Shown one piece after another: positions 1 through 64,000 of a DNA stretch of 64,000 bases. The position numbers and the translations under genes are program-made. Numbering within the stretch: the first letter of the stretch is position 1; the number at the start of each line of letters is the position of its first letter. The stretch is from assembly GCF_900048895.1 (NCBI RefSeq), contig NZ_LT160640.1, positions 310,001 to 374,000 on the forward strand. The letters are read 5' to 3'. The notes under the pieces were generated by a model that was not told the origin of the DNA, ran no database searches, and saw only the letters and a program-made list of their open reading frames with translations. Source of the DNA: Neglectibacter timonensis (GTDB taxonomy: Bacteria > Bacillota > Clostridia > Oscillospirales > Acutalibacteraceae).

Positions 1-1
1 G

Positions 2-625
2 AATGTGGGTTCCAGCGCGTTCGTGGAACAAATTTGCCTGCGCATCGGTTTTCTGTTATTTTCCATGACGGTGGCTCGCCTTGGTACCACCCAACTGGCA
101 GCACATCAGATCGGCATGAACATGATGAGCATGTCTTTCTCCTTTGGCGATGGCTTCTCCGTGGCGGCCGTCACGCTGATCGGACAGAGTCTGGGCAGAA
201 AAAGGCCGGACATGGCGAAAATATATGGCAATGTCTGTCAAAAGACGGGACTGATCTGTGCGTTTGTCATATCCTCATTCTATTTCTTGTTTGGAAAGGA
301 TATTTTTGCCCTGTTTTCACAGGAGCAGATCATCTTGGATTACGGAGAGATGATCATGCGGATACTGAGTGTGATCCTCTTTGTGCAGATCGAGCAAGTG
401 GTGCTCTTTGGTTGTCTGCGCGGCGCCGGGGATACTAAATTTACCGCTTTTGTCTCCTTGATCAGCGTTACCTGTATTCGTCCCGGTATGAGCTGGCTGT
501 TGTGTTATCCAGTAGGCCTGGGCCTTATGGGCGCTTGGCTGGGTACGGCCTGCGATCAGGTTGTGCGGTTTGTTATGACTTTCGTCCGTTTCCGCAAAGG
601 TAATTGGACCAAACTGAAGCTGTAA
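2..625 (+). CDS. MATE-family multidrug/Na+ exporter, C-terminal part (cut by window start)
   Basis: This is the last 207 codons of a membrane transporter; the start lies before the window. The frame is open from base 2. It shows five or six hydrophobic helices and MATE-type sequence such as TTQLAAHQIGMN and the GLxGAWxGT-like segment near the end (GLGLMGAWLGTACDQ). MATE proteins are about 450 residues, so roughly the second half is present. The family exports drugs or metabolites in exchange for Na+ or H+. The next gene begins 33 bases after the stop, so the two may be cotranscribed. The substrate cannot be told from the sequence. Confidence 0.85.
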   Translation, partial: NVGSSAFVEQICLRIGFLLFSMTVARLGTTQLAAHQIGMNMMSMSFSFGDGFSVAAVTLIGQSLGRKRPDMAKIYGNVCQKTGLICAFVISSFYFLFGKDIFALFSQEQIILDYGEMIMRILSVILFVQIEQVVLFGCLRGAGDTKFTAFVSLISVTCIRPGMSWLLCYPVGLGLMGAWLGTACDQVVRFVMTFVRFRKGNWTKLKL

Positions 626-657
626 GATTTTGTAATCTTGAGAAAGGTATGGTGCAA

Positions 658-1431
658 ATGGGCAGTTGGAATGCCGGGGATTATTTGAAGTTCGGAACCG
701 AACGCACACAGCCCGCGGTGGATTTGGCTGGCCGGATCGGACTTTTAAGTCCGGCCTCGGTTTTGGATGTGGGCTGCGGCCCGGGCAACAGCACTCAGGT
801 GCTGCAGGCCCGGTTTCCTGAAGCTGAAATTATAGGGATTGATTCTTCGGAAGAGATGCTTCAGGCTGCCCGGGAAAACCTTCCCGGCTTGGAATTCCTG
901 CGCTGCGATGTGAGCTGCGAGCTTTCTGCGCTGAACCGCCGCTTTGACGTGGTGTTCTCCAATGCCTGTATTCAATGGGTTCCGGACCATCCTGCTCTGC
1001 TTAAGAATTTGATGGGGCTTCTGAATCCCGGAGGTGTGCTGGCAGTGCAAACCCCTATGAATTACGAGGAACCTATCCATCAGATCATCGGACGGACGGC
1101 GCAAAGCGAACGGTGGAGAGAAAAAATTAAGGAGCCCAGGATCTTTTACAACCTGCGTCAGGAAGAATATTTTGATCTGCTGTCTGAGCTTTCTTCCCGG
1201 TTCGATCTGTGGCAGACTACCTATTTTCATCGTATGCAGTCTCACGAGGCGATTTTGGATTGGTACCGGTCCACTGGCCTGCGGCCCTATTTGGAGGCGT
1301 TGCAGGGGGAGGACAGAACCGAGTTTGAAAAGGAAATCTTTCAACAGGTGAAGGCGGCCTATCCCATTCAAAAAAATGGGGAAATTATTTTCCGGTTTCC
1401 CAGATTTTTCTTTATGGCTTTTAAGGAATAG
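658..1431 (+). CDS. SAM-dependent methyltransferase, trans-aconitate methyltransferase-like
   Basis: A 257-residue class I methyltransferase. The SAM-binding motif I is VLDVGCGPGN at residues 35-44, followed by an acidic strand end (IIGIDSS) and motif IV-like DVVFSNACIQW. The N-terminus (W-x-A-x-x-Y-x-K-F, then ER-x-x-P-A-x-D-L) and the total length match Tam, which methylates trans-aconitate in the cytosol. I chose ATG 658 because the site GAGAAAGG (640-647) sits ten bases upstream; ATG 649 would be too close and ATG 604 lies inside the previous gene. Tam identity is by overall similarity of pattern; another small-carboxylate methyltransferase is possible. Confidence 0.78.
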   Translation: MGSWNAGDYLKFGTERTQPAVDLAGRIGLLSPASVLDVGCGPGNSTQVLQARFPEAEIIGIDSSEEMLQAARENLPGLEFLRCDVSCELSALNRRFDVVFSNACIQWVPDHPALLKNLMGLLNPGGVLAVQTPMNYEEPIHQIIGRTAQSERWREKIKEPRIFYNLRQEEYFDLLSELSSRFDLWQTTYFHRMQSHEAILDWYRSTGLRPYLEALQGEDRTEFEKEIFQQVKAAYPIQKNGEIIFRFPRFFFMAFKE

Positions 1432-1603
1432 GAAGGTCTTGATACGGTCTGGGAGCCGAAGGAAGCAGAAGATTTGGAAAGACTCGGAAGCTTCCGGAAT
1501 GGAAGCAAGGGCTTTATTACACCGTTTCCCAGCGGTAACAAGGAAAAGAGTCGAAGAACACTCTGTTGTAAGAGTTGTTTCAAAAAGAAAGAAGGTTAAA
1601 CAA

Positions 1604-2383
1604 GTGAGGGAAACATGGAAGCTGGTCAGTTATAATCTGCGCTGCACCTGGGATAACGACGGGATCAACTCCTTTGTACACAGGGCCGGCCAGCTGCTGG
1701 ATAAGCTGGATGCGGAGCAGCCAGAGGTGGTATGCTTTCAGGAGGCGACGGAGCGGATTGTTCCGTTTTTAAAGAGGCATCTTCCGGATTATGAACTGCA
1801 TTTCCGCGGCCGTAACCGGGAGTTGGACGGAGAGGGACTGTGTACGGCTCTGAGGAAAGACTTCACAGAGCTGCTGGACACGGAGACCTTCTGGCTGTCT
1901 CCTACGCCGTATTTGCCGGGATCCCGTTTTGAACAGCAAAGCGAATTTCCGAGAGTCTGTCAAAGCCTGACGCTCCGCCTGCAAAATGGAAAACCCTTCC
2001 GGGTTTACAACACCCATTTGGACCATATTAACGACGAGGCCCGCATCTTGGGTATCCGTCAGGTCATGAATAAAGTGCTGGAGGACCGGGAAAGGTCGGA
2101 ATTGCCTGTATTTGTGCTGGGCGATTTCAACGCGCTGCCCGGAAGCGAAACGGTGAATTTCTGCGATACTTTTGGGGAGTTTCCCTTAAAGGACTTAACC
2201 CGGGAAACCGGCGGCACTTTTCATGATTTCGGACGCCAGGATCCGCCGGAAAAAATCGATTACATCTATACGGATGAAGCTACCGCCCGGAAACAGCATT
2301 CGGTCGTTCTTTGGAAGGATCAGCATGCTGGAATTTATTTGTCAGACCACTATCCGGTTTGTTTGGAATTGGAAACTCTATAA
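1604..2383 (+). CDS. Endonuclease/exonuclease/phosphatase (EEP) family hydrolase
   Basis: A 259-residue EEP-fold metal-dependent phosphohydrolase. Visible signature residues are Asn11 (SYNLRC), Glu47 (CFQEAT), Asn136/His138 (YNTHLDH), Asp174/Asn176 (LGDFNA) and the terminal SDHYP with His249. Together these form the family's metal and catalytic site. There is no signal peptide, so it should act in the cytosol, probably on a phosphodiester or phosphomonoester; the substrate is not predictable. The frame is open much further upstream, but the conserved fold begins just after GTG 1604, which has GAAGG (1591-1595) eight bases before it. The 172 bases between 1431 and 1604 hold nothing I recognise. 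Confidence 0.85.
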   Translation: MRETWKLVSYNLRCTWDNDGINSFVHRAGQLLDKLDAEQPEVVCFQEATERIVPFLKRHLPDYELHFRGRNRELDGEGLCTALRKDFTELLDTETFWLSPTPYLPGSRFEQQSEFPRVCQSLTLRLQNGKPFRVYNTHLDHINDEARILGIRQVMNKVLEDRERSELPVFVLGDFNALPGSETVNFCDTFGEFPLKDLTRETGGTFHDFGRQDPPEKIDYIYTDEATARKQHSVVLWKDQHAGIYLSDHYPVCLELETL

Positions 2384-2560
2384 GTTGAAATTGTTCTGAA
2401 CCGATAAGATAAGGAAAACAATCTTTTCAAAAATGGAGCATAATTGGTATTGTGCTTTTCTTAGCGGAAGGGAATCGCAAGGCTTAAACTTCTTTAAATC
2501 TTTAAAAGAGAAAAGCGTTTTGCACGATTTTAGGAACTTTCGGCATGAAAAAATTGTCAT

Positions 2561-2589
2561 TCATAAAGATAGTCCTTTCAGTCAAACTA
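2561..2589 (+). promoter_or_regulatory. Candidate sigma-G-type promoter of the spore protein gene
   Basis: TCATA (2561-2565), 17 bases, then CAAACTA (2583-2589). This differs by one base in each box from the forespore sigma-G pattern (GHATR and CATWHTA). It ends 48 bases before the SASP start. The location and the nature of the gene support it; the match alone is weak. Confidence 0.38.
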
Positions 2590-2637
2590 CTTAATGCAAA
2601 CGCAAAAAAAGAAAATCTTTTGAAGGAGAAAAAAACA

Positions 2638-2829
2638 ATGAGAAACAATTCTGTCATGGTTCCCGAAGCCAAAGAAGCTATGGAGCGTTTTAAGATGGAG
2701 TCTGCTTCCGAAGTGGGCGTTAACCTGAAGCAGGGCTACAACGGAGACCTCACCTCCCGTCAGGCTGGTTCTGTCGGCGGCCAGATGGTCAAGAAAATGA
2801 TCGAGAGCTATGAAAAGGGCATGAAGTAA
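2638..2829 (+). CDS. Alpha/beta-type small acid-soluble spore protein (SASP)
   Basis: A 63-residue DNA-binding spore protein that coats forespore DNA and is degraded at germination. The sequence follows the family closely: VPEAKEAMERFKMESASE, then GVNLKQGYNGDLTSRQAG and SVGGQMVKKMI. The ESASE stretch at about residues 21-25 corresponds to the GPR protease cleavage site. The start ATG 2638 has AAGGAG at 2623-2628; an upstream in-frame ATG (2545) would add a non-conserved extension. The gene stands alone, followed directly by a strong terminator. It is the clearest proof that the organism forms endospores. Confidence 0.97.
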   Translation: MRNNSVMVPEAKEAMERFKMESASEVGVNLKQGYNGDLTSRQAGSVGGQMVKKMIESYEKGMK

Positions 2830-2843
2830 AAAACTTCATCAGA

Positions 2844-2884
2844 GAAGCCCCGGCCGGTTATCCGGCCGGGGCTTCTTATTTTTG
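2844..2884. terminator. Strong bidirectional rho-independent terminator
   Basis: A perfect 14-bp stem GAAGCCCCGGCCGG / CCGGCCGGGGCTTC around a TTAT loop (2858-2861), followed by a T-rich tract on the plus strand. A run of A at 2828-2833 on the other side gives a T tract for minus-strand transcripts. It can end both the SASP gene and the convergent GDPD gene. Confidence 0.93.
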
Positions 2885-2943
2885 ACAGGTTATAAAGCCG
2901 CCACATTTTCTGTCTTGGGCAAATGTGCATGTAGGCTGGAAGG

Positions 2944-4836
2944 TCAATACTCGATCCATTCCTTCTGCCATCGGTAATAGTCGGAGGCTGTATCTCCCCA
3001 ATAATCTTGAACAGCCAGCTTCGCGACATCAGGATAATCTGAAATAAGGCCGGAGACATTCTCCTTCAAGTAGAGGTTCATATTATCATAGTCGTCCACT
3101 GTCCACACGTAGACAGGCAGGCCTGCATGCAGACAACGGTTGACGAGCCGGGGAGAAACCATATTCTCTTCGATGGTGAGAAAATCGACGCCGTTTTGTA
3201 ACAGGGAACTGGTATCCACATCTGTAATGCTGCCGTAGACGCAATATCCAATGGTAAATCCAGGGCGTAATTCCCGAAGAGCTTCTACCAGGTTGTAATC
3301 CAGGGACATAAACATGCAGAAACTTTCAGCGTCAGAGTCCTCTACAGCCTCGGCAACCTGCAGGGCGATGTCAACTGTTTCATGACCGTGTGTTTTCAAC
3401 TCAATCAGGAGATTGATTTTTCCTCTGCAGTAGGCAAGCATTTCCTGGAGAGTTGAAATTTGGCCCTTTCTGCCATTTTGTGAGAGGGTTAATTCTTTCA
3501 GTTCAGCAGCAGTCAGCTCATAAACATTTCGGGAATCACCTGTAAGGCGGGAGAGATTTGTATCATGAATCACCATGGGTATGCTGTCTTTTGAGAGAAG
3601 AATGTCAATTTCTGCATAGTCAGCTCCGGCATCGATGGCGCCCTGTACGGATTCCAGTGTGTTTTCTACCCCCTCTAAACTGCCCCGATGGCCGATGGCA
3701 ATGGGGGCATGGAGCACAGGAGGCGCAGCAAAGACCCCTGCAATAAACGAAATACCTAAAAAAACAGCAGCAGCAGTCAGCAGCTTCTTGTGCTTTTGGA
3801 AGAAGGGGCGTTTGCTGAAGGTTTTCCAAACACCCTTGAACCAGTTGGTCACCTTATGCCATACGCTGCCCACGGCGTGCCGGGTGCGGTCCAGCTTTTC
3901 TGAAATCGCCGGCAGAGCGCTGGTATTTAAGGTACATGAGCCGCCCAGCTGGTGGTAGAGTACGGTGAGCAGAGAAATCAGAAAAAGGGAAAGCACGATT
4001 CGCAACAGTTCAGAGAGCAGAAAAGCCGGAAGGGAGGAAAGCAGCTTGCCGTCAAGCAGATTAGTGATCAGCTCCGGCAAGCCAGCCCCGGTGATACCTA
4101 CGAAGCGGGACGGGATTACGCCCGGCCAGTGGAATAGAAAGCTCCATAGAAAAAAGTAAGCGGCACATAGACCTTTTGCCTTCCATCCGGACTTCTTCAG
4201 GTCTGACCAGCTGTGCCGGAATGCCCGGCTGAAGCGCTCGGCGCCAAGGCACATATGGGGAAGTGTGAAAAGCAGAAACAGAAAAAGAAAAACGGCAATT
4301 GTATAAAACACGGCGACAGCAGCCTGTCCCGGCACCGTCTTGGACAGTTCACCTGTAATGAAGTTAGGTATGCGGAGGGAAGGCAGCAGGGCGGAGGAAA
4401 GCCCCAGGTCCACTAACGGTAATAGTCCCAGTGCATAGATGGCGAAACCGGCAGAACTCCAACTTTTCAAGCTTCGCAGTGTGGGAACCGCCAATTTCAG
4501 GATGGTGGGCAGGGAAGGCCCTTGTTCGTTGTCTAAGGCGCAAGACGCTTTGAGAAAGAGAACCGAAAACTCGTAATAAATGGATAGCATAGCGAGTACA
4601 CCCAGCAGAATACCACCCAAAAGCCCCAGGGGAGAGGCAAAGGCTCCCACAATGCGTTCATTAAAAGCAAGTTCTATACCGCTGTTTCCCAATGTATAAT
4701 CAGCAAGCAGGGAAAAGACTGGTTGAAACACAAAGGCGGAGAGTAGCCGATAACAGATTTCAAAGAGAAGCAGAGCCGGCACCACTCTTTTCCATACGAG
4801 CAAAGTACGGCACAGAACAGACTTATTAACAGGCAT
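2944..4836 (-). CDS. Membrane-anchored glycerophosphodiester phosphodiesterase
   Basis: A 630-residue two-part protein. The first about 340 residues contain several long hydrophobic helices of the GDPD membrane-domain type. After a further helix near residue 365 comes a GDPD catalytic domain with GHRGS (His near residue 383), ENTLES, AEIDIL and VIHDTNLSRLTG, the expected metal and catalytic residues. The family cleaves glycerophosphodiesters to glycerol-3-phosphate and an alcohol; in Gram-positive bacteria the membrane version may act on lipid or lipoteichoic-acid products. ATG 4836 is chosen for its GGAGG six bases upstream; earlier in-frame ATGs lack one. It converges on the SASP gene and diverges from the SleB-like gene. 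Confidence 0.92.
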   Translation of the reverse strand: MPVNKSVLCRTLLVWKRVVPALLLFEICYRLLSAFVFQPVFSLLADYTLGNSGIELAFNERIVGAFASPLGLLGGILLGVLAMLSIYYEFSVLFLKASCALDNEQGPSLPTILKLAVPTLRSLKSWSSAGFAIYALGLLPLVDLGLSSALLPSLRIPNFITGELSKTVPGQAAVAVFYTIAVFLFLFLLFTLPHMCLGAERFSRAFRHSWSDLKKSGWKAKGLCAAYFFLWSFLFHWPGVIPSRFVGITGAGLPELITNLLDGKLLSSLPAFLLSELLRIVLSLFLISLLTVLYHQLGGSCTLNTSALPAISEKLDRTRHAVGSVWHKVTNWFKGVWKTFSKRPFFQKHKKLLTAAAVFLGISFIAGVFAAPPVLHAPIAIGHRGSLEGVENTLESVQGAIDAGADYAEIDILLSKDSIPMVIHDTNLSRLTGDSRNVYELTAAELKELTLSQNGRKGQISTLQEMLAYCRGKINLLIELKTHGHETVDIALQVAEAVEDSDAESFCMFMSLDYNLVEALRELRPGFTIGYCVYGSITDVDTSSLLQNGVDFLTIEENMVSPRLVNRCLHAGLPVYVWTVDDYDNMNLYLKENVSGLISDYPDVAKLAVQDYWGDTASDYYRWQKEWIEY

Positions 4837-5200
4837 AGAAAACCTCCGAATCCAGAATGATCGGTTTGAAACCATGGTTGTCAGAATATCACGCCTGCAG
4901 CAGACAAGCTGCATAGTTTAGCTGCCACTATTTTCCAACCTGTCTCCAGTGTTGCTGGTTTCGGTAGTTATCATACCACAAAATGGGGATAAATGCACTC
5001 GTCTACAGGAGACAGCAGGAAGACGGCAGAGATATATAAAATAGTAAATTAACATAAGATTTAAAATTATCGCGACAGATTGCGGCAGAAAGCAAGAATA
5101 AGGTGACATAAAATAGATAACGCTTCTGAAAAATAGAGAGCATAAATCGGAGATACGTTTCATAGAAATGAAAAAACAAAACAAAGGAGAACTCGAACAC
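4837..5200. other. Divergent intergenic region between GDPD and SleB-like genes
   Basis: 364 AT-rich bases without a convincing gene. It must hold the promoters of both flanking genes. The only pattern I can name is a sporulation-type promoter at 5085-5115. A second, weaker CATA-containing match is CATAAGAT at 5053 with GATATATA 14 bases upstream, resembling sigma-E. Confidence 0.5.
5085..5115 (+). promoter_or_regulatory. Candidate sporulation promoter of the SleB-like gene
   Basis: GCAGA (5085-5089), 17 bases, CATAAAATA (5107-5115). The -10 box fits CATAnnnTA of mother-cell sigma-E/K exactly and is one base from sigma-G CATWHTA; the -35 box is one base from sigma-G GCATA. The factor cannot be decided. 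It lies about 85 bases before the start codon. Confidence 0.35.
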
Positions 5201-5893
5201 ATGAAGAGATGTATTTCAGTCCTGCTGACACTGCTGATTTTACTGACAAGCCTGATTGCCGGCGGCGCTATTTCCGCTTCTGCGGCAGGAATCACAGATC
5301 ATATCGTCATCAACGGTTATGATCCGAAAATCGATTATCTGGCTGCGATGAAGCGTACCTTGAAGGACGGCAGCTCCTATGCGCTGCAGGTAGGCGCTAT
5401 CTATGAGAAGCAAAGAAATTATAAGATTGACATGTTGGGTCTTGCGTTTGAAAAAACCTCATACTTTACCACATATTCCAGTGCTAAGGAAATTCTGGCG
5501 GCAATGGAAGCGGACAGCAAACCCAAATATACACAGGAAGATTTAGATTTGTTGGCCCGTATCATCTATGCGGAAGCCGGCTGCACCTGGATCCCCAACT
5601 GGGTACAGCAGCTTGTGGGCAGCGTGGTGCTCAACCGGGTGGCCAGTCCCTATTACCCCGACACTATCCGGGAAGTGATTTACCAGCCGGGTCAATATTC
5701 CCCCACCTGGGACGGCTCTATCAATAAAAAACCGGATGCCCGTACCATCGCAAACGCAAAGTATCTTTTGGAGCACGGCAGTATGTGCCCGGAAACTGTT
5801 ATCGGACAGAATTCCATTGTTACCGGCAGCGGTATCTACAAATCTTATTACGACTCTGTACTGGGAACCACCATCTATTTCTGCTATATGTAA
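5201..5893 (+). CDS. Secreted cell-wall hydrolase, SleB/CwlJ type
   Basis: A 230-residue exported protein. Residues 1-30 are a typical signal peptide ending ASAAG. The C-terminal half, about residues 115-230, is a Hydrolase_2 (SleB) domain: LLARIIYAEAG with the likely catalytic Glu, then VVLNRVASPYYPDTIREVIYQ, GQYSPTWDG and a Tyr-rich end. SleB-type enzymes are lytic transglycosylases that degrade spore cortex on germination; relatives act on vegetative wall. There is no N-terminal peptidoglycan-binding repeat, unlike Bacillus SleB. Start ATG 5201 has AAAGGAGA at 5183-5190. The gene is monocistronic with its own terminator. Confidence 0.9.
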   Translation: MKRCISVLLTLLILLTSLIAGGAISASAAGITDHIVINGYDPKIDYLAAMKRTLKDGSSYALQVGAIYEKQRNYKIDMLGLAFEKTSYFTTYSSAKEILAAMEADSKPKYTQEDLDLLARIIYAEAGCTWIPNWVQQLVGSVVLNRVASPYYPDTIREVIYQPGQYSPTWDGSINKKPDARTIANAKYLLEHGSMCPETVIGQNSIVTGSGIYKSYYDSVLGTTIYFCYM

Positions 5894-5901
5894 AGTGAGG
5901 A

Positions 5902-5930
5902 GGAGAAGCGGAAGCTTCTCCTTTTCTTCT
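5902..5930 (+). terminator. Rho-independent terminator of the SleB-like gene
   Basis: Stem GGAGAAGC / GCTTCTCC (5902-5909, 5914-5921), GGAA tetraloop, then TTTTCTTCT. It starts 9 bases after the stop codon. Confidence 0.85.
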
Positions 5931-5991
5931 ATATATGTTACAATTCTGGTAATCTGGGAATTCGGAATATACTAAGAAGCGGGGAATTTAC

Positions 5992-6894
5992 ATGCAGATC
6001 AGCAGGTTGTTTGAAATAGTCTATCTACTTTTGGAACGAAGGTCTGTGACGGCCCGGGAATTGGCAGAGCGGTTCGAGGTGTCGCCCCGCACCATATACC
6101 GTGATGTGGACGCCTTGGCGCAGGCCGGGATTCCTGTATATGCCGACCGGGGACAGGGCGGCGGAATCCGACTGATGGAGCAGTTTGTGCTAAACAAATC
6201 TTTGCTTTCGGTAAAGGAGCGCAGAGAGCTGCTGGCCTCTGTTCAGGGAATGCAGGCGGTGAGGGAAGAGGAGGTGCAGCCGCTGCTGGAAAAGTTGTCT
6301 TCCCTGTTTGGAGCGGAACGGGAAGATTGGATTGAAGTGGATTTTTCTCCCTGGACCTCTTCCGGCGAACTGGGAAAGTATTTTCAACTTTTGAAAGAGG
6401 CCATATTAAACCGGCAGGTGGTCTGTTTTTCCTATAGTGCAGCAAACGGCAGTACGGTGGAGCGTACGGCAGAACCGCACCGTCTCTTCTTTCGTGGATA
6501 TGATTGGTATCTGCTGGCCTGGTGCCGTATCCGCAGTGACTTCCGGTATTTCAAACTCACCCGGATGAGGGGGTTGGCAACGCTCCCTGAGCATTTTGAA
6601 AAAAGGAACATCCCCGAAAGGGAGAGCGCCTACGAGCAGCCGGACAGCCAAATTGAATTGACCGTGCGGGCATCGCCTCGCATGGCATACCGGGTATACG
6701 ATGAGTTTCCACCGGATTTTTGGGAAAAAGAGGAGAACGGAAGTTTTTTGATTCGCTTTGCCATGCCGCAGAATGAATGGCTGTATTCCTATCTGTTGGG
6801 CTACGGTCCGGAGCTGGAGGTAATAGCGCCGCCCCAGGTAAGAGAAGAACTGCTGGAGCGGGCAGAAAAAATTCTGAAAAATTATAAAAGCTGA
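5992..6894 (+). CDS. YafY-type transcription regulator (HTH + WYL domain)
   Basis: A 300-residue DNA-binding regulator. Residues 1-60 form a winged helix-turn-helix (SVTARELAERFEVSPRTIYRDVDAL), and GQGGGIRL follows as usual in this group. From about residue 140 there is a WYL ligand-sensing domain with EPHRLFFRGYDWYLLAWCRIR and FRYFKLTRM. Such proteins respond to a nucleotide or small molecule. The next gene, a GyrI-like effector-binding protein, is a common neighbour of this type of regulator, and a candidate operator lies in front of it. The ligand is unknown. Confidence 0.9.
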   Translation: MQISRLFEIVYLLLERRSVTARELAERFEVSPRTIYRDVDALAQAGIPVYADRGQGGGIRLMEQFVLNKSLLSVKERRELLASVQGMQAVREEEVQPLLEKLSSLFGAEREDWIEVDFSPWTSSGELGKYFQLLKEAILNRQVVCFSYSAANGSTVERTAEPHRLFFRGYDWYLLAWCRIRSDFRYFKLTRMRGLATLPEHFEKRNIPERESAYEQPDSQIELTVRASPRMAYRVYDEFPPDFWEKEENGSFLIRFAMPQNEWLYSYLLGYGPELEVIAPPQVREELLERAEKILKNYKS

Positions 6895-6987
6895 CGGGGT
6901 ATTTTTTGATAGGGTTTCTCACAGTTTCGGAAGAGCTGGGACAACTTTCAGGCAGTTCGGAAACTGCAGAATGGCCTGCTACAAATA

Positions 6988-7021
6988 TGACATGCTGTAG
7001 TCAAGTTTGTTTTGATATACT
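6988..7021 (+). promoter_or_regulatory. Candidate operator and -10 box before the GyrI-like gene
   Basis: The inverted repeat TGAC-N8-GTCA (6988-7003) lies where the -35 region of a promoter with -10 TATACT (7016-7021) would be. There is no good -35 box, as expected for a regulated promoter. The adjacent WYL regulator is the natural candidate to bind it. This is an inference from position. Confidence 0.35.
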
Positions 7022-7050
7022 GTGCCTACCAACGAAAAGGAGTGTGGAAT

Positions 7051-7500
7051 GTGACAGAGTATCAGATTGTGGAACTGCCGGAGAAGAGAATCATCGGGTT
7101 GTGTGCGCAGACTGGAAATAATGACCCGAAAATGCAGGAAATCATTGGAGGATTGTGGAAACAACTGTTTGAGCCGGAACTTTTTATGGGGTTTGAAAAG
7201 AAAACGGATGGGAAATCCATAGGATTGTATTCCGATTATTGTGAGGACCGGTACGACATCACTGTGGGTTTTGAAGTTGCTTCCGGTGAACCGGGCAAGG
7301 GATTGACGGAGAAGCGCATCCCCGGCGGAAAGTATGCTGAGTTTGTGGTTCCCGGGGGCGGTATAGAGCAAGTGGGAAAGCTGTGGTCAGAAATATGGCA
7401 GCTTCCCTTGGAGCGTACCTATACTGGGGATTTTGAGGAATATATGCAAGTTTCTGAAGGGAAATTCGGTGAAATCCGTATTTATGTCGCGATAAAATAG
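7051..7500 (+). CDS. GyrI-like / effector-binding domain protein
   Basis: A 149-residue stand-alone effector-binding (SOUL/GyrI-like) domain. It opens with VTEYQIVELPEKRIIGL, and the body contains LWKQLFEP, GLYSDYCEDRYDITVGFEV and a C-terminal DFEEYMQVSEGKFGEIRIYVAIK, the order seen in the Cass2/AraC-effector family. These fold into the drug-binding module of BmrR-type regulators but here without a DNA-binding part. GTG 7051 is preferred, with AAAGGAG at 7036-7042; the earlier in-frame TTG 7012 has no site. Its role may be binding of a hydrophobic cation in the WYL regulator's pathway, which is inference. Confidence 0.8.
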   Translation: MTEYQIVELPEKRIIGLCAQTGNNDPKMQEIIGGLWKQLFEPELFMGFEKKTDGKSIGLYSDYCEDRYDITVGFEVASGEPGKGLTEKRIPGGKYAEFVVPGGGIEQVGKLWSEIWQLPLERTYTGDFEEYMQVSEGKFGEIRIYVAIK

Positions 7501-7537
7501 AGAAATTCGGTGAAGCCTGTACGTTTGTTTTTGGGGC

Positions 7538-7568
7538 TTGACTATAGGGTTACCCCATGGTCTATACT
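7538..7568 (+). promoter_or_regulatory. MerR-type promoter with 19-bp spacer
   Basis: TTGACT (7538-7543) and TATACT (7563-7568) are separated by 19 bases, the over-long spacing typical of promoters activated by MerR-family regulators. The spacer contains the symmetric arms TATAG (7543-7547) and CTATA (7562-7566) around GGGTTACCCC. It drives the polyamine-acetyltransferase-like gene at 7646. No MerR-family gene is in the window. Confidence 0.65.
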
Positions 7569-7645
7569 GACTTTTGAACGAGAAGCGGCGGGAATTGGAG
7601 ATTGGGATAACCTGTCGCAGCAGAGAAAGGAAGATAGACGCCACG

Positions 7646-8092
7646 ATGAACATTCAATTTGAAACAGTAAATGATATTAACCGGAAAGCGGTGCAGGGGC
7701 TGAAAGTAGCTAAGGGTCAGGAAGGATATATTGAGCCTGTTACGGAGTGTCTTGAGGAAGCCGGTCAATTTTCTTGCTGGAGGCCGGTTGCCGTATATGA
7801 TGGAGAAAAGCTGATCGGTTTCGCCATGTATTGCCGCTGGAAGGATAGCCCCCACGAAAGGGTCTGGCTGGACCGTCTGCTGATTGATGCCCGCTACCAG
7901 GGAAAAGGATATGGAAAGGCATGCCTGTCAAAACTGCTCGAAAGGCTGAAGGCTGAGTATGGGTGCGGAGAAATCTATCTCAGTGTATTCCCAGAGAACA
8001 AGGTGGCGATTCGGCTCTACGAGGAATTTGGTTTTCGATTCAATGGCGAAAAGGATATTCACAATGAGGATGTGATGGTGCTGGTCTGCTGA
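7646..8092 (+). CDS. GNAT N-acetyltransferase, spermidine acetyltransferase (BltD)-like
   Basis: A 148-residue GNAT enzyme that would transfer acetyl from acetyl-CoA to an amine in the cytosol. The acetyl-CoA loop is ARYQGKGYGKA (R/Q-x-x-G-x-G/A), preceded by VWLDRLLID and followed by LSVFPENKVAIRLYEEFGF. The N-terminal KVAKGQEGYIEP resembles spermine/spermidine acetyltransferases such as BltD and PaiA. Start ATG 7646 matches the family N-terminus; AAAGGAAG is at 7626-7633. In Bacillus subtilis bltD is controlled by a MerR-family regulator, and here too the promoter in front is MerR-like. The substrate is therefore probably a polyamine, but this is not proven. Confidence 0.82.
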   Translation: MNIQFETVNDINRKAVQGLKVAKGQEGYIEPVTECLEEAGQFSCWRPVAVYDGEKLIGFAMYCRWKDSPHERVWLDRLLIDARYQGKGYGKACLSKLLERLKAEYGCGEIYLSVFPENKVAIRLYEEFGFRFNGEKDIHNEDVMVLVC

Positions 8093-8167
8093 AAAGCCGG
8101 CGGACCAGATGGGCCTTGCCGATGTCACTGCTTTGGAATTTTTTTGATTTAGGGTTGTATTTTCATA

Positions 8168-8196
8168 TTGACAACTGCTGGGACCGATGGTATAAT
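8168..8196 (+). promoter_or_regulatory. Consensus sigma-A promoter of the tRNA gene
   Basis: TTGACA (8168-8173), 17 bases, TATAAT (8191-8196): a perfect match in both boxes and spacing. The tRNA begins 17 bases after the -10 box. Confidence 0.95.
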
Positions 8197-8212
8197 TGCA
8201 AACGTTGGTTAT

Positions 8213-8296
8213 GCGCGAGTGCTGGAACTGGCAGACAGGCACGTTTGAGGTGCGTGTGTCTTCGACGTACGGGTTCAAGTCCCGTCTCGCGCACCA
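8213..8296 (+). tRNA. tRNA-Leu (anticodon GAG)
   Basis: An 84-nt class II tRNA with encoded CCA. Acceptor stem GCGCGAG / CTCGCGC (8213-8219, 8286-8292), D stem CTG/CAG, anticodon stem CACGT / GCGTG (8240-8244, 8252-8256) around the loop TTGAGGT with GAG at 8247-8249, a long variable arm with TTCG loop, and T arm ACGGG-TTCAAGT-CCCGT. It reads CUC and CUU. It is a single-gene unit with its own promoter and terminator. Confidence 0.97.
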
Positions 8297-8302
8297 ATTG
8301 GG

Positions 8303-8334
8303 AAGACCGTCGACTTTCGTCGGCGGTCTTTTTC
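8303..8334 (+). terminator. Rho-independent terminator of the tRNA gene
   Basis: A 12-bp stem AAGACCGTCGAC / GTCGGCGGTCTT (one G-T pair) with a TTTC loop, followed by TTTT. It starts 7 bases after the CCA end. Confidence 0.9.
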
Positions 8335-8658
8335 TATCTCTATTTTGCGGAGTTGTAGGACATTGCAGACAGTAAAGCCCTAAATTATTTTCTCAATTGG
8401 CGTTTGAAACATCTGAAACCTGATGTTTCGGGAATGAAATCAGAATCGTACAAAAGGGAGGCGGTATTTCTTTTATACCGCCTCCCTTCGCTTGCCCGGG
8501 ATATGCTGTGTTGGCACATCCTTTATTGCCCTTTCTTTTCTAAAACGCCTATTTTTTAACCCGTCCGCTGTTCCGGCAAGCTTCGACGGAAGACGTGGGT
8601 TACGGGCTGATCTCGGATCGTGCGCTGATTGTCTTTGCTGCTCGGTTGCAGGAGAGGC
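8335..8658. other. Gene-free stretch with two hairpins
   Basis: 324 bases between the tRNA terminator and the stop of the amidotransferase gene. It holds a hairpin GAAACATC / GATGTTTC (8406-8413, 8422-8429) of unknown role and the strong hairpin described separately at 8454-8488. I see no coding sequence with a ribosome site or family resemblance. Confidence 0.6.
8454..8488 (-). terminator. Likely terminator for the minus-strand amidotransferase gene
   Basis: A perfect 14-bp stem AAGGGAGGCGGTAT / ATACCGCCTCCCTT with a 7-base loop. Read on the minus strand it is followed by a short T run (complement of AAAA at 8452-8455). It is about 170 bases past the stop, rather far, so some readthrough RNA would include the spacer. 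Confidence 0.65.
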
Positions 8659-9312
8659 TCAGCCGCAGAGGTTCAGGAAAAATTCGAAGAGATAGCGTCC
8701 ATCCACTGTATCCGTACGGCTTTTGTGGTAGCTCATACGTTCCGGATGCCATTGTACGGTATAGATCTGTTTCTCCGGCGCTTCCAGCGCTTCCACGACG
8801 CCGTCGCCTGCTTCGGCAGAGAGAGTAAGGCCGGCGGCGATCTTTCCCACTCCCTGGTGATGGGCGCTGTTGACAAAAAAGCGTTCCCCGTAAAGAGCGG
8901 ACAGGAAGCTGCCGGGATGTGCGGTGATCTCATGGATCTGGTCCCCTGTCTGACCGTCCCAACGGTGCGCTTTTGACGTGTCGAGGTGTTGGATCAGATC
9001 TCCGCCGAAGGCGACGTTGAGAATTTGAATTCCTTTGCAAATGCCCAAAATCGGACGGTGGGTGACGCTGAAAGCGCGGATCAGCTCCAACTCTTTCTCA
9101 TCTCTTTCCCTGTCTATGTTATAACTTTCCCCGGTATTCTCCTGACCATATAGCGCCGGGTCGATATCTCCGCCTCCGGGAAGCAGCAGGCCGCTGCAGT
9201 CGTGGGCATATTCGGTATTCTGGGCGAAAATTGCCCGGGCACCGCAGAACTCCAGCGCGTCCGCATAGTTGCGGAGGAGCCCCCGGTCGCCGTAAATGAA
9301 AATTTTCCTCAT
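8659..9312 (-). CDS. Class I glutamine amidotransferase-like hydrolase (peptidase C26, PuuD-like)
   Basis: A 217-residue cytosolic hydrolase. The nucleophile elbow is GICKG with Cys92, and the His-Glu pair is QWHPE at His189/Glu191, completing the amidotransferase triad. LLLPGGGDIDP near residues 42-52 is typical of the gamma-glutamyl-GABA hydrolase group, which splits gamma-glutamyl amides. The usual GICRG arginine is Lys here. At 217 residues it is a little short for PuuD (about 250). Start ATG 9312 begins the conserved fold and has GGGAT before it. The gene is divergent from the VanY-like gene. The substrate is uncertain. Confidence 0.85.
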   Translation of the reverse strand: MRKIFIYGDRGLLRNYADALEFCGARAIFAQNTEYAHDCSGLLLPGGGDIDPALYGQENTGESYNIDRERDEKELELIRAFSVTHRPILGICKGIQILNVAFGGDLIQHLDTSKAHRWDGQTGDQIHEITAHPGSFLSALYGERFFVNSAHHQGVGKIAAGLTLSAEAGDGVVEALEAPEKQIYTVQWHPERMSYHKSRTDTVDGRYLFEFFLNLCG

Positions 9313-9463
9313 CAATCCCAAACCCTTTCCGGGAGAACAGGGGCTTTTTCCCAAGGCCCGCCCTGATTCTCCAAAAAATATATTTTCTTTTGCCTATCAT
9401 TTATATGAAGCTTTGGAGAAAAATAATCGAAAAGCTTTTTTGGCAGGAAAGGGTGTCAGGAGA

Positions 9464-10264
9464 TTGAAACGGACGGAATCTTTTAGAAAAAATAGAAGCG
9501 TCACAGAACCGCTGGCCGCTGGAATTGTGATAGGGGCGGTGCTGCTATGCATTGTGCTGAGCTATTTCGGGTATCTTCACAACCGGGAGGCTGTCCGCAA
9601 GGCGGCGTCTACAGCTGCTCAAGCAGCGGCGCAAGTGCAGAATAGGCCGGAATCACAGCTGGAACAAGAGCTGGATGATCCCTTTGAGAATTATATACAG
9701 CTTTCCGACCCGCTGTTGGTTTTGGTGAACGACAGGGTTCCATTGCCGGAAAACTGGCAGGTAATACCCAGAATGATTGATGACGAGCAGGTGGACCTGA
9801 AAATGTATGGCGATCTGACCGCCATGTTTGAGGCAGCTGGTAAGGAAGAAGTCTGGTTTTGGGTGGCCTCCGGCTACCGGAGCGTAGAAGAACAAACGGT
9901 GATTCTGGACCGGGCGGTGCAAGAAAATCTGGATGCGGGCATGGAGGAAAAGTCGGCCAGGGAAGAGGCTCTGAAAACGATAGCGCGTCCCGGCTACAGC
10001 GAACATCACACAGGCCTTGCGGTGGACCTGAACGATGTCAGCGACAATTTTGAAGAGACGGCAGCTTATCGCTGGCTTTCTGAACACGCGGCAGAATACG
10101 GTTTTGTGCAGAGGTATGAAAAGGATAAGGTGGAAATCACCGGAATTGACAATGAAAGCTGGCATTACAGGTATGTGGGAAAAAAGCACGCCGGAGAAAT
10201 GAAGCGGCTTGACATGTGCCTTGAAGAATATGTGCTCTATTTAAAAAAGAAGGGCATAAAATAA
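9464..10264 (+). CDS. Membrane-anchored D-alanyl-D-alanine carboxypeptidase (VanY/DdcY type)
   Basis: A 266-residue M15 metallopeptidase. Residues about 16-38 form one membrane helix, leaving the enzyme outside the cell. The zinc site is complete: SxHxxGxAxD with His181 and Asp188, then ExxH with Glu231 and His234; SGYRS at 136-140 is the substrate-side motif. It trims the terminal D-Ala of peptidoglycan stem peptides. The start is uncertain. TTG 9464 has AGGAAAGG (9445-9452) upstream. ATG 9296 would add 56 residues, has no ribosome site and would overlap the divergent gene's start. There is no vanX, vanR or vanS neighbour, so ordinary wall maturation is more likely than glycopeptide resistance. 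Confidence 0.87.
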   Translation: MKRTESFRKNRSVTEPLAAGIVIGAVLLCIVLSYFGYLHNREAVRKAASTAAQAAAQVQNRPESQLEQELDDPFENYIQLSDPLLVLVNDRVPLPENWQVIPRMIDDEQVDLKMYGDLTAMFEAAGKEEVWFWVASGYRSVEEQTVILDRAVQENLDAGMEEKSAREEALKTIARPGYSEHHTGLAVDLNDVSDNFEETAAYRWLSEHAAEYGFVQRYEKDKVEITGIDNESWHYRYVGKKHAGEMKRLDMCLEEYVLYLKKKGIK

Positions 10265-10278
10265 AGGGCAGATTTTTG

Positions 10279-10306
10279 TTGCCAAACGGTACCATTTTGT
10301 TATAAT
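10279..10306 (+). promoter_or_regulatory. Sigma-A promoter of gltX
   Basis: TTGCCA (10279-10284), 16 bases, TATAAT (10301-10306). The leader to the gltX start is only about 40 bases, too short for a T-box. Confidence 0.7.
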
Positions 10307-10353
10307 AGGAGGGAAAGAATTTCTCGCACAGTTGAAGTAAGGAGATAGAGAAC

Positions 10354-11799
10354 ATGGCAATGGTTCGGACAAGGTATGCCCCAAGTCCTACAGGCTTTAT
10401 GCATGTAGGAAATCTGCGCACGGCTCTTTACGAATATCTTGTGGCAAAATCGCAAGGCGGCGTATTTGTGCTGCGTATAGAAGATACGGATCGGGAACGG
10501 CTGGTAGAGGGCGCGGAGGACGTGATCTATAAAACTCTCCAAAAGGTGGGAATGAAACACGACGAAGGACCGGACATGGGAGGGGACTACGGTCCCTATG
10601 TACAGAGCCAGAGAAAAGAGCTCTACCGGCCTTATGCGGAACAGTTAGTCCGTGAGGGCAAGGCTTATTACTGCTTCTGCACCAAAGAACGGTTGGACTC
10701 TCTGCATCAGGAAGAGGGGTTCGGCGGATATGACCGGCATTGCAGGGATCTGCCTCAGGAGGAAGTACAGCGCCTGCTGGACGCAGGAACGCCCTATGTC
10801 ATCCGGCAGAAGGTTCCGCTGACCGGAGCCACAACTTTTGAGGATTCCGTATTCGGCGCCATCACCATTGAAAATAAGGAAATCGAGGACCAGGTTCTTT
10901 TGAAGGCGGACGGATATCCCACCTACAATTTTGCCAATGTCATCGACGACCATCTCATGAATATCACGCATGTGGTGCGGGGCTGTGAATATTTGACCTC
11001 TACCCCAAAGTATAATCTGCTCTATGAGGCGTTCGGCTGGGAGATTCCCACCTATGTCCATCTACCGCTCATCATGGGAAAAAATGAGGACGGCAGCGTG
11101 TCAAAGCTTTCGAAGCGTCATGGCTCTACAAGCTTTGAGGGCCTGCTGGAGGAAGGATATCTTGCTCCGGTCATTACAAACTATATCGCGCTGTTGGGCT
11201 GGTGCCCGAAGGACAATCGGGAAATATTTACGCTGGAAGAATTGGTAGAAAACTTTACCATTGACCGCATCAGTAAATCTCCGGCCGTATTTGACTATGA
11301 TAAGCTCAGCTGGTTTAACGGCGAGTACATCAGGGCAATGGAAGAAAGCGAGTTTCTGGAGCACGCCATGCCTTATTACCGGGAAGTGTTCGGTGAGGAG
11401 GAAAAGCCTTGGGAGGTGCTCAATTCCATTTTAAAAGCCCGTATCACCAAATTCAATGAAATTCCGGCGCTTCTCTCTTTCTTCCGGGAGCAGCCTGATT
11501 ATCCAGTGGATTTCTTTGTGAATAAGAAAAGCAAAACTACGCTGGAAAATTCTCCCAAGATGTTGGAAGCATCGCTGGAAGTGCTGGAACAGCTCCCCCA
11601 GTGGGAGCTTAATGTGATTCACGACTGCCTGATCGAGCTGGCGGCAAAGCTCGAAGTGAAAAATGGAACCTTGCTCTGGCCTGTCCGCATTGCGGCGGCA
11701 GGAACGCTGGTTACTCCCGGCGGCGCCATGGAAATTTTGACGCTGCTTGGAAGGGAGGAAGCCCTCCGGCGGCTCAGAGCGGGTCTTGCAAAATTTTAA
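10354..11799 (+). CDS. gltX: Glutamyl-tRNA synthetase
   Basis: 481 residues, the normal length. It charges tRNA-Glu with glutamate. The class I signatures are clear: RYAPSPTGFMHVGN (HIGH box variant HVGN) at the N-terminus and SKLSKRHG (KMSKS box) near residue 252. Other GluRS features are RIEDTDRERL and the C-terminal helical anticodon region. It lies 26 bases before glnS and shares its promoter. Because a separate glutaminyl-tRNA synthetase follows, this enzyme would need to be of the discriminating type, but that cannot be read from sequence by eye. Confidence 0.97.
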   Translation: MAMVRTRYAPSPTGFMHVGNLRTALYEYLVAKSQGGVFVLRIEDTDRERLVEGAEDVIYKTLQKVGMKHDEGPDMGGDYGPYVQSQRKELYRPYAEQLVREGKAYYCFCTKERLDSLHQEEGFGGYDRHCRDLPQEEVQRLLDAGTPYVIRQKVPLTGATTFEDSVFGAITIENKEIEDQVLLKADGYPTYNFANVIDDHLMNITHVVRGCEYLTSTPKYNLLYEAFGWEIPTYVHLPLIMGKNEDGSVSKLSKRHGSTSFEGLLEEGYLAPVITNYIALLGWCPKDNREIFTLEELVENFTIDRISKSPAVFDYDKLSWFNGEYIRAMEESEFLEHAMPYYREVFGEEEKPWEVLNSILKARITKFNEIPALLSFFREQPDYPVDFFVNKKSKTTLENSPKMLEASLEVLEQLPQWELNVIHDCLIELAAKLEVKNGTLLWPVRIAAAGTLVTPGGAMEILTLLGREEALRRLRAGLAKF

Positions 11800-11825
11800 A
11801 CAAAGTGAAAAGAGGATAGACGCGT

Positions 11826-13508
11826 ATGAGCGAGGAAAATAATTTAGACGGCATTGTGTCAACGAATTTTATCGATGAATTCGTTAAGGAGGACATTGGT
11901 CCCGGCGGAAGATGTGAAGGCATGCGGGTGCACACCCGTTTCCCACCCGAGCCGAACGGCTACCTGCATATTGGCCATGCCAAAGCCATATATATCGATT
12001 TTGGCACGGCAGAACGCTTCGGCGGGGTTTGCAATCTGAGAATGGACGATACCAACCCTGCAAAAGAAGACGTGGAGTATGTGGATGCCATCAAGGAAGA
12101 TATCCGTTGGTTGGGCTATGATTGGGAGGATAGGTTTTATTTTGCCTCCGATTATTTTGAAGCTATGTATCAGGGGGCGCTGGAGCTGATTGAGAAAGGG
12201 CTCGCCTATGTCTGCGAATTGACGCCCGAACAGATGAAAGCCATGCGGGGAGATTTGACGACGCCTGCCACATGTCCCTACCGCGACCGGCCCAAAGAAG
12301 AAAGCTTGGACCTGTTCAAACGTATGCGGGCTGGAGAATTTGAGGATGGAAGGATGACCTTGCGCGCAAGGATCGACCTGGCTTCCGGCAATTTCAATAT
12401 GCGTGATCCGGTCATATACAGGATCAACCATGCGGAGCATCACAGGACGGGAAGCGAATGGTGCATTTATCCCATGTATGACTACGCGCATCCCTTTGAG
12501 GACGCTATGGAATGCATCACGCATTCTCTCTGCTCTCTGGAATTTGAAGATCACCGCCCATTTTATGATTGGGTGATCCAGAACGTGACGCTGCCCTCCA
12601 AACCCAGACAGATCGAATTTGCCCGGCTTGGAATCAACAACACGGTGATGAGCAAGCGGAAGCTGCGCTCCCTGGTGGAGGGCGGTTATGTGGCCGGGTG
12701 GGATGATCCCCGGATGCCCACACTCTGCGGCCTGCGCCGCCGCGGATATACGCCTGCCGCCATTCGCAATTTCAGCGAACGCAACGGGGTTTCTAAGGTG
12801 AATTCCACTGTGGAATACGCCTTTTTGGAGCATTGCCTGCGGGAAGACCTGAACTGGAATGCCCGGCGGGTCATGGCGGTACTGGATCCTGTTAAGCTTA
12901 TCATCACAAATTATCCGGAGGGGAAAACCGAAACTTTCGAAGTGGAGAATAACCCCAACAAACCGGAGGATGGCACCCGGGAGGTGGTCTTCAGCCGTGA
13001 GCTCTGGATTGAGCGGGAAGATTTTATGGAAGAGCCTGTAAAAGGGTATTTCCGTCTTTTCCCAGGAAATGAGGTAAGGCTGAAAACTGCTTACATTGTC
13101 AAATGCACCGGCTGTAAAAAGGATGAGGCAGGAAATGTGATCGAGGTAACCTGCGAGTATGACAAGGACTCCCGAGGGGGCAACGCCGCTGACGGGAGAA
13201 AGATCAAAAGTACCATCCACTGGGTGGATGCCTCTGACGCCATTGACGCCGAGGTGCGTATTTACGATAATCTCTTTACGGTGGAAAATCCCGAAGAGGG
13301 GAATTTCCTCGATTACCTTAACCGGGATTCTCTGGAGATCCTGTATAATTGCAAACTGGAAAGCACGCTGAAGACGGCGAAACCGGGAGAGAGCTTCCAG
13401 TTTATGCGTCAGGGGTATTTCTGCGTGGACAACAGGGACAGCAGCCCGGAAGCCTTGGTGTTCAACCGATCTGTAAAGCTGAAGGACAGCTTTAAGCCTG
13501 GAAAATAG
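11826..13508 (+). CDS. glnS: Glutaminyl-tRNA synthetase
   Basis: 560 residues, class I synthetase that charges tRNA-Gln directly. HIGH motif in FPPEPNGYLHIGHAKA near residue 45, RMDDTNPAKEDVEYVDAI, and KMSKS-type VMSKRKLRSLV near residue 275; the second half is the two-barrel anticodon domain of GlnRS. Many Firmicutes lack GlnS and make Gln-tRNA through GatCAB; GlnS in Clostridia is generally explained by gene transfer. Codon use here looks like that of its neighbours, so any transfer is old. It is cotranscribed with gltX and ends at a terminator. Confidence 0.96.
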   Translation: MSEENNLDGIVSTNFIDEFVKEDIGPGGRCEGMRVHTRFPPEPNGYLHIGHAKAIYIDFGTAERFGGVCNLRMDDTNPAKEDVEYVDAIKEDIRWLGYDWEDRFYFASDYFEAMYQGALELIEKGLAYVCELTPEQMKAMRGDLTTPATCPYRDRPKEESLDLFKRMRAGEFEDGRMTLRARIDLASGNFNMRDPVIYRINHAEHHRTGSEWCIYPMYDYAHPFEDAMECITHSLCSLEFEDHRPFYDWVIQNVTLPSKPRQIEFARLGINNTVMSKRKLRSLVEGGYVAGWDDPRMPTLCGLRRRGYTPAAIRNFSERNGVSKVNSTVEYAFLEHCLREDLNWNARRVMAVLDPVKLIITNYPEGKTETFEVENNPNKPEDGTREVVFSRELWIEREDFMEEPVKGYFRLFPGNEVRLKTAYIVKCTGCKKDEAGNVIEVTCEYDKDSRGGNAADGRKIKSTIHWVDASDAIDAEVRIYDNLFTVENPEEGNFLDYLNRDSLEILYNCKLESTLKTAKPGESFQFMRQGYFCVDNRDSSPEALVFNRSVKLKDSFKPGK

Positions 13509-13520
13509 CGGTGTTGTCGA

Positions 13521-13550
13521 AGAAAGAGGCGGTCACGTCTCTTTCTTTTT
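13521..13550 (+). terminator. Rho-independent terminator after glnS
   Basis: An 11-bp stem AGAAAGAGGCG / CGTCTCTTTCT (13521-13531, 13536-13546, one G-T pair), GTCA loop, then TTTT. Confidence 0.85.
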
Positions 13551-13652
13551 GCGGGTAAATTATTTTCTGGTTTTTGCATCGTTGTATTTGGAATAACCTG
13601 CATTGGAGAATGCAAATAATAGTTCAGCTCAGTGGTGCAAGATACTTTTTTC

Positions 13653-13681
13653 TTTACAAAGGATAGGATATCATGTACAAT
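13653..13681 (+). promoter_or_regulatory. Sigma-A promoter before pyrH
   Basis: TTTACA (13653-13658), 17 bases, TACAAT (13676-13681). It would start the pyrH-frr-uppS-cdsA block. An inverted repeat TGCATT-GGAG-AATGCA at 13599-13614 lies upstream; its meaning is unknown. Confidence 0.6.
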
Positions 13682-13716
13682 AAAAACGAATATAATTTGT
13701 GGAACGGGGAGATAGC

Positions 13717-14421
13717 ATGGCACTGAAATACAAGCGTATCCTGCTCAAACTCAGCGGAGAATCTCTTGCGGGAGACATTGGACATGGCATTGATTTTGAC
13801 ACGGTGTTGAAAATTTGCGAGCCCGTAAAGAAATGCGTGGATATGGGCGCGGAAGTGGCGATTGTAGTTGGCGGCGGCAATTTCTGGCGGGGCCGAAGCA
13901 GCGGGAAAATGGACCGTACCAGAGCCGATCATATGGGTATGCTGGCAACGGTGATCAACGCTCTGGGTGTGGCGGACGGCCTGGAACAGCTGGGCCTGGA
14001 TGTGCGGGTTCAGACAGCAATCGCCATGCAGGAGGTGGCTGAGCCTTATATCCGCAACCGGGCAGTCAGGCATTTGGAGAAGGGGAGGGTGGTAGTATTC
14101 GGCTGCGGCACAGGGAATCCCTTTTTCTCCACAGATACCGGCGCCGCACTGCGGGCTGCGGAAATTGAGGCGGACGTGATCCTCAAGGCAACCATGGTGG
14201 ACGGGGTATATGACAGCGATCCCAAAAGTAACCCAGATGCAGTGAAGTTTGATAAGCTCACCTATAGCGATGTGCTCAACAAAAACCTAGGGGTTATGGA
14301 TATGACCGCGGCATCCTTCTGCAGAGACCGCAATATTCCTTTCCTGGTGTTCAGCATTGAAGACCCGGAAAACATCGTCCGCGCTGTAACGGGCGAAAAA
14401 GTAGGCACCCTTGTAGAATAA
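13717..14421 (+). CDS. pyrH: UMP kinase
   Basis: 234 residues, amino-acid-kinase fold. It phosphorylates UMP to UDP with ATP. N-terminal [11 protein letters not shown] is the phosphate-binding motif, with [26 protein letters not shown] (UMP site) and [17 protein letters not shown] following in family order. ATG 13717 has GGGGAG five bases upstream and matches the usual N-terminus. rpsB and tsf, often upstream, are not here: a separate promoter and terminator precede the gene. frr follows 72 bases later. Confidence 0.97.
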
Positions 14422-14493
14422 GCGCTTCTGCGGCAGGGATTGTCTGCCGCCCAAAATATAAAACAGGTAGAAGTCAGAAAGGAAGTCAAGAAC

Positions 14494-15057
14494 ATGGCAG
14501 AGATGAAAGACGTATTCGAAAAAGCAGAACATAAGATGAACAAAACCATCGACCATCTGGAAGAGGATTACGCCGCAGTCCGGGCCGGCCGGGCCAATCC
14601 CGCTGTGCTCGACAGGATTACAGTCAATTATTATGATACGCCTACTCCCATCAATCAGCTGGCTGCAGTTGCGGTTTCCGAAGCCCGCGTGCTCACGATC
14701 CAGCCTTGGGACGCCTCAGTGCTGCGGGGGATCGAAAAAGCGATTCAAACCTCTGATCTGGGGGTAAATCCTCAGAATGACGGTCGAGTCATCCGTCTGG
14801 TGTTCCCGCCGCTCAATGAGGAACGCCGGCATGAGCTGGTCAAGGAGACTAGTAAAATGGCGGAGGAGGCCAAAATTGCCCTTCGTTCTATCCGCCGGGA
14901 TGCCATCGAAAAATTGAAGGAAATGAAAAAGGCCGGTGAAATTACAGAAGATGATTTGAAGCATGCTGAAAAGAAGACCCAGGAGTTAACCGACAAATAT
15001 GTAAAAAATGCGCAAGCCTGCTTTGAACGCAAGGAAAAGGAAATCATGGAGATCTGA
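14494..15057 (+). CDS. frr: Ribosome recycling factor
   Basis: 187 residues, near the standard 185. It splits post-termination ribosomes with EF-G. The family hallmarks are RAGRANPAVLDRITVNYY, the proline-rich hinge, IQPWD and PPLNEERRHELVK, followed by the long third helix rich in Lys/Glu. ATG 14494 is preceded by AGAAAGGAAG. pyrH-frr-uppS-cdsA order is conserved across Firmicutes. Confidence 0.97.
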   Translation: MAEMKDVFEKAEHKMNKTIDHLEEDYAAVRAGRANPAVLDRITVNYYDTPTPINQLAAVAVSEARVLTIQPWDASVLRGIEKAIQTSDLGVNPQNDGRVIRLVFPPLNEERRHELVKETSKMAEEAKIALRSIRRDAIEKLKEMKKAGEITEDDLKHAEKKTQELTDKYVKNAQACFERKEKEIMEI

Positions 15058-15083
15058 TCTGTGACCGGAAAGAAGGAAATGTA

Positions 15084-15815
15084 TTGCTTTTTGGAAAGAA
15101 AGCTGTGCTGCAGCATCAGGAAATCCCTGCGCATATCGGGATTATTATGGATGGAAACGGCAGGTGGGCGAAAAAGCGCCGCCTGCCTCGTTCCGCCGGG
15201 CATAAGGCTGGCGCTTCGAATTTCCGCACAATCACGCGTTATGCTTCCAAAATCGGTGTAAAATACCTGACGATGTACGCGTTCTCCACGGAAAACTGGT
15301 CGCGGCCAGATGACGAGGTGGGGGCTTTGTTACTACTGTTCAAACAGTATTTGGAAGAGGCCTTGCGTGATTTTATGGATGAAAATATCCGCGTGAAGTT
15401 TATTGGCGATGTCACTAAATTTCCGCCGGATTTGCAGAAGCTCATCCATGAAGTGGAAGAGGCTTCCGCTCCAAAAACCGGGATGGTTCTGAATCTTGCC
15501 ATGAATTACGGGGGCAGGGCGGAAATTACTGCGGCAGTGAAGCGGATTGCCGAAGAGGTGCGCTGCGGAGCGCTCACTCCCGACCAGATTGAGGAAAAAA
15601 CTGTCTCTGCCCGTCTTTATACGGCAGGACAGCCGGACCCTGATCTTATTGTCCGTCCCAGCGGAGAACAGAGAATTTCCAATTTTCTACTTTGGCAGAG
15701 CGCCTATTCTGAATTTGTTTATTTTGACATTCTGTGGCCGGATTTCAGGCCGCGGGATTTGGACGAAGCCATCGCGATATATAATTCCCGGCAGCGCCGT
15801 TTCGGCGGAGTGTAA
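15084..15815 (+). CDS. uppS: Undecaprenyl diphosphate synthase
   Basis: 243-residue cis-prenyltransferase making the C55 lipid carrier for wall synthesis. HIGIIMDGNGRWAKKR carries the catalytic Asp, then GHKAG, YAFSTENWSRP and the C-terminal PDPDLIVRPSGEQRISNFLLWQSAYSE region split around the conserved RTSGE-type motif. The start is TTG 15084 with GAAGG (15072-15076) seven bases upstream; there is no better in-frame ATG. The 242 bases to cdsA hold no recognisable gene. Confidence 0.96.
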   Translation: MLFGKKAVLQHQEIPAHIGIIMDGNGRWAKKRRLPRSAGHKAGASNFRTITRYASKIGVKYLTMYAFSTENWSRPDDEVGALLLLFKQYLEEALRDFMDENIRVKFIGDVTKFPPDLQKLIHEVEEASAPKTGMVLNLAMNYGGRAEITAAVKRIAEEVRCGALTPDQIEEKTVSARLYTAGQPDPDLIVRPSGEQRISNFLLWQSAYSEFVYFDILWPDFRPRDLDEAIAIYNSRQRRFGGV

Positions 15816-16057
15816 GCATGTCTGCCTTCCAGTAATCGCTGAATCCATTACGCCTCATGGCTTGGCGTACATTCTGCGGACAGATTTCAGACATTTCTGT
15901 GTCAAGAAATTTCGAAATGCTTTTGGCATTCTGAATGCGGCAGTATTTCTTCTGCTATTTGCTGAGACTGTCTTAAATGCTGACTCGCAAGCTGCCCGCC
16001 GAATGGAATCAATGGTTACTCCAAGGGAAGAATTTGACAATACAAAGGAATGTTTTT

Positions 16058-16879
16058 ATGAAACAGCGCATTTTATCTGGTGCCGTGCTTGTGGCTTTTT
16101 TTGCTGCCATCATTGTTTTCAACCAGTCGTTTCCGCTGGCTCTCAATATTGCGGTAGCCCTTATTTCTGCGGCCTCTATATTTGAACTGACAAAAGCGTT
16201 GGGGCTTGCACGAAAGTGGTTCCTGGTGGTTCCGTCTTTGGCTGCGGCTGCAGCAGTTCCATTCTGCGGCGGGAATGAAATGCAGTTTTTGGTATACTGT
16301 CTGTACACCTTGATGCTGTTTACCGCGATGATCCTTTACCATCATGAAACCTCTTTTAAAGAGGTGGCCGTGCTTTATAGTATGGTGGTGCTGATTCCGT
16401 GTGCCCTGCAGACCTTGGTGACGCTGCGGTCTCTAAGCGTTCATCACGGTATGTTCTATGTCCTAATTGCGGTTTTAGCCGCCTGGGTTGCGGATGTAGG
16501 CGCTTTTTTTGCGGGGACCTTTTTTGGAAAGCATAAGCTTTGCCCGGAAATCAGCCCCAAGAAAACGGTGGAAGGCGCAATCGGCGGGTTGGTGGTCAAT
16601 GTGGCTTTTGTCATGTTGTGCGGTCTTTTTTTCTCCCAAGTATTTTACGGCGGGGAGAAGCAGGTAAATTATCTTTCGCTGTTTCTCATCGGGTTTTTCG
16701 GCACGTTTGTTTCCATGCTGGGAGATCTGAGTTTTTCCCTGATTAAGCGCAGCTGCCATATTAAAGATTTTGGTCAGGTAATCCCGGGACATGGCGGAAT
16801 TCTGGACCGTTTCGACAGTGTGATTTTTACGGCGCCTTTTGTCTATCTTCTGGTAGAATATCTGCCGATTGTCGTGTGA
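16058..16879 (+). CDS. cdsA: Phosphatidate cytidylyltransferase (CDP-diglyceride synthase)
   Basis: 273 residues with about eight membrane helices. It forms CDP-diacylglycerol from phosphatidate and CTP. The CdsA signature appears near the C-terminus: SLIKRSCHIKDFGQVIPGHG then GGILDRFDS. ATG 16058 has AAAGGAATG just upstream and starts directly at the first helix. It sits between the lipid-carrier gene uppS and the MEP gene dxr, as in other Clostridia. Confidence 0.95.
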   Translation: MKQRILSGAVLVAFFAAIIVFNQSFPLALNIAVALISAASIFELTKALGLARKWFLVVPSLAAAAAVPFCGGNEMQFLVYCLYTLMLFTAMILYHHETSFKEVAVLYSMVVLIPCALQTLVTLRSLSVHHGMFYVLIAVLAAWVADVGAFFAGTFFGKHKLCPEISPKKTVEGAIGGLVVNVAFVMLCGLFFSQVFYGGEKQVNYLSLFLIGFFGTFVSMLGDLSFSLIKRSCHIKDFGQVIPGHGGILDRFDSVIFTAPFVYLLVEYLPIVV

Positions 16880-16921
16880 TGCTTGCCGTTGTGCATATCG
16901 TGGATCAAATTTGCGGGCTTA

Positions 16922-16990
16922 CCGCCTTTGGGCGTTTGTGGCGTTCAAAGGCGGATCATAATTTTAGGCACCCAACGGAAGGGTGCCTTT
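16922..16990 (+). other. Two tandem hairpins between cdsA and dxr
   Basis: First a perfect 9-bp stem CCGCCTTTG / CAAAGGCGG (16922-16930, 16946-16954); then AGGCACCC / GGGTGCCT (16966-16973, 16981-16988) followed by TT. They fill most of the 147-base spacer. The second resembles a weak terminator, but the T run is too short to be sure. They could tune or process the operon mRNA. Confidence 0.6.
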
Positions 16991-17026
16991 CATGGAATTG
17001 TTTACGGAAGGTGGGGAAAGGCGTTT

Positions 17027-18187
17027 ATGAAGAAACTCTCTCTGCTCGGTTCGACAGGTTCCATCGGAACGCAGGCGCTGGATGTCGTACGCGGATTGTC
17101 CCGCGGCGGTTTTCCCGTTCAGGTAGAAGTTTTGGCGGCACGGTCCAATATTCGTTTGTTGGAGGAACAAATCCGGGAATTCCGTCCAGCCGCCGCCGTT
17201 GTATATGACCCTGTTGCCGCCCAGGAACTGCGGGTCCGCATCCGGGACCTGCAGGTTCCGGTACTGGAAGGTATAGAAGGTCTCTGTGAAGCGGCGGCTT
17301 GGGATACTGCTGATATGACGCTGAATGCTGTTGTGGGGATGGTAGGGCTGAGACCTACCCTTGCGGCCATTCGCGCCAAGAAAACAGTGGCGCTGGCCAA
17401 TAAGGAGACGTTGGTAGCGGGCGGACGTATTGTCATGGGGGAGGCAGAGCAGAATAAGGTAAGTATCCTTCCCGTAGACAGCGAGCACTCCGCTATCTTT
17501 CAATGCCTGCAGGGCTGCCCGGAAGAGAAAGCTCTGAAAAAGCTGATCCTTACGGCTTCCGGAGGTCCTTTTTGGGGCTGGACAAAGGAAGAACTGAAGA
17601 ACATTACTCCCGCGCAGGCGCTCAAGCATCCCAACTGGAGTATGGGCGCAAAGATCACGGTGGATTCTGCCACATTGATGAACAAGGGGTTGGAGGTGAT
17701 CGAGGCCTCATGGTTGTTCGGCGTTGCTCCGGAGTCAATTGAAGTGGTGGTGCATCGGGAAAGCATCGTGCATTCTCTGATCGAATACCGGGACCATTCC
17801 GTGATAGCGCAGCTTGGTTTGCCCGATATGCGCATCCCCATTCAATACGCTTTGACTTTTCCCCAGCGGCTGCACTCTCAGGTGGAGGAGCTGAGGCTGT
17901 GGGAATATGGAACGCTTACATTTTCAGAGCCGGACCGGGAAACTTTCCGGTGTCTGCCGCTTTGCATCCAGGCAATGGAACGGGGCGGACTTGTACCCGC
18001 GGCTGTTAACGGCGCCAATGAGAAAGCGGTGGAATTGTTTTTGGCAGGGAAAATTGGCTTTCTGGATATTCCGGATTTGGTGCAGGCGGCAATGGAACAT
18101 CAGCCGGATACGGATCGGATGGACCTGGAGGCTGTACTGCAGGCAGACCGGGAGGCCCGGTGTTTTGTGGAAGAAACGGCAGGCTGA
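17027..18187 (+). CDS. dxr: 1-deoxy-D-xylulose-5-phosphate reductoisomerase
   Basis: 386 residues, second enzyme of the MEP isoprenoid route (DXP to MEP, NADPH, Mn/Mg). The N-terminal Rossmann motif is LLGSTGSIGTQALDVV; metal and substrate residues lie in LPVDSEHSAIFQCL, TASGGPF, HPNWSMGAKITVDSATLMNKGLE (two halves) and the late AVNGANEKAVE. ATG 17027 has GGGGAAAGG (17013-17021). The 147-base spacer upstream carries two hairpins. With ispG downstream it shows that the organism uses the MEP rather than the mevalonate pathway. Confidence 0.97.
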   Translation: MKKLSLLGSTGSIGTQALDVVRGLSRGGFPVQVEVLAARSNIRLLEEQIREFRPAAAVVYDPVAAQELRVRIRDLQVPVLEGIEGLCEAAAWDTADMTLNAVVGMVGLRPTLAAIRAKKTVALANKETLVAGGRIVMGEAEQNKVSILPVDSEHSAIFQCLQGCPEEKALKKLILTASGGPFWGWTKEELKNITPAQALKHPNWSMGAKITVDSATLMNKGLEVIEASWLFGVAPESIEVVVHRESIVHSLIEYRDHSVIAQLGLPDMRIPIQYALTFPQRLHSQVEELRLWEYGTLTFSEPDRETFRCLPLCIQAMERGGLVPAAVNGANEKAVELFLAGKIGFLDIPDLVQAAMEHQPDTDRMDLEAVLQADREARCFVEETAG

Positions 18188-18227
18188 ATGGCTTTTGGCT
18201 GCTATATTATGAGACGGAGATGATTTT

Positions 18228-19295
18228 TTGCAGGTACTGACGGTAATCCTCTTAATTCTTATCGGCGTGTTGCTGTTCGGGTTTGTAATCTTTTTTCATG
18301 AGCTGGGACATTTCCTTTTGGCGAAGGCTTCGGGCATCCGGGTCAATGAATTTGCATTAGGGATGGGACCGAAGCTTTTTAGCTTTCAAAAGGGAGAAAC
18401 CCAGTATGCGCTGCGGCTGTTCCCAATTGGCGGCTATTGTGCCATGGAAGGTGAAGATGGGGAAAGTGAAGACGAACGGGCCTTTGGGAAAAAACCGGTT
18501 TGGAAAAGGATTTTGGTGGTAATCGCCGGCGGTATTTTTAACATCATTTTAGGTTTTGTTTTGATGCTGATTCTGTATGGGCAGCAGGATGTGTTTGCTA
18601 CCACTCAGATTGCAGGTTTTACAGAAAACTCCAGTTTGGAAGCGGCAGGGGCTCAAGTGGGTGATTATATTGTCGAGGTGGATCATTATGCAGTATTTAC
18701 CGGCCGTGATCTCTCTTTTGCGTTAGCTCTTGCCGACCCGAATGCGGTTCATTTTGTGGTGAAGCGCGATGGGCAGAAGGTGGACCTTGGAGAGACCCAG
18801 ATGCGGTCGGAGAGTACGGAGGATGGCAAAACGGTGCTGGCAATGGATTTCAAGGTGCTGGGTGTCAAAAATTCTTTTTGGAATCTGATCAAGAACGCAG
18901 CAGCCGATACCATATCGATGGCCCGCATGGTTATCGAAAGCCTGAAAGGAATGTTGACGGGGCGGTTTGGCCTCAATGATATTGCGGGGCCTGTCGGAAC
19001 GGCGCAGGTAATTGCTCAGGCGGCGGGCCAGGGTCTCAAGGAAGGGTTCGGAACGGCGGTTTCCAACATTGTCATGATGATTATCATGATTACGGTGAAT
19101 CTCGGTATTGTGAATTTGCTGCCGCTGCCGGCGCTGGACGGCGGACGCCTTTTGTTTTTGATTTGGGAGGGAGTGTCGCGGAAGCCTGTTCCCGCTAAAT
19201 ATGAGGGCTATATCCACGCGGCAGGCTTTGTATTGCTGCTGGGACTGATGGTGCTTATCGCTTTCAATGATGTACTGCGGTTGATACGGGGATGA
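18228..19295 (+). CDS. rseP: RseP/RasP-type intramembrane zinc protease
   Basis: 355 residues. Site-2 protease: HExxH in FFHELGHFLLAK in the first membrane helix, the third ligand in NLLPLPALDGGRLLF near the end, and a single PDZ domain in between (residues about 110-190). It clips anti-sigma factors and leftover signal peptides within the membrane. The start is TTG 18228, eight bases after GGAG (18216-18219). Position between dxr and ispG/polC is conserved in Firmicutes. Confidence 0.95.
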   Translation: MQVLTVILLILIGVLLFGFVIFFHELGHFLLAKASGIRVNEFALGMGPKLFSFQKGETQYALRLFPIGGYCAMEGEDGESEDERAFGKKPVWKRILVVIAGGIFNIILGFVLMLILYGQQDVFATTQIAGFTENSSLEAAGAQVGDYIVEVDHYAVFTGRDLSFALALADPNAVHFVVKRDGQKVDLGETQMRSESTEDGKTVLAMDFKVLGVKNSFWNLIKNAAADTISMARMVIESLKGMLTGRFGLNDIAGPVGTAQVIAQAAGQGLKEGFGTAVSNIVMMIIMITVNLGIVNLLPLPALDGGRLLFLIWEGVSRKPVPAKYEGYIHAAGFVLLLGLMVLIAFNDVLRLIRG

Positions 19296-19298
19296 ACA

Positions 19299-19330
19299 GA
19301 AGCAGGCGGGGAAAACAGCCTGCCTGCTTC
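19299..19330 (+). other. Hairpin between rseP and ispG
   Basis: A 12-bp stem GAAGCAGGCGGG / CCTGCCTGCTTC (one G-T pair) directly after the rseP stop. The tract that follows (CGGATTTTAAAA) is only weakly T-rich. It may be a partial terminator or an RNA-processing/stability element. Confidence 0.6.
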
Positions 19331-19364
19331 CGGATTTTAAAATAGTTTTTTGGTGGGTTGTTTT

Positions 19365-20405
19365 ATGAGAAATTCCAAACAGGTACGGGTGGGAAACGTG
19401 CTGTTGGGCGGCGGTGCGCCGGTAACGGTGCAGTCTATGTTGAGCGTGCCTTCGACAGATGTGGCTGGCAGTGTGCGCCAGGCGTTGGAACTGGAGCGGG
19501 CCGGCTGCGAAATTTTGCGCGCTGCCATTCCCAATAAGGAGGCAGTTGCGCTGATCCCTGCAATCAAGGAGAAAGTTTCGATCCCTTTGGTGGCAGATAT
19601 TCATTTTGATTACCGGCTGGCACTGGAGGCAGCGGCTGCGGGAATCGATAAAATCCGGATCAATCCAGGCAATATTGGAGAGGAGAGCCGGGTGAAAGCG
19701 GTGGCGGATACCTGCCGTCAGAAGCGTATTCCCATCCGGGTAGGAGTGAACTCCGGTTCTCTGGAAAAGCACATCCTGGCAAAGTATGGCGGTCCCACGC
19801 CGGAGGCGTTGTGTGAAAGTGCTCTCTACCATGTCTCTCTGCTGGAAAAATACGATTTTGACGATATTGTGATCTCCTTGAAGGCATCTTCTGTGGATCT
19901 GACCATACGGGCCTATGAACAGATTGCTGAGAAATGCGAATATCCCCTGCATCTGGGGGTGACTGAGGCCGGAACCGCCCGTATGGGACTGATCAAATCC
20001 GCTATCGGCATCGGCAGTTTGCTGCAGCGGGGGATTGGAGATACGATTCGGGTATCCCTCACAGCGGATCCCGTGGAGGAAATCAAAGCTGCAAACGATA
20101 TACTGCGTGCGCTGGACTTGAAAAAGGGCGTGCGGTTTGTTTCATGCCCGACCTGCGGAAGAACCAGGATCAATCTGATTGCCCTGGCAAATCAGGTGGA
20201 GGAACGCCTGAAAGACTGCCGGAAGCCGATCACTGTGGCGGTGATGGGCTGCGCTGTGAACGGTCCTGGCGAAGCGCGGGAGGCGGATATCGGCGTTGCC
20301 GGAGGAGAAGGGGAAGGCCTGATTTTTAAGAAGGGGAAGATCGTCAGGAAAGTGCCGGAATCCAGACTCCTGGAAGAGCTGTTTCATGAGATCGAAAAGC
20401 TATAA
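19365..20405 (+). CDS. ispG: 4-hydroxy-3-methylbut-2-enyl-diphosphate synthase (GcpE)
   Basis: 346 residues, the bacterial two-domain form. It reduces MEcPP to HMBPP using a [4Fe-4S] cluster. TIM-barrel sequences include VQSMLSVPSTD, ADIHFDYRLA and KIRINPGNIG; the cluster ligands are in SCPTCGRT and the later GCAVNGPGEA. ATG 19365 fits the family start; GGTGGG is eight bases upstream. A terminator follows. Confidence 0.96.
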   Translation: MRNSKQVRVGNVLLGGGAPVTVQSMLSVPSTDVAGSVRQALELERAGCEILRAAIPNKEAVALIPAIKEKVSIPLVADIHFDYRLALEAAAAGIDKIRINPGNIGEESRVKAVADTCRQKRIPIRVGVNSGSLEKHILAKYGGPTPEALCESALYHVSLLEKYDFDDIVISLKASSVDLTIRAYEQIAEKCEYPLHLGVTEAGTARMGLIKSAIGIGSLLQRGIGDTIRVSLTADPVEEIKAANDILRALDLKKGVRFVSCPTCGRTRINLIALANQVEERLKDCRKPITVAVMGCAVNGPGEAREADIGVAGGEGEGLIFKKGKIVRKVPESRLLEELFHEIEKL

Positions 20406-20408
20406 AGG

Positions 20409-20441
20409 CGGCTGCCCTTTACTTACGGAGGGCAGCCGTTT
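20409..20441 (+). terminator. Terminator after ispG
   Basis: A perfect 10-bp stem CGGCTGCCCT / AGGGCAGCCG (20409-20418, 20429-20438) and a short T run. It separates the MEP genes from polC, though the T run is short. Confidence 0.75.
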
Positions 20442-20502
20442 CAAAGCGGCATACAGGGCGGGGAATCTTTCCCACTAGAAAGAAAGAGGAGTACATATCA
20501 CA

Positions 20503-23500
20503 TTGAATACACTGGGCAGTTTTTTTAGAAAAGAATTGAACGGCCAAACATTTCCGGAAGAGCTTCTTTCCGGAGGAATTCTCAATTTTTCCGTCAGCCG
20601 GCAAGACCGTTCGGTGAAAATACATGTGGATTTCCCTTCCTTTGTGGAGTACAGTGAAATCAAGCGTCTGGAAAAAGCGTTGGAGGGTCCTGCATTTGGT
20701 CTGAGCACAGTAAGGGTTCTGCCGCATTTCCATCGGGAGTGCTTTTCCGCAGCTTGTGTTTCCTCTCTGGTACAGGCGCTGAAGGAACGGGACGCCATGT
20801 TAAACGGCACTTTCAAGAATGCAGAAGCCAAGCTGGAGAAGGGAAAGCTTTCCATCCGCCTGGCACACGGCGGTTATGATTTGCTGGCGGCGCGGAACAC
20901 GGACCTGAAGCTCAAGCAGCTGGTGAGAGAATGGTTTCAGGTGGAGTGCTCGGTGGAATTTGTGGGGAAGCTCTCTCTGGAGGACGGTGAGGAGTCTTTC
21001 ATAGAGAAAATCCGGATCCAGGAAGAAAAAAAGAAGAGAGAGACCGTTGTGGAGGAACAGGAGCGGTATGAAGAATCCATGAAGGAAAAGGCCGGCCGCC
21101 GCAAGCTCAGCATTCGGGATGAGAGCACAATGCTGCCTTCCGTTATTTTGGAGACGGCCCGGGAGGTGATGGGAAATGTGCCGAAGGCAAAACCCATACC
21201 AATCAAGGAAGCTACGATCGAAAGCGGCAGCCTGACAGTATGGGGCGAAATCTTTTCCATAGAGACAAAGGAAACGCGGGATAAAGCCAGGAAAATCTAC
21301 AGTATCGATATCACGGATTATACCGGTTCTATCACGCTGAAGGTGATTCAGGAAATCAATCAGTGTAAGGCTCTGGATACCCTGAAAACCGGGATGTCCA
21401 TATTGGTGCGCGGTGAAATTTCCTATGACAAGTATGACCGCGAGAATGTGATGCGCCCCCGTTCTATTGCAAAGGTAGAACAGGTGCAGGTCGTGGACGA
21501 CGCCCTGGAAAAGCGGGTGGAGCTTCACCTGCATACCAATATGTCCGATATGGACGGTATGTCGCCGGCAGCGGATTTAATCAGGCAGGCGCACAAATGG
21601 GGGCAGAAAGCTGTCGCCATTACGGACCATGGGGTGGCCCAAGCATTCCCGGAAGCTATGAATACGGTGGAGGCTATCCATAAGGAGGATCCGGATTTTA
21701 AGGTCATCTATGGTATGGAAGCCTATTTCGTCAATGATTTGGTGCCTGCTGTAAGCGGAGAGAGTAGCCGTTCTCTCGATGATGAATTTATCTGTTTTGA
21801 CCTGGAAACCACAGGTCTCTCGGCCAGAAAAGACAGAATTACGGAAATCGGCGCCGTGCGGATTCGCGGCGGAGAGGTGACAGAGCATTTTGACACTTTT
21901 GTCAATCCGGAAATGCCGATTCCCCAGAAGATTACAGAACTTACCGGGATTACGGACGCCATGGTGCAGGATGCGCCTTCTGAGGCGGAGGCGCTGGCGC
22001 GGTTTTATGAATTCTGCGGAAATCGAAATATGGTTCTCGTGGCGCACAACGCGGGCTTTGACACCGGCTTTCTCAGAGCGGCGGCAGAGCGCTGTGGAAT
22101 GGGCTTCGAGTATCCCTATATCGACTCTGTCCCGGTCTGCCGTTCCCTGCTGAAGGATATTAAGAACTGCAAGCTGGATACGGTAGCCTCTTACCTAAAG
22201 CTCAAGCCGTTCAACCACCACCGTGCGGATGACGATGCCGCCGTGTTGGGAGAGATCTTCCTGAATTTGATCGCCCGGCTTAAGGATGACCGGGGCGCAA
22301 AGACAGTGGCGGATATCAACTCCGCCCTGGCGGGAGGAGACCCGAAAAAGCTGCCCGCCTATCATCAGATCATCCTGGTAAAGAACCAAACCGGTCTCAA
22401 AAACCTGTACCGCATCATTTCCGAAGGCCATCTGCACTACTTCTACCGTACGCCAAGGACCCCTAAGAGCGTGCTCAGTCAATACCGTGAAGGCCTGCTG
22501 ATCGGCAGCGCCTGTGAGGCAGGCGAGCTGTTCCGTGCTATGACGCGGGGCGAGTCCTTTGATAACCTGTGTAAAATTGCGGATTTCTATGATTATTTGG
22601 AAATACAGCCGCTGGGAAACAATATGTTCATGGTACGAAACGGCGATACGGATATCGAAGGACTGCGGGAATACAACAGGACCATCGTGAAGATTGGCGA
22701 AAAGCTGCATAAACCGGTGGTGGCTACCTGTGACGTGCATTTTAAAGACCCTAAGGATGCGGATTTCCGGCGCATTATTATGGCGGGCAAGGGCTTTTCT
22801 GATGCGGATGAGCAGGCCCCGCTCTATATGCGCACCACTCCGGAAATGCTGGAGGAGTTTTCCTATCTGGGGAAGGAAAAGGCCTTCGAGGTAGTGGTGA
22901 CCAATCCCAACAAAATTGCAGACATGATCGAACATGTGCGGCCTGTACCTCAAGGTAACTTTCCGCCTTTTATCGACGGTGCGGAGGAGCAGCTCAACTC
23001 TATTACCTGGGAGAGGGCCAAGGAAAGGTACGGTGATCCGCTGCCCGATATCGTCCAGAAACGTCTGGAAAAGGAACTGGGTTCCATCAACAAGCACGGC
23101 TTCTCCGTGTTGTATATGACGGCGCAGAAACTGGTGGCAGATTCTGAGGAGCACGGCTATCTGGTGGGTTCCAGAGGATCTGTGGGTTCTTCTTTTGTGG
23201 CCAGTATGTCTGGTATTTCCGAGGTTAACCCTTTGGAGCCCCATTATATCTGTCCCAATTGCAAGCACAGTGAGTTTATCACCGACGGCAGTATCGATTC
23301 CGGTTTTGACCTGCCGGCTAAGAATTGTCCGGACTGCGGCGCCCTCATGGACCGGGACGGTCATACAATCCCCTTTGAGACCTTCCTTGGCTTCGACGGA
23401 GACAAGGTTCCCGATATCGACCTGAATTTTTCAGGGGAGTATCAATCGGGAGCCCACCGGTATACAGAGGTGCTGTTCGGAAGGGACAACGTGTTCAAGG

Positions 23501-24852
23501 CCGGTACCATCGCCACAGTGGCGGATAAGACCGCTGTGGGCTACGTGCGCAAGTATGCGGAGGAACATGGAAAAACCTTCCACAGGGCTGAAGAAAAAAG
23601 GCTGGCAATCGGCTGTACCGGTATTAAGCGCACCACAGGCCAGCATCCAGGCGGCATGATCGTTGTACCCAGGGGAATGGAAGTCTATGATTTTTGCCCG
23701 GTTCAGCATCCGGCAAACGACCAGAAGTCGGACAACATCACCACCCACTTCGATTTCCATTCCATTCATGACAATGTGTGTAAGCTGGACGAGCTGGGGC
23801 ACGATGTGCCCACCATTTACCGGTATTTGGAGGATTACACAGGGATCCCCGTGATGAAAGTTTCCATGAGCGATCCGGAGGTGATGAGCCTTTTCAATTC
23901 TCCGCAAGCCCTGGGCGTGACGGCAGAGGAGCTGGGCGGCGTGAAAACTGGAACGTTATCCCTGCCCGAATTGGGCACCAATTTTGTGCGGGGAATGCTG
24001 GAAGAATCCAAACCCACGAAGTTTTCCGACCTGCTTCAAGTTTCCGGCCTGTCCCATGGTACAGACGTCTGGCTGGGAAACGCGGAGGAATTGATCAAAA
24101 ACGGTACCTGTACCATTTCTGAAGTGATCGGTACCCGAGACAGCATTATGACCTATCTGCTGAATAAGGGACTGCAACCCAAAATGGCGTTCAAAATCAT
24201 GGAGATCACCCGGAAAGGCAAGGCTTCAAAGCTTTTGACTGAGGAGCATATCAACGCGATGAAGGAACACGATGTGCCTCAGTGGTATATCGACTCCTGC
24301 TTTAAGATCAAATACATGTTCCCCAAGGCCCATGCCGCTGCCTATATGATTGCCGCCCTGCGTTTGGGCTGGTATAAGGTGCACCGGCCCACTGAATTCT
24401 ATGCCGCTTACTTCACCGTGCGCAGCGATGATTTTGACGGCGTTACGGCCATTCAGGGCAAAGACGCCGTCTACCGCAAGATGAAAGACCTGGATACCAA
24501 AATCAAGAACCGTGAGGCCTCTGCCAAGGAAGAATCAGAATTCGGCACACTGCAGATCATCAATGAGATGCTGGCGCGAAAAATCGAATTGCTGCCGGTT
24601 GACCTCTATCAATCCCACGCCACAAAGTTCCTGGTGGAAGACGGCCGGATCCGCCTGCCGTTTTCCTCTCTGGGCGGCGTTGGCGGCGCGGCTGCCATCA
24701 GCCTGATGGAAGCCCGCGGCACTGGCGGAGAGTACATTTCCATCGACGACCTGCAGGCCAGAGCCAAGATTTCCAGCGCTGTAATCGACACCCTAAGACT
24801 GGTAGGCGCACTCAGCGGCCTGCCGGAAAGCAGCCAAACCTCTCTGTTCTGA
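20503..24852 (+). CDS. polC: DNA polymerase III alpha subunit, Gram-positive PolC type
   Basis: 1449 residues, full length. The replicative polymerase of low-GC Gram-positives. In order: N-terminal domain; OB fold around residues 240-330; PHP domain opening with ELHLHTNMSDMDG (His345); DEDDh proofreading exonuclease inserted in it, starting FDLETTGL at 432; a zinc-binding Cys cluster near 916-945 (CPNCK, CPDCG); the polymerase active-site strand PDIDLNFSGEYQ near 970; HhH and a C-terminal QTSLF resembling the sliding-clamp motif. The start is TTG 20503 with AGAGGAG (20485-20491). The PolC architecture itself places the organism in the Firmicutes. Confidence 0.98.
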   Translation: MNTLGSFFRKELNGQTFPEELLSGGILNFSVSRQDRSVKIHVDFPSFVEYSEIKRLEKALEGPAFGLSTVRVLPHFHRECFSAACVSSLVQALKERDAMLNGTFKNAEAKLEKGKLSIRLAHGGYDLLAARNTDLKLKQLVREWFQVECSVEFVGKLSLEDGEESFIEKIRIQEEKKKRETVVEEQERYEESMKEKAGRRKLSIRDESTMLPSVILETAREVMGNVPKAKPIPIKEATIESGSLTVWGEIFSIETKETRDKARKIYSIDITDYTGSITLKVIQEINQCKALDTLKTGMSILVRGEISYDKYDRENVMRPRSIAKVEQVQVVDDALEKRVELHLHTNMSDMDGMSPAADLIRQAHKWGQKAVAITDHGVAQAFPEAMNTVEAIHKEDPDFKVIYGMEAYFVNDLVPAVSGESSRSLDDEFICFDLETTGLSARKDRITEIGAVRIRGGEVTEHFDTFVNPEMPIPQKITELTGITDAMVQDAPSEAEALARFYEFCGNRNMVLVAHNAGFDTGFLRAAAERCGMGFEYPYIDSVPVCRSLLKDIKNCKLDTVASYLKLKPFNHHRADDDAAVLGEIFLNLIARLKDDRGAKTVADINSALAGGDPKKLPAYHQIILVKNQTGLKNLYRIISEGHLHYFYRTPRTPKSVLSQYREGLLIGSACEAGELFRAMTRGESFDNLCKIADFYDYLEIQPLGNNMFMVRNGDTDIEGLREYNRTIVKIGEKLHKPVVATCDVHFKDPKDADFRRIIMAGKGFSDADEQAPLYMRTTPEMLEEFSYLGKEKAFEVVVTNPNKIADMIEHVRPVPQGNFPPFIDGAEEQLNSITWERAKERYGDPLPDIVQKRLEKELGSINKHGFSVLYMTAQKLVADSEEHGYLVGSRGSVGSSFVASMSGISEVNPLEPHYICPNCKHSEFITDGSIDSGFDLPAKNCPDCGALMDRDGHTIPFETFLGFDGDKVPDIDLNFSGEYQSGAHRYTEVLFGRDNVFKAGTIATVADKTAVGYVRKYAEEHGKTFHRAEEKRLAIGCTGIKRTTGQHPGGMIVVPRGMEVYDFCPVQHPANDQKSDNITTHFDFHSIHDNVCKLDELGHDVPTIYRYLEDYTGIPVMKVSMSDPEVMSLFNSPQALGVTAEELGGVKTGTLSLPELGTNFVRGMLEESKPTKFSDLLQVSGLSHGTDVWLGNAEELIKNGTCTISEVIGTRDSIMTYLLNKGLQPKMAFKIMEITRKGKASKLLTEEHINAMKEHDVPQWYIDSCFKIKYMFPKAHAAAYMIAALRLGWYKVHRPTEFYAAYFTVRSDDFDGVTAIQGKDAVYRKMKDLDTKIKNREASAKEESEFGTLQIINEMLARKIELLPVDLYQSHATKFLVEDGRIRLPFSSLGGVGGAAAISLMEARGTGGEYISIDDLQARAKISSAVIDTLRLVGALSGLPESSQTSLF

Positions 24853-24866
24853 GTGGAAAAATATTC

Positions 24867-24895
24867 TTGACAAGATCCCTTTTATACATTATCAT
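24867..24895 (+). promoter_or_regulatory. Sigma-A promoter of the histidine operon
   Basis: TTGACA (24867-24872), 17 bases, TATCAT (24890-24895). It is 32 bases before hisZ. No T-box or leader peptide fits in this short leader. Confidence 0.75.
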
Positions 24896-24927
24896 AGTAG
24901 CACACTAAAGCGAAGAGAGAGAAAGCG

Positions 24928-26115
24928 ATGAAACCATACAGCAAAGTGACGCCGGAAGGAACCAGGGACATTCTGTTTGAGGAATGCCGTGCGCAGCGCA
25001 GAGCGCAGGAACGCCTGACCCGGGTCTTCACCGCCAGGGGTTATCATGAGGTGATCACACCTGGCTTGGAATATTTTGATGTTTTTGATCTGCCGGGAGC
25101 TGCTATTCCCCAGCAGGAGATGTATAAGACGACGGATAACCATGGAAGACTGCTGGTTTTCCGGCCGGATTCGACGCTTCCCATTGCCAGAATGGCAGCC
25201 TCCCGGCTTCAGAACCAGCAGCGGCCCCTGCGGCTTTATTATAATCAGAGCGTCTACCGGAATTCCCCTGATCTCTCGGGCCGCAGCGACGAATCGGCAC
25301 AGATGGGGATTGAGCTGTTGGGCGCTTCCGGACTGAGAGCGGATTTGGAGGCGATTTCTACAGCTGTGGCCGCAGTTTCCGCCTGCGTGTCTGACTTTCG
25401 CCTGGAGATCGGCCACGCCCGGCTTTTCGGCGCCTTGATGGACCGCCTTCCCGTAACGTCGGAGCGGCGGGAGGCAATCCGCGCTACGATTGAAGCGAAA
25501 AATTATGCCGCTCTCAGCGAACTGCTGGATCCATTGGGGAATTCGGAAGCTGTGGAGGCAATCCGGAATCTGCCCCGGCTTTTCGGGGGTGAGGAGGCTC
25601 TGGAAGCGGCGGAGGCTTATTGCAGGGATGAGGAAACGGCTGGAGTGCTCCGCTATCTGCGGAAGCTGTATGCCTCACTTTCCCGTCTGGGCCTGGGAGA
25701 AAAGCTGATGGTGGACTTGGGTCTGGTGCAGCGGAACGATTACTATACCGGCGTGGTGTTCAGCTCCTACGTGCAGGAGCACGGAGAAGCGGTGCTTCTA
25801 GGCGGGCGGTATGACAGCCTCTGTGAGAAGTTCGATTCTCCTATGCCTGCTGTGGGATTTGCGGCGGATGTGGAGGCTTTGGCAGTTTTGATGTCTCCGG
25901 AGGAGAGGGAAGCGTTACCCGTCACGGTAATCCATGGAGAGGACGGCTATGAAATGGAGGCGCAAAAGCTTCTTTCCCAGTTGACTGCAGAGGGGAAAAA
26001 TTGTGAGAGCTCGGTGTTCGAGACGAGAGAAGAGGCCAGAGCCTATGCTGCGGCGATCGGTGCGGCAGCGCTGATTTCTGTAGGAAAAGAAACAAAGGAG
26101 GTGACGCTTCCGTGA
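24928..26115 (+). CDS. hisZ: ATP phosphoribosyltransferase regulatory subunit HisZ
   Basis: 395 residues, a paralogue of the histidyl-tRNA synthetase catalytic core that lost aminoacylation. It starts TPEGTRDILFEEC, and has LVFRPDSTLPIARM and the QMGIELLGA region, followed by a shortened C-terminal part. HisZ forms a hetero-octamer with short HisG and confers histidine feedback control on the first step of histidine synthesis. It is first in the operon and overlaps hisG by four bases (GTGA). Its presence agrees with the short HisG next to it. Confidence 0.94.
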   Translation: MKPYSKVTPEGTRDILFEECRAQRRAQERLTRVFTARGYHEVITPGLEYFDVFDLPGAAIPQQEMYKTTDNHGRLLVFRPDSTLPIARMAASRLQNQQRPLRLYYNQSVYRNSPDLSGRSDESAQMGIELLGASGLRADLEAISTAVAAVSACVSDFRLEIGHARLFGALMDRLPVTSERREAIRATIEAKNYAALSELLDPLGNSEAVEAIRNLPRLFGGEEALEAAEAYCRDEETAGVLRYLRKLYASLSRLGLGEKLMVDLGLVQRNDYYTGVVFSSYVQEHGEAVLLGGRYDSLCEKFDSPMPAVGFAADVEALAVLMSPEEREALPVTVIHGEDGYEMEAQKLLSQLTAEGKNCESSVFETREEARAYAAAIGAAALISVGKETKEVTLP

Positions 26116-26750
26116 AGCCTTTGCGAATCGCGCTGACAAAAGGCAGGCTGGAAAAATCCACGGTGGAGTTGTTCGAGCAGATTGGACTGGATTGCAGCTG
26201 TCTGAGAGACAAGGGCAGGAAGCTGATCTTGCCTGTAGGCGATGGCGAGCTGGAGGCGGTTTTGGCCAAGGCCCCGGATGTGATCACCTATGTGGAACAT
26301 GGTGTGTGCGATTTGGGTGTGGTAGGAAAAGACACCATCATGGAGCACGGCAGCCATTTTTTTGAAATACTGGACCTGGGATTTGGAAGATGCGGTTTTG
26401 CTCTGGCAGCGCCCCGCGGCGTGGATTTTTACAGCGGCTATCGGGAAAAGACAGTGGCGTCCAAATATCCCAATGTGGCCAGACGTTTTTTTGAGAGCAA
26501 GAAAATGGACGTGCGTATCATCAGGATTGAGGGCTCCGTGGAGTTGGCTCCGCTTTTGGGTTTGTCTGATGGAATTGTGGATATTGTGGAAACGGGCGTA
26601 ACCCTGCGGGAGAATGGACTGGAAGTAGTGGAACGCATTGCGGAGGTATCTGCCCGGCTTATTGTAAATTCTGCAAGTCTCAAGCTGCGGAAACGAGAGA
26701 TCGAAGCCTTAGCTGCACGGCTGGAGGCCGCAATCAAAGGGGGAAATTGA
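26112..26750 (+). CDS. hisG: ATP phosphoribosyltransferase, short form
   Basis: 212 residues, catalytic subunit only, without the C-terminal regulatory domain of long HisG. It condenses ATP and PRPP. Visible motifs: LRIALTKGRLE, DVITYVEHGVCDLGVVGKDT and the PRPP site EGSVELAPLLGLSDGIVDIVETG read in two parts. GTG start overlapping the hisZ stop suggests translational coupling. Confidence 0.96.
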   Translation: MKPLRIALTKGRLEKSTVELFEQIGLDCSCLRDKGRKLILPVGDGELEAVLAKAPDVITYVEHGVCDLGVVGKDTIMEHGSHFFEILDLGFGRCGFALAAPRGVDFYSGYREKTVASKYPNVARRFFESKKMDVRIIRIEGSVELAPLLGLSDGIVDIVETGVTLRENGLEVVERIAEVSARLIVNSASLKLRKREIEALAARLEAAIKGGN

Positions 26751-26751
26751 G

Positions 26752-28041
26752 ATGATCAGAGTTGTTAAGGGAGACAGAGATACTTGCCTGAGCTTTATCG
26801 AAGAGCTGAAGACCCGGGTGGGAGAGACAGAAAAAAGTGTGGAGGAGACGGTTTCCGACATTTTGAAGAAGGTCAAATCGGGAGGCGACGAAGCTGTGAA
26901 AGCGTATTCCAGGAAGTTTGACGGTTGGACTCCGGAAACGCTGGAACTCTCCAGAACGGAGATGAAGGAGCTTTCTAAAGATTGCGACCCCTCTTTTTTG
27001 GAATCCCTGCGCCGCGCCGCCGCGAATATCAGGGAGTTTCATGCCAGGCAGAAACAGCAGAGCCGCATCGACCCTATGGGAAACGGTGTCATCACAGGCC
27101 AGAGGGTCAGGGGCCTGCACAGGGTAGGCGTTTATGTGCCCGGCGGCACGGCGGGATATCCCTCCTCTGTTCTAATGAATGTGATTCCCGCTCAGGTTGC
27201 GGAAGTGGGAGAAATTATCATGGTCACCCCGCCCGGACGGACAGGAAAGCCGGATCCCAACATCCTCGCCGCCGCCCTTGTGGCAGGCGTGGATCGGGTG
27301 TTTCTGATGGGCGGAGCGCAAGCGGTTGCAGCTTTAGCCTACGGTACAGAGAGTGTGCCCAAGGTGGATAAAATTGTGGGGCCTGGAAATATTTTTGTGG
27401 CCACAGCAAAAAAGCAGTTGTATGGCGTTGTGGACATCGATATGATTGCGGGCCCCAGTGAGATCCTGATTGTGGCGGACGATTCCGCCAATCCGGAATA
27501 CCTGGCCGCCGATCTGATGAGCCAAGCGGAACATGACAGGCTGGCTTCCGCGATATTAATCACCAATTCTGAACAGCTGGCGGCGGAGACGGTAAAGGCT
27601 CTGTACCGGCAAGTGGAGACGCTCTCCCGAAAGGAAATCATCGAGGCGTCGCTGGACCGTTTCGGGGCGGTAATTGTCTGTGAATCCATGGAACAGGCCG
27701 TTGAATTTGCCAACGACCTGGCGCCCGAGCACCTGGAGGTCTGCTGCCAAGACCCCTTCGAGTATTTGGGCAGGCTGGACAATGCCGGCTCGGTATTTTT
27801 GGGCCACTATTCTCCGGAACCCCTGGGCGATTATTTTGCCGGAGCGAATCATGTGCTGCCTACCGGTGGGACGGCCAGGTTTTTCTCGCCGCTTTCCGTA
27901 GATGATTTTATCAAGAAGTCCAGTTTCATCTACTATCCGAAGGAAGAACTCCTGAAGGCTGCGGACGACATCATTCGTCTGGCGGAAACCGAAGAACTGA
28001 CAGCCCATGCAAACTCTATCCGGGTGCGCAAAGAGCTGTGA
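26752..28041 (+). CDS. hisD: Histidinol dehydrogenase
   Basis: 429 residues, full length. The NAD- and zinc-dependent enzyme oxidises histidinol to histidine, the last step. Family stretches include VGVYVPGGTAGYPSSVLM, VGPGNIFVATAKK, DMIAGPSEILIVAD and the zinc-site AEHDRLASA and LAPEHLEV. The start ATG follows hisG by one base with GGGGGAAA as ribosome site. 258 bases separate it from hisC, an unusually long gap for this operon. Confidence 0.97.
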   Translation: MIRVVKGDRDTCLSFIEELKTRVGETEKSVEETVSDILKKVKSGGDEAVKAYSRKFDGWTPETLELSRTEMKELSKDCDPSFLESLRRAAANIREFHARQKQQSRIDPMGNGVITGQRVRGLHRVGVYVPGGTAGYPSSVLMNVIPAQVAEVGEIIMVTPPGRTGKPDPNILAAALVAGVDRVFLMGGAQAVAALAYGTESVPKVDKIVGPGNIFVATAKKQLYGVVDIDMIAGPSEILIVADDSANPEYLAADLMSQAEHDRLASAILITNSEQLAAETVKALYRQVETLSRKEIIEASLDRFGAVIVCESMEQAVEFANDLAPEHLEVCCQDPFEYLGRLDNAGSVFLGHYSPEPLGDYFAGANHVLPTGGTARFFSPLSVDDFIKKSSFIYYPKEELLKAADDIIRLAETEELTAHANSIRVRKEL

Positions 28042-28299
28042 GTTCCATAAGATTCTCCGTTTCCGGAAATCTTGTGAAGCCGAGCATGCGCTGAATCCAT
28101 CCGGTGCTCAGCACACGGGGCGGGTTTTGTGTTGGTTCCAGAAAAACCCGGAAAAATTCTGCCGTATTCAAAGGACCAAGGGTATTCCGGGTTTTTGGGC
28201 GCAGAGATGTCGGATTTCACCCTCACTACGGGGACTGACCCGTCTGGCACGATTTGTTCAGCGGTTGTCTGAAATACTATTTTGGAAGCAGGTGTTCTC

Positions 28300-29361
28300 T
28301 TGTATCGTCTAAACGATAAAATAAAGGATCTGAAGCCCTATGACCCCGTGGGGGAGCGGTACCGGATTCATCTGGATGCCAACGAGTCTTTTCTTCCAAT
28401 TCCTGCCGAGGTGCTGGAGGAGGTTAAGGCTGATTTGGACAAGCTGGAGTTTAACCGATATCCGGATCCTCTGGCAAAAGAGGCCTGCGAGGCTTTTTCC
28501 GGCTATTACGGGGTCCCCGTCAGAAATGTGGTGGCGGGTAATGGTTCAGATGAGCTGATTACCGTGATTTTCACAGCCTTTCTGCAGAAAGGCGATGCAT
28601 TTGCCACGCTTGAGCCGGATTTTTCCATGTATGCCTTCAACGGATTCCTTCAGGAAATGCGCCATGTTGTCATCGGAAAAAAAGAGGATTTTACGCTGGA
28701 TATTGACAGAGTGATCGAAACCTGCAACAATGAAGGAGTAAAGCTGCTGATTTTCAGCAATCCCTGCAACCCGACCTCTGTGGTGCAGAGCCGGGAGGAA
28801 ATGCGGAAGCTGATCCGCGGTGTGGACGCCCTGGTAATCCTGGATGAGGCCTATATGGATTTCGGCGCTGAAAGTCTGCTGAAAGAATTTATGGACTATG
28901 ACAACCTCATTCTCCTGCGTACTTGCTCCAAAGCTTTTGGCATGGCGGCGCTGCGCCTGGGTTTTGCCGTGGCGAACGATATGCTTGCCGGCGCGCTGCG
29001 GGCGGTAAAGTCGCCCTATAACGTCAATTCTGTCACCCAGAAGATTGGGGCAGCCGTGCTGCGCCGCAAAGAAGAACTGCAAAAAGCGCTGGCGGAAATT
29101 TTGAACTCCAGAAATTTTTTGTTGGAGCAGATAAAGCAGATTGGAGGGGAATTTCCCAATTGCTTTACCGTTTTTGGAGGCAGTACCAATTTTGTAACGC
29201 TGGTACTGGAAGAGCCGGAGAGGCTCTATCAGTATTTGGGAGAACAGGGGATTTCTGTCCGGTTCACTTCAGGGTTGATCCGTGTTACCTGCGGAACTGA
29301 GGAGGAAAACAGGGAATTCCTTCAGGTTCTGCTGAACTATCTGAAAGAAAAGGGGGAATAG
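28300..29361 (+). CDS. hisC: Histidinol-phosphate aminotransferase
   Basis: About 353 residues, PLP enzyme of fold type I. N-terminal LNDKIKDLKPYDP and LDANES are typical HisC. The PLP lysine is in RTCSKAFGMAALRLG; NPCNPTS and LDEAYMDF supply the ring contacts. The start is uncertain: TTG 28300 has AGCAGGTG close upstream and matches the usual N-terminus, while TTG 28282 is six codons earlier. The preceding 258-base spacer contains short inverted repeats, CGGGTTTT / AAAACCCG among them, but no gene. Confidence 0.94.
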   Translation: MYRLNDKIKDLKPYDPVGERYRIHLDANESFLPIPAEVLEEVKADLDKLEFNRYPDPLAKEACEAFSGYYGVPVRNVVAGNGSDELITVIFTAFLQKGDAFATLEPDFSMYAFNGFLQEMRHVVIGKKEDFTLDIDRVIETCNNEGVKLLIFSNPCNPTSVVQSREEMRKLIRGVDALVILDEAYMDFGAESLLKEFMDYDNLILLRTCSKAFGMAALRLGFAVANDMLAGALRAVKSPYNVNSVTQKIGAAVLRRKEELQKALAEILNSRNFLLEQIKQIGGEFPNCFTVFGGSTNFVTLVLEEPERLYQYLGEQGISVRFTSGLIRVTCGTEEENREFLQVLLNYLKEKGE

Positions 29362-29363
29362 GG

Positions 29364-29945
29364 ATGGAGCGCTACGCCGCGTTGAGCAGAAAAACCAAAG
29401 AGACAGAGGTTTCTCTGGAGTTTTCCTTCGATGGAGGCGAGATCGAAGTCTCCACGGGAGTCGGATTTTTTGATCATATGCTCACTGCCTTTGCAGTCCA
29501 CGGAGGCTTTGGCCTCAAACTGAAAACGGTAGGGGACTGGCATGTGGACTGCCACCATACGATTGAGGATACCGGCATCGTTCTGGGTAAGGCGTTTGCG
29601 GAGGCGCTGGGTTCCAAACGGGGTATCAACCGGTTTGGGCATGCTTACATCCCTATGGACGAAACATTGGGATTTGCGGCGGCTGATATCAGCGGGCGTC
29701 CGTTTCTGGTGTTCCAAGCTGAGTTTCCCCAGGAACGTACCGGTGATTTCGATTCCTGCATGACGGAGGAATTTTTCAGGGCCTTTGCTATGAACGCGGG
29801 AATTACTTTACATTTGCGCTGCGAGTATGGCAAAAATACGCACCATATGATTGAGTCTCTTTTTAAAGCGGCCGCCCATGCGCTGCGGAAGGCCGCCATA
29901 CTGAACAACGATGATGTCATACTTTCCTCCAAGGGAATGCTGTGA
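29364..29945 (+). CDS. hisB: Imidazoleglycerol-phosphate dehydratase
   Basis: 193 residues, the monofunctional dehydratase without the phosphatase domain found in enterobacteria. The two metal motifs are HHTIED near residue 67 and HHMIES near residue 161; FFDHML lies near residue 35. It starts two bases after the hisC stop and should be cotranscribed. The separate histidinol-phosphatase it requires could be supplied by a PHP-type enzyme elsewhere; the PHP gene at 53191 is in another context and is not an obvious HisJ. Confidence 0.96.
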   Translation: MERYAALSRKTKETEVSLEFSFDGGEIEVSTGVGFFDHMLTAFAVHGGFGLKLKTVGDWHVDCHHTIEDTGIVLGKAFAEALGSKRGINRFGHAYIPMDETLGFAAADISGRPFLVFQAEFPQERTGDFDSCMTEEFFRAFAMNAGITLHLRCEYGKNTHHMIESLFKAAAHALRKAAILNNDDVILSSKGML

Positions 29946-29986
29946 GAACGCCTGTTTGAAAACATCAGGAGAAAGGCTGAAATTCT

Positions 29987-31063
29987 ATGATCATTTTGCC
30001 TGCCATTGACCTACAAAACGGAAAGTGCGTCCGACTTTTTCAAGGAGATTATGCCACGGCCAAGGTGGTGGCGGAAAGCCCGGTGGAGACGGCAAAGCAG
30101 TTTGAAAGCCAAGGCGCATGTTGGATGCATATGGTGGATTTGGATGGCGCCAAAGACGGAAAGCCCAGAAATTCTGAAGCAATTTTCCAGGTGCTGGACA
30201 ATGTGGATCTGCATATAGAGGTTGGCGGCGGAATTCGCGACATGGAGACCGTAGAGCATTATCTGAGCAGGGGCGTCAGCCGGGTGATTCTGGGTTCAGC
30301 AGCTTTACGGGATCCCGCTTTTGTGAGAGAAGCCGTCAAGAAATACGGAAAAAAGATAGCTGTGGGCATTGACGCCCTGGACGGAAAGGTGGCTGCCGAC
30401 GGCTGGACTGAGCAGAGCCAGGTGGATTATATCGAGCTGGCGAAGCGAATGGAGGAGATCGGCGTCCATTATATTATCTGTACGGATATCTATAAGGACG
30501 GCACTATGAATGGTCCCAACCTGGTGATGCTGGATAAGCTGAACCGCTCCGTCAGCTGCAATATTATTGCCAGCGGCGGCGTGAGCAGCCTTTTGGATAT
30601 TGTAAACCTGTATGATTTGGGCCTGTATGGGGCCATTGCGGGCAAGTCCATCTACCAGGGAGCGTTGGATCTGCGTGCGGCAATCATTGCCTGCCAAAAA
30701 ATATCCAGTAAGGCATCGAAAAACAGGACGGCAGTGGACGATGAACTGGAGCGGTATTTCAGAAAATCCGACCTGATTCCCGCCATCATTCAGGAGGAAA
30801 GCACTGGGGAAGTGCTGATGCTGGCCTATATGAACCGGGAGTCCCTGGTGAAATCCATGCAGACCGGGTACACCTGGTTTTACAGCCGCAGCAGGAATAC
30901 CTTATGGAACAAAGGGGAGACCTCTGGAAATACGCAGAAGATCGTGAGCATTCATGCTGATTGTGATGACGATACCCTGTTGGTCAAGGTGCATCAGAAG
31001 GGTCCTGCATGCCATACGGGCAGCAGAAGCTGTTTCTTTAAAAAAATAATACATAACGGGTAA
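29987..31063 (+). CDS. Fused HisA-HisI: ProFAR isomerase and phosphoribosyl-AMP cyclohydrolase
   Basis: 358 residues with two enzymes in one chain. Residues 1 to about 238 are His[55 protein letters not shown] and IIASGGVSS. After a short Lys/Ser-rich linker, residues about 249-358 are His[20 protein letters not shown] near 307, the metal site [10 protein letters not shown] near 322 and [12 protein letters not shown] near 339. HisI and HisA catalyse consecutive steps, so the fusion could pass ProFAR directly. The frame is continuous, with no sign of error. hisH and hisF, usually adjacent to hisA, are absent from this operon. Confidence 0.95.
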
Positions 31064-31133
31064 ATTAATAAATCATCCTCTGCACAGACGGCGGATTGCC
31101 GCTGTTTAAGAGGGCTGGAAAGGAAAATCGACG

Positions 31134-31457
31134 ATGGATGTTTTGCAGGAACTGTATGAAACAGTGCTTTCCCGGAAAGAGGCTCAGGTAGAAGGCTCTT
31201 ATACCTGTTATTTGTTCGAAAAAGGTACGGATAAGATATTGAAAAAATGCGGGGAAGAGTGCAGCGAGGTCATTATTGCCGCTAAAAATAAGAAGAATCC
31301 GGAGACCGTTGGGGAGATCAGCGACCTGCTTTACCACTTGATGGTACTTATGGTCAATGAGGGGATTCCCTTTAATGAGGTTGAGGCGGAACTGGCCCGC
31401 CGCAGTGAAAAAACCGGAAATCTGAAACAATTTCACCAGGTGGACCGCGATTCATGA
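31134..31457 (+). CDS. hisE: Phosphoribosyl-ATP pyrophosphatase
   Basis: 107 residues, MazG-like all-alpha enzyme removing pyrophosphate from PR-ATP (step 2). SYTCYLFEKGTDKILKKCGE, EECSEVIIAAKN and EISDLLYHLMVLM are diagnostic and carry the Mg-binding acids. It is free-standing rather than fused to HisI, because HisI is fused to HisA here. Its stop overlaps the next start by four bases (ATGA). Confidence 0.95.
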   Translation: MDVLQELYETVLSRKEAQVEGSYTCYLFEKGTDKILKKCGEECSEVIIAAKNKKNPETVGEISDLLYHLMVLMVNEGIPFNEVEAELARRSEKTGNLKQFHQVDRDS

Positions 31458-32254
31458 ATCAGGCGGAAAGAAAAGAATTGTGGAAGCATGAGGAGTCCTG
31501 CGCCTTGTCCGGCCGGGATTTTTCTCATTTGCAGGGCAGATATCTGAAGGGGAAGGCGCCTTGGGACTATCGCCTGAAGGTGTTGGATTTCCTGCGTCCC
31601 GGGATTAAAATCCTGGATATGGGGACGGGCAGCGGCGAGTTTCTCCTCTCTCTTTCCCACCCCAGACAGCTTCTGACTGCCACGGAGGGAGACCCAGCAA
31701 ATTACAGGCTCTGTTTGCGCCGGCTCACGTCCCTGGGTGTCACAGTGGTGGACTGTACCTGCGGAGAGGGAAAGGAAATGCCATTCCCAGATAACAGTTT
31801 TGATCTGGTGCTCAACCGCCATGAAGGGTATGATGTGGGAGAAGTCCGGCGCGTACTGCGGGACGGCGGCTTTTTTCTCACAGAGCAAGCGGGAGGTCAG
31901 AACAGCAGGCTGCTTGCCCAAAGGCTTTTGCCGGAACGGGAACGACCTGGACTGGCTTTCAATTTGGAAAACGAGGCCCCGAAATTTAGGAAAGCCGGAT
32001 TTCGGCTGGTGTGCCAAAACCAGGCGTATCCTATGGCGAAAATTATGGATGTGGGAGCCCTTTGCTTCTATGCGAAACTGAGGGAAAGAGAATTTCCGGG
32101 TTTCTCCGTAGACAACTGCCTTGACCGCTTGCTGCTGCTGCAGCGGGAGGTAGAAGAGCGCGGGTGCCTTTTGAACCAGGAGCATAGGTTTCTGCTGATA
32201 GCCAAAAACAGAAAAGGGGCAGCGGGACTGCCTTCTGGAAGGAGGAACGATTGA
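31454..32254 (+). CDS. Class I SAM-dependent methyltransferase
   Basis: 266 residues. N-terminal WDYRLKVLDFLRPG leads into motif I ILDMGTGSGEFLL (about residues 53-65), then EGDPANY and the acidic FDLVLNRHEGYDVGEVRRVL with the post-II Asn-Arg-His-Glu, and GGFFLTEQAGGQN. This set is common in small uncharacterised methyltransferases of Clostridia. The target is unknown. Translation is coupled to hisE by a four-base overlap, and the SAH nucleosidase gene starts one base after its stop, which would remove the product SAH. Confidence 0.85.
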   Translation: MNQAERKELWKHEESCALSGRDFSHLQGRYLKGKAPWDYRLKVLDFLRPGIKILDMGTGSGEFLLSLSHPRQLLTATEGDPANYRLCLRRLTSLGVTVVDCTCGEGKEMPFPDNSFDLVLNRHEGYDVGEVRRVLRDGGFFLTEQAGGQNSRLLAQRLLPERERPGLAFNLENEAPKFRKAGFRLVCQNQAYPMAKIMDVGALCFYAKLREREFPGFSVDNCLDRLLLLQREVEERGCLLNQEHRFLLIAKNRKGAAGLPSGRRND

Positions 32255-32255
32255 A

Positions 32256-32954
32256 ATGAAAAAAATAGGGATCCTCTGTGCCGGAGATAGCGAGTTGGAA
32301 CCTTTTCTGTCCCATATCCATTCCTGTACGGTTGTGGAAAAGGCAATGCTGAAGGTACATGAAGGGGAGCTGGAGGGCATACCTGTGGCGGCTGTGTACA
32401 GCGGCGTATGCAAAGTAAATGCCGCCATTGCCGCGCAGGTATTGATCGACTGCTTTCAGGTGGAAGCTGTTATCAATGCAGGAACTGCCGGCGGAATGGA
32501 AGAATCACTGCAGATTTTTGACACCGTTGTTTCTACTCAGGCGCTTTACCACGATGTGGAAGAGCATATCCTGACCGAATTTCATCCCTGGATGCAGACC
32601 GCTTGGTTTCCGGCAGATCAGGAGCTGTTGGAAGCTGCTAAAAGGGCTGCCTTACAAGAGCGCAATGTGTTTTTTGGCAGGATGGCTACTGGAGAACAAT
32701 TTATTACGGAAGAACACCGTTTAGAAATCAATCGGAAATATGCGCCGCTGTCGGTAGATATGGAAACGGGAAGTATCGCACATGTATGTTATGTAAACCG
32801 AATTCCGTTTTTATCGGTGCGCACACTTACAGATACGGCAGTACATTCCGGAACTGAGAATTTTGAACGGAACTGTTCCCAGGCTTCTGCAATTTCCAAG
32901 GACTTTGTATTGAGCCTCCTGCGGGAGCTGTATAAGCAGCCAAAGCCGGTCTGA
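32256..32954 (+). CDS. mtnN: 5'-methylthioadenosine/S-adenosylhomocysteine nucleosidase
   Basis: 232 residues, PNP-fold nucleosidase. It hydrolyses MTA and SAH to adenine and the thioribose products. KKIGILCAGDSELEPFL, VYSGVCKVNAAIAAQ, INAGTAGGM, the purine-site VDMETGSIAHVCY and RTLTDTA with the catalytic Asp follow family order. It directly follows the methyltransferase, so it may recycle SAH formed there. After the stop a 7-bp hairpin GTCTGAG / CTCAGAC with a T8 loop (32949-32974) is a doubtful terminator. Confidence 0.93.
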   Translation: MKKIGILCAGDSELEPFLSHIHSCTVVEKAMLKVHEGELEGIPVAAVYSGVCKVNAAIAAQVLIDCFQVEAVINAGTAGGMEESLQIFDTVVSTQALYHDVEEHILTEFHPWMQTAWFPADQELLEAAKRAALQERNVFFGRMATGEQFITEEHRLEINRKYAPLSVDMETGSIAHVCYVNRIPFLSVRTLTDTAVHSGTENFERNCSQASAISKDFVLSLLRELYKQPKPV

Positions 32955-33111
32955 GGAGTTTTTTTTGCTCAGACTGCCGCTCCATATCCATAATATTTTG
33001 TAAAATGACGGACGACGGGAAATTGATTATATGGAAAGGGCCGGGAGAACCGGTTGATTTATATGACGGGCCCGGCTGAGAGGATTGCTGCTTCCGGGAA
33101 GGGGGTTTCTC
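32955..33111 (+). other. GC-rich structured stretch of unknown role
   Basis: Between mtnN and the next possible start. It contains several self-complementary parts: GCCGGG (33040-33045) pairing with CCCGGC (33071-33076), the palindrome AACCGGTT (33048-33055) and CTTCC-G-GGAAG (33091-33101), then a strong ribosome site. It looks like a folded RNA leader, but I cannot assign a known family. Confidence 0.4.
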
Positions 33112-33273
33112 ATGGCGGCAAATCCGGAGAGGGAAAATCCTGTTGCCGGTTATTCCGGCATTTTCCTGTCAGAAGAACAGGCCTCCATACTGTCTGGAGG
33201 CCAGGATATAGATAAGCTACTGGCCTCAATAACGCTTGGAAGTTTTCAGAAATACTACAGTAGTCTGTTCTAA
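33112..33273 (+). CDS. Possible 53-residue small protein, unrecognised
   Basis: ATG 33112 has an excellent ribosome site (AAGGGGG seven bases upstream) and the frame runs to TAA at 33271-33273. The product begins MAANPERENPVAGYSG and ends SFQKYYSSLF; I recognise no family, and there is no membrane helix or Cys motif. Against coding: the DNA contains hairpins (GGCCTCC / GGAGGCC, and GCCGG-TTATT-CCGGC) that suit a structured RNA, and third-base choice is not clearly biased. It lies just before the promoter of the sodium-pump operon. It may be real or only part of a leader. Confidence 0.3.
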   Translation: MAANPERENPVAGYSGIFLSEEQASILSGGQDIDKLLASITLGSFQKYYSSLF

Positions 33274-33283
33274 AAAGAACCAG

Positions 33284-33312
33284 TTGACATCACTTCCAAA
33301 AAGTGCTAGACT
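33284..33312 (+). promoter_or_regulatory. Sigma-A promoter of the OadB operon
   Basis: TTGACA (33284-33289), 17 bases, TAGACT (33307-33312). Transcription would start near 33319, immediately before the structured leader, which supports both calls. Confidence 0.7.
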
Positions 33313-33320
33313 TTATTTTG

Positions 33321-33406
33321 CTATGGGGGAGTAGTCGGCGTGGAATTCTGCGCAGCTAGATCAACAATCATGGGCGGTCACCCGCTCTGGTTTAGCTTGA
33401 AACGAC
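33321..33406 (+). promoter_or_regulatory. Riboswitch-like leader, yybP-ykoY (Mn2+)-like elements
   Basis: The leader begins at the predicted RNA start with GGGGGAGTAG (33325-33334), later has TCAACA (33361-33366) and ends ACGACCAGACC, running into a terminator. GGGGAGUAG, UCAACA and a terminal GACC are hallmarks of the yybP-ykoY manganese riboswitch. Helices that can form: GTCG/CGAC (33334-33337, 33403-33406), AGCTA/TAGCT (33354-33358, 33393-33397) and GGGCGG/CCGCTC (33372-33377, 33382-33387). TCTGGT (33386-33391) can pair with ACCAGA (33405-33410), which would block the terminator's 5' arm. A regulatory leader is well supported; the metal class is a guess. Confidence 0.62.
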
Positions 33407-33449
33407 CAGACCTGTGCCTATCTTTTCGAGGGCTCAGGTCTGTTTTTTT
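33407..33449 (+). terminator. Regulated terminator in the OadB leader
   Basis: Stem CAGACCTG / CAGGTCTG (33407-33414, 33435-33442), extended by three further pairs, followed directly by T7 (33443-33449). It lies 110 bases before the coding start, so it can only act as an attenuator. Its 5' arm is shared with an alternative helix. Confidence 0.88.
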
Positions 33450-33559
33450 ATCTCAAACGGAATTTTCCTGCAGGTTCCTGCGGGATCTGAGAAGGAGAAA
33501 CACTCTCATTTATTTTTGTTAATTGGGAAGACTATTCAAAAAAGGAAGGATGTAGAAAC

Positions 33560-34687
33560 ATGGAATTCTTGTGGGAAGGGCTGCTGTCGGTCACCTGGCA
33601 GCAGCTGGTGATGTACGCTGTGGGCGCAGTGCTCATCTGGCTTGCGATCAAAAAAGATTATGAGCCTGCGCTGCTGCTGCCGATGGGATTTGGAGCTATC
33701 CTGGTAAACCTGCCCTTGTCCGGTGTTCTGAATCAGACAATGCAGGGCGTGGGGGAAACGCATGGCATAATCCAGTGGCTCTTTGAGATTGGGATTGAGG
33801 CGTCGGAGGCATTCCCGCTGCTGCTGTTCATCGGCATCGGTGCGATGATTGACTTTGGCCCGCTGCTCTCCAACCCCAAGATGTTCCTTTTCGGTGCGGC
33901 GGCACAATTCGGTATTTTTCTCACAATTTTCCTGGCCGCTGTTTTGGGCTTTCCCATCCGAGATGCGGCGTCAATCGGCATTATCGGCGCCGCGGACGGC
34001 CCCACCTCCATTCTGGTATCTCAAGTGCTGAAATCCAATTATGTGGGGCCGATTGCAGTAGCCGCCTACTCCTATATGGCGCTGGTGCCCATCATCCAGC
34101 CGGTTGCCATCAAGGCTGTCACTACCAAGAAGGAGCGGGCGATCCGTATGGAGTACCGTCCTGCTGCAGTGAGCAAAACCACCAGGATTTTGTTTCCCAT
34201 CCTGGTGACGGTGATCGCGGGCCTGGTGGCTCCCGCCTCCGTCTCTCTGGTGGGCTTCCTGATGTTTGGCAACCTGATCCGCGAGTGCGGTGTGTTGAAC
34301 AGGCTTTCTGAGACCGCCCAGAACGATTTGGCCAATTTGGTCACATTGCTGCTGGGGATTACCATCTCTTTCTCCATGCGTGCGGATAAATTTGTCACAC
34401 TGCAGACCCTGATGATTATGGCCTTGGGCCTGTTTGCCTTTGTGTTTGATACCATAGGCGGCGTGTTCTTTGCAAAGCTTCTCAACCTGTTTTCAAAGAA
34501 CAAGATCAATCCCATGGTGGGAGCTGCCGGAATCTCTGCATTCCCCATGTCGGCGCGTGTTGTGGAAAAAATGGGAATTGCGGAGAATAACCAGAATCAC
34601 CTGCTGATGCATGCCGTAGGAGCCAATGTTTCCGGACAGATCGCTTCTGCCGTGGCCGGTGGAATTGTGCTGGGATTTTTCCTGTAA
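33560..34687 (+). CDS. Sodium-translocating decarboxylase beta subunit (OadB/GcdB type)
   Basis: 375 residues, nine or more membrane helices. The Na+-channel subunit that couples decarboxylation of a biotin-bound carboxylate to Na+ export. Conserved polar membrane motifs are visible: FIGIGAMIDFGPLL, IIGAADGPTSI (the buried Asp near residue 150) and VGAAGISAFPMSARV with VGANVSGQIASA near the end. No alpha (carboxyltransferase) or biotin-carrier gene is adjacent. The only partner is the tiny OadG-related gene 101 bases downstream. The leader carries a riboswitch-like attenuator, so expression probably answers to an ion. Confidence 0.93.
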   Translation: MEFLWEGLLSVTWQQLVMYAVGAVLIWLAIKKDYEPALLLPMGFGAILVNLPLSGVLNQTMQGVGETHGIIQWLFEIGIEASEAFPLLLFIGIGAMIDFGPLLSNPKMFLFGAAAQFGIFLTIFLAAVLGFPIRDAASIGIIGAADGPTSILVSQVLKSNYVGPIAVAAYSYMALVPIIQPVAIKAVTTKKERAIRMEYRPAAVSKTTRILFPILVTVIAGLVAPASVSLVGFLMFGNLIRECGVLNRLSETAQNDLANLVTLLLGITISFSMRADKFVTLQTLMIMALGLFAFVFDTIGGVFFAKLLNLFSKNKINPMVGAAGISAFPMSARVVEKMGIAENNQNHLLMHAVGANVSGQIASAVAGGIVLGFFL

Positions 34688-34788
34688 GTTCAGGTGGACT
34701 AGAGAGACGAAGGATCGGATAGAAAATAGCTGGAAATGACGAATAGCACACGCCCTGTACAGCAGGCGTAGGGAAAGGAAGAGAGTAG

Positions 34789-34926
34789 ATGAGTCCTGAA
34801 ACCGTGCAGAATATAATGGAAGCTCTGGGAATCATGGGTAAGGGTATGTTGGGTATTTTTGTTGTGATCGGCGTGATTGCCCTGATAGTCTATGCCCTTA
34901 CAAAGCTGAGCTCCAGTAAAAATTGA
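34789..34926 (+). CDS. OadG-related small membrane subunit (45 residues)
   Basis: A very short gene: ATG 34789, preceded by GGGAAAGGAAGAG, to TGA at 34924-34926. The product is MSPETVQNIMEALGIMGKG, then one membrane helix (MLGIFVVIGVIALIVYAL) and a short TKLSSSKN tail. Position, a single helix and the GMLGIF start of the helix resemble the gamma subunit of Na+-pumping decarboxylases, which assembles and stabilises the beta subunit. OadG is usually 80 or more residues with a metal-binding tail; that tail is missing here. It is cotranscribed with the OadB gene. Confidence 0.8.
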   Translation: MSPETVQNIMEALGIMGKGMLGIFVVIGVIALIVYALTKLSSSKN

Positions 34927-34959
34927 CGAAGAGATCTTGATAGAGTTCCAAAAGATAAT

Positions 34960-35011
34960 GGGAAGGGTCCGCCATAAAATGCAGTTTAAGCATTTTCAGC
35001 GGGCCCTTCCC
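34960..35011. terminator. Long bipartite hairpin between convergent genes
   Basis: Outer stem GGGAAGGGTCCGC / GCGGGCCCTTCCC (13 bp, one G-T) and inner stem AAAATGC / GCATTTT. No real T run follows on the plus strand; on the minus strand a mixed ATTATCTTTT follows. It probably ends the OadB operon and possibly ytaF, with modest efficiency or by RNA processing. Confidence 0.6.
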
Positions 35012-35058
35012 ACATCATGTAAAATTTTGTGTCCTATTTACTATGTGGGGGCCGGCTG

Positions 35059-35700
35059 CTAAAAGAGCTTCAGAAAGGCCATACCCAAAAGCAGCGCTCC
35101 ACTGAGCCAGGAGATGTTGAAGGGCAGCTTTTTAGCCAGACGATTCCCCAATTTGCTGCCCAGCAGTACCGCCAGGGTTTCAGTGATCAGGGAACAGAGG
35201 AATACTGCCAGGATGTTTAAGTTTCCCAACGCCGCGCCGAACCCTACGGCCATACCGTCCAGGGAAAGTGCGACGGCCAGAGAGGCGGCTTCTCCCGGCG
35301 AAATTGTTTTAGAATGGTCACGGTCTGCTTTCTCAGGATCCGCATAAAGGCTCAGCACAAAACGAAAGTTTAGCAGGCTGAAATGGATTTGCTTTTCCAG
35401 ATTGTTGTGCTTTCGAATGATTGATTTGGTCAGGCTGTCGAGTAGTTTGACAAGCCCCAGAATAAAAAGCAGCACGAAACAGATGGCGGTGGTGAGGCTT
35501 TGTGGAATCAGTCCGCGTATCAGGGAACCGGCCAACATGGAGACCCCCACTACGCTGCTGCAGATCACATTGATGATTTGGGCGGACAGGAGAGGGATAC
35601 GGATTTTATTGCTGCCGTAGGCAAAGCTTGCCACAAATGCATCCATGGAGAGGGCCGCCGCCAGAACGGCCGCCTCCAGCAGGGAAAAAAGAAAATTCAC
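35059..35700 (-). CDS. ytaF: Sporulation membrane protein YtaF (MntP/DUF204 family)
   Basis: 213 residues, six helices, a duplicated MntP-type fold. The repeats are AAALSMDAFVASFAYG near the N-terminus and AVALSLDGMAVGFGAAL in the second half, each with the Asp of the transport site. The loop YADPEKADRDHSKTISPGEA is the D-P-x-x-A-D-x-D-x-S pattern I associate with YtaF rather than with MntP manganese exporters. Start GTG 35700 with GAGGG seven bases upstream. A CATAnnnTA-type promoter is present. MntP-like Mn2+ export is the alternative reading. Confidence 0.82.
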   Translation of the reverse strand: MNFLFSLLEAAVLAAALSMDAFVASFAYGSNKIRIPLLSAQIINVICSSVVGVSMLAGSLIRGLIPQSLTTAICFVLLFILGLVKLLDSLTKSIIRKHNNLEKQIHFSLLNFRFVLSLYADPEKADRDHSKTISPGEAASLAVALSLDGMAVGFGAALGNLNILAVFLCSLITETLAVLLGSKLGNRLAKKLPFNISWLSGALLLGMAFLKLF

Positions 35701-35737
35701 TGGCCAGCCCTCGCTTTGGTAAAATTTGTCTTCTCAG

Positions 35738-35765
35738 TATCCTATGAAAAGGAGGGGGTTGACGT
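35738..35765 (-). promoter_or_regulatory. Candidate mother-cell (sigma-K/E) promoter of ytaF
   Basis: On the minus strand the -10 box CATAGGATA (35746-35738) fits CATAnnnTA, with AC 17 bases upstream (35765-35764) as in sigma-K promoters. RNA would start about 30 bases before the GTG. The boxes are short, so chance cannot be excluded. Confidence 0.38.
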
Positions 35766-35807
35766 GACAAGGATTTTATGGAGCGGCGCGGGCGGCGAGA
35801 AATGAAA

Positions 35808-35840
35808 CAGGCGTACGGAAACCCGGTTCCCGTACGCCTG
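35808..35840 (-). terminator. Terminator of the alcohol-dehydrogenase operon
   Basis: A perfect 11-bp stem CAGGCGTACGG / CCGTACGCCTG, 16 bases past the stop at 35857; the minus-strand RNA continues TTTCATTTC. Confidence 0.82.
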
Positions 35841-35856
35841 AATTACTTTTAAAACA

Positions 35857-37035
35857 TCAGCCTCTGGCATTTCGGTAGATTGCTGCCATGTCCTCCTGGT
35901 TAAGCGTCTTGAAAGCGCCGATCGTACGGCCGCCGAAAGCGCATTTTGCTGCCAGCTCTTCAATCTGCTCCTCTGTGAGTGCAACACCCAACTCCCGGAT
36001 GGTGGTGGGCATATCGATGGAGCGATAGAATTCTTCCATGGCTTCAATGCCCAAGAGAGCGGTCTCTCTGGCGTTTCCATGGCATTCAATATCGAAAATG
36101 CGGCTGGCAAACTGGGCAAAACGTTCCGGTTTGTCATGAAAGACATAGCGGGCCCAACTGCCCCATACAGCTGCCAGGCCGGCGCCGTGCGCCACATCGA
36201 ACATGCCGCCCAACTCATGCTCCAGTTGGTGGGAGGCCCAATCCCCATTGGGGCCGCCGCAATTCATCAGGCTGTTGTGCGCCAAGCTTCCCGCCCACAT
36301 GATTTCGGCCCTGGCCTTGTAATTCTGTGGCTCTCCCTTTAAAATCAGAGCATTGTGCATGACGGTGCGGATCAGTGCCTCCGCCATGCCGTCGGTGAGC
36401 TCCAGCGTGTCGTCGGGAACAAAATAGCGCTCCATGGTATGCATCATGATGTCCACAGCCCCGCAGGCCGTCTGATAGGCGGGCAACGTATAGGTGAGCT
36501 CAGGGTTCATCACGGCAAATCTGCAGCGGCACAGAGGACTGTTATACCCGCGTTTAATGCCGCCCTCTTCTTTGGTGATGACGCTGGAATCGCTCATTTC
36601 ACTGCCCGCTGCGGCGATTGTCAGCACACAGCCGATGGGCAGGCAGGCTTTTGCCGTGTTTTTCCGGTCATAGAGATCCCACACGTCGAAATCGTTAGCC
36701 ATACCGTAGCCGATCGCCTTGGCAGAATCGATGACGCTGCCCCCGCCGACGGCTAAAATAAAATCTACATGTTCCTTCCGGCAGAGTTCAATTCCTTCAT
36801 AGACCAGGGAAAGCCGGGGATTGGGTACAACGCCGCCAAGAGATGTGTATGCAATGCCGGCCTCCTGCAGAGAGGTGAATACCCGGTCCAACAGGCCGCT
36901 TTTCCTGGCGCTCTGCCCACCGTAGTGAACCAGAACCTTTCTGCAGCCCTGTTCCTTTACCAGGCTGCCTACTTCCGACTCTGTGTTTTTTCCGAATATA
37001 ACTTTAGTGGGGGTGTGAAAGACAAAATTATTCAT
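35857..37035 (-). CDS. Iron-containing alcohol dehydrogenase (butanol-dehydrogenase/YqhD type)
   Basis: 392 residues, group III alcohol dehydrogenase reducing aldehydes with NAD(P)H. FHTPTKVIFGKNTE at the start and AVGGGSVIDSAKAIGYG (dinucleotide site) are typical; the metal ligands are in CGAVDIMMHTMERY (Asp, His), SHQLEHELGG and DVAHGAGLAAV (His). The DWASHQLEHELGG arrangement is that of BdhA/YqhD. It overlaps the upstream 2-hydroxyacid dehydrogenase by eight bases, so the two form an operon. The natural substrate is not predictable. Confidence 0.93.
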   Translation of the reverse strand: MNNFVFHTPTKVIFGKNTESEVGSLVKEQGCRKVLVHYGGQSARKSGLLDRVFTSLQEAGIAYTSLGGVVPNPRLSLVYEGIELCRKEHVDFILAVGGGSVIDSAKAIGYGMANDFDVWDLYDRKNTAKACLPIGCVLTIAAAGSEMSDSSVITKEEGGIKRGYNSPLCRCRFAVMNPELTYTLPAYQTACGAVDIMMHTMERYFVPDDTLELTDGMAEALIRTVMHNALILKGEPQNYKARAEIMWAGSLAHNSLMNCGGPNGDWASHQLEHELGGMFDVAHGAGLAAVWGSWARYVFHDKPERFAQFASRIFDIECHGNARETALLGIEAMEEFYRSIDMPTTIRELGVALTEEQIEELAAKCAFGGRTIGAFKTLNQEDMAAIYRNARG

Positions 37036-38008
37036 ACTGTTTTTCTCCTTTATCTCTTTTTTGCTTTACTACATTTTGAGGTACGCCGGCCAGAAAACAG
37101 CGTAAGTTTTCCGCTACAATACCAATCAGCCTTTGCCGCGCCTCCCGGGAGGACCAGGCTACATGCGGTGTGATAATACAGTTTTTAGCGGAAAGCAGCG
37201 GATGTTCCGGGGCGGGCGGCTCCTGAGAAAGGACGTCCATTCCTGCGCCGGCCAGCCGTCCTGTATTCAAGGCTTCGGCCAGATCCGCTTCTGCCACAAC
37301 GGCGCCGCGGGAAGTGTTGAGCAGAAAGGCGGAAGGCTTCATCAGAGAAAGCAGGGAGCTGTTGATAAGGCCTCTTGTTTCTTCTGTTAACGGGCAGTGG
37401 ATGGAGACTACGTCGCTTTTCTGAAACAGCTCCCTGAGAGAGACCCAGCTGCAGCCTGCGGGGGCTTCCTTCCGGGTACGGCTGCAGAGCAGCACCTTCA
37501 TGCCGAAGGCTAATCCCAATCTGGCCACAGCGCTGCCTATGGCGCCGAACCCGAATATTCCCAATGTCTTTCCGCTGAGCTCGAACATGGGGGAAAAGGC
37601 GCTTTCTTCCTCGGCGCGCTTCCATCCGCCGTCACGCACGGTTTCACTGTAATACTCCGCCCTGTTGCACAGAGCCAGAAGCAGGGAGAAAGCGTGCTGT
37701 GCCACCGTTTCTGCACAGTAGAGGGGCACATTGCATACCGTAATACCCAGCTCCTCCGCAGCGGCGATATCTATGGTGTTGTAACCGGTAGCGAGAGCAC
37801 CCAGAAACCGGAGACACGGCAGCTCTTTCAGAATAGCCCGGTCCATGATGGTACGGTTCATGATGACGGCTTCGGCGGCGCCGGCCCTCTCTCTGATGAG
37901 TTCATAGGGTGTGTCATCGTAAACGGTGAGCTTGCCCAACTCCTTTAGAGGTTCCCAGGAGATATCTCCCGGATTTGTTGTTCTGCCATCCAACACCACA
38001 ATCTGCAT
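37028..38008 (-). CDS. D-2-hydroxyacid dehydrogenase (glycerate-dehydrogenase-like)
   Basis: 326 residues. The NAD motif is LGIFGFGAIGSAVARLG (GxGxxG), with the catalytic Arg in NTSRGAVVAEADL, Glu in SQEPPAPEHPLL and His in ITPHVAW. The substrate-side segment GYNTIDIAAAEELGITVCNVP fits the glycerate/hydroxypyruvate reductase subgroup. It would reduce a 2-keto acid such as hydroxypyruvate. ATG 38008 is preferred over ATG 38014 because GGAAG is then eight bases upstream. First gene of the operon with the iron alcohol dehydrogenase; both consume reducing power. Confidence 0.88.
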   Translation of the reverse strand: MQIVVLDGRTTNPGDISWEPLKELGKLTVYDDTPYELIRERAGAAEAVIMNRTIMDRAILKELPCLRFLGALATGYNTIDIAAAEELGITVCNVPLYCAETVAQHAFSLLLALCNRAEYYSETVRDGGWKRAEEESAFSPMFELSGKTLGIFGFGAIGSAVARLGLAFGMKVLLCSRTRKEAPAGCSWVSLRELFQKSDVVSIHCPLTEETRGLINSSLLSLMKPSAFLLNTSRGAVVAEADLAEALNTGRLAGAGMDVLSQEPPAPEHPLLSAKNCIITPHVAWSSREARQRLIGIVAENLRCFLAGVPQNVVKQKRDKGEKQYE

Positions 38009-38165
38009 CGGCATTCTTCCTTTCTAAAAAGCTGGACTTTCGCGCCGGACCGATCCGGCGATAGTCTGATTATAAAGCTTGTGGACGTTCATTGCAAGCT
38101 GTCCAGGCCGGGAAATTAGACCGATAACTTCTGGTTTCGGCACAAATTGTTAGAGGATTGGCCTA

Positions 38166-38194
38166 TTGATTCTCTTTGCACTTTGTGGCATAAT
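38166..38194 (+). promoter_or_regulatory. Sigma-A promoter of the ABC exporter gene
   Basis: TTGATT (38166-38171), 17 bases, CATAAT (38189-38194), 41 bases before the chosen start. Confidence 0.6.
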
Positions 38195-38234
38195 TTTCTT
38201 AAGTGTTGTGTTTTGGAAAGGTGCGGTCAAAAAT

Positions 38235-40013
38235 ATGAAGGAAACGAAGAAACAGAAAAAGAAGGGCCTGATCGGCAGGTTCGTCCCCTATTTCAAAAAG
38301 TACAAATGGATATTGGTTTTTGATCTGTTCTGCGCGGCGCTCACCACCGTGTGTGAACTGGTGCTGCCGATGCTGGTGCGTTTTGTCACCAATGCGGGAA
38401 TCAACGACCTGGCGTCGCTGACATTGGAAATCATTCTGAAGATTGGTGTGCTCTACCTGTTCCTGCGGCTGGTGGACGCGGCAGCCAATTTTTTTATGGC
38501 CTCTATCGGCCACATTATGGGCACGAAAATTGAGACCGATATGCGTTCAGACCTGTTCCGGCATTTACAGAAGCTTTCTTTCACCTATTTCGACAATACA
38601 AAGATTGGGCAGATTATGTCCCGCATTACCTCGGACCTGTTTGATGTGACGGAATTTGCCCATCACTGCCCGGAAGAAATTTTTATTTCCGCTATAAAAA
38701 TTGTTGGATCCTTTACCATTCTTTGCGGTGTGAACGTCTGGCTGACGCTCATCGTGTTTTCCGTGGTACCCTTTATGCTGCTGGTGGCTGCTTTCTTCAA
38801 CCTGAAGATGCGGGAGCAGTTCCGCCGCCAACGCGTACAGATCGGCGAGATCAACGCCCAGGTGGAAGACAGTCTTCTGGGGGTCCGGGTAGTCAAATCC
38901 TTTGCCAACGAGGATTTGGAGACGGAAAAGTTCGAGCGCGGCAATGAAACCTTTTTCGACATCAAAAAGAAGAGTTATCTCTATATGGGCGGCTTTGACG
39001 CCTCTAACCGGATGTTCGACGGCTTGATGAATATATTGGTGCTGGTTGTGGGCGCCGTATTTATGATAAACGGGCAGATTCAGCCGGCGGATCTGGTGGC
39101 TTACATGATGTATGTGGGCACTTTGATCAGCTCTGTGCGGCAACTGGTGCAGTTTGCAGAGCAGTTTCAGCGCGGTATGACCGGCATCGAGCGTTTCTTC
39201 CAGGTTATGGATGCAGACGTGGATATCTTTGATGAGCCGGACGCCAGAGAGCTGAAGGTGAACCGTGGGGATATCAACTTCGAAAACGTAGGGTTCAGTT
39301 ACTCCGACGATGGGAAGCAAGTGCTTTCCGAAATCAATCTCTCTGTGAAAGCAGGAGAGAATGTGGCGCTTGTAGGTCCCTCCGGAGGAGGAAAAACCAC
39401 GCTGTGCAATCTGATTCCCCGGTTCTACGATGTCACGGAAGGCCGTATTCTGATCGATGGTCAGGATATCCGCAATGTCACCCTCAATTCACTTCGTTCT
39501 CAGATCGGTTTTGTGCAGCAGGATGTGTACCTGTTCTCCGGTACCGTGTTCCAGAATATTGAATACGGCAGGCCCGGCGCCAGCAGGGAAGAGGTGGTAG
39601 AGGCCGCGAAACAGGCGGGCGCCCATGAATTTATTATGGGGCTGCTCAATGGGTATGATACTTATGTGGGAGAACGCGGCGTAAAGCTTTCAGGTGGCCA
39701 GAAACAGCGCATCAGTATTGCCCGTGCATTTTTGAAGAATCCGCCTATTATGATTCTGGATGAGGCAACATCTGCGTTGGACAACGAAAGTGAAAAGATC
39801 GTGCAGGCGTCTTTGGAAAAACTTTCCAAAGGGCGCACTACCTTTACCATCGCCCACCGTCTCACTACCATAAAGAACGCCACAGTTATTTTGGTGCTGA
39901 CGCACAGGGGAATTGAAGAAAAAGGAACTCATCAGGAACTGATGGCCAAAAAGGGAATTTATTACCATCTTTATAACAGCTATGCAGACGACAGGGTTGT
40001 TGACAATGCCTGA
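38235..40013 (+). CDS. ABC transporter, fused permease/ATPase (MsbA/LmrA-type half-exporter)
   Basis: 592 residues. Six membrane helices in residues about 20-300, then a nucleotide-binding domain: Walker A GPSGGGKTTL, Q-loop QQDVYLFSGT, signature KLSGGQKQR, Walker B MILDEATSALD and switch His in IAHRLTTI. It works as a homodimer exporting lipids, peptides or drugs; the substrate is unknown. ATG 38235 follows GGAAAGGTG; an upstream frame from 38166 would overlap the promoter. The last residues (AHRLTTIKNATVILVLTHRG) keep the D-loop region complete. murD follows 30 bases later. Confidence 0.93.
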   Translation: MKETKKQKKKGLIGRFVPYFKKYKWILVFDLFCAALTTVCELVLPMLVRFVTNAGINDLASLTLEIILKIGVLYLFLRLVDAAANFFMASIGHIMGTKIETDMRSDLFRHLQKLSFTYFDNTKIGQIMSRITSDLFDVTEFAHHCPEEIFISAIKIVGSFTILCGVNVWLTLIVFSVVPFMLLVAAFFNLKMREQFRRQRVQIGEINAQVEDSLLGVRVVKSFANEDLETEKFERGNETFFDIKKKSYLYMGGFDASNRMFDGLMNILVLVVGAVFMINGQIQPADLVAYMMYVGTLISSVRQLVQFAEQFQRGMTGIERFFQVMDADVDIFDEPDARELKVNRGDINFENVGFSYSDDGKQVLSEINLSVKAGENVALVGPSGGGKTTLCNLIPRFYDVTEGRILIDGQDIRNVTLNSLRSQIGFVQQDVYLFSGTVFQNIEYGRPGASREEVVEAAKQAGAHEFIMGLLNGYDTYVGERGVKLSGGQKQRISIARAFLKNPPIMILDEATSALDNESEKIVQASLEKLSKGRTTFTIAHRLTTIKNATVILVLTHRGIEEKGTHQELMAKKGIYYHLYNSYADDRVVDNA

Positions 40014-40043
40014 CGATTTTCTCATGGACAGGAGTGCTTAGAG

Positions 40044-41417
40044 TTGAATAAAGATCATTTTTTTCAGTATCTTTCCGGGAAAACGGTGACCTTCTGCGGC
40101 ATAGGAAGAAGCCACATGCCACTCATGGAGCTGTTTCAAAAAAAAGGAGCGCTGGTATCCGCCAGGGATAAGCGCAGTTTTGAGGAGCTGGGGGAAAACG
40201 GGGAGAAGCTGAAAGCGCTTGGGATCAAGCTGATTCTGGGGGAAGGTTATCTGGATCATTTGGAGGAGAATCTCATTTTTCGGACGCCGGGTATGCGGTA
40301 CACTCTGCCGGAACTTGCCGAAGCGCGCAAGCGCGGCAGCGCGGTGACCAGTGAGATGGAGGTGTTTTTTGAGCTTTGTCCCTGCAAAATATATGGGGTG
40401 ACGGGCAGTGATGGAAAGACCACCACCACCACCATAATAGCAGAGTTTTTGAAAGCCCAGGGGAAACAAGTGCATTTGGGAGGAAATATCGGGAAGCCTC
40501 TTCTGCCGGAAATAGAATCGATTCAGGAGACGGACTGCGCCGTAGTGGAGCTTTCCAGCTTTCAGCTTATTTCCATGAGGGAAAGCCCCAATGTGGCGGT
40601 TGTAACCAATCTCACCCCCAATCACCTGGATATGCATAAGGATATGCAGGAATATATCGACGCCAAGAAAAATATTTTTCTGCATCAAAATGCTTTTTCC
40701 CGTACTGTGCTCAATGCAGACAATGCGATTACAGCAGATTTTGCGCCGGAAACCCGCGGAGATACGTGGCTCTTCAGCAGACGGGAAAATTTGCGGCGCG
40801 GCGTCTGGTGTGACGGAGAGAAAATTTATGTAAACGGGGAAGAGGCGCTTGCCGTCAGGGACATTAAGCTTCCCGGCTGGCATATCGTGGAGGATTATAT
40901 GGCCGCCATCGGTGCGGTGTGGGGTGAGGTGTCTCCTGAGAATATCCGGAAAGTAGCCGCTGAGTTCGGCGGTGTGGAGCATCGGACGGAGTTGGTTCGT
41001 GAGTTTGAGGGTGTGAAATATTATAACGATTCTATTGCCAGTTCCCCCACACGTACGATTTCAGGCACGCTTTCTCTCTTTGACAAAAAAATAATCCTCA
41101 TCTGCGGGGGTTATGATAAACAGATTCCTTATGATCCCCTTGGCCCGGTGATATGCGACAGGGTTAAAACTCTGGTCGTTATGGGTAGCACCGGCCCGAA
41201 GATTGAAGAAGCGGTGCGCAATGCGCCGGGATATCAGGAGGGAAGTCCCAAAATTCTTAGAGTGAAGAATATGGAAGAGGCGGTTGACGCCGCCCGCAGC
41301 GAGGCACAGGCTGGAGATGTGGTATCCCTGTCGCCGGCTTCTGCGGCCTTTGATTTGTACCCGAATTTCGAGGTGCGGGGAAGACATTTTAAGGAGCTCG
41401 TAAACGAACTCCGGTAA
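40044..41417 (+). CDS. murD: UDP-N-acetylmuramoyl-L-alanine:D-glutamate ligase
   Basis: 457 residues, Mur ligase adding D-Glu to UDP-MurNAc-L-Ala. The ATP motif is GVTGSDGKTTTTTII near residue 115; NLTPNHLDMHKDMQEY and GGVEHRTELVREFEGVKYYNDSIASSP read in order are characteristic of MurD. SLSPASAAFDLYPNFEVRG closes the third domain. TTG 40044 start with AGGAGTGCTTAGAG upstream. It lies outside a dcw cluster, between an ABC exporter and rnr. Confidence 0.95.
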   Translation: MNKDHFFQYLSGKTVTFCGIGRSHMPLMELFQKKGALVSARDKRSFEELGENGEKLKALGIKLILGEGYLDHLEENLIFRTPGMRYTLPELAEARKRGSAVTSEMEVFFELCPCKIYGVTGSDGKTTTTTIIAEFLKAQGKQVHLGGNIGKPLLPEIESIQETDCAVVELSSFQLISMRESPNVAVVTNLTPNHLDMHKDMQEYIDAKKNIFLHQNAFSRTVLNADNAITADFAPETRGDTWLFSRRENLRRGVWCDGEKIYVNGEEALAVRDIKLPGWHIVEDYMAAIGAVWGEVSPENIRKVAAEFGGVEHRTELVREFEGVKYYNDSIASSPTRTISGTLSLFDKKIILICGGYDKQIPYDPLGPVICDRVKTLVVMGSTGPKIEEAVRNAPGYQEGSPKILRVKNMEEAVDAARSEAQAGDVVSLSPASAAFDLYPNFEVRGRHFKELVNELR

Positions 41418-41447
41418 CACGGGGGATTCCCCGGGAAAGCAGAGAGA

Positions 41448-43664
41448 ATGGAACGAAAAAAACAAGGAAATTACAGAGAAAACAAAAATACCGGCCATAA
41501 AGGGGCCCGCCCGGCAGCAGGGGGCGTCAGACAGCGTCCTGCTGCAAGAGATGTTCATACACCGGAGCAGAAGTTGATTCTGACTGCGCTGCGGCGCTGC
41601 GGTGGTGGGGACGGCGTTCCCTCCCGCGCCTTGATGCGCGAGGCGGGGGTTATGAACAAAAATGCTTTTTATGAGGCGCTTAGATCGCTGAAAGAGGCCG
41701 GAGAGGTGAAGGTGGACAAGGACCATTGGGTTACTTTGGTTCCGGACAGCGGCGATATAGAGGCACAGCTTGTTTCTCTTTCGGAAAAGTTTGGTTTTGC
41801 CCGCCCGAAAAACGGCACTGGAGATATCTTTATTCCCGGTAGTGCCTTGAAGGGCGCTTTTGTGGGAGATGAGCTGGTGCTGTCAGATATCCAGCAGCGG
41901 GAAAAGGGCCCCAGCGGCCGGGTTAAGCGGATTGTTGCCCGCGCATCCGGTTCTGTGACTGGAACTGTTCATCTGGATCCAGGCGGAGCCAGAGTCACTC
42001 CTGACGGCCCGGTACGCTATGATCTGAAGGTACGGCCGGCTGATCTCAATGGAGCCAGGGATGGAGACAAGGTGCTGATCCGGCCCCAGGCGGACGGCAG
42101 AGGCGATTGGGTCTTCGCTGAAGTAAAATCCGTATTCGGCAGCGGCAGCAGTGCCAGAGTGTGTTCTGACGCCATCATCGAGCGCTGCGGGATTCCCAAG
42201 GAATTTCCACCGGAGGTGATGGCGGAGGCAGAGCAGGTATCCCGTGCTGCGATTACGGAAGCGGATTTTCGGGAACGGCTGGATCTGCGTGAGGAACCGG
42301 TGTTCACCATCGACAGCGCCGACGCAAAGGATCTCGATGATGCCATTTCCGTCCGTAAGACTCGGGCAGGCTACAAGCTGGGCGTGCATATTGCAGACGT
42401 ATCCCACTATGTGAAGGCGGGCGGTGCCATTGACCGGGAGGCGTTTCGCAGAGGCACCTCCGTATACTTTGCAGACCGCGTGATTCCCATGCTGCCGGAG
42501 GCTCTTTCCAACGGGGTATGCTCCCTGAACGCAGGAACTGAGAAGCTGGCGTTCTCCGCTCTTCTTTCCTTTGACCGGGAAGGCAATATGACCGGATATG
42601 AGTTTCATAAGTCAGTGATCAACTCAAAAGTGCGGGGCGTCTACCGGGAGGTCAATGAAATATTGGCAGGCACTGCTTCCAAGGACTTGCTGAAAAAATA
42701 TGCACCGGTGAAAACCAGTTTGAAAAATGCCAAGGAGCTGGCGGACCTTTTGAAGAAAAAGGCTGTGGAGCGGGGCGAGATGGAACTGGAAAGCGGCGAG
42801 ACCAAATTTGTGCTGGACGAAAAGGGAGTCTGTATCGATATTCTTCCCAGAACAACGGGGGAATCAGAGGCCCTGATCGAGCAGATGATGATTGCGGCCA
42901 ATATCGCAGCGGCTAAGGTGGCCCAAGAGGCGGAAATTCCGTTTTTATACCGCACTCATGAAAAGCCCCAGCCAGACCGGGTAATTGAGCTGTGCGATTT
43001 GCTGGACCGCCTGGGAGTTCCCTGCGGCGAACTGAAAAAAGGAAATCCCACTGCAAAGGACTTTGCAGCGGTGCTCAACCGGGCAAAAGGAACGCCAAAA
43101 GAGGCGCTGGTTTCCCAGCGTATCCTGCGTACTATGGAGAAGGCGCGTTATTCTGACCGGGAAGTAGGACATTTTGGACTGGCTCTTCCCGATTACAGCC
43201 ACTACACTTCTCCTATCCGCCGATATCCCGATACCTCGATCCACCGGATCCTGACCGATCTGGTCAGCGGTTCGGACCCTGCGGAGATAGCGCACCGTTA
43301 TGCGGCGTTTGCTGCGGAGTCTGCAGAGGAATCCTCCAAGAACGAGGTGCGGGCAGTCACAGGGGAACGGGCGGCTGAGGATTGTTACATGGCGGAATAT
43401 ATGTGCGCTCACTTAGGGGAGCGCCATGTGGGGATTATCAGCGGCGCAACACCCCGCGGCATCTTTGTAAAACTCCCCAATAACGCTGAGGGCTTTGTCA
43501 GCCTCAATGATTTTCCGGATTGTGATTTTGAGTTTGATGGAGAAATCACACACATGGACCGGCGCTCAGGTCTGACCCTGACCGTAGGAGAAGAGCTTGG
43601 GATCATTGTAGCCGCTGCAGATGTGGCTACCGGCCGCATCGATTTCGTACCTCAGGAGGCATAG
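41448..43664 (+). CDS. rnr: Ribonuclease R
   Basis: 738 residues, 3'-5' exoribonuclease that digests structured RNA. A basic, low-complexity N-terminus (about 40 residues) leads into a winged-helix domain, cold-shock domains, the RNB catalytic domain (residues about 265-590; FTIDSADAKDLDDAISV with the metal Asp cluster, and HYTSPIRRYPD) and a C-terminal S1 domain (residues about 645-735; GIISGATPRGIFVKLPN). It is 31 bases after murD; smpB or secG, common neighbours, are not here. Confidence 0.96.
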   Translation: MERKKQGNYRENKNTGHKGARPAAGGVRQRPAARDVHTPEQKLILTALRRCGGGDGVPSRALMREAGVMNKNAFYEALRSLKEAGEVKVDKDHWVTLVPDSGDIEAQLVSLSEKFGFARPKNGTGDIFIPGSALKGAFVGDELVLSDIQQREKGPSGRVKRIVARASGSVTGTVHLDPGGARVTPDGPVRYDLKVRPADLNGARDGDKVLIRPQADGRGDWVFAEVKSVFGSGSSARVCSDAIIERCGIPKEFPPEVMAEAEQVSRAAITEADFRERLDLREEPVFTIDSADAKDLDDAISVRKTRAGYKLGVHIADVSHYVKAGGAIDREAFRRGTSVYFADRVIPMLPEALSNGVCSLNAGTEKLAFSALLSFDREGNMTGYEFHKSVINSKVRGVYREVNEILAGTASKDLLKKYAPVKTSLKNAKELADLLKKKAVERGEMELESGETKFVLDEKGVCIDILPRTTGESEALIEQMMIAANIAAAKVAQEAEIPFLYRTHEKPQPDRVIELCDLLDRLGVPCGELKKGNPTAKDFAAVLNRAKGTPKEALVSQRILRTMEKARYSDREVGHFGLALPDYSHYTSPIRRYPDTSIHRILTDLVSGSDPAEIAHRYAAFAAESAEESSKNEVRAVTGERAAEDCYMAEYMCAHLGERHVGIISGATPRGIFVKLPNNAEGFVSLNDFPDCDFEFDGEITHMDRRSGLTLTVGEELGIIVAAADVATGRIDFVPQEA

Positions 43665-43716
43665 AGTTCGTCCCCTTTTCATAGGTATGATCAAAAGGAG
43701 AAGGGGACGTGACTTC

Positions 43717-43890
43717 ATGAAAGGCTTTTTATTCTCTGCAGTTCTGGGCTTTGTGGCAATGGCGCTGGTCAATCTCTGCGGCCCGTATACAGGTGTGTTT
43801 CTGCCGGTGAGCCGGCTGAGTGTGCTGGTTTCCGGGGTATTGGGAATTCCCGGCGTCACTCTGATGCTCCTGCTCAATGCTATTTTATAA
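43717..43890 (+). CDS. BofA-like small membrane protein (pro-sigma-K processing inhibitor family)
   Basis: 57 residues, two hydrophobic helices: residues about 3-17 and 30-56. The second half, LPVSRLSVLVSGVLGIPGVTLMLLLNAIL, has the LPVN..T.LxxGxLGIPGV pattern of BofA, which holds the SpoIVFB protease inactive in the outer forespore membrane until sigma-K is needed. It is shorter than Bacillus BofA (87). ATG 43717 has AAGGGG ten bases upstream. It directly follows rnr. Function in this organism is inferred from the family. Confidence 0.78.
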   Translation: MKGFLFSAVLGFVAMALVNLCGPYTGVFLPVSRLSVLVSGVLGIPGVTLMLLLNAIL

Positions 43891-43982
43891 AGTTAACTTT
43901 GACAGAATGGTGCGAAAGCGGCCAGGTGGAGTGCCGGTAGACAAGGAAAAGGACGTACAGCTCTGAAAAGGGGATGTCTAAC

Positions 43983-45104
43983 ATGTTGTTGGTTCGTGCG
44001 AATTATCTTGATGGGAATTTTCAATGGAAGACGGGAGATATCGAAATCGAAGACGGGCGGCTTCTGCGGGTGGGGGAGAATCTCTCTTTCCCGGAAGATG
44101 AACTGGCTGTTGACTGTTCCGGATATACCATTATACCCGGCTTTGTGGATATCCATATCCACGGCTGTGCGGGTACCGATACCTGTGATGGAACTCGGGA
44201 AGATATTGACAATATGGCCAGATTTTTGCTGCAGAAGGGGGTTACTTCTTTCTGTCCTACCACGATGACCACAGGCCGGGCTACAGTAGAACGGGCTTTG
44301 CTTGCCGCTAAAGCCTGCGCAGAGCAGCCGGTGGAGGATGGCGCCCGGATAGTCGGAATCCACATGGAGGGACCTTTTATTGCCAAAGAGAAAAAGGGAG
44401 CTCAGCTGGAAGAGGCTATTCTGCCGCCGGACTACAGCTGGTTCCGTGAGCTTTATGAGCTGAGCGGCGGCCTTGTAAAGCTGGTGGTGGTGGCGCCTGA
44501 ACAGCCTGGAGGATATGAATTTGCTGAACAGGCTAAAGCGCAGTGCACGGTTTCCATCGCGCACACTACGGCGAGTTACGAGGAGGCAAAACACGCCTTT
44601 GACTGCGGCGTAACCCATGCCACCCATCTGTTCAATGCAATGCCCGGCCTTTCTCACCGTGCCCCCGGGGTGGTGGGCGCCGTGTTTGATGATGAAAGGG
44701 TAACGGCGGAGCTGATCTGTGATGGATTTCATCTGCATCCTGCAGTGCTGCGGACAGCCTTCCGCGTTCTTGGAGACAGGGCTGTGGTGGTCAGTGATTC
44801 CATGCGGGGAAATGGCATGGCAGATGGGGAAAGCTTTGATCTGGGCGGCCAGTTGGTCACCGTAAAGGACGGCAAGGCCACCCTTTCTGACGGAACGATT
44901 GCGGGTTCTGTGACCAACCTCCATGAAGAGGTCAAAAATCTGGTCAGCTTCGGCATTCCTCTGGAGCACGCTGTAAAAGCAGCCACTCTGACTCCGGCCA
45001 AGGTAATTGGAATGGATGGGGAGATTGGCAGTATCGAACCTGGGAAGCGTGCCGATCTGCTGGTGTTGGATGAGAATCTGGATATTGTGGCTGTCTATCA
45101 TTAA
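43983..45104 (+). CDS. nagA: N-acetylglucosamine-6-phosphate deacetylase
   Basis: 373 residues, amidohydrolase fold. It deacetylates GlcNAc-6-P in amino-sugar recycling. PGFVDIHIHGCAG, IGVHMEGPF-like IVGIHMEGPFIAKEKKGA, the metal His in SIAHTTASYEEA, THATHLFNAMPGLSHRAPG and catalytic Asp in VVSDSMRGNGM are visible. ATG 43983 is chosen because the GAAAAGGGG site directly abuts the earlier ATG 43974. nagB is not adjacent. A strong terminator follows. Confidence 0.95.
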   Translation: MLLVRANYLDGNFQWKTGDIEIEDGRLLRVGENLSFPEDELAVDCSGYTIIPGFVDIHIHGCAGTDTCDGTREDIDNMARFLLQKGVTSFCPTTMTTGRATVERALLAAKACAEQPVEDGARIVGIHMEGPFIAKEKKGAQLEEAILPPDYSWFRELYELSGGLVKLVVVAPEQPGGYEFAEQAKAQCTVSIAHTTASYEEAKHAFDCGVTHATHLFNAMPGLSHRAPGVVGAVFDDERVTAELICDGFHLHPAVLRTAFRVLGDRAVVVSDSMRGNGMADGESFDLGGQLVTVKDGKATLSDGTIAGSVTNLHEEVKNLVSFGIPLEHAVKAATLTPAKVIGMDGEIGSIEPGKRADLLVLDENLDIVAVYH

Positions 45105-45131
45105 TCTATTTGGGATAGATACTGTGGATAC

Positions 45132-45178
45132 AAAAAAGGAACGGAAATGCAGCTAGCTGCACTTTCGTTCCTTTTTTT
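45132..45178. terminator. Bidirectional terminator between nagA and the SLH gene
   Basis: A long stem from AAAAGGAACGG to CGTTCCTTTT, closed by TGCAG-CTAG-CTGCA, with one A-C mismatch and a G-T pair; T7 on the plus side and A6 on the other give T runs in both directions. Confidence 0.93.
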
Positions 45179-45188
45179 CTGTTGCTTC

Positions 45189-46400
45189 TTATTGAAAGAC
45201 AATCATATTATTCAACTTGCGGGACTGTGGGCCGCATAGCCATTGTCCGCCCACATAAAGGGTGGCGGATCCGCCGCCGTCCAAATTGATTCCATCCGAG
45301 CAGCCCAGTTTCACTAGAATGGAGGAAAGCTCCTGCAGTGTGCAGGTAGCGGTGGCAATAAGCAGGTTCCCGTCCGGTTTGATGCCGATACACATGCGCA
45401 GTGCAGTATAGGTGGTGATGTTCGGGTCTGAGAAGCCCTCGGAAATGTAGGTGTTCAGGCCGCCGTATACCTGACCGTTTTTCACAAGCCTAGGGCCGGC
45501 TGCAACAGACAGCATAATATCTTGCGTGGAAGAACCGTCGTAGTTTAAATCCAGAGAAATGCGATCGCCTACCTGGCAGGAATCAAAGAAATCTCCTTCA
45601 TACTGGCGGCGGGAACGCTGGGCCAGCACGTACCCCTCATCTAGGGAGGGAATTGCGACGTCTTTGTCTGCTGCGACAGAGGTGATAAATCCTTCGCTGT
45701 CCACCGTTACGGCGTCTTTTGCGTCGAAGCACAGCGTATGCCCCCAGTCCCTGGTGAAGACCAGGCGGGCGGCGTCGGTGCTGCTGCTGGGCCATTTGTT
45801 TGCGGAGACCTTCTGGATAACGCTTTCAAAACCGTCTTCATAGCCGTTGATGATACCGCAGCGCTGGCAGAGGGATACGCTGGCTTTGGCAAAATTGGAA
45901 ATTTTAGCCTTATCTGTGAAATTTATTTCCGTGGTATCGGGGGTCATCTGTCGTCCGGTAGCCCTGGCAAAGTTTGTGACCATTCTCGCAAGTTCTTCTC
46001 AGGTCACATACTGTTCCGGCCGAAAGGTTTTGTCCTCATAGCCGTTGACTACGCCCGCTTCCGAAGCCCAATTGACATAAGGATTATACCATTGGGAGGG
46101 AAATACATCCCGGAAGCTCCCTTTGAATCGGTATTGGTCGACTTCGCTCTTTGTGAGCACAGTTTTCGCCAACATTGTGACAAATTCTGCGCGGGTCAGT
46201 TTGTCATAGGGCTTGAAAGTGGTAGGGGTTTTACCGTTGACAATACCCTGGTCCACCAAATCGTATACGCTTTCTGAAAACCATTCTCCATATGGAACGT
46301 CCGAAAACTGAGCGGCTGAAGCTGGGAGCGTTATTCCGCATACCAGCAGTACACAGCAAAGAAATCCGGCCAGAAACCGGAAGCCCTGTTTCTTCTTCAT
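45189..46400 (-). pseudogene. Secreted SLH-domain / phosphodiester glycosidase (NAGPA) protein, interrupted by an in-frame TGA
   Basis: One 404-codon frame with a single stop, TGA at 46001-45999. The first part has a signal peptide (residues 1-30, ending PASAAQ), an S-layer homology repeat from FSDVPYGEWFSESVYDLV and the start of a second (FRDVFPSQWYNPYVNWASEAG). The stop falls inside this second repeat, between EQYVT and EELARMV, where SLH proteins usually have Arg (T-R-E-E/A); CGA to TGA would explain it. The same frame continues through a third repeat into a NAGPA-type domain ending DGINLDGGGSATLYVGG. The ATG at 45983 could only start an unexported fragment. Either a recent pseudogene, a sequencing error or readthrough; TGA is an ordinary stop elsewhere here. 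Confidence 0.85.
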
Positions 46401-46414
46401 TTGCCATTCCTCCT

Positions 46415-46450
46415 CTTACGACAAGACTTTATCTTACGACAGAACTTTAC
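46415..46450 (-). repeat. Two tandem 18-bp repeats in the SLH gene leader
   Basis: Plus-strand CTTACGACAAGACTTTAT (46415-46432) is followed at once by CTTACGACAGAACTTTAC (46433-46450); 15 of 18 bases agree. They lie between the -10 box and the start codon of the SLH gene, so they are transcribed in its leader. Confidence 0.75.
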
Positions 46451-46452
46451 AT

Positions 46453-46481
46453 AATATACCACGGTTTCCACTTTCTGTCCA
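46453..46481 (-). promoter_or_regulatory. Sigma-A promoter of the SLH gene
   Basis: On the minus strand TGGACA (46481-46476), 17 bases, TATATT (46458-46453). Confidence 0.55.
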
Positions 46482-46742
46482 TAGAAAAAACTGAATGGAA
46501 GAATTTTTCGAGGGAGTTCCCTTCCAGAAACGAGGTGGTCATTCGGAAAAAATGGACAGGAAAGTTTCCCGGAAGACAGGCTTCGTTTACCTTATGTTTT
46601 TCCGTGCGTGAAAAGGAAGAAAAACATCAAAAAAAACTTGGGCGGCAGTGAGAATAGTTTGCATTTTTTCTGGGTTTCGTGTAATATGTATGCAAGGCAG
46701 ATTCAAAAATTTGGAATGCTTGTAGCTTGGAGGTATGAAGGT

Positions 46743-47915
46743 ATGATTTGTCCCAACTGCGGCAGGACTGTGCCGGACGGCACACAGTGTCCCTGCATGG
46801 GCAGCACGCCGCTGCTCTCGTCCAATCCGGCGGTCAATGTCATTAAGACGGTCGGTTCGTCTACCCAGTTTCTGGTGCTTGCAATTTTGTATTCTGTGTC
46901 CGTACTGTTCAGCGTCGTCACAGCGATCACTGCAGACAGCACTCTGGAAAACCTGATCTATTCTGCCTATGATTACGGTATTGACCCCAGTTTGCTATAC
47001 CCTTTTGCAAATCAGAATGCCCTTAGTGCGGTTTTGGGGGCAATTTTTTCATCAGTGCCTGGAATTTTGATTGCAACGGCTCTGTGGCTGCACTTCTCTT
47101 CTTCCCGCGGCACGGCAACCGGAGGTGTCTCGACAGCGGGAATGACCATCTGGAAGGTGATGGCCGTCATTTCCTTGGTGGGGTGCTGTCTTGGCATTTT
47201 AGCTGCGCTTTTTTTCGTAGTCTTGTTTATTGCCGTGCTGGCAAATATGGGTTCTTCCAACGCCGGATCCTACCATTTTTACAGTTATGGTTATGGGGAT
47301 CCTGAGGTTTTGCTTGCCGGGGCAAGCGTACTGTTGGGCATCCTGGCTGTCGTTGTGATTATGGCGTTGGTGCTCTACTTGATCTATGATATCTGTGTTC
47401 TTAAGACGGTCAACCGTATGAAGAATGTGGTACATACCGGTATGCCGGATAACCGAATCCCACGGTATTTGATCGTGATGAACTATGTATTCGGCATTAT
47501 TGCCGGTATCGGCGGTCTGTTCTCCCTGTTTTCCTCTCCGATTGCCGGCGTGGGATCCTTGGTTGGCGCTGCGGGGATGATCTTGACTGCCCGTCTGCTC
47601 AGCGAATGCAGGAACAGAATGACCATGCTGTTGTATCCTCCGGTGCAGCCGGTCTATGCGCAGCCTCCACAGAACGCCTACCAGCCCTATGGATATGGTC
47701 AGGCTCCTGTGCAGCAGTTCTATCCGTCGGCCCCTGAAAGCGCGTCTTCGGTCCCGCCTCAGCAGCCGGCCTACCAGCAGCCGTTGCAGTCGCCATCCGT
47801 TCTGTCGGAGCCCGAGAATACTCCTCTTGTCCCGGGAGTTCCAGAAGCTCCGACGGGGGCAGAGTCTTCCGCTGCGGAACAGGAAGAGAATCCCGAAAAT
47901 AAGCCGGAAGAATAA
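46743..47915 (+). CDS. Zinc-ribbon multi-helix membrane protein with proline-rich tail, function unknown
   Basis: 390 residues in three parts. Residues 1-20 are a short zinc ribbon (MICPNCGRTVPDGTQCPC). Residues about 40-300 carry six or seven hydrophobic helices with no family motif I know. From about 300 the chain is rich in Pro, Gln, Tyr and later Glu (QPPQNAYQPYGYGQ and similar), surely disordered. Such zinc-ribbon plus membrane plus tail proteins are common in Oscillospiraceae and uncharacterised. ATG 46743 with GGAGG (46729-46733). It stands alone, divergent from the SLH gene and followed by a terminator. Confidence 0.88.
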   Translation: MICPNCGRTVPDGTQCPCMGSTPLLSSNPAVNVIKTVGSSTQFLVLAILYSVSVLFSVVTAITADSTLENLIYSAYDYGIDPSLLYPFANQNALSAVLGAIFSSVPGILIATALWLHFSSSRGTATGGVSTAGMTIWKVMAVISLVGCCLGILAALFFVVLFIAVLANMGSSNAGSYHFYSYGYGDPEVLLAGASVLLGILAVVVIMALVLYLIYDICVLKTVNRMKNVVHTGMPDNRIPRYLIVMNYVFGIIAGIGGLFSLFSSPIAGVGSLVGAAGMILTARLLSECRNRMTMLLYPPVQPVYAQPPQNAYQPYGYGQAPVQQFYPSAPESASSVPPQQPAYQQPLQSPSVLSEPENTPLVPGVPEAPTGAESSAAEQEENPENKPEE

Positions 47916-47945
47916 GTGCGGAATTTTTCCGGTTTTTACTCCAGA

Positions 47946-47987
47946 AAGGCCCCTGCAGGTTTATTTAAGCCGGCAGGGGCCTTTTAT
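47946..47987 (+). terminator. Terminator of the zinc-ribbon membrane protein gene
   Basis: A perfect 11-bp stem AAGGCCCCTGC / GCAGGGGCCTT (47946-47956, 47973-47983) and the T run TTTTAT. Confidence 0.9.
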
Positions 47988-48003
47988 GCTGTGGAGAGTA
48001 AGG

Positions 48004-48038
48004 CAAAAAAAGACCGGCTGGAGATGCCAGCCGGTCTT
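48004..48038 (-). terminator. Terminator of the serC-serA operon
   Basis: A perfect 12-bp stem AAGACCGGCTGG / CCAGCCGGTCTT (48010-48021, 48027-48038); the minus-strand RNA continues with T7. It lies 22 bases past the serA stop. Confidence 0.93.
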
Positions 48039-48059
48039 GGTGTTTTTTGTAAACAAAGC

Positions 48060-49226
48060 TCAGACAATGGTACGTACTCGGATAATAGCCTCCAGGTTTT
48101 CCAATGCGGAGACTGCATCTGCAGTGACCTCACCGGAAACATCCAGAATGGTATAGGCATATTCCCCGCGGGATTTGCTCTGCATATTTTCAATGTTAAT
48201 GCCCGCATCACCACAGGTAGAGGTAAACAGGCCAATGGTGTTAGGTACGTTCTTGTGAATGATACAGATTCGCTTGGTACCCGGTTCTCTCGCCATGGAG
48301 ATGGCGGGCATATTTACAGAATTGCGGATGTTTCCGTCTTCCAAATATTCTTTCAGCTCATCAACAGCCATTTCCGCGCAGTTATCCTCGCTCTCCGGCG
48401 TAGAAGCTCCCAGATGAGGAATCGCAATCACATTTTCCGCACAGAGAAGCTTGTCGTCAGGAAAATCGGTGGCATAGGCGGAAACCTTGCCTTTTTGCAG
48501 CGCCTCCAGCATCGCATCGGAATCCACCAAATCTCCACGGGCGAAATTCAGGATACGGACGCCGTCCTTCATCTTTTGCAGGGAGGCGGTGCCTACCAGA
48601 TTCTTGGTTTCCGGGGTAAGAGGAACATGGAGCGTAATGTAATCGCAGGTTGCAAATATTTCATCCAGAGACTGAGCGTGGTTGACGGAACGGGAGAGGT
48701 TCCAGGCAGAATCCACAGAGAGGAAGGGGTCGTAGCCATACACAGTCATTCCCAGGGATTTGGCCGCGTTGGCAACCAGAATGCCGATAGCGCCCAGACC
48801 AATGACACCCAGGGTTTTTCCCTGGATTTCGGGACCCGTGAAAGCGGATTTTCCCTTCTCTACCAGCTTGCTCACTTCATCTCCCTTGCCCTTCAGGGTT
48901 TTTGCCCAGTCAATGGAGGAAACTATTTTCCGGGAGGTGAGGAACAGCGAGCAGAGTACCAGCTCTTTTACGGCGTTGGCATTGGCGCCGGGGGTGTTGA
49001 ATACCACCACGCCGTTCTCGATGCATTGGTTCACAGGGATGTTGTTTACACCCGCGCCTGCTCGGGCAATAGCCAGCAGGTTTTCACCCAGTTCCATGTC
49101 GTGCATGGAGGCGGAACGGACCAGGATGCCGTCCGGTTCCTGCACTTCAGGAGAAAAGGTGTACTTCTCACCGAAACGTTTGGTTCCCACAGGGCTGATT
49201 TTATTGAGGCAGAGGATCTTATACAT
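48060..49226 (-). CDS. serA: D-3-phosphoglycerate dehydrogenase with ACT domain
   Basis: 388 residues. First enzyme of serine synthesis. NAD motif LGVIGLGAIGILVANAA, AGAGVNNIPV, catalytic Arg in LNFARGDLVD and His in AIPHLGASTPESE. The last 70 residues (RICIIHKNVPNTIGLFTSTCG onward) form an ACT domain, which in this family binds serine for feedback inhibition. It follows serC by 67 bases in the same direction. Confidence 0.95.
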   Translation of the reverse strand: MYKILCLNKISPVGTKRFGEKYTFSPEVQEPDGILVRSASMHDMELGENLLAIARAGAGVNNIPVNQCIENGVVVFNTPGANANAVKELVLCSLFLTSRKIVSSIDWAKTLKGKGDEVSKLVEKGKSAFTGPEIQGKTLGVIGLGAIGILVANAAKSLGMTVYGYDPFLSVDSAWNLSRSVNHAQSLDEIFATCDYITLHVPLTPETKNLVGTASLQKMKDGVRILNFARGDLVDSDAMLEALQKGKVSAYATDFPDDKLLCAENVIAIPHLGASTPESEDNCAEMAVDELKEYLEDGNIRNSVNMPAISMAREPGTKRICIIHKNVPNTIGLFTSTCGDAGINIENMQSKSRGEYAYTILDVSGEVTADAVSALENLEAIIRVRTIV

Positions 49227-49293
49227 AAAACATCATCCTTTCCAAATATTCAGATGCAGCGGCTTCCGCCGGGATTAAGTACAGTAAAGCTGC

Positions 49294-50379
49294 CTATGCG
49301 TTTTCCGCTTCAAATTTCCTCATGAAGTCCACCAGACTGGCAACGCCCTCGGGTGGCATGGCGTTATAGATGGAAGCCCGCATGCCTCCCACACTGCGGT
49401 GGCCCTTCAGATTGACAAATCCGGCCGCGGTGCTTTCCTTGACGAACTTTGCGTCTAAGTCAGGATCTCCAGTGACGAAGGTCGCATTCATGATGGAACG
49501 GCTGTCCGGCGCTGCGCAGCCCTTGAACAGTTTGGAAGAATCCAGAAAATCATAGAGCACCTGGGCTTTGCGTACGTTGCGTTCTTCCATTTTCTCAAGC
49601 CCGCCAATTTCATCACGGATCCATTCCAAAACAAGTTTGCAGATGTAGATGGGCCAGCAGGGGGGAGTGTTGTACATGGATTCGTTTTCCGCCATGACCT
49701 TATAGTTGAACATGGTAGGGGTGCCTTCCTGTGGTTCACCCAGCAAATCCTCCCGGACAATTACAATGGTGAGGCCGGCAGGGGCTACATTTTTCTGGGC
49801 GCCGGCATAGAGCAGGCCGAACTTTGAAACGTTGATGGGACGGCTGAGGATGCAGGAGGAGATATCCGCCACCAACGGCACTTCCCCGGTATCCGGCAAT
49901 TCGTTCCAGACCGTGCCGTAAATTGTATTGTTCAGGCAGATGTGGAAATAATCGGCATCGGGGCGGAACTCATTTTGATCCAGCGAAGGGATGTGAGAGA
50001 AATTATCTTCTTTGGAAGAAGCGACCGCCTTGCAGTCTCCATACCGGCTGCCCTCTTTGTAGGCTTTTGTGGAAAACTGGCCGGAGAGCACATAATCCGC
50101 CTTGTGGGATTTAGTCATCAGGTTCATAGGGACTGCAGCGAACTGAGAGGAGGCGCCGCCCTGCAGGAATAATACCTTATAATTATCCGGAATGCCCATC
50201 ACTTGGCGCAGCGTACTTTCAGCGCCTTTGATGATAGCGTCGTACACCTTGGAACGGTGCGACATCTCCATGACGGACTGGCCGCTGCCTTCATAATCCA
50301 GCATCTCGGCAGAGGCTTTTTTCAGGACGGATTCGGGCAACATAGACGGCCCGGCGGAAAAATTGTACACGCGTGACAT
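49294..50379 (-). CDS. serC: Phosphoserine aminotransferase
   Basis: 361 residues, PLP enzyme making phosphoserine from 3-phosphohydroxypyruvate. RVYNFSAGPSMLPESVL at the N-terminus, GSGQSVMEMSHRSK, FLQGGASSQF and the PLP-lysine segment YAGAQKNVAPAGLTIVI are all diagnostic. ATG 50379 with GGGAGG eight bases upstream; the ATG two codons earlier is too close. First gene of the serC-serA operon. serB, the phosphatase, is not nearby. Confidence 0.97.
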   Translation of the reverse strand: MSRVYNFSAGPSMLPESVLKKASAEMLDYEGSGQSVMEMSHRSKVYDAIIKGAESTLRQVMGIPDNYKVLFLQGGASSQFAAVPMNLMTKSHKADYVLSGQFSTKAYKEGSRYGDCKAVASSKEDNFSHIPSLDQNEFRPDADYFHICLNNTIYGTVWNELPDTGEVPLVADISSCILSRPINVSKFGLLYAGAQKNVAPAGLTIVIVREDLLGEPQEGTPTMFNYKVMAENESMYNTPPCWPIYICKLVLEWIRDEIGGLEKMEERNVRKAQVLYDFLDSSKLFKGCAAPDSRSIMNATFVTGDPDLDAKFVKESTAAGFVNLKGHRSVGGMRASIYNAMPPEGVASLVDFMRKFEAENA

Positions 50380-50441
50380 GTTCATAACCTCCCGGTAATT
50401 TTGGTATTTTATTAGTGTAAATGGATAAAGCAATTTTACTT

Positions 50442-50470
50442 ATTATATCTGGTAGTACACCGAAAAGCAA
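50442..50470 (-). promoter_or_regulatory. Sigma-A promoter of serC-serA
   Basis: On the minus strand TTGCTT (50470-50465), 17 bases, TATAAT (50447-50442). The leader is about 60 bases; no T-box fits. Confidence 0.65.
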
Positions 50471-50561
50471 GCAAAAAACTGAGAATGCAGCAAAAAAGTG
50501 GAAAGCTTTGGCGAACAACTGTTTCGAGATAGAGAACTTTGCGCAGGATATCTGAAATTAT

Positions 50562-50591
50562 TTGCTTTTAAAAACTGGATTGTGGTATAAT
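50562..50591 (+). promoter_or_regulatory. Sigma-A promoter of the sensory hydrogenase cluster
   Basis: TTGCTT (50562-50567), 18 bases, TATAAT (50586-50591), about 80 bases before the first DRTGG gene. Confidence 0.6.
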
Positions 50592-50671
50592 CAACTAGAA
50601 TGGAATGATAAGCACTATGGGTTGTTTTTTTAGATTCCATAAATCCCATCAAACTGGCAGGAGGAACTTCT

Positions 50672-51022
50672 ATGAAGGTTAACGAAATCATTGGCATTCT
50701 GAAGGCTCAGGTACTCAATGAGGGCAATTTGGAAGAGGAGGTCAAAACAGCTTGCGGCAGCGATATGATGAGCGATGTGCTGGCTTTTGTCAAGGACCAG
50801 TCGGTGCTGCTGACCGGCCTGATGAATCCTCAGGTGGTACGTACGGCTGAAATGATGGATATGCACTGCATTATTTTTGTACGGGGCAAGACCATCGACC
50901 CCGCTGTGGTAGAACTGGCGAGGCAGAAGGATATTACTGTGCTGGCCACGCCCTATCGGATGTTTACAGCCTGCGGGCTGCTGTATTCAAACGGCTTGCG
51001 GGGAGGTTGTGATATCTCATGA
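50672..51022 (+). CDS. DRTGG-domain protein (first of two)
   Basis: 116 residues, a single DRTGG domain: an N-terminal MKVNEIIGILKAQVLNEG, then LTGLMNPQVVRTAEMMDMHCIIFVRGKTIDPAVV and ATPYRMFTACGLLYSNGL. The domain is found beside CBS domains and phosphotransacetylase and is thought to bind a ligand or regulate partners; its function is not established. It overlaps the next gene (ATGA). A second DRTGG gene lies at 52875, enclosing the sensory hydrogenase, which suggests that the two domains act with it. Confidence 0.85.
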   Translation: MKVNEIIGILKAQVLNEGNLEEEVKTACGSDMMSDVLAFVKDQSVLLTGLMNPQVVRTAEMMDMHCIIFVRGKTIDPAVVELARQKDITVLATPYRMFTACGLLYSNGLRGGCDIS

Positions 51023-51450
51023 GTATGCTTCACCTGAATTATCAGGTTCCAGGAGATGATTTTACCCGGGCAGGCGAGGCGTCAGGAGATGTCAAGCACA
51101 AATTGAAAAAGCTGGGATATGAGCCGGACGCCACGCGCCGGGTGGCAATTGCCATGTACGAGGGAGAGATTAACATGGTGATTCATGCGGGTGGCGGCGA
51201 GGCTGTCGTGGATATTGACCCGGACCGGGTGGAAATTGTGCTTGCCGACCACGGTCCCGGCATCGAGGATGTGGATCAGGCCATGCAAGCGGGGTGGTCT
51301 ACAGCGCCTGATAATGTACGGGCGCTGGGCTTCGGGGCCGGGATGGGGCTGCCTAATATGAAAAAATACACGGATGAGATGGTGGTCGAATCCGTTGTAG
51401 GGGAAGGCACCACAGTTCGCATGACGGTGGTTCCCGGCAGGAAGCAGTGA
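51019..51450 (+). CDS. RsbW-like ATP-binding protein (anti-sigma/serine kinase fold)
   Basis: 143 residues, GHKL ATPase domain. YEGEINMVIHAGGG carries the N-box (Glu, Asn), DHGPGIEDVDQAM is the G1 box and GAGMGLPNMKKYTD the G2 box. RsbW and SpoIIAB of this type phosphorylate anti-anti-sigma factors or inhibit sigma factors. No partner STAS or sigma gene is next to it. Coupled to the DRTGG gene by overlap and 99 bases before the hydrogenase-like gene, it is likely the output part of the module, which is inference. Confidence 0.87.
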   Translation: MSMLHLNYQVPGDDFTRAGEASGDVKHKLKKLGYEPDATRRVAIAMYEGEINMVIHAGGGEAVVDIDPDRVEIVLADHGPGIEDVDQAMQAGWSTAPDNVRALGFGAGMGLPNMKKYTDEMVVESVVGEGTTVRMTVVPGRKQ

Positions 51451-51549
51451 GGCTTCTGCTGCATTCCCGGGCCTTCGGAAAGAAAGGCTGCAGGGGTTAG
51501 CGCCTGGTAGGGCGCGGTGATCAGTGATGGAAGGAAGAGGTACATAGCT

Positions 51550-52857
51550 GTGACTGAATTTTACCATTCGGTGACGCTGGATGAAACAAAATGCGTGGGG
51601 TGCACCAACTGCATCAAACGCTGCCCTACGGAGGCGATCCGGGTGCGGGGCGGCAAAGCGGTGATCGCCTCTGAACGATGCATCGACTGCGGAGAATGCA
51701 TCCGCATCTGTCCGCATCATGCCAAACGGGCGCGCTTTACGCATCTTTCGAAACTCAGCGAATTTGAATACAATATTGCGTTGCCCGCACCGTCCCTGTA
51801 CGGGCAGTTCAACAATCTGGATGATATTGATTATGTTCTGACCGGACTGAAAGAAATGGGGTTTGACGACATCTTTGAGGTTTCCCGCGCCGCCGAGCTT
51901 GTGAGCGAAGCCACCAGGAAACTGATGGAAGAAGGGGAACTGAAGCGGCCGGTGATCAGCTCGGCCTGCCCGGCGGTAGTACGTTTGATCCGGGTGCGTT
52001 TCCCGGATTTGTGCGAGCATGTGCTGCCGCTGAAATCCCCGATGGAGACAGCCGCCGCTATCGCCAAAAAGGAAGCGGCGGAAAAGACGGGACTTCCTGC
52101 AGACAAAATAGGCTGCTTTTTTCTGACTCCCTGCCCTGCAAAGGTGACGGATATCAAGATGCCCCTGGGCATCGAAAAATCCATGGTGGACGGAGCCATT
52201 GCCATCAGCGAGGTGTTTCCAGAACTCTCTCATGTCATGGACCACCTGGAGAGCATAGAGCCCATCGCCAATTCCGGCATCATTGGAGTGGGATGGTCGA
52301 CCAGCGGCGGGGAATCTGCAGCGCTTCTCAACGAGAAATACCTGGCGGCGGACGGCATTGAAAACGTGATTCGCGTACTGGAGGAGATTGAGGACGAGCG
52401 CATCGGGGAATTGGATTTCATCGAACTAAACGCCTGTGCGGGCGGCTGTGTGGGCGGAGTGCTTTGTGTGGAAAATCCCTATGTGGCAAAAGCCAGGATT
52501 CAGCGGCTGCGCAAGTATCTCCCCGTCTCTCAGAACCATCTCCGGGGTGGACCCGTCCCGGAAGTGATGGAGTGGAATACGAATCTGGAATTTTCCGATG
52601 TGCTCACCCTTTCCAGCGATCTGAAGGAAGCCATGCAAATGATGGCCAGGATCGATGAGATTGAAAAGGAGTTTCCCGGGTTGGACTGCGGCGCCTGTGG
52701 GGCTCCTACCTGCCGGGCTTTTGCCGAGGACGTGGTGAAGGGCATGAGCCGGAAGGCGGAGTGCATTTTTGTCTACCGCAAGCAGATGCAGCAGGTGGCG
52801 AACACCCTCTCCGAACTGGAGTGCGGCGTTCCGCTGCTGCCGAAGGATAAGGATTGA
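51550..52857 (+). CDS. Sensory-type [FeFe] hydrogenase-like protein (HydS, group C/D-like)
   Basis: 435 residues. Residues 15-54 hold two [4Fe-4S] ferredoxin motifs (C15, C18, C21, C25; C44, C47, C50, C54). The H-cluster domain follows with L1 SSACPAV (Cys140), L2 TPCPAKV (Cys195) and L3 ELNACAGGC (Cys296, Cys300). The first Cys of the usual L1 TSCCP pair is Ala139, as reported for sensory hydrogenases. At the end C-x2-C-x4-C-x16-C (380, 383, 388, 405) makes another Fe-S domain; no PAS domain is present. Start GTG 51550, nine bases after GGAAGAGG. Probably senses H2 or redox state rather than making H2. Confidence 0.88.
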   Translation: MTEFYHSVTLDETKCVGCTNCIKRCPTEAIRVRGGKAVIASERCIDCGECIRICPHHAKRARFTHLSKLSEFEYNIALPAPSLYGQFNNLDDIDYVLTGLKEMGFDDIFEVSRAAELVSEATRKLMEEGELKRPVISSACPAVVRLIRVRFPDLCEHVLPLKSPMETAAAIAKKEAAEKTGLPADKIGCFFLTPCPAKVTDIKMPLGIEKSMVDGAIAISEVFPELSHVMDHLESIEPIANSGIIGVGWSTSGGESAALLNEKYLAADGIENVIRVLEEIEDERIGELDFIELNACAGGCVGGVLCVENPYVAKARIQRLRKYLPVSQNHLRGGPVPEVMEWNTNLEFSDVLTLSSDLKEAMQMMARIDEIEKEFPGLDCGACGAPTCRAFAEDVVKGMSRKAECIFVYRKQMQQVANTLSELECGVPLLPKDKD

Positions 52858-52874
52858 AAAGGGGGGCATTTGAA

Positions 52875-53210
52875 ATGCAGATCGGCGAGATGGCCCAGAC
52901 CTGCGGGTGGAAGCTGCTTGCAGGGGAGAAGGGTACAGGAAATGAGGTGGACGGCTGTTACGTCGGGGATTTGCTGAGCTGGGTGATGGCACGGGCCCAA
53001 GCGGGAAATGTATGGCTGACTGTGATGGGGAATGTAAATGCGGTTGCAGTGGCCACCCTGACGGAAGTTTCAGCAATTGTCCTGACGGAGAGTGCTGCTT
53101 TGGACGCCGAGGCGGCGGTCAAAGCAGAACAGCAGGGGATCCCCGTCTATACCTGCGCCGAGAATACATATGAAACTGCGGTGCAGGTTTATGAAAAGCT
53201 CGGGCAATAG
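52875..53210 (+). CDS. DRTGG-domain protein (second)
   Basis: 111 residues. MQIGEMAQTCGWKLLAGEKG, GCYVGDLLSWVMARAQAG and WLTVMGNVNAVAVATL form a DRTGG-like domain distinct in sequence from the one at 50672. ATG 52875 is preferred, nine bases after AAGGGGGG. It is 17 bases after the hydrogenase-like gene and overlaps the PHP gene by 20 bases. Function unknown; by position it belongs to the sensory module. Confidence 0.82.
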   Translation: MQIGEMAQTCGWKLLAGEKGTGNEVDGCYVGDLLSWVMARAQAGNVWLTVMGNVNAVAVATLTEVSAIVLTESAALDAEAAVKAEQQGIPVYTCAENTYETAVQVYEKLGQ

Positions 53211-53928
53211 AGAGTACCGCTGTGATTTTCATATCCATTCCTGCCTGTCTCCCTGCGGCAGCGACGATATGACGCCGAACAATTTGGTAAATATGGCGGC
53301 TCTTTCAGGCTGCGAGATTATCGCCCTGACAGACCATAATACCTGCCGGAATACCCCTGCCGCAGTCAGAGCGGGGGAGGAGGCCGGTATACTGGTGATT
53401 CCCGGAATGGAGCTGTGCACTGCAGAGGAGGCTCATGTGGTATGCCTGTTTGAAACAATTTCCGGCGCGCTGGAATTTGGGGATTACATCATGGCGCATA
53501 TGCCCCACGTAAAGAACAAGCCGGAAATTTTTGGGGAGCAGCGTATCCTGGATGAAGAGGATCAACTGCTGGGGCTGGAAGAAAACCTGCTGCTGGTCTC
53601 CTCCTTTGTGGGGATAAACGAGGTTCTGAATCTGACAGAACAGTACGGCGGAACAGCTTTTCCCGCTCATGTGGACCGGGATTCCTACAGCGTTATCGCT
53701 TCTTTGGGGGCAATCCCTCCGGAGGCTGGCTTTACCGCGGCAGAGGTGACCCGGGGCTGTGATATGGAAGCCTACCGGCAGGAACATCCTGAGCTTTCCG
53801 GACTGCTGATCCTTCGGGATTCCGACTCTCACTATCTGGAGACTCTTGCAGATGAGCCCGGCTTTCTGCAGTTGGAAGACAGGAGTACGGCGGCTGTTCT
53901 GAAAAAGCTGCGGAGCCGGCTGGGATGA
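53191..53928 (+). CDS. PHP-domain phosphoesterase
   Basis: 245 residues. The metal motifs are CDFHIHSCLSPCGSDDM (HxH), ALTDHNTCRN, IPGMELCTAEEAHVVCLF, FPAHVDRDSYS and the late LRDSDSHYLE. The family includes histidinol phosphatase, 5'-3' exonucleases such as TrpH/RNase AM, and polymerase-linked domains. The length and the SPCGSDDMTP segment resemble the TrpH-like group, which attacks nucleotides or short RNA. ATG 53191 lies inside the end of the DRTGG gene. As part of the sensory cluster it might clear a nucleotide signal, which is speculation. Confidence 0.85.
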   Translation: MKSSGNREYRCDFHIHSCLSPCGSDDMTPNNLVNMAALSGCEIIALTDHNTCRNTPAAVRAGEEAGILVIPGMELCTAEEAHVVCLFETISGALEFGDYIMAHMPHVKNKPEIFGEQRILDEEDQLLGLEENLLLVSSFVGINEVLNLTEQYGGTAFPAHVDRDSYSVIASLGAIPPEAGFTAAEVTRGCDMEAYRQEHPELSGLLILRDSDSHYLETLADEPGFLQLEDRSTAAVLKKLRSRLG

Positions 53929-54312
53929 AAGTAAGGGCAGACGCCGCACGCCAGCAGAGGAACTGCTCTGAAGCTGGTTGGGGTATTTGGTATTTACGAT
54001 ATCGATATCATGATAATTATTTACAGAAACGGTACTTTTTTCTGATAAAAAATTGTCATTCTTTCGCGTATAATTCCAAAATAGAACTATAATGCTGCGT
54101 GATTTTGCTATATTTAAAGCAATGCCCAAAAACCTCATGCTGCTCCTCAATGCAGGGATTCCGGGCAAACTTAATGAAATCAAACCGGGGAGAAGTTTGA
54201 AAGAAGCCTTTCAAACAGCATTTTATTCCAGGCGGCAGCAGGAGTGGGTTTTCCTGGACTCTGCTCCGGAATAAGAAAGCGGCCCTAAAAAGAGAAAGGA
54301 ATGGTCAGCACA
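53929..54312 (+). other. Control region before the HydABC operon
   Basis: 384 bases without a convincing gene. In order: palindrome GATATCGATATC (53998-54009); TATAAT at 54069-54074 and 54088-54093, neither with a good -35; the 18-base candidate Rex site at 54105-54122; a perfect 9-bp hairpin GTTTGAAAG-AAGC-CTTTCAAAC (54195-54216) followed by a loose T-rich tract. A 60-codon frame from 54092 lacks a ribosome site. The region looks like a regulated promoter plus leader. Confidence 0.55.
54105..54122 (+). promoter_or_regulatory. Candidate Rex (NADH/NAD+) operator
   Basis: TTGCTATATTTAAAGCAA is an 18-base near-palindrome agreeing with TTGTTAA-N4-TTAACAA at 10 of 14 fixed positions. It lies just downstream of a TATAAT box (54088-54093), where a repressor would block initiation. 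Rex control of HydABC-type operons would make sense because the enzyme uses NADH. Confidence 0.38.
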
Positions 54313-54810
54313 ATGCAAAAGCGTATCAGTAATTTGCCGTTTCATGATACTCCTGAGCAGGCAAAGCAGCTCGAAGAAGTTATTGAGAAGCTGAAAGGCC
54401 AGCAGGGCGCTGTGATGCCCGCCCTGCATCAGGCACAGGAGATTTACGGCTATCTGCCAATGGAGGTCCAGAAGAAGATTGCGGACGGTCTGGATGTCTC
54501 TTTGGAAGAGGTATACGGCGTCTCCACTTTCTATTCTCAGTTCTCCCTGACGCCAAAGGGAAAAAACCACATCTCTGTCTGTTTGGGGACTGCCTGCTAT
54601 GTCAAGGGTGCGGATAAGATCCTCGAAAAGATCACCCAGCGTCTGGGAATTCAGCCGGAGGAGTGCACCGAGGACGGAGCCTTTTCGCTCACTGCCTGCC
54701 GCTGTATCGGCGCCTGCGGCCTTGCCCCTGTTATGACAATCAATGAGGATGTATACGGCCGTCTGGTTCCTGAGGATATTGACCAGATTCTGGCAAAATA
54801 CACGGCATAA
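54313..54810 (+). CDS. hydC: HydC: NuoE-like 2Fe-2S subunit of bifurcating [FeFe] hydrogenase
   Basis: About 165 residues, thioredoxin-like 2Fe-2S protein. An N-terminal helical part (QGAVMPALHQAQEIYGYLP, VYGVSTFYSQF) precedes the cluster ligands in CLGTACYVKGA and CRCIGACGLAP. It joins HydB and HydA in the trimeric enzyme that interconverts H2 with NADH plus reduced ferredoxin. ATG 54313 is preferred, since AAAGGA (54295-54300) directly abuts the earlier ATG 54301, although the spacing of 12 is long. First gene of the operon. Confidence 0.92.
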   Translation: MQKRISNLPFHDTPEQAKQLEEVIEKLKGQQGAVMPALHQAQEIYGYLPMEVQKKIADGLDVSLEEVYGVSTFYSQFSLTPKGKNHISVCLGTACYVKGADKILEKITQRLGIQPEECTEDGAFSLTACRCIGACGLAPVMTINEDVYGRLVPEDIDQILAKYTA

Positions 54811-54813
54811 CGG

Positions 54814-55386
54814 ATGCGGGAGCTCTCTCTCAACGTCATGGACATTGCACAGAATTCTATTTCCGCCGGCGCTTCGCTCATTGAAATTGAGGTGGCTGAG
54901 GACATAGGGGAGGACGTGCTGAAGATCCGTGTGACGGATAATGGCTGCGGTATGACGCCGGAGCAGGTACAGCATGTGATCGATCCGTTTTATACAACAA
55001 GAACCACACGGAGCGTGGGGCTGGGTGTTCCGCTGTTCAAAATGGAGGCGGAGATGACGGGCGGCAGCTTTGAAATCTCTTCCGAAAAGGGAAAGGGTAC
55101 GTCCCTTTGCGCCCTTTTTAAGCTTTCCAGTGTGGATATGATTCCCTTGGGGGATATCGGCGGCACGGTACAGTTGCTAATTACATGTAATCCGAAGCTG
55201 GATTTCCTGTTTACACGCAGTTATCGGGGCGCCGGAGAGGATAGACGGGAGTTTACCTTGGATACCAGGGAGCTGCGGCAGGTGCTGGGTGAGGATGTTC
55301 CTCTCGATGCGCCGGATGTGGTGCTCTGGATACGGGATTACTTAGCGGAACAGACAGAAGAGCTTTTGAACACGAATCATGACTGA
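54814..55386 (+). CDS. Stand-alone HATPase protein in the hydrogenase operon
   Basis: 190 residues. MRELSLNVMDIAQNSISAGAS bears the N-box, VTDNGCGMTPEQVQ the G1 box and TTRTTRSVGLGVPLFKMEAE the G2-like box of a histidine-kinase ATPase domain; GKGTSLCALFKL follows. There is no dimerisation/phospho-His domain and no sensor part, so it is not a classical kinase. It starts 3 bases after hydC. Similar genes are found in many clostridial hydrogenase operons and their role is unknown; anti-sigma or partner phosphorylation activity is a possibility. Confidence 0.85.
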   Translation: MRELSLNVMDIAQNSISAGASLIEIEVAEDIGEDVLKIRVTDNGCGMTPEQVQHVIDPFYTTRTTRSVGLGVPLFKMEAEMTGGSFEISSEKGKGTSLCALFKLSSVDMIPLGDIGGTVQLLITCNPKLDFLFTRSYRGAGEDRREFTLDTRELRQVLGEDVPLDAPDVVLWIRDYLAEQTEELLNTNHD

Positions 55387-55413
55387 ATTGAATGGAAAGG
55401 AACGGTTTACGAT

Positions 55414-55794
55414 ATGAAATCTTTAGCGGAACTTCAGGCAATCCGGGATAAGGCCCGCGCCTCGGTCAACATTCGCGAAAGCGCGGAGGCTGAAACAAGA
55501 GTGCTTGTGGGCATGGCGACCTGTGGAATTGCTGCTGGAGCAAAACCTGTGCTGAACGCCTTTGTGGAAGAAGTTGCAAAGCGCGATCTCAAGGGCGTGA
55601 TGGTCACTCAGACCGGCTGCATCGGAATTTGCCAGTATGAGCCTGTGGTCGAGGTGGTAACCCCCGGTCAGGAAAAAGTCACGTATGTCAAGATGACTGC
55701 TGAAAAGGCGCTGCGGGTGGTCAATGACCATCTGGTCAACGGCAATGTGGTGACGGAGTACACCATTGGCGCCAACGCTATCGGCGCCAAATAA
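55414..55794 (+). CDS. Thioredoxin-like 2Fe-2S ferredoxin (hydrogenase operon)
   Basis: 126 residues. The end of the domain has the paired ligands QTGCIGICQYEPVVEV; the first pair appears as GMATCGIAAGA with only one visible Cys, a pattern usual for this subfamily. It resembles the N-terminal domain of HydB/NuoF and the HydC C-terminal half. It probably carries electrons within or to the hydrogenase complex. ATG 55414 follows AAAGGAACGG, and hydB starts 15 bases after its stop. Confidence 0.85.
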   Translation: MKSLAELQAIRDKARASVNIRESAEAETRVLVGMATCGIAAGAKPVLNAFVEEVAKRDLKGVMVTQTGCIGICQYEPVVEVVTPGQEKVTYVKMTAEKALRVVNDHLVNGNVVTEYTIGANAIGAK

Positions 55795-55809
55795 GGAGGA
55801 GGGAAAACA

Positions 55810-57600
55810 ATGTATCGTTCAAACGTTCTGGTTTGCGGAGGTACAGGCTGCACGTCCTCCAACAGCGAGCAGATCATCGAAAAGCTGAATGAAGAAATCA
55901 GGGCCCAAGGCCTTGAGAAAGAAGTAAACGTCATCCGTACAGGCTGCTTCGGTCTGTGCGCGCTGGGTCCCATTATGGTGGTCTATCCCGAAGGCGCGTT
56001 CTATAGCCGCGTCACCCCTGAGGATGTGCCGGAGATCGTCTCCGAGCATCTGCTCAAGGGCCGTATTGTCAAGCGTCTGCTGTATCAGGAGACCGTGGTG
56101 GACGACAACACCACAAAATCGCTCAATGAAACCACTTTCTACGCCAAACAGATGCGTATAGCGCTGCGCAACTGCGGCGTCATCAACCCTGAGAAAATCG
56201 ATGAATACATAGCTCTGGACGGCTACGCTGCTCTGGGCAAAGTGCTCACCGAGATGACTCCTCAGGAAGTTATCGATCTGATGCTGGCTTCCGGCCTCCG
56301 CGGCCGCGGAGGCGCAGGCTTCCCCACGGGATTAAAATGGAAATTTGCCGCGGCTAACGATGCCGATCAGAAATATGCCTGCTGCAACGCGGATGAGGGC
56401 GACCCCGGCGCGTTCATGGACCGCTCGGTTTTGGAGGGCGATCCTCACAGTGTGCTGGAAGCCATGGCCATTGCAGGTTATGCCATTGGCGCCACCCAGG
56501 GATATATCTATATCCGTGCGGAATATCCCATCGCTGTCAAGCGTTTGCAGATTGCGATTGACCAGGCCAGGGAATATGGTCTTCTGGGCAAGAACATTTT
56601 CGATTCCGGTTTTGATTTCGATATAGACATCCGCCTCGGCGCCGGCGCATTTGTGTGCGGTGAAGAGACGGCTTTGATGACCTCCATCGAGGGTAAGCGC
56701 GGCGAGCCCAGAGTGCGTCCTCCGTTCCCGGCGGCCAAGGGCCTGTTTGGAAAGCCCACAGTGCTCAACAATGTGGAAACCTATGCCAATATTCCCCAGA
56801 TCATCCTGAATGGTCCGGAATGGTTCCGTTCCATCGGCACGGAAAAATCTCCCGGCACCAAGGTATTCGCTTTGGGTGGAAAAATCACCAACACCGGTCT
56901 GGTGGAGGTTCCCATGGGGACTACCCTGCGCGAGGTTGTGGAAGAGATCGGCGGAGGCGTGCCTGGTGGGCATCATTTCAAAGCTGCCCAGACCGGCGGA
57001 CCTTCCGGCGGCTGTATCCCTGCGAAGCTGATAGATACCCCTATCGACTACGATAATCTGATCGCAATCGGCTCCATGATGGGCTCCGGCGGCCTGATCG
57101 TCATGGACGAGACCACCTGCATGGTGGATATCGCCAAGTTCTTCCTGGAGTTTACCGTGGATGAATCCTGCGGCAAATGTACCCCCTGCCGTGTGGGTAC
57201 CAAGCGCCTGCTGGAAATCCTGAACAAGATCACCTCCGGCAACGGCACGATGGAGGACCTGGACAGGATGGAAGAGCTGTGCTACTACATCAAGGAGAAC
57301 TCTTTGTGCGGTTTGGGGCAGACGGCTCCCAACCCCGTTCTCTCCACACTGAAGTATTACCGCGACGAATATGAGGCCCACGTGAAGGAGCACCGCTGCC
57401 CGGCGGGCGCCTGCAAGGCCCTCACCAACTTTACAATCGATCCCGACAAGTGCAAGGGATGCACGCTCTGCGCCCGTAACTGCCCGGTGGGCGCGATCAC
57501 CGGCGCCGTTAAGGAAGCGCATGTCATCGATACCAATAAGTGCATCAAATGCGGCGTCTGCATGGAGAAGTGCAAATTCGGCGCAGTCGTCAAGAAATAA
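55810..57600 (+). CDS. hydB: HydB: NADH-binding (NuoF-like) subunit of bifurcating [FeFe] hydrogenase
   Basis: 596 residues. Residues about 1-110 are a 2Fe-2S thioredoxin-like domain (CGGTGCTSS, RTGCFGLCALGP). The FMN/NADH domain begins near 165 (LRGRGGAGFPTGLKW, CNADEGDPGAFMDR); a 4Fe-4S site is ESCGKCTPCRVGT near 452 with a later Cys in NSLCGLGQT; the end (about 537-594) has two [4Fe-4S] motifs CKGCTLCARNCP and CIKCGVCMEKC. This is the flavin subunit where bifurcation is thought to occur. Leu TTA/CTA and Ser TCA codons are nearly absent, as in highly expressed genes. Confidence 0.95.
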   Translation: MYRSNVLVCGGTGCTSSNSEQIIEKLNEEIRAQGLEKEVNVIRTGCFGLCALGPIMVVYPEGAFYSRVTPEDVPEIVSEHLLKGRIVKRLLYQETVVDDNTTKSLNETTFYAKQMRIALRNCGVINPEKIDEYIALDGYAALGKVLTEMTPQEVIDLMLASGLRGRGGAGFPTGLKWKFAAANDADQKYACCNADEGDPGAFMDRSVLEGDPHSVLEAMAIAGYAIGATQGYIYIRAEYPIAVKRLQIAIDQAREYGLLGKNIFDSGFDFDIDIRLGAGAFVCGEETALMTSIEGKRGEPRVRPPFPAAKGLFGKPTVLNNVETYANIPQIILNGPEWFRSIGTEKSPGTKVFALGGKITNTGLVEVPMGTTLREVVEEIGGGVPGGHHFKAAQTGGPSGGCIPAKLIDTPIDYDNLIAIGSMMGSGGLIVMDETTCMVDIAKFFLEFTVDESCGKCTPCRVGTKRLLEILNKITSGNGTMEDLDRMEELCYYIKENSLCGLGQTAPNPVLSTLKYYRDEYEAHVKEHRCPAGACKALTNFTIDPDKCKGCTLCARNCPVGAITGAVKEAHVIDTNKCIKCGVCMEKCKFGAVVKK

Positions 57601-57618
57601 GAGAGGAGCGTGCAAACA

Positions 57619-59358
57619 ATGGATATGGTCAATATTAAAATTAACGGCGTTCCCTGCGAGGTTCCCGCAAATGCCACGATCCTCGAGGCTGCAAGGGAAG
57701 CCGGAATTGATATCCCTACCCTTTGCTTTCTGAAGGATATCAACCAGATCGGCGCCTGCCGTATGTGCATGGTGGAGGTCAAGGGCGCCAGATCCTTGGT
57801 GGCGGCCTGTGTCTATCCGGTCAACGAGGGAATGGAAGTTTTCACCAATACTCCCAAGGTACAGCAGTCCCGCAAGATGACTCTGGAACTGTTGCTTTCG
57901 GTTCATGAAAAGAAATGCCTGACCTGCGAACGCAGCGGAAACTGTGAACTGCAGAAGCTCTGCAACGATATGGGAATTGAGGAAGAGGGCCGTTTCGACG
58001 GCGCGATGCCTGCGGGGAACAAAGATGTTTCCACCCTGTATCTGGAGCGCAACAATGCAAAATGCATTCTGTGCCGGCGTTGTGTGGCGGCCTGCCAGAA
58101 CCAGCATGTATCTGTTATCGGCGCCAACAGCCGCGGTTTTGATACCGAGATCGGCTGCGCGTTTGAGCAGCCTTTGAGTTACGTTTCCTGTGTGGCCTGC
58201 GGCCAGTGCATTGTCAGCTGTCCTACCGGCGCGCTGACAGAGAAGGACAATACTCAGGAAGTGATTGACGCCATCAATGATCCCGAAAAAGTGGTTATTG
58301 TACAGACGGCTCCTGCGGTCCGTGCGGCGTTGGGCGAAGAGTTCGGTATGCCCATCGGCACCAATGTGGAGGGTAAGATGGCTGCAGCATTGCGCCGTTT
58401 GGGCTTTGACAAGGTGTTCGATACGGATTTCGGCGCGGATATGACTATTATGGAAGAGGCCAACGAGTTCATCTCCCGTGTGAAAAACGGCGGCACCCTG
58501 CCTATGATCACCTCCTGCTCTCCCGGATGGGTCAAGTTCTGTGAACATTATTATCCCGACCTGATTGACAACCTCTCTACCTGCAAGTCTCCCCAGAACA
58601 TGACCGGAGCTCTGATTAAAACCTGGTATGCCCAGAAAGAGGGTATTGATCCCAAGAACATCGTCTCCGTCTCTGTGATGCCCTGTACAGCAAAGAAGTT
58701 CGAGATCATGAGAAACGACGAGAACGCGGCGGGCCTGCCCGACGTTGATATCAGCCTTACCACTCGTGAGCTTGCCCGGATGATCAAGAAAGCGCAGCTC
58801 AATTTCGACCGTTTGCCCGATGAGAAGTTCGACGACGCCATGGGTGTTTCCACCGGCGCGGCCGTGATCTTCGGCGCTACCGGCGGCGTGATGGAGGCCG
58901 CTTTGAGAACTGCGGCCGACCTGCTTGAAGGCAAGGATCTGGAGTCCATCGAATACAAGGAAATCCGCGGTACCGAGGGCTTCAAGGAAGCCGTTTACAA
59001 GGTGGCTGGGATGGATGTGAAGGTGGCGGTTGTCAGCGGGCTTTCCAATGCCGACGCGCTGCTGAAGAAGGTGAGAGCCGGCGAAGCCGATTACCACTTC
59101 ATCGAGGTCATGTGCTGCCCCGGCGGCTGTGTCAACGGCGGCGGCCAGCCCATCCAGCCCTCCAGTGTGCGCAGCTTTACGGATATCAAGGCTCTGCGTG
59201 CCAAGGCTCTGTATGATCAGGACAAGGCCATGCCTCTGCGCAAGAGCCATCAGAGCCCTGTGGTACAGAAGTGCTATTCCGAGTTCCTCACCGAGGGTCC
59301 CGGCGGCCATAAGGCCCATGAAATCCTGCATACCTCTTACATCAAGAGGAGTAAGTGA
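57619..59358 (+). CDS. hydA: HydA: catalytic [FeFe] hydrogenase subunit
   Basis: 579 residues. N-terminal 2Fe-2S domain (CFLKDINQIGACRMC), a His-ligated [4Fe-4S] region (HEKKCLTCERSGNCELQ), two ferredoxin motifs (CILCRRCVAAC, CVACGQCIVSCP) and the H-cluster domain with L1 TSCSPGW (Cys300-Ser301), L2 MPCTAKK (Cys356) and L3 EVMCCPGGC (Cys500, Cys504). The domain order is that of HydABC-type bifurcating enzymes. The canonical L1 is TSCCPGW; the second Cys is Ser here. ATG 57619 with GAGGAG ten bases upstream. Last gene of the operon, whose RNA may run on into the lipoprotein gene. Confidence 0.95.
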   Translation: MDMVNIKINGVPCEVPANATILEAAREAGIDIPTLCFLKDINQIGACRMCMVEVKGARSLVAACVYPVNEGMEVFTNTPKVQQSRKMTLELLLSVHEKKCLTCERSGNCELQKLCNDMGIEEEGRFDGAMPAGNKDVSTLYLERNNAKCILCRRCVAACQNQHVSVIGANSRGFDTEIGCAFEQPLSYVSCVACGQCIVSCPTGALTEKDNTQEVIDAINDPEKVVIVQTAPAVRAALGEEFGMPIGTNVEGKMAAALRRLGFDKVFDTDFGADMTIMEEANEFISRVKNGGTLPMITSCSPGWVKFCEHYYPDLIDNLSTCKSPQNMTGALIKTWYAQKEGIDPKNIVSVSVMPCTAKKFEIMRNDENAAGLPDVDISLTTRELARMIKKAQLNFDRLPDEKFDDAMGVSTGAAVIFGATGGVMEAALRTAADLLEGKDLESIEYKEIRGTEGFKEAVYKVAGMDVKVAVVSGLSNADALLKKVRAGEADYHFIEVMCCPGGCVNGGGQPIQPSSVRSFTDIKALRAKALYDQDKAMPLRKSHQSPVVQKCYSEFLTEGPGGHKAHEILHTSYIKRSK

Positions 59359-59399
59359 GCTTTCGAAGACTGTTTGACAGGAAAGGATGTGAACGCGGG

Positions 59400-60347
59400 T
59401 TGAAAAAACTGCTTTGTCTGTTCTTCGCCGTTTTCCTGGCGGCTTCCTTAGCCGCGTGCGGCAACAGTAAATCCAGCAGTTCTGCGGCGGCCGCATCCAC
59501 CGGTGGTTACGATTCCGAAGGTGTCCCCGAAGCGGGGGCAAATTCCGCTGCTCTGTCAAAGGTGGACGAAATCGAGCGGAAGCTGGTTTATCGTGCCGAC
59601 GTTTCCGCTGAGACCAAAGATTTCGAACGTGCCAAGGCCGATCTTGACAGCTTGGTTGCCGAGGTGCAGGGTTATGTGGAGAGTTCGGACCTTACCGGCA
59701 GCAGTTACGGCGGGGGAGGAAACCGCCGTCTCAGCTATACAGTCAGGGTCCCGGCGGACTCCTTGCAGGGGTTTCTGGCCAAGCTGGAGGAATTGGTGAA
59801 CGTGGTGTCTAACTCTACGTATATGGAGGATATCACCGGTTCGTACTTCGATACCCAAGCGCGGCTCAACGCCCTGGAGCAGGAGGAAAAACGGCTTCTG
59901 GAGCTTCTGGAAAAGGCGGAAACGCTGGATGAAATCATCCAGCTGGAGGACCGGATTTCCAATGTGAGATATGAGATCGAAAGCCTCACTTCCCAAATGA
60001 AGATCTACGATAAAGAGGTCGCCTATTCCACTGTCTCCATCTTTTTAGAGGATGTGACAGAGTACAGCGCCAAGTCCTCCTTTGGCTCCCGTACTTGGGA
60101 GGCGTTCACAGGCGGCTGGAATAGCTTTGTAAGTACTGTACAGAGTGTGATAGTGGCTCTAATTTGGTTCCTGCCGTTTTTGGTGGTGGGCGGTGCAGTA
60201 GTTATAATCGTTGTTGTCTGTGTGAAGCGCTCAGGCAGAAAGAAAAGGGCCAAGTTCTTGGCTGACACCGAAAATATTGCGCCGGAATATGTGCCCACTG
60301 CCGGGCAAAATTCAAACAATCAGCCCGAACCTCCAAAGAAGTCATAA
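59400..60347 (+). CDS. DUF4349 lipoprotein
   Basis: 315 residues. A lipoprotein signal ends in the lipobox LAAC-G (Cys20), followed by a Ser/Ala-rich spacer. The central DUF4349 domain (VYRADVSAETKDFERAKADLDSL; YTVRVPADSLQGFL; ITGSYFDTQARLNALEQEE) contains a coiled coil of about 60 residues rich in Leu/Glu, then one membrane helix (ALIWFLPFLVVGGAVVIIVV) and a basic, proline-containing tail inside. The function of the family is unknown. The start is TTG 59400, 12 bases after AAAGGA. It is 41 bases after hydA with no terminator between, so readthrough is possible. Confidence 0.88.
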   Translation: MKKLLCLFFAVFLAASLAACGNSKSSSSAAAASTGGYDSEGVPEAGANSAALSKVDEIERKLVYRADVSAETKDFERAKADLDSLVAEVQGYVESSDLTGSSYGGGGNRRLSYTVRVPADSLQGFLAKLEELVNVVSNSTYMEDITGSYFDTQARLNALEQEEKRLLELLEKAETLDEIIQLEDRISNVRYEIESLTSQMKIYDKEVAYSTVSIFLEDVTEYSAKSSFGSRTWEAFTGGWNSFVSTVQSVIVALIWFLPFLVVGGAVVIIVVVCVKRSGRKKRAKFLADTENIAPEYVPTAGQNSNNQPEPPKKS

Positions 60348-60384
60348 AAAAAGTCCCTGCGGAATCAATCCGCAGGGACTTTTT
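60348..60384. terminator. Bidirectional terminator
   Basis: A perfect 15-bp stem AAAAAGTCCCTGCGG / CCGCAGGGACTTTTT with a 7-base loop, directly after the DUF4349 stop. It works in both directions and may also stop the convergent kinase gene, which ends at 60476. Confidence 0.93.
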
Positions 60385-60475
60385 GGCTGTCTGTGGACTT
60401 TTGGAAGCATGGGAAAAGAGACTTTGTGCAAGGTGAAAAACACCAGTATTTAACCGCAGGGGAGAAATCCTGCCG

Positions 60476-62230
60476 CTATCCATTTTTCCCCGATTCTGCA
60501 GACGGGCTCTCTCCACGCAGTCCGATAAAAAATTCCTCCCGCAGCTGCCGGATCGTCTGCTGACGCTGACGGCGGTCCGGATTTACCGCTTTTTGTACTG
60601 CTTGAAAAGCTTTTTTCGTAAGCGGCCAATCCTCCTGTTTTCGGCTGCAGTCTGCGAACAGGGCAAAAGCCGCTGCGCCCATGGCGTACACATTGGTCAC
60701 CTCGTCCAATGGAGAGCCAAGCTCGAATTCCTCCGGAGACATGAACCGGGAGCTTCCCCACATGCGCCCCATATCGTTCACAGCTGGAGCGCGCCGGTAG
60801 AAGTCGATATCACAGAGCATGGTTTTTTTCTGATTGAAGTCGTAGAGAATGCTGCTGTCATAAAAATCCACAGCAACATAACCTTTTTGTATCACATGTT
60901 CGTGAAAAACCAGAATATCCCGATAAACTTGGAGCTTGATTTCTTCCGGCATAGCGAGGAATTTCTGCCGGGACAGGGGATACATGCGTCCCAGGCATTC
61001 CCCGTTCGTCCAATCGAACACTGCCAAAAATCCGCCGCCTATCTCTTTAGCTTCCACCAGCCGGATCAGGGAAGGGTGAGCCAGGTCTCGGTACACTTTA
61101 ACAGAGGCCTCCAGCCGTTTTACAGCCTCTGTTAAAGAACCTTCGTAGCATGCGGTGGGAGCGCCGGCAAATTTGAGGAAGTACTGTTTGCAATGGTTTC
61201 CTTCTGCTCCGAAGCAGATGTTTCCGGAATCCTGGAGATCGAATATTTGAAATACTTTTCCGTAATCCGTCAGAAAACTGAAATCGAAGGGGGCTTTCAA
61301 CTGGTACGGCACCCCGTCTGCATACTGCAGGCAGAGCTCGCCCATGTACCAGGATGGAATCGTTTTTGTCATGCCGTCGTACCAGCTGAGTACTTCCGCC
61401 ATCTGCCGCATCATCACATCTATCTCCTTTTCCCCAAAGGGAAGGGCCCAGGGGATGGAGGAAAGGGTGTTGCTGGCAATGTAGAGGGCCAGCAGCTTCC
61501 AAAACAAAGCAGGCGGTGCCCCGTTAAAGTAGCCGTTTACCATGCCGGAGGCAAACAGGGGGCTTTCCTGGGCGCACCAGACAATTCGATTAAATTCTTC
61601 CCAGGGATCGCCGAAATCGCTTCGATCAAAATCAATAAGGACAAGCTCTGTACCGGCGAGCATCATGTTGCCGACATGATAGTCTCCATGCTGAAAGCTT
61701 TGGGGCCTTCCCGATAGCAGCCCTCGGTTCTTTTCAAGATAATCTATCAGCCGGTCCGCTCCTTCCGCTTTGATGGGACACTCTGCATAGAGCAGCAGGT
61801 TTCGGTCTATCTTACGGTTAAACCGTTCTTCCCATGGTTCCAGCGATTCCGGCGCCGGAATGGAGTGAAGCTTCTGCAGGATGCTTCCAGCCCTAAGCCC
61901 CAGCACATATTGCTGCGTCTCAGGTAAAAGATGGAGAAGACCCTCCAAGTCTTTTCCGTGAATCCAGCTTTGCAGGGAATAAACCATCTGGCTGCCGTCT
62001 GTCAGTTCGCAGGCAGAGCAGACGCCGAACTCTTCAGGCATGCACATGGGCAGATTCAGCGCTGCGGCTTTCTGCATACGTGCAAACTCTTCCTTTCTGC
62101 GTTCAAACAGAGCCGGAGGGGAGAGGCGCAATAAATGCTCGGTACCATCCGCCTCAGTCACATGGTATTTACGGTCTCCGGACCAGCCTTTCTCAATGAG
62201 CTCTGCTGAAGAAAAAGATAGCGATTTCAA
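60476..62230 (-). CDS. Double-kinase protein: APH-type phosphotransferase fused to a Ser/Thr-kinase-like domain
   Basis: About 584 residues. The first half is an aminoglycoside/choline-kinase-type phosphotransferase with HGDYHVGNMM (catalytic loop) and LIDFDRSDFGDPWEEF. The second half is a reduced protein-kinase fold: YFLKFAG (Lys), LAHPSLIRLVEA, a catalytic loop VAVDFYDSSILYD in place of HRDxKxxN, a DFG-like CDIDFY, and SSRFMSPEEFELG like the activation/APE region. So the second kinase lacks some usual residues. The start is uncertain: a TATAAT (62273-62268) overlaps ATG 62269, so TTG 62230 with GGAAG before it is preferred. Substrates are unknown. Confidence 0.82.
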   Translation of the reverse strand: MKSLSFSSAELIEKGWSGDRKYHVTEADGTEHLLRLSPPALFERRKEEFARMQKAAALNLPMCMPEEFGVCSACELTDGSQMVYSLQSWIHGKDLEGLLHLLPETQQYVLGLRAGSILQKLHSIPAPESLEPWEERFNRKIDRNLLLYAECPIKAEGADRLIDYLEKNRGLLSGRPQSFQHGDYHVGNMMLAGTELVLIDFDRSDFGDPWEEFNRIVWCAQESPLFASGMVNGYFNGAPPALFWKLLALYIASNTLSSIPWALPFGEKEIDVMMRQMAEVLSWYDGMTKTIPSWYMGELCLQYADGVPYQLKAPFDFSFLTDYGKVFQIFDLQDSGNICFGAEGNHCKQYFLKFAGAPTACYEGSLTEAVKRLEASVKVYRDLAHPSLIRLVEAKEIGGGFLAVFDWTNGECLGRMYPLSRQKFLAMPEEIKLQVYRDILVFHEHVIQKGYVAVDFYDSSILYDFNQKKTMLCDIDFYRRAPAVNDMGRMWGSSRFMSPEEFELGSPLDEVTNVYAMGAAAFALFADCSRKQEDWPLTKKAFQAVQKAVNPDRRQRQQTIRQLREEFFIGLRGESPSAESGKNG

Positions 62231-62398
62231 GGTTCTTCCACTCTTTCCTGTTGGATGGCTTCTATTCATTATAAAGCATGTGGACAGAAAGGGGAAGCCT
62301 GCAGTTTTCCTGTCCTTTTTTCGGAAAAGGGTGTACCGGGTGGAGCAAATGTTGTATAATAACGGAAAACAGATCGCAAATGCGGGGAAAGGAGCTCT

Positions 62399-63169
62399 AT
62401 GAAACGTCTCCGAAGTATTTTAAAGGGGATTGGAATGGGCCTTTGTGTCCTGGGATTTCTGTGGTTCTTAATGCCGTTGCTAAAAGGCGGAACCGGTATT
62501 GGCATGATGCTCGGTGTAGCCGTTTGTGTGCTGGGCTTCTTGTTGTTGCTTGGTTACCGGTTGCTGAGCCGGAAGGGCAGCTGGCAGCGGATAGCGGTTC
62601 GTGTGGTATCGGTCTGCTATGTGCTTGGACTTTGTTGGTGTGGCTATCTCACTATATTGATGAGTTCGGCGCAGAGCCGGGTACCTCCGCCCGGTACGAA
62701 TGTAATGGTCCTGGGGTCACAGGTGTATGGCATCGAAAAGATGGGCGTCAGTCTTACCAAAAGAGTGGAACGTGCCAGGGAATACCTGGCGCAGAATCCA
62801 GTGGCAAACTGTATTGTCACCGGCGGGCAGGGCAGCAACGAACCCTGTGCGGAGGCGGAGGCAGAGCGCCACGCGCTGATTCAGATGGGTGTTTCCGAAG
62901 CACGCATTTTTGTGGAAGACAGGTCCAGCAATACCCGGGAAAATATGGTTTTTTCCAGGATTGTTGCGGAAGAAAATGGTCTTGGAACAGAAATTGTCAT
63001 CGTCACGCAAAGCTTCCACATGTATCGGGCGCTGATGCTGGCAGAAAATGCCGGGTTCAATCCTTACGCCTTGGTGGCGGATACCGATCCTGTGCTGTTC
63101 CCCCTGTATTACGGCAGGGAGCTGTTATCCCTTACAAAATGGAACTTGGAACAATTGTTTTTGGAATAG
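62399..63169 (+). CDS. YdcF-like (DUF218) membrane protein
   Basis: 256 residues. Three hydrophobic helices in residues about 8-85, then a DUF218 domain: NVMVLGSQVYG, SLTKRVERAREYL, CIVTGGQGSNEPCAEAEAERHAL, EDRSSNTRENMVFSR, VIVTQSFHMYRALMLAENAGF. Members are thought to bind nucleotide or act in envelope metabolism (SanA, ElyC relatives), but no reaction is established. TATAAT at 62355-62360 lies 39 bases upstream. The dihydroorotase gene follows 15 bases after the stop. Confidence 0.9.
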   Translation: MKRLRSILKGIGMGLCVLGFLWFLMPLLKGGTGIGMMLGVAVCVLGFLLLLGYRLLSRKGSWQRIAVRVVSVCYVLGLCWCGYLTILMSSAQSRVPPPGTNVMVLGSQVYGIEKMGVSLTKRVERAREYLAQNPVANCIVTGGQGSNEPCAEAEAERHALIQMGVSEARIFVEDRSSNTRENMVFSRIVAEENGLGTEIVIVTQSFHMYRALMLAENAGFNPYALVADTDPVLFPLYYGRELLSLTKWNLEQLFLE

Positions 63170-63184
63170 AAAGGAGCGCTGTCT

Positions 63185-64000
63185 TTGCGTAGTTTGATCA
63201 AACGAGCCCGAATTGTTGACCCCGCCTCGGAAAAGGACTTTCTAGGGGACCTCTATTTTTCAGAGGGAAAGCTTACGGCTATAGGGGAGGATCTGTTTCA
63301 CATGGCAGCACAGGCGGATGAAATATTCGACGCCAATGGTTTGATTGCGGCCCCAGGCCTGGTGGACATGCATGTACATCTGCGTGATCCGGGCTTTACT
63401 CAAAAGGAGGACGTCTTTACCGGCTGCCGCGCCGCCGCCGCCGGAGGAGTGACCAGCCTGCTTGCCATGCCCAACACCAGGCCTGCTATGGATACGCCGG
63501 AAACCGTGCGATATCTTCTGGAAAAGTCGGAAGGGGCAGATGCCCATGTGTACACGGCTGCCTGTATCACCAAAAATTTGGAAGGAACAGAGCTGACAGA
63601 GCTTGAAGCTCTGCGGGAGGCGGGGGCTATCGCCTTCAGCGACGACGGCAGGCCTGTTGTGGATACCCGCTGCCTGCTGGAGGCATTGAAACGCGCTCCG
63701 GAATTGGGAATGACTGTTACCGCTCACTGTGAAGACCTGTATCTGGCAGCTGGAGGCCTAATGAACGAAGGAATACTATCCCAGAAACTGGGGATACCTG
63801 GAATTCCTTCCGCTGCAGAGGATTGCGGGACAGCCCGGGAGATCGCGGCCGCCGCTTCTGTGGGGGCGCCTGTTCACATTTGCCACGTGAGCACCAAAGG
63901 CTCTGTAGCCTTGATCCGGGATGCCAAACGCAGAGGCGTCAAGGTAACGGCGGAAACCTGTCCGCATTACCTGTTGCTGACGGAGGAAAGCCTGGCGAAG
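63185..64000 (+). CDS. pyrC: Dihydroorotase, N-terminal part (runs off the window)
   Basis: 272 codons of an open frame reaching the last base, about two thirds of a class I dihydroorotase (about 430 residues). It cyclises carbamoyl-aspartate in pyrimidine synthesis. The metal and substrate motifs are DMHVHLRDPGFTQKED, MPNTRP, FSDDGRPV, AHCEDL and HICHVSTKGS. Start TTG 63185, eight bases after AAGGAG (63171-63176). It follows the YdcF-like gene by 15 bases. Other pyr genes may continue outside the window. Confidence 0.93.
   Translation, partial: MRSLIKRARIVDPASEKDFLGDLYFSEGKLTAIGEDLFHMAAQADEIFDANGLIAAPGLVDMHVHLRDPGFTQKEDVFTGCRAAAAGGVTSLLAMPNTRPAMDTPETVRYLLEKSEGADAHVYTAACITKNLEGTELTELEALREAGAIAFSDDGRPVVDTRCLLEALKRAPELGMTVTAHCEDLYLAAGGLMNEGILSQKLGIPGIPSAAEDCGTAREIAAAASVGAPVHICHVSTKGSVALIRDAKRRGVKVTAETCPHYLLLTEESLAK

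Follow-up and report, generated by a model that had tools for sequence, protein, structure and literature searches.

In all likelihood, the RNA leader of an orphan oadB gene in Neglectibacter timonensis is a Mn2+-sensing riboswitch of the yybP-ykoY class that lacks hairpin P4 and acts as a transcriptional ON switch, a reading in which we infer both the ligand and the direction of control. The RNA class is already known; the unusual and recurrent part is the oadB target. The leader spans positions 33319-33449 of the window (the whole stretch of DNA that was analysed, 64,000 nucleotides), and its presence before oadB is real and goes beyond chance. Under the proposed mechanism, when Mn2+ is absent the segment 33407-33414 would join a terminator and transcription would end before oadB. 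Binding of Mn2+ (and Mg2+) between L1 and L3 would hold helix P1.1 (33323-33327/33411-33415) closed, and the closed helix would take up part of the 5′ arm of the terminator, allowing oadB and a small downstream open reading frame to be transcribed. The orphan OadB might then be of help under manganese stress, acting as a transporter by itself or within a Na+ pump that shares subunits encoded elsewhere. In Lactococcus lactis, Mn2+ stabilises P1.1, whose 3′ strand otherwise enters the terminator (PMC11087558). Because the 3′ strand of P1.1 overlaps the terminator arm here as it does there, the same ON switch would be the natural reading by analogy.

The promoter that drives the leader is of the sigma-70 type (TTGACA-N17-TAGACT, 33284-33312, forward strand), with TTGACA at 33284-33289 and TAGACT at 33307-33312. 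All 25 oadB leaders of our alignment A1 carry such a promoter with a spacer of 17-18 bases, and the distance from the -10 element to the aptamer, as measured by our script, is 13-16 bases among them. The intrinsic terminator (33407-33449, forward strand) pairs 33407-33414 with 33435-33442 and closes with T7 at 33443-33449, its 5′ arm overlapping the 3′ strand of P1.1 at 33411-33415. It folds at -21.1 kcal/mol (shuffle z -4.9), the leader as a whole has a z of -3.0 against shuffles, and a simple terminator test is passed by 23 of the 25 oadB leaders (L017 and L024 fail). The initial annotation had listed the promoter, the motif TCAACA (33361-33366) 27 bases after GGGGGAGTAG (33325-33334), ACGACCAGACC merging into the terminator with its T7, and a gap of 110 bases from the terminator to the OadB ATG at 33560, and every letter named there is present. 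It had also set the RNA start directly at GGGGG; since the -10 element ends 12 bases upstream of GGGGG, transcription probably begins about 5 bases upstream of it, near 33319-33321.

The aptamer (33319-33417, forward strand) is identified as a Mn2+ riboswitch of the yybP-ykoY type without P4 by the Rfam model RF00080, by covariation, and by R1, a covariance model built solely from oadB leaders, of which it occupies positions 1-99. Reading along the forward strand, the 5′ strand of the switch helix P1.1 (33323-33327) pairs with 33411-33415 and is followed at 33328-33337 by the 5′ side of L1 (GGAGUA) and the 5′ strand of P1.2 (GUCG, pairing with CGAC at 33403-33406). Hairpin P2 lies at 33338-33353, and the segment 33354-33397, defined by covariation and the RF00080 alignment, contains P3 (33354-33363/33388-33397), the metal loop L3 ACAAUCAU (33364-33371) and hairpin P3.1 (33372-33387). 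L1 itself, GGGGAGUAG with a GA-CC 3′ segment (33326-33334 and 33409-33412), is invariant in its columns across the 25 oadB leaders. P4 and the four-way junction are absent, with just five unpaired bases (UGAAA, 33398-33402) between P3 and P1.2. Because the E. coli mntP aptamer also lacks P4 in its alignment to R1, we judge that the absence of P4 is not defining for the yybP-ykoY class.

Covariation in the leaders of oadB relatives, proposed in the initial annotation as a check, is indeed found in the aptamer helices. In alignment A1, from which the mntP leader L026 was deliberately excluded, 95.5% of the pair cells of P1.1, P1.2, P2, P3 and P3.1 hold and 12 of 27 pairs are changed on both sides; the two-sided changed cells number 50 as against 16.2 in shuffles, a value that none of 500 shuffles reaches, and versions of the structure slid along the alignment are at most 44.7% paired. 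In P1.2, 99% of cells are paired and two pairs differ on both sides; P2 is likewise 99% paired, with three of its four counted pairs changed on both strands. RNAalifold, run unaided on A1, returned the same P1.2, P2 and P3 and three pairs of P3.1, but shifted the register of the outer helix. A second set, 29 R1 matches near 80 OadB loci (26 of them directly before oadB), also shows covariation in the helices, in an alignment that was fitted to the model and hence leans towards it. The helix TCTGGT/ACCAGA, put forward earlier as the alternative to the terminator stem, is complementary in the window, yet only 77.3% of its cells are paired in relatives and no pair is changed on both sides, so that this lack of covariation rules it out as the switching pair.

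To which genes are RNAs of this kind attached? R1, whose E-values are rough owing to a short calibration, scores the window leader, a member of its own training set, at 101.7 bits. Its matches came from 93 genomes of the family (398 searched) and 91 of the order (295 searched); the two sets overlap, and the filters were strict enough to lose weak matches. Of 203 distinct places, 197 were analysed (those left out were G045, G554, G511, G687 and the second sites of G581 and G678), and R1 rematched every one. When the first recognised downstream gene on the same strand was identified by tblastn with reference proteins, it was a P-type cation ATPase at 81 of the 197 sites, MntP at 64, OadB at 19, a Na+/Ca2+ exchanger at 19, a TetR-type regulator at 8 and GDT1 at 2, with none at 4. 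An independent clustering of the downstream genes, its references named by Pfam, agrees with this tally. Thus a gene of cation exporter type (P-type ATPase, MntP, exchanger or GDT1) follows 166 of the 197 sites, which is the gene company of a manganese riboswitch; the window site itself precedes oadB, an unusual target as remarked earlier. In the window's own genome just two sites rise above noise, the oadB leader and an mntP leader (C14:1651917, 54.1 bits, E 1.5e-11; next match E 2.28), and R1 matches before mntP, too, in at least 9 of the 19 genomes with an analysed oadB site. On 14 kb of E. coli control DNA the best match was the mntP leader, which has been named a Mn-sensing riboswitch (PMC9603457), its score being modest at 14.5 bits (E 0.016) and GGGGAGUAG and GUCAACAUACU both aligning in register; the alx leader in the same control scored 6.7 bits, which is not separable from noise.

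Several first genes in this collection are unusual targets in their own right. A TetR-type regulator stands directly after the riboswitch at the eight sites L073, L074, L075, L080, L109, L119, L154 and L217, and another follows mntP in L126. Among L101, L150 and L222 the first genes are a PhoU_div/DUF47 gene, an ABC transporter ATPase and, as far as the eye can tell, a response regulator.

Across the whole window, no Rfam match reaches its gathering threshold. On the 401 bases 33200-33600, relaxed settings gave a full-length alignment to RF00080 (Mn2+ riboswitch) at 19.3 bits (E 0.0021; gathering score 45) and a match to RF02617 (SSRC10) at 25.9 bits (cut-off 56); the five families found up to E 10 include no riboswitch for Na+ or Li+, and RF03071 (Sodium) has no match in this segment even at E 10. 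Over the whole genome RF03071 finds nothing above its cut-off (best 17.1 bits, elsewhere), and RF00080 returns three weak places (14.3, 13.9 and 11.2 bits), with the window site absent from the list. RF00080 scores E. coli mntP at 41.6 bits, likewise below 45, and finds nothing up to E 0.1 at E. coli alx. Among 19 sample loci, mntP leaders included, three reach E 1 (the oadB leaders L061 and L100 and the mntP leader L065) and none the cut-off. RF00080 is therefore insensitive for these leaders, and regulation by Mn2+ is probably under-annotated in these bacteria. Of the models that the initial annotation had proposed to search with, then, the manganese model matches, below its cut-off, and the sodium model does not.

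At the metal site of this class, Mn2+ is bound at N7 of an invariable adenosine, A48 in Xanthomonas oryzae (ACA48UACU) and A41 in L. lactis (UCA41AUUC) (PMC6754395), and by alignment this Mn2+-selecting adenosine is kept in the window leader as A33366 (UCAACA). Aligned to the model, two sets of oadB sites that overlap (19 and 27 rows, the larger including L288, where another gene stands between switch and oadB) have an A at this position in 18 and 26 rows, respectively. Inspection of the two exceptions, L249 (UCAGUAC) and L315 (UCAUACC), suggests that they are misaligned. Two main types of L3 occur before oadB, an ACA type and a CG-UCA type that resembles L. lactis, and both are also found before exporter genes. 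A third form, UCG-CUAACAC or UCG-GUAUCAC, was seen in the oadB leaders L297, L299, L305 and L322, two of which are titled or classed as Christensenellaceae.

These observations bear on the possibility that the yybP-ykoY fold has here acquired a changed ligand, such as Na+, that would suit a sodium-pump gene. The target is a Na+-translocating subunit that keeps its Na+ residues (as assigned in PMC7274780), occasional links between Na+-I riboswitches and genes for oxaloacetate decarboxylase are known (PMC9337991), and L3 is one base longer than in the solved Mn2+ aptamers (8 bases as against 7 in the X. oryzae and L. lactis structures; PMC6754395). However, the Mn2+-selecting adenosine is retained, both main L3 types are shared with exporter leaders, R1 finds an mntP leader in the same genome, and the sodium model is without a match in the window or a match over cut-off in the genome, so we regard a changed ligand as very unlikely. 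A separate Na+-sensing class, which the initial annotation had also entertained, is rejected given the missing RF03071 match, the conserved adenosine and the position of most sister RNAs before cation exporter genes. We assign the leader instead to the Mn2+ class, in a form that scores below the Rfam cut-off, because of that adenosine, its kinship with leaders of exporter genes and the lack of a match to the Na+ model. The traits of a yybP-ykoY riboswitch with a terminator-type switch, as originally described, are thus supported by the RF00080 alignment, by covariation and by the exporter-gene company.

Helix P1.1 is weak in oadB leaders because it is rich in G-U pairs (U-G in 24 of 25 leaders at one pair and G-U in 13 of 25 at another), as might be expected of a constitutive or protein-controlled attenuator that descended from a Mn2+ riboswitch and lost its metal binding. 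In A1 alone a single P1.1 pair is changed on both sides, in one sequence. We adopted this register because a wider set supports it: over 100 sites, in an alignment that likewise was fitted to the model and leans towards it, four of the five pairs change on both sides, one of them being A-U in 49, G-C in 45 and G-U in 6. The minimum-energy fold of the whole leader and terminator lacks P1.1, as expected if the terminator wins without ligand. This fold and the shifted RNAalifold register in A1 nevertheless count against our main reading, as do the RF00080 score far under its cut-off, the 8-base L3 and the performance of R1 on E. coli alx and mntP. Against a loss of binding, several Clostridia families retain L1, L3 and the helices with much compensatory change, a sign that selection still acts on the folded aptamer, and such a relic is very unlikely indeed. 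That the leader is a chance hairpin and terminator with no switch at all, as the lack of an Rfam match at the gathering threshold might suggest, has a negligible probability in view of the conservation, covariation and gene association.

The association of the Mn2+ riboswitch with oadB recurs in relatives. A DNA similarity search covering the own genome and 59 relatives found the leader in 22 of these 60 genomes, namely the own one and 21 of its 28 genus-mates, so that every genome with a match belongs to this genus. Each time oadB lies downstream of the leader (tblastn identity to the window OadB is 88 to 95% in the other genomes; in L019 and L023 the stretch examined ends within oadB). A second match, L026, occurs in one genome and precedes what reads as mntP. 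The leader is also carried by OadB homologues from other genera that share 80 to 84% identity (L029, L030 and L033). Among 80 close OadB loci, 26 have an R1 match directly in front, 144 to 264 bases upstream on the same strand, a count that is a lower bound. Pseudoflavonifractor capillosus and Marasmitruncus massiliensis are named species with the riboswitch ahead of oadB. Inspection revealed leaders of the same kind, missed by R1, within 700 bases upstream of oadB at five loci, L278 ([Clostridium] symbiosum), L280, L298, L344 (Neobittarella massiliensis) and L346; the association is therefore wider than 26 of 80. Judged by record titles and taxonomy, the switch-oadB loci fall in the Oscillospiraceae, Lachnospiraceae, Christensenellaceae and Butyricicoccaceae. 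In L288, from the Lachnospiraceae, the riboswitch (68-163) is followed by a gene at 238-1863, by eye a Na+/phosphate cotransporter, and then by oadB at 1920-3032; 17 bases separate the two genes by ORF ends, as if they formed one operon.

The switch is scattered over an OadB tree of 94 rows, built with a quick method, in which 40 rows bear the switch label. At least 20 label changes are needed, 8 of them forced by well supported branches, as against 30.5 expected with shuffled labels; the tree does not distinguish gain of the switch from loss. Its labels are imperfect: L278, L280, L298, L344 and L346 are wrongly counted as lacking the switch, L316 is without upstream sequence, and in L288 a further gene intervenes before oadB.

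The target gene (33560-34687, forward strand) encodes a complete sodium-translocating decarboxylase subunit beta of 375 aa (PF03977, 515.5 bits; TIGR01109, 429.9 bits). It is an orphan by position, since the genome encodes biotin carrier, OadB and OadA together at another place, on C12. Searches with one biotin carrier and one OadA as queries found no relative of either beside any of 27 switch-linked oadB genes (the 26 direct cases and L288; flanks of up to 4 kb, several much shorter), and a biotin carrier near 11 of 53 other OadB loci. Downstream lies a small OadG-like ORF of 45 aa (34789-34926, forward strand) with a weak match to NF040909, OadG_rel_small (19.3 bits, cut-off 25), and similar small ORFs follow oadB in a number of relatives. 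In the Salmonella protein the Na+-binding residues were assigned as Asp203, Ser382 and Asn412 (PMC7274780), to which D146, S326 and N356 correspond here by spacing; Y172, N317, G321 and S363 match Salmonella Tyr229, Asn373, Gly377 and Ser419 (PMC7274780). Across 33 OadB rows linked to the switch and 12 others, all of these counterparts show little or no variation, and with the site kept in this way the window OadB looks able to move Na+. Under the criterion used, no position separates the 33 switch-linked rows from the 12 others.

Convergent to oadB is ytaF (35059-35700, reverse strand), a sporulation membrane protein gene recognised by TIGR02840 that also matches the MntP Pfam family. As a linked Mn2+ gene it was rejected: no ytaF relative was found in the flanks of the 80 OadB loci or in another 9 loci, which included 12 kb from a genus-mate, and we therefore treat it as a chance neighbour. 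Elsewhere in the window, the ORFs at 28282-31457 look like clustered genes for histidine biosynthesis, among them a HisA-HisI fusion of 358 aa.

The recurrent pairing suggests that OadB takes part in manganese balance. More tentatively, and in our view less likely than not, a large group of orphan Clostridia OadB proteins, freed from biotin carrier and carboxyltransferase, might serve manganese homeostasis under a riboswitch that turns them on with Mn2+. Such a protein might, for instance, export Mn2+ in exchange with or otherwise coupled to Na+, or be a Na+ pump induced to power Na+-coupled Mn2+ export. If true, a new role would fall to a known family of sodium pumps. With oadB, the manganese riboswitch regulon gains a member in several Clostridia families, and orphan OadB proteins gain a handle on their function. 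We found no report of the pairing among open-access titles and abstracts, although it may still be in print, and none in passages of PMC9337991 and PMC3766115.

Among known RNAs, Na+-I (the DUF1646 motif, RF03071) is a different RNA of 55 model positions with no match here, likewise occasionally linked to oxaloacetate decarboxylase genes (PMC9337991). SSRC10 (RF02617), which Rfam describes as a small RNA and not a riboswitch, outscores RF00080 on window positions 33323-33447 and also matches L116, L061, L087, L065 and L026, that is, several mntP leaders and one further oadB leader. Its scores, the window leader included, range from 25.9 to 40.3 bits, the highest being on an mntP leader and below 56, and SSRC10 may itself be a Mn2+ riboswitch leader. 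From the yybP-ykoY riboswitches (RF00080; E. coli mntP, L. lactis yoaB, X. oryzae) the window leader differs in its lack of P4, its L3 of 8 bases, its G-U-rich P1.1, its score below the cut-off and its oadB target, and it is without the four-way junction of the L. lactis and X. oryzae crystal structures (PMC6754395). With the same riboswitches it shares L1 GGGGAGUAG and its GA-CC 3′ side, helices P1.1, P1.2, P2, P3 and P3.1, and the asymmetric L3 with its Mn2+-selecting adenosine, and with L. lactis yoaB in particular it shares the overlap between P1.1 and the terminator.
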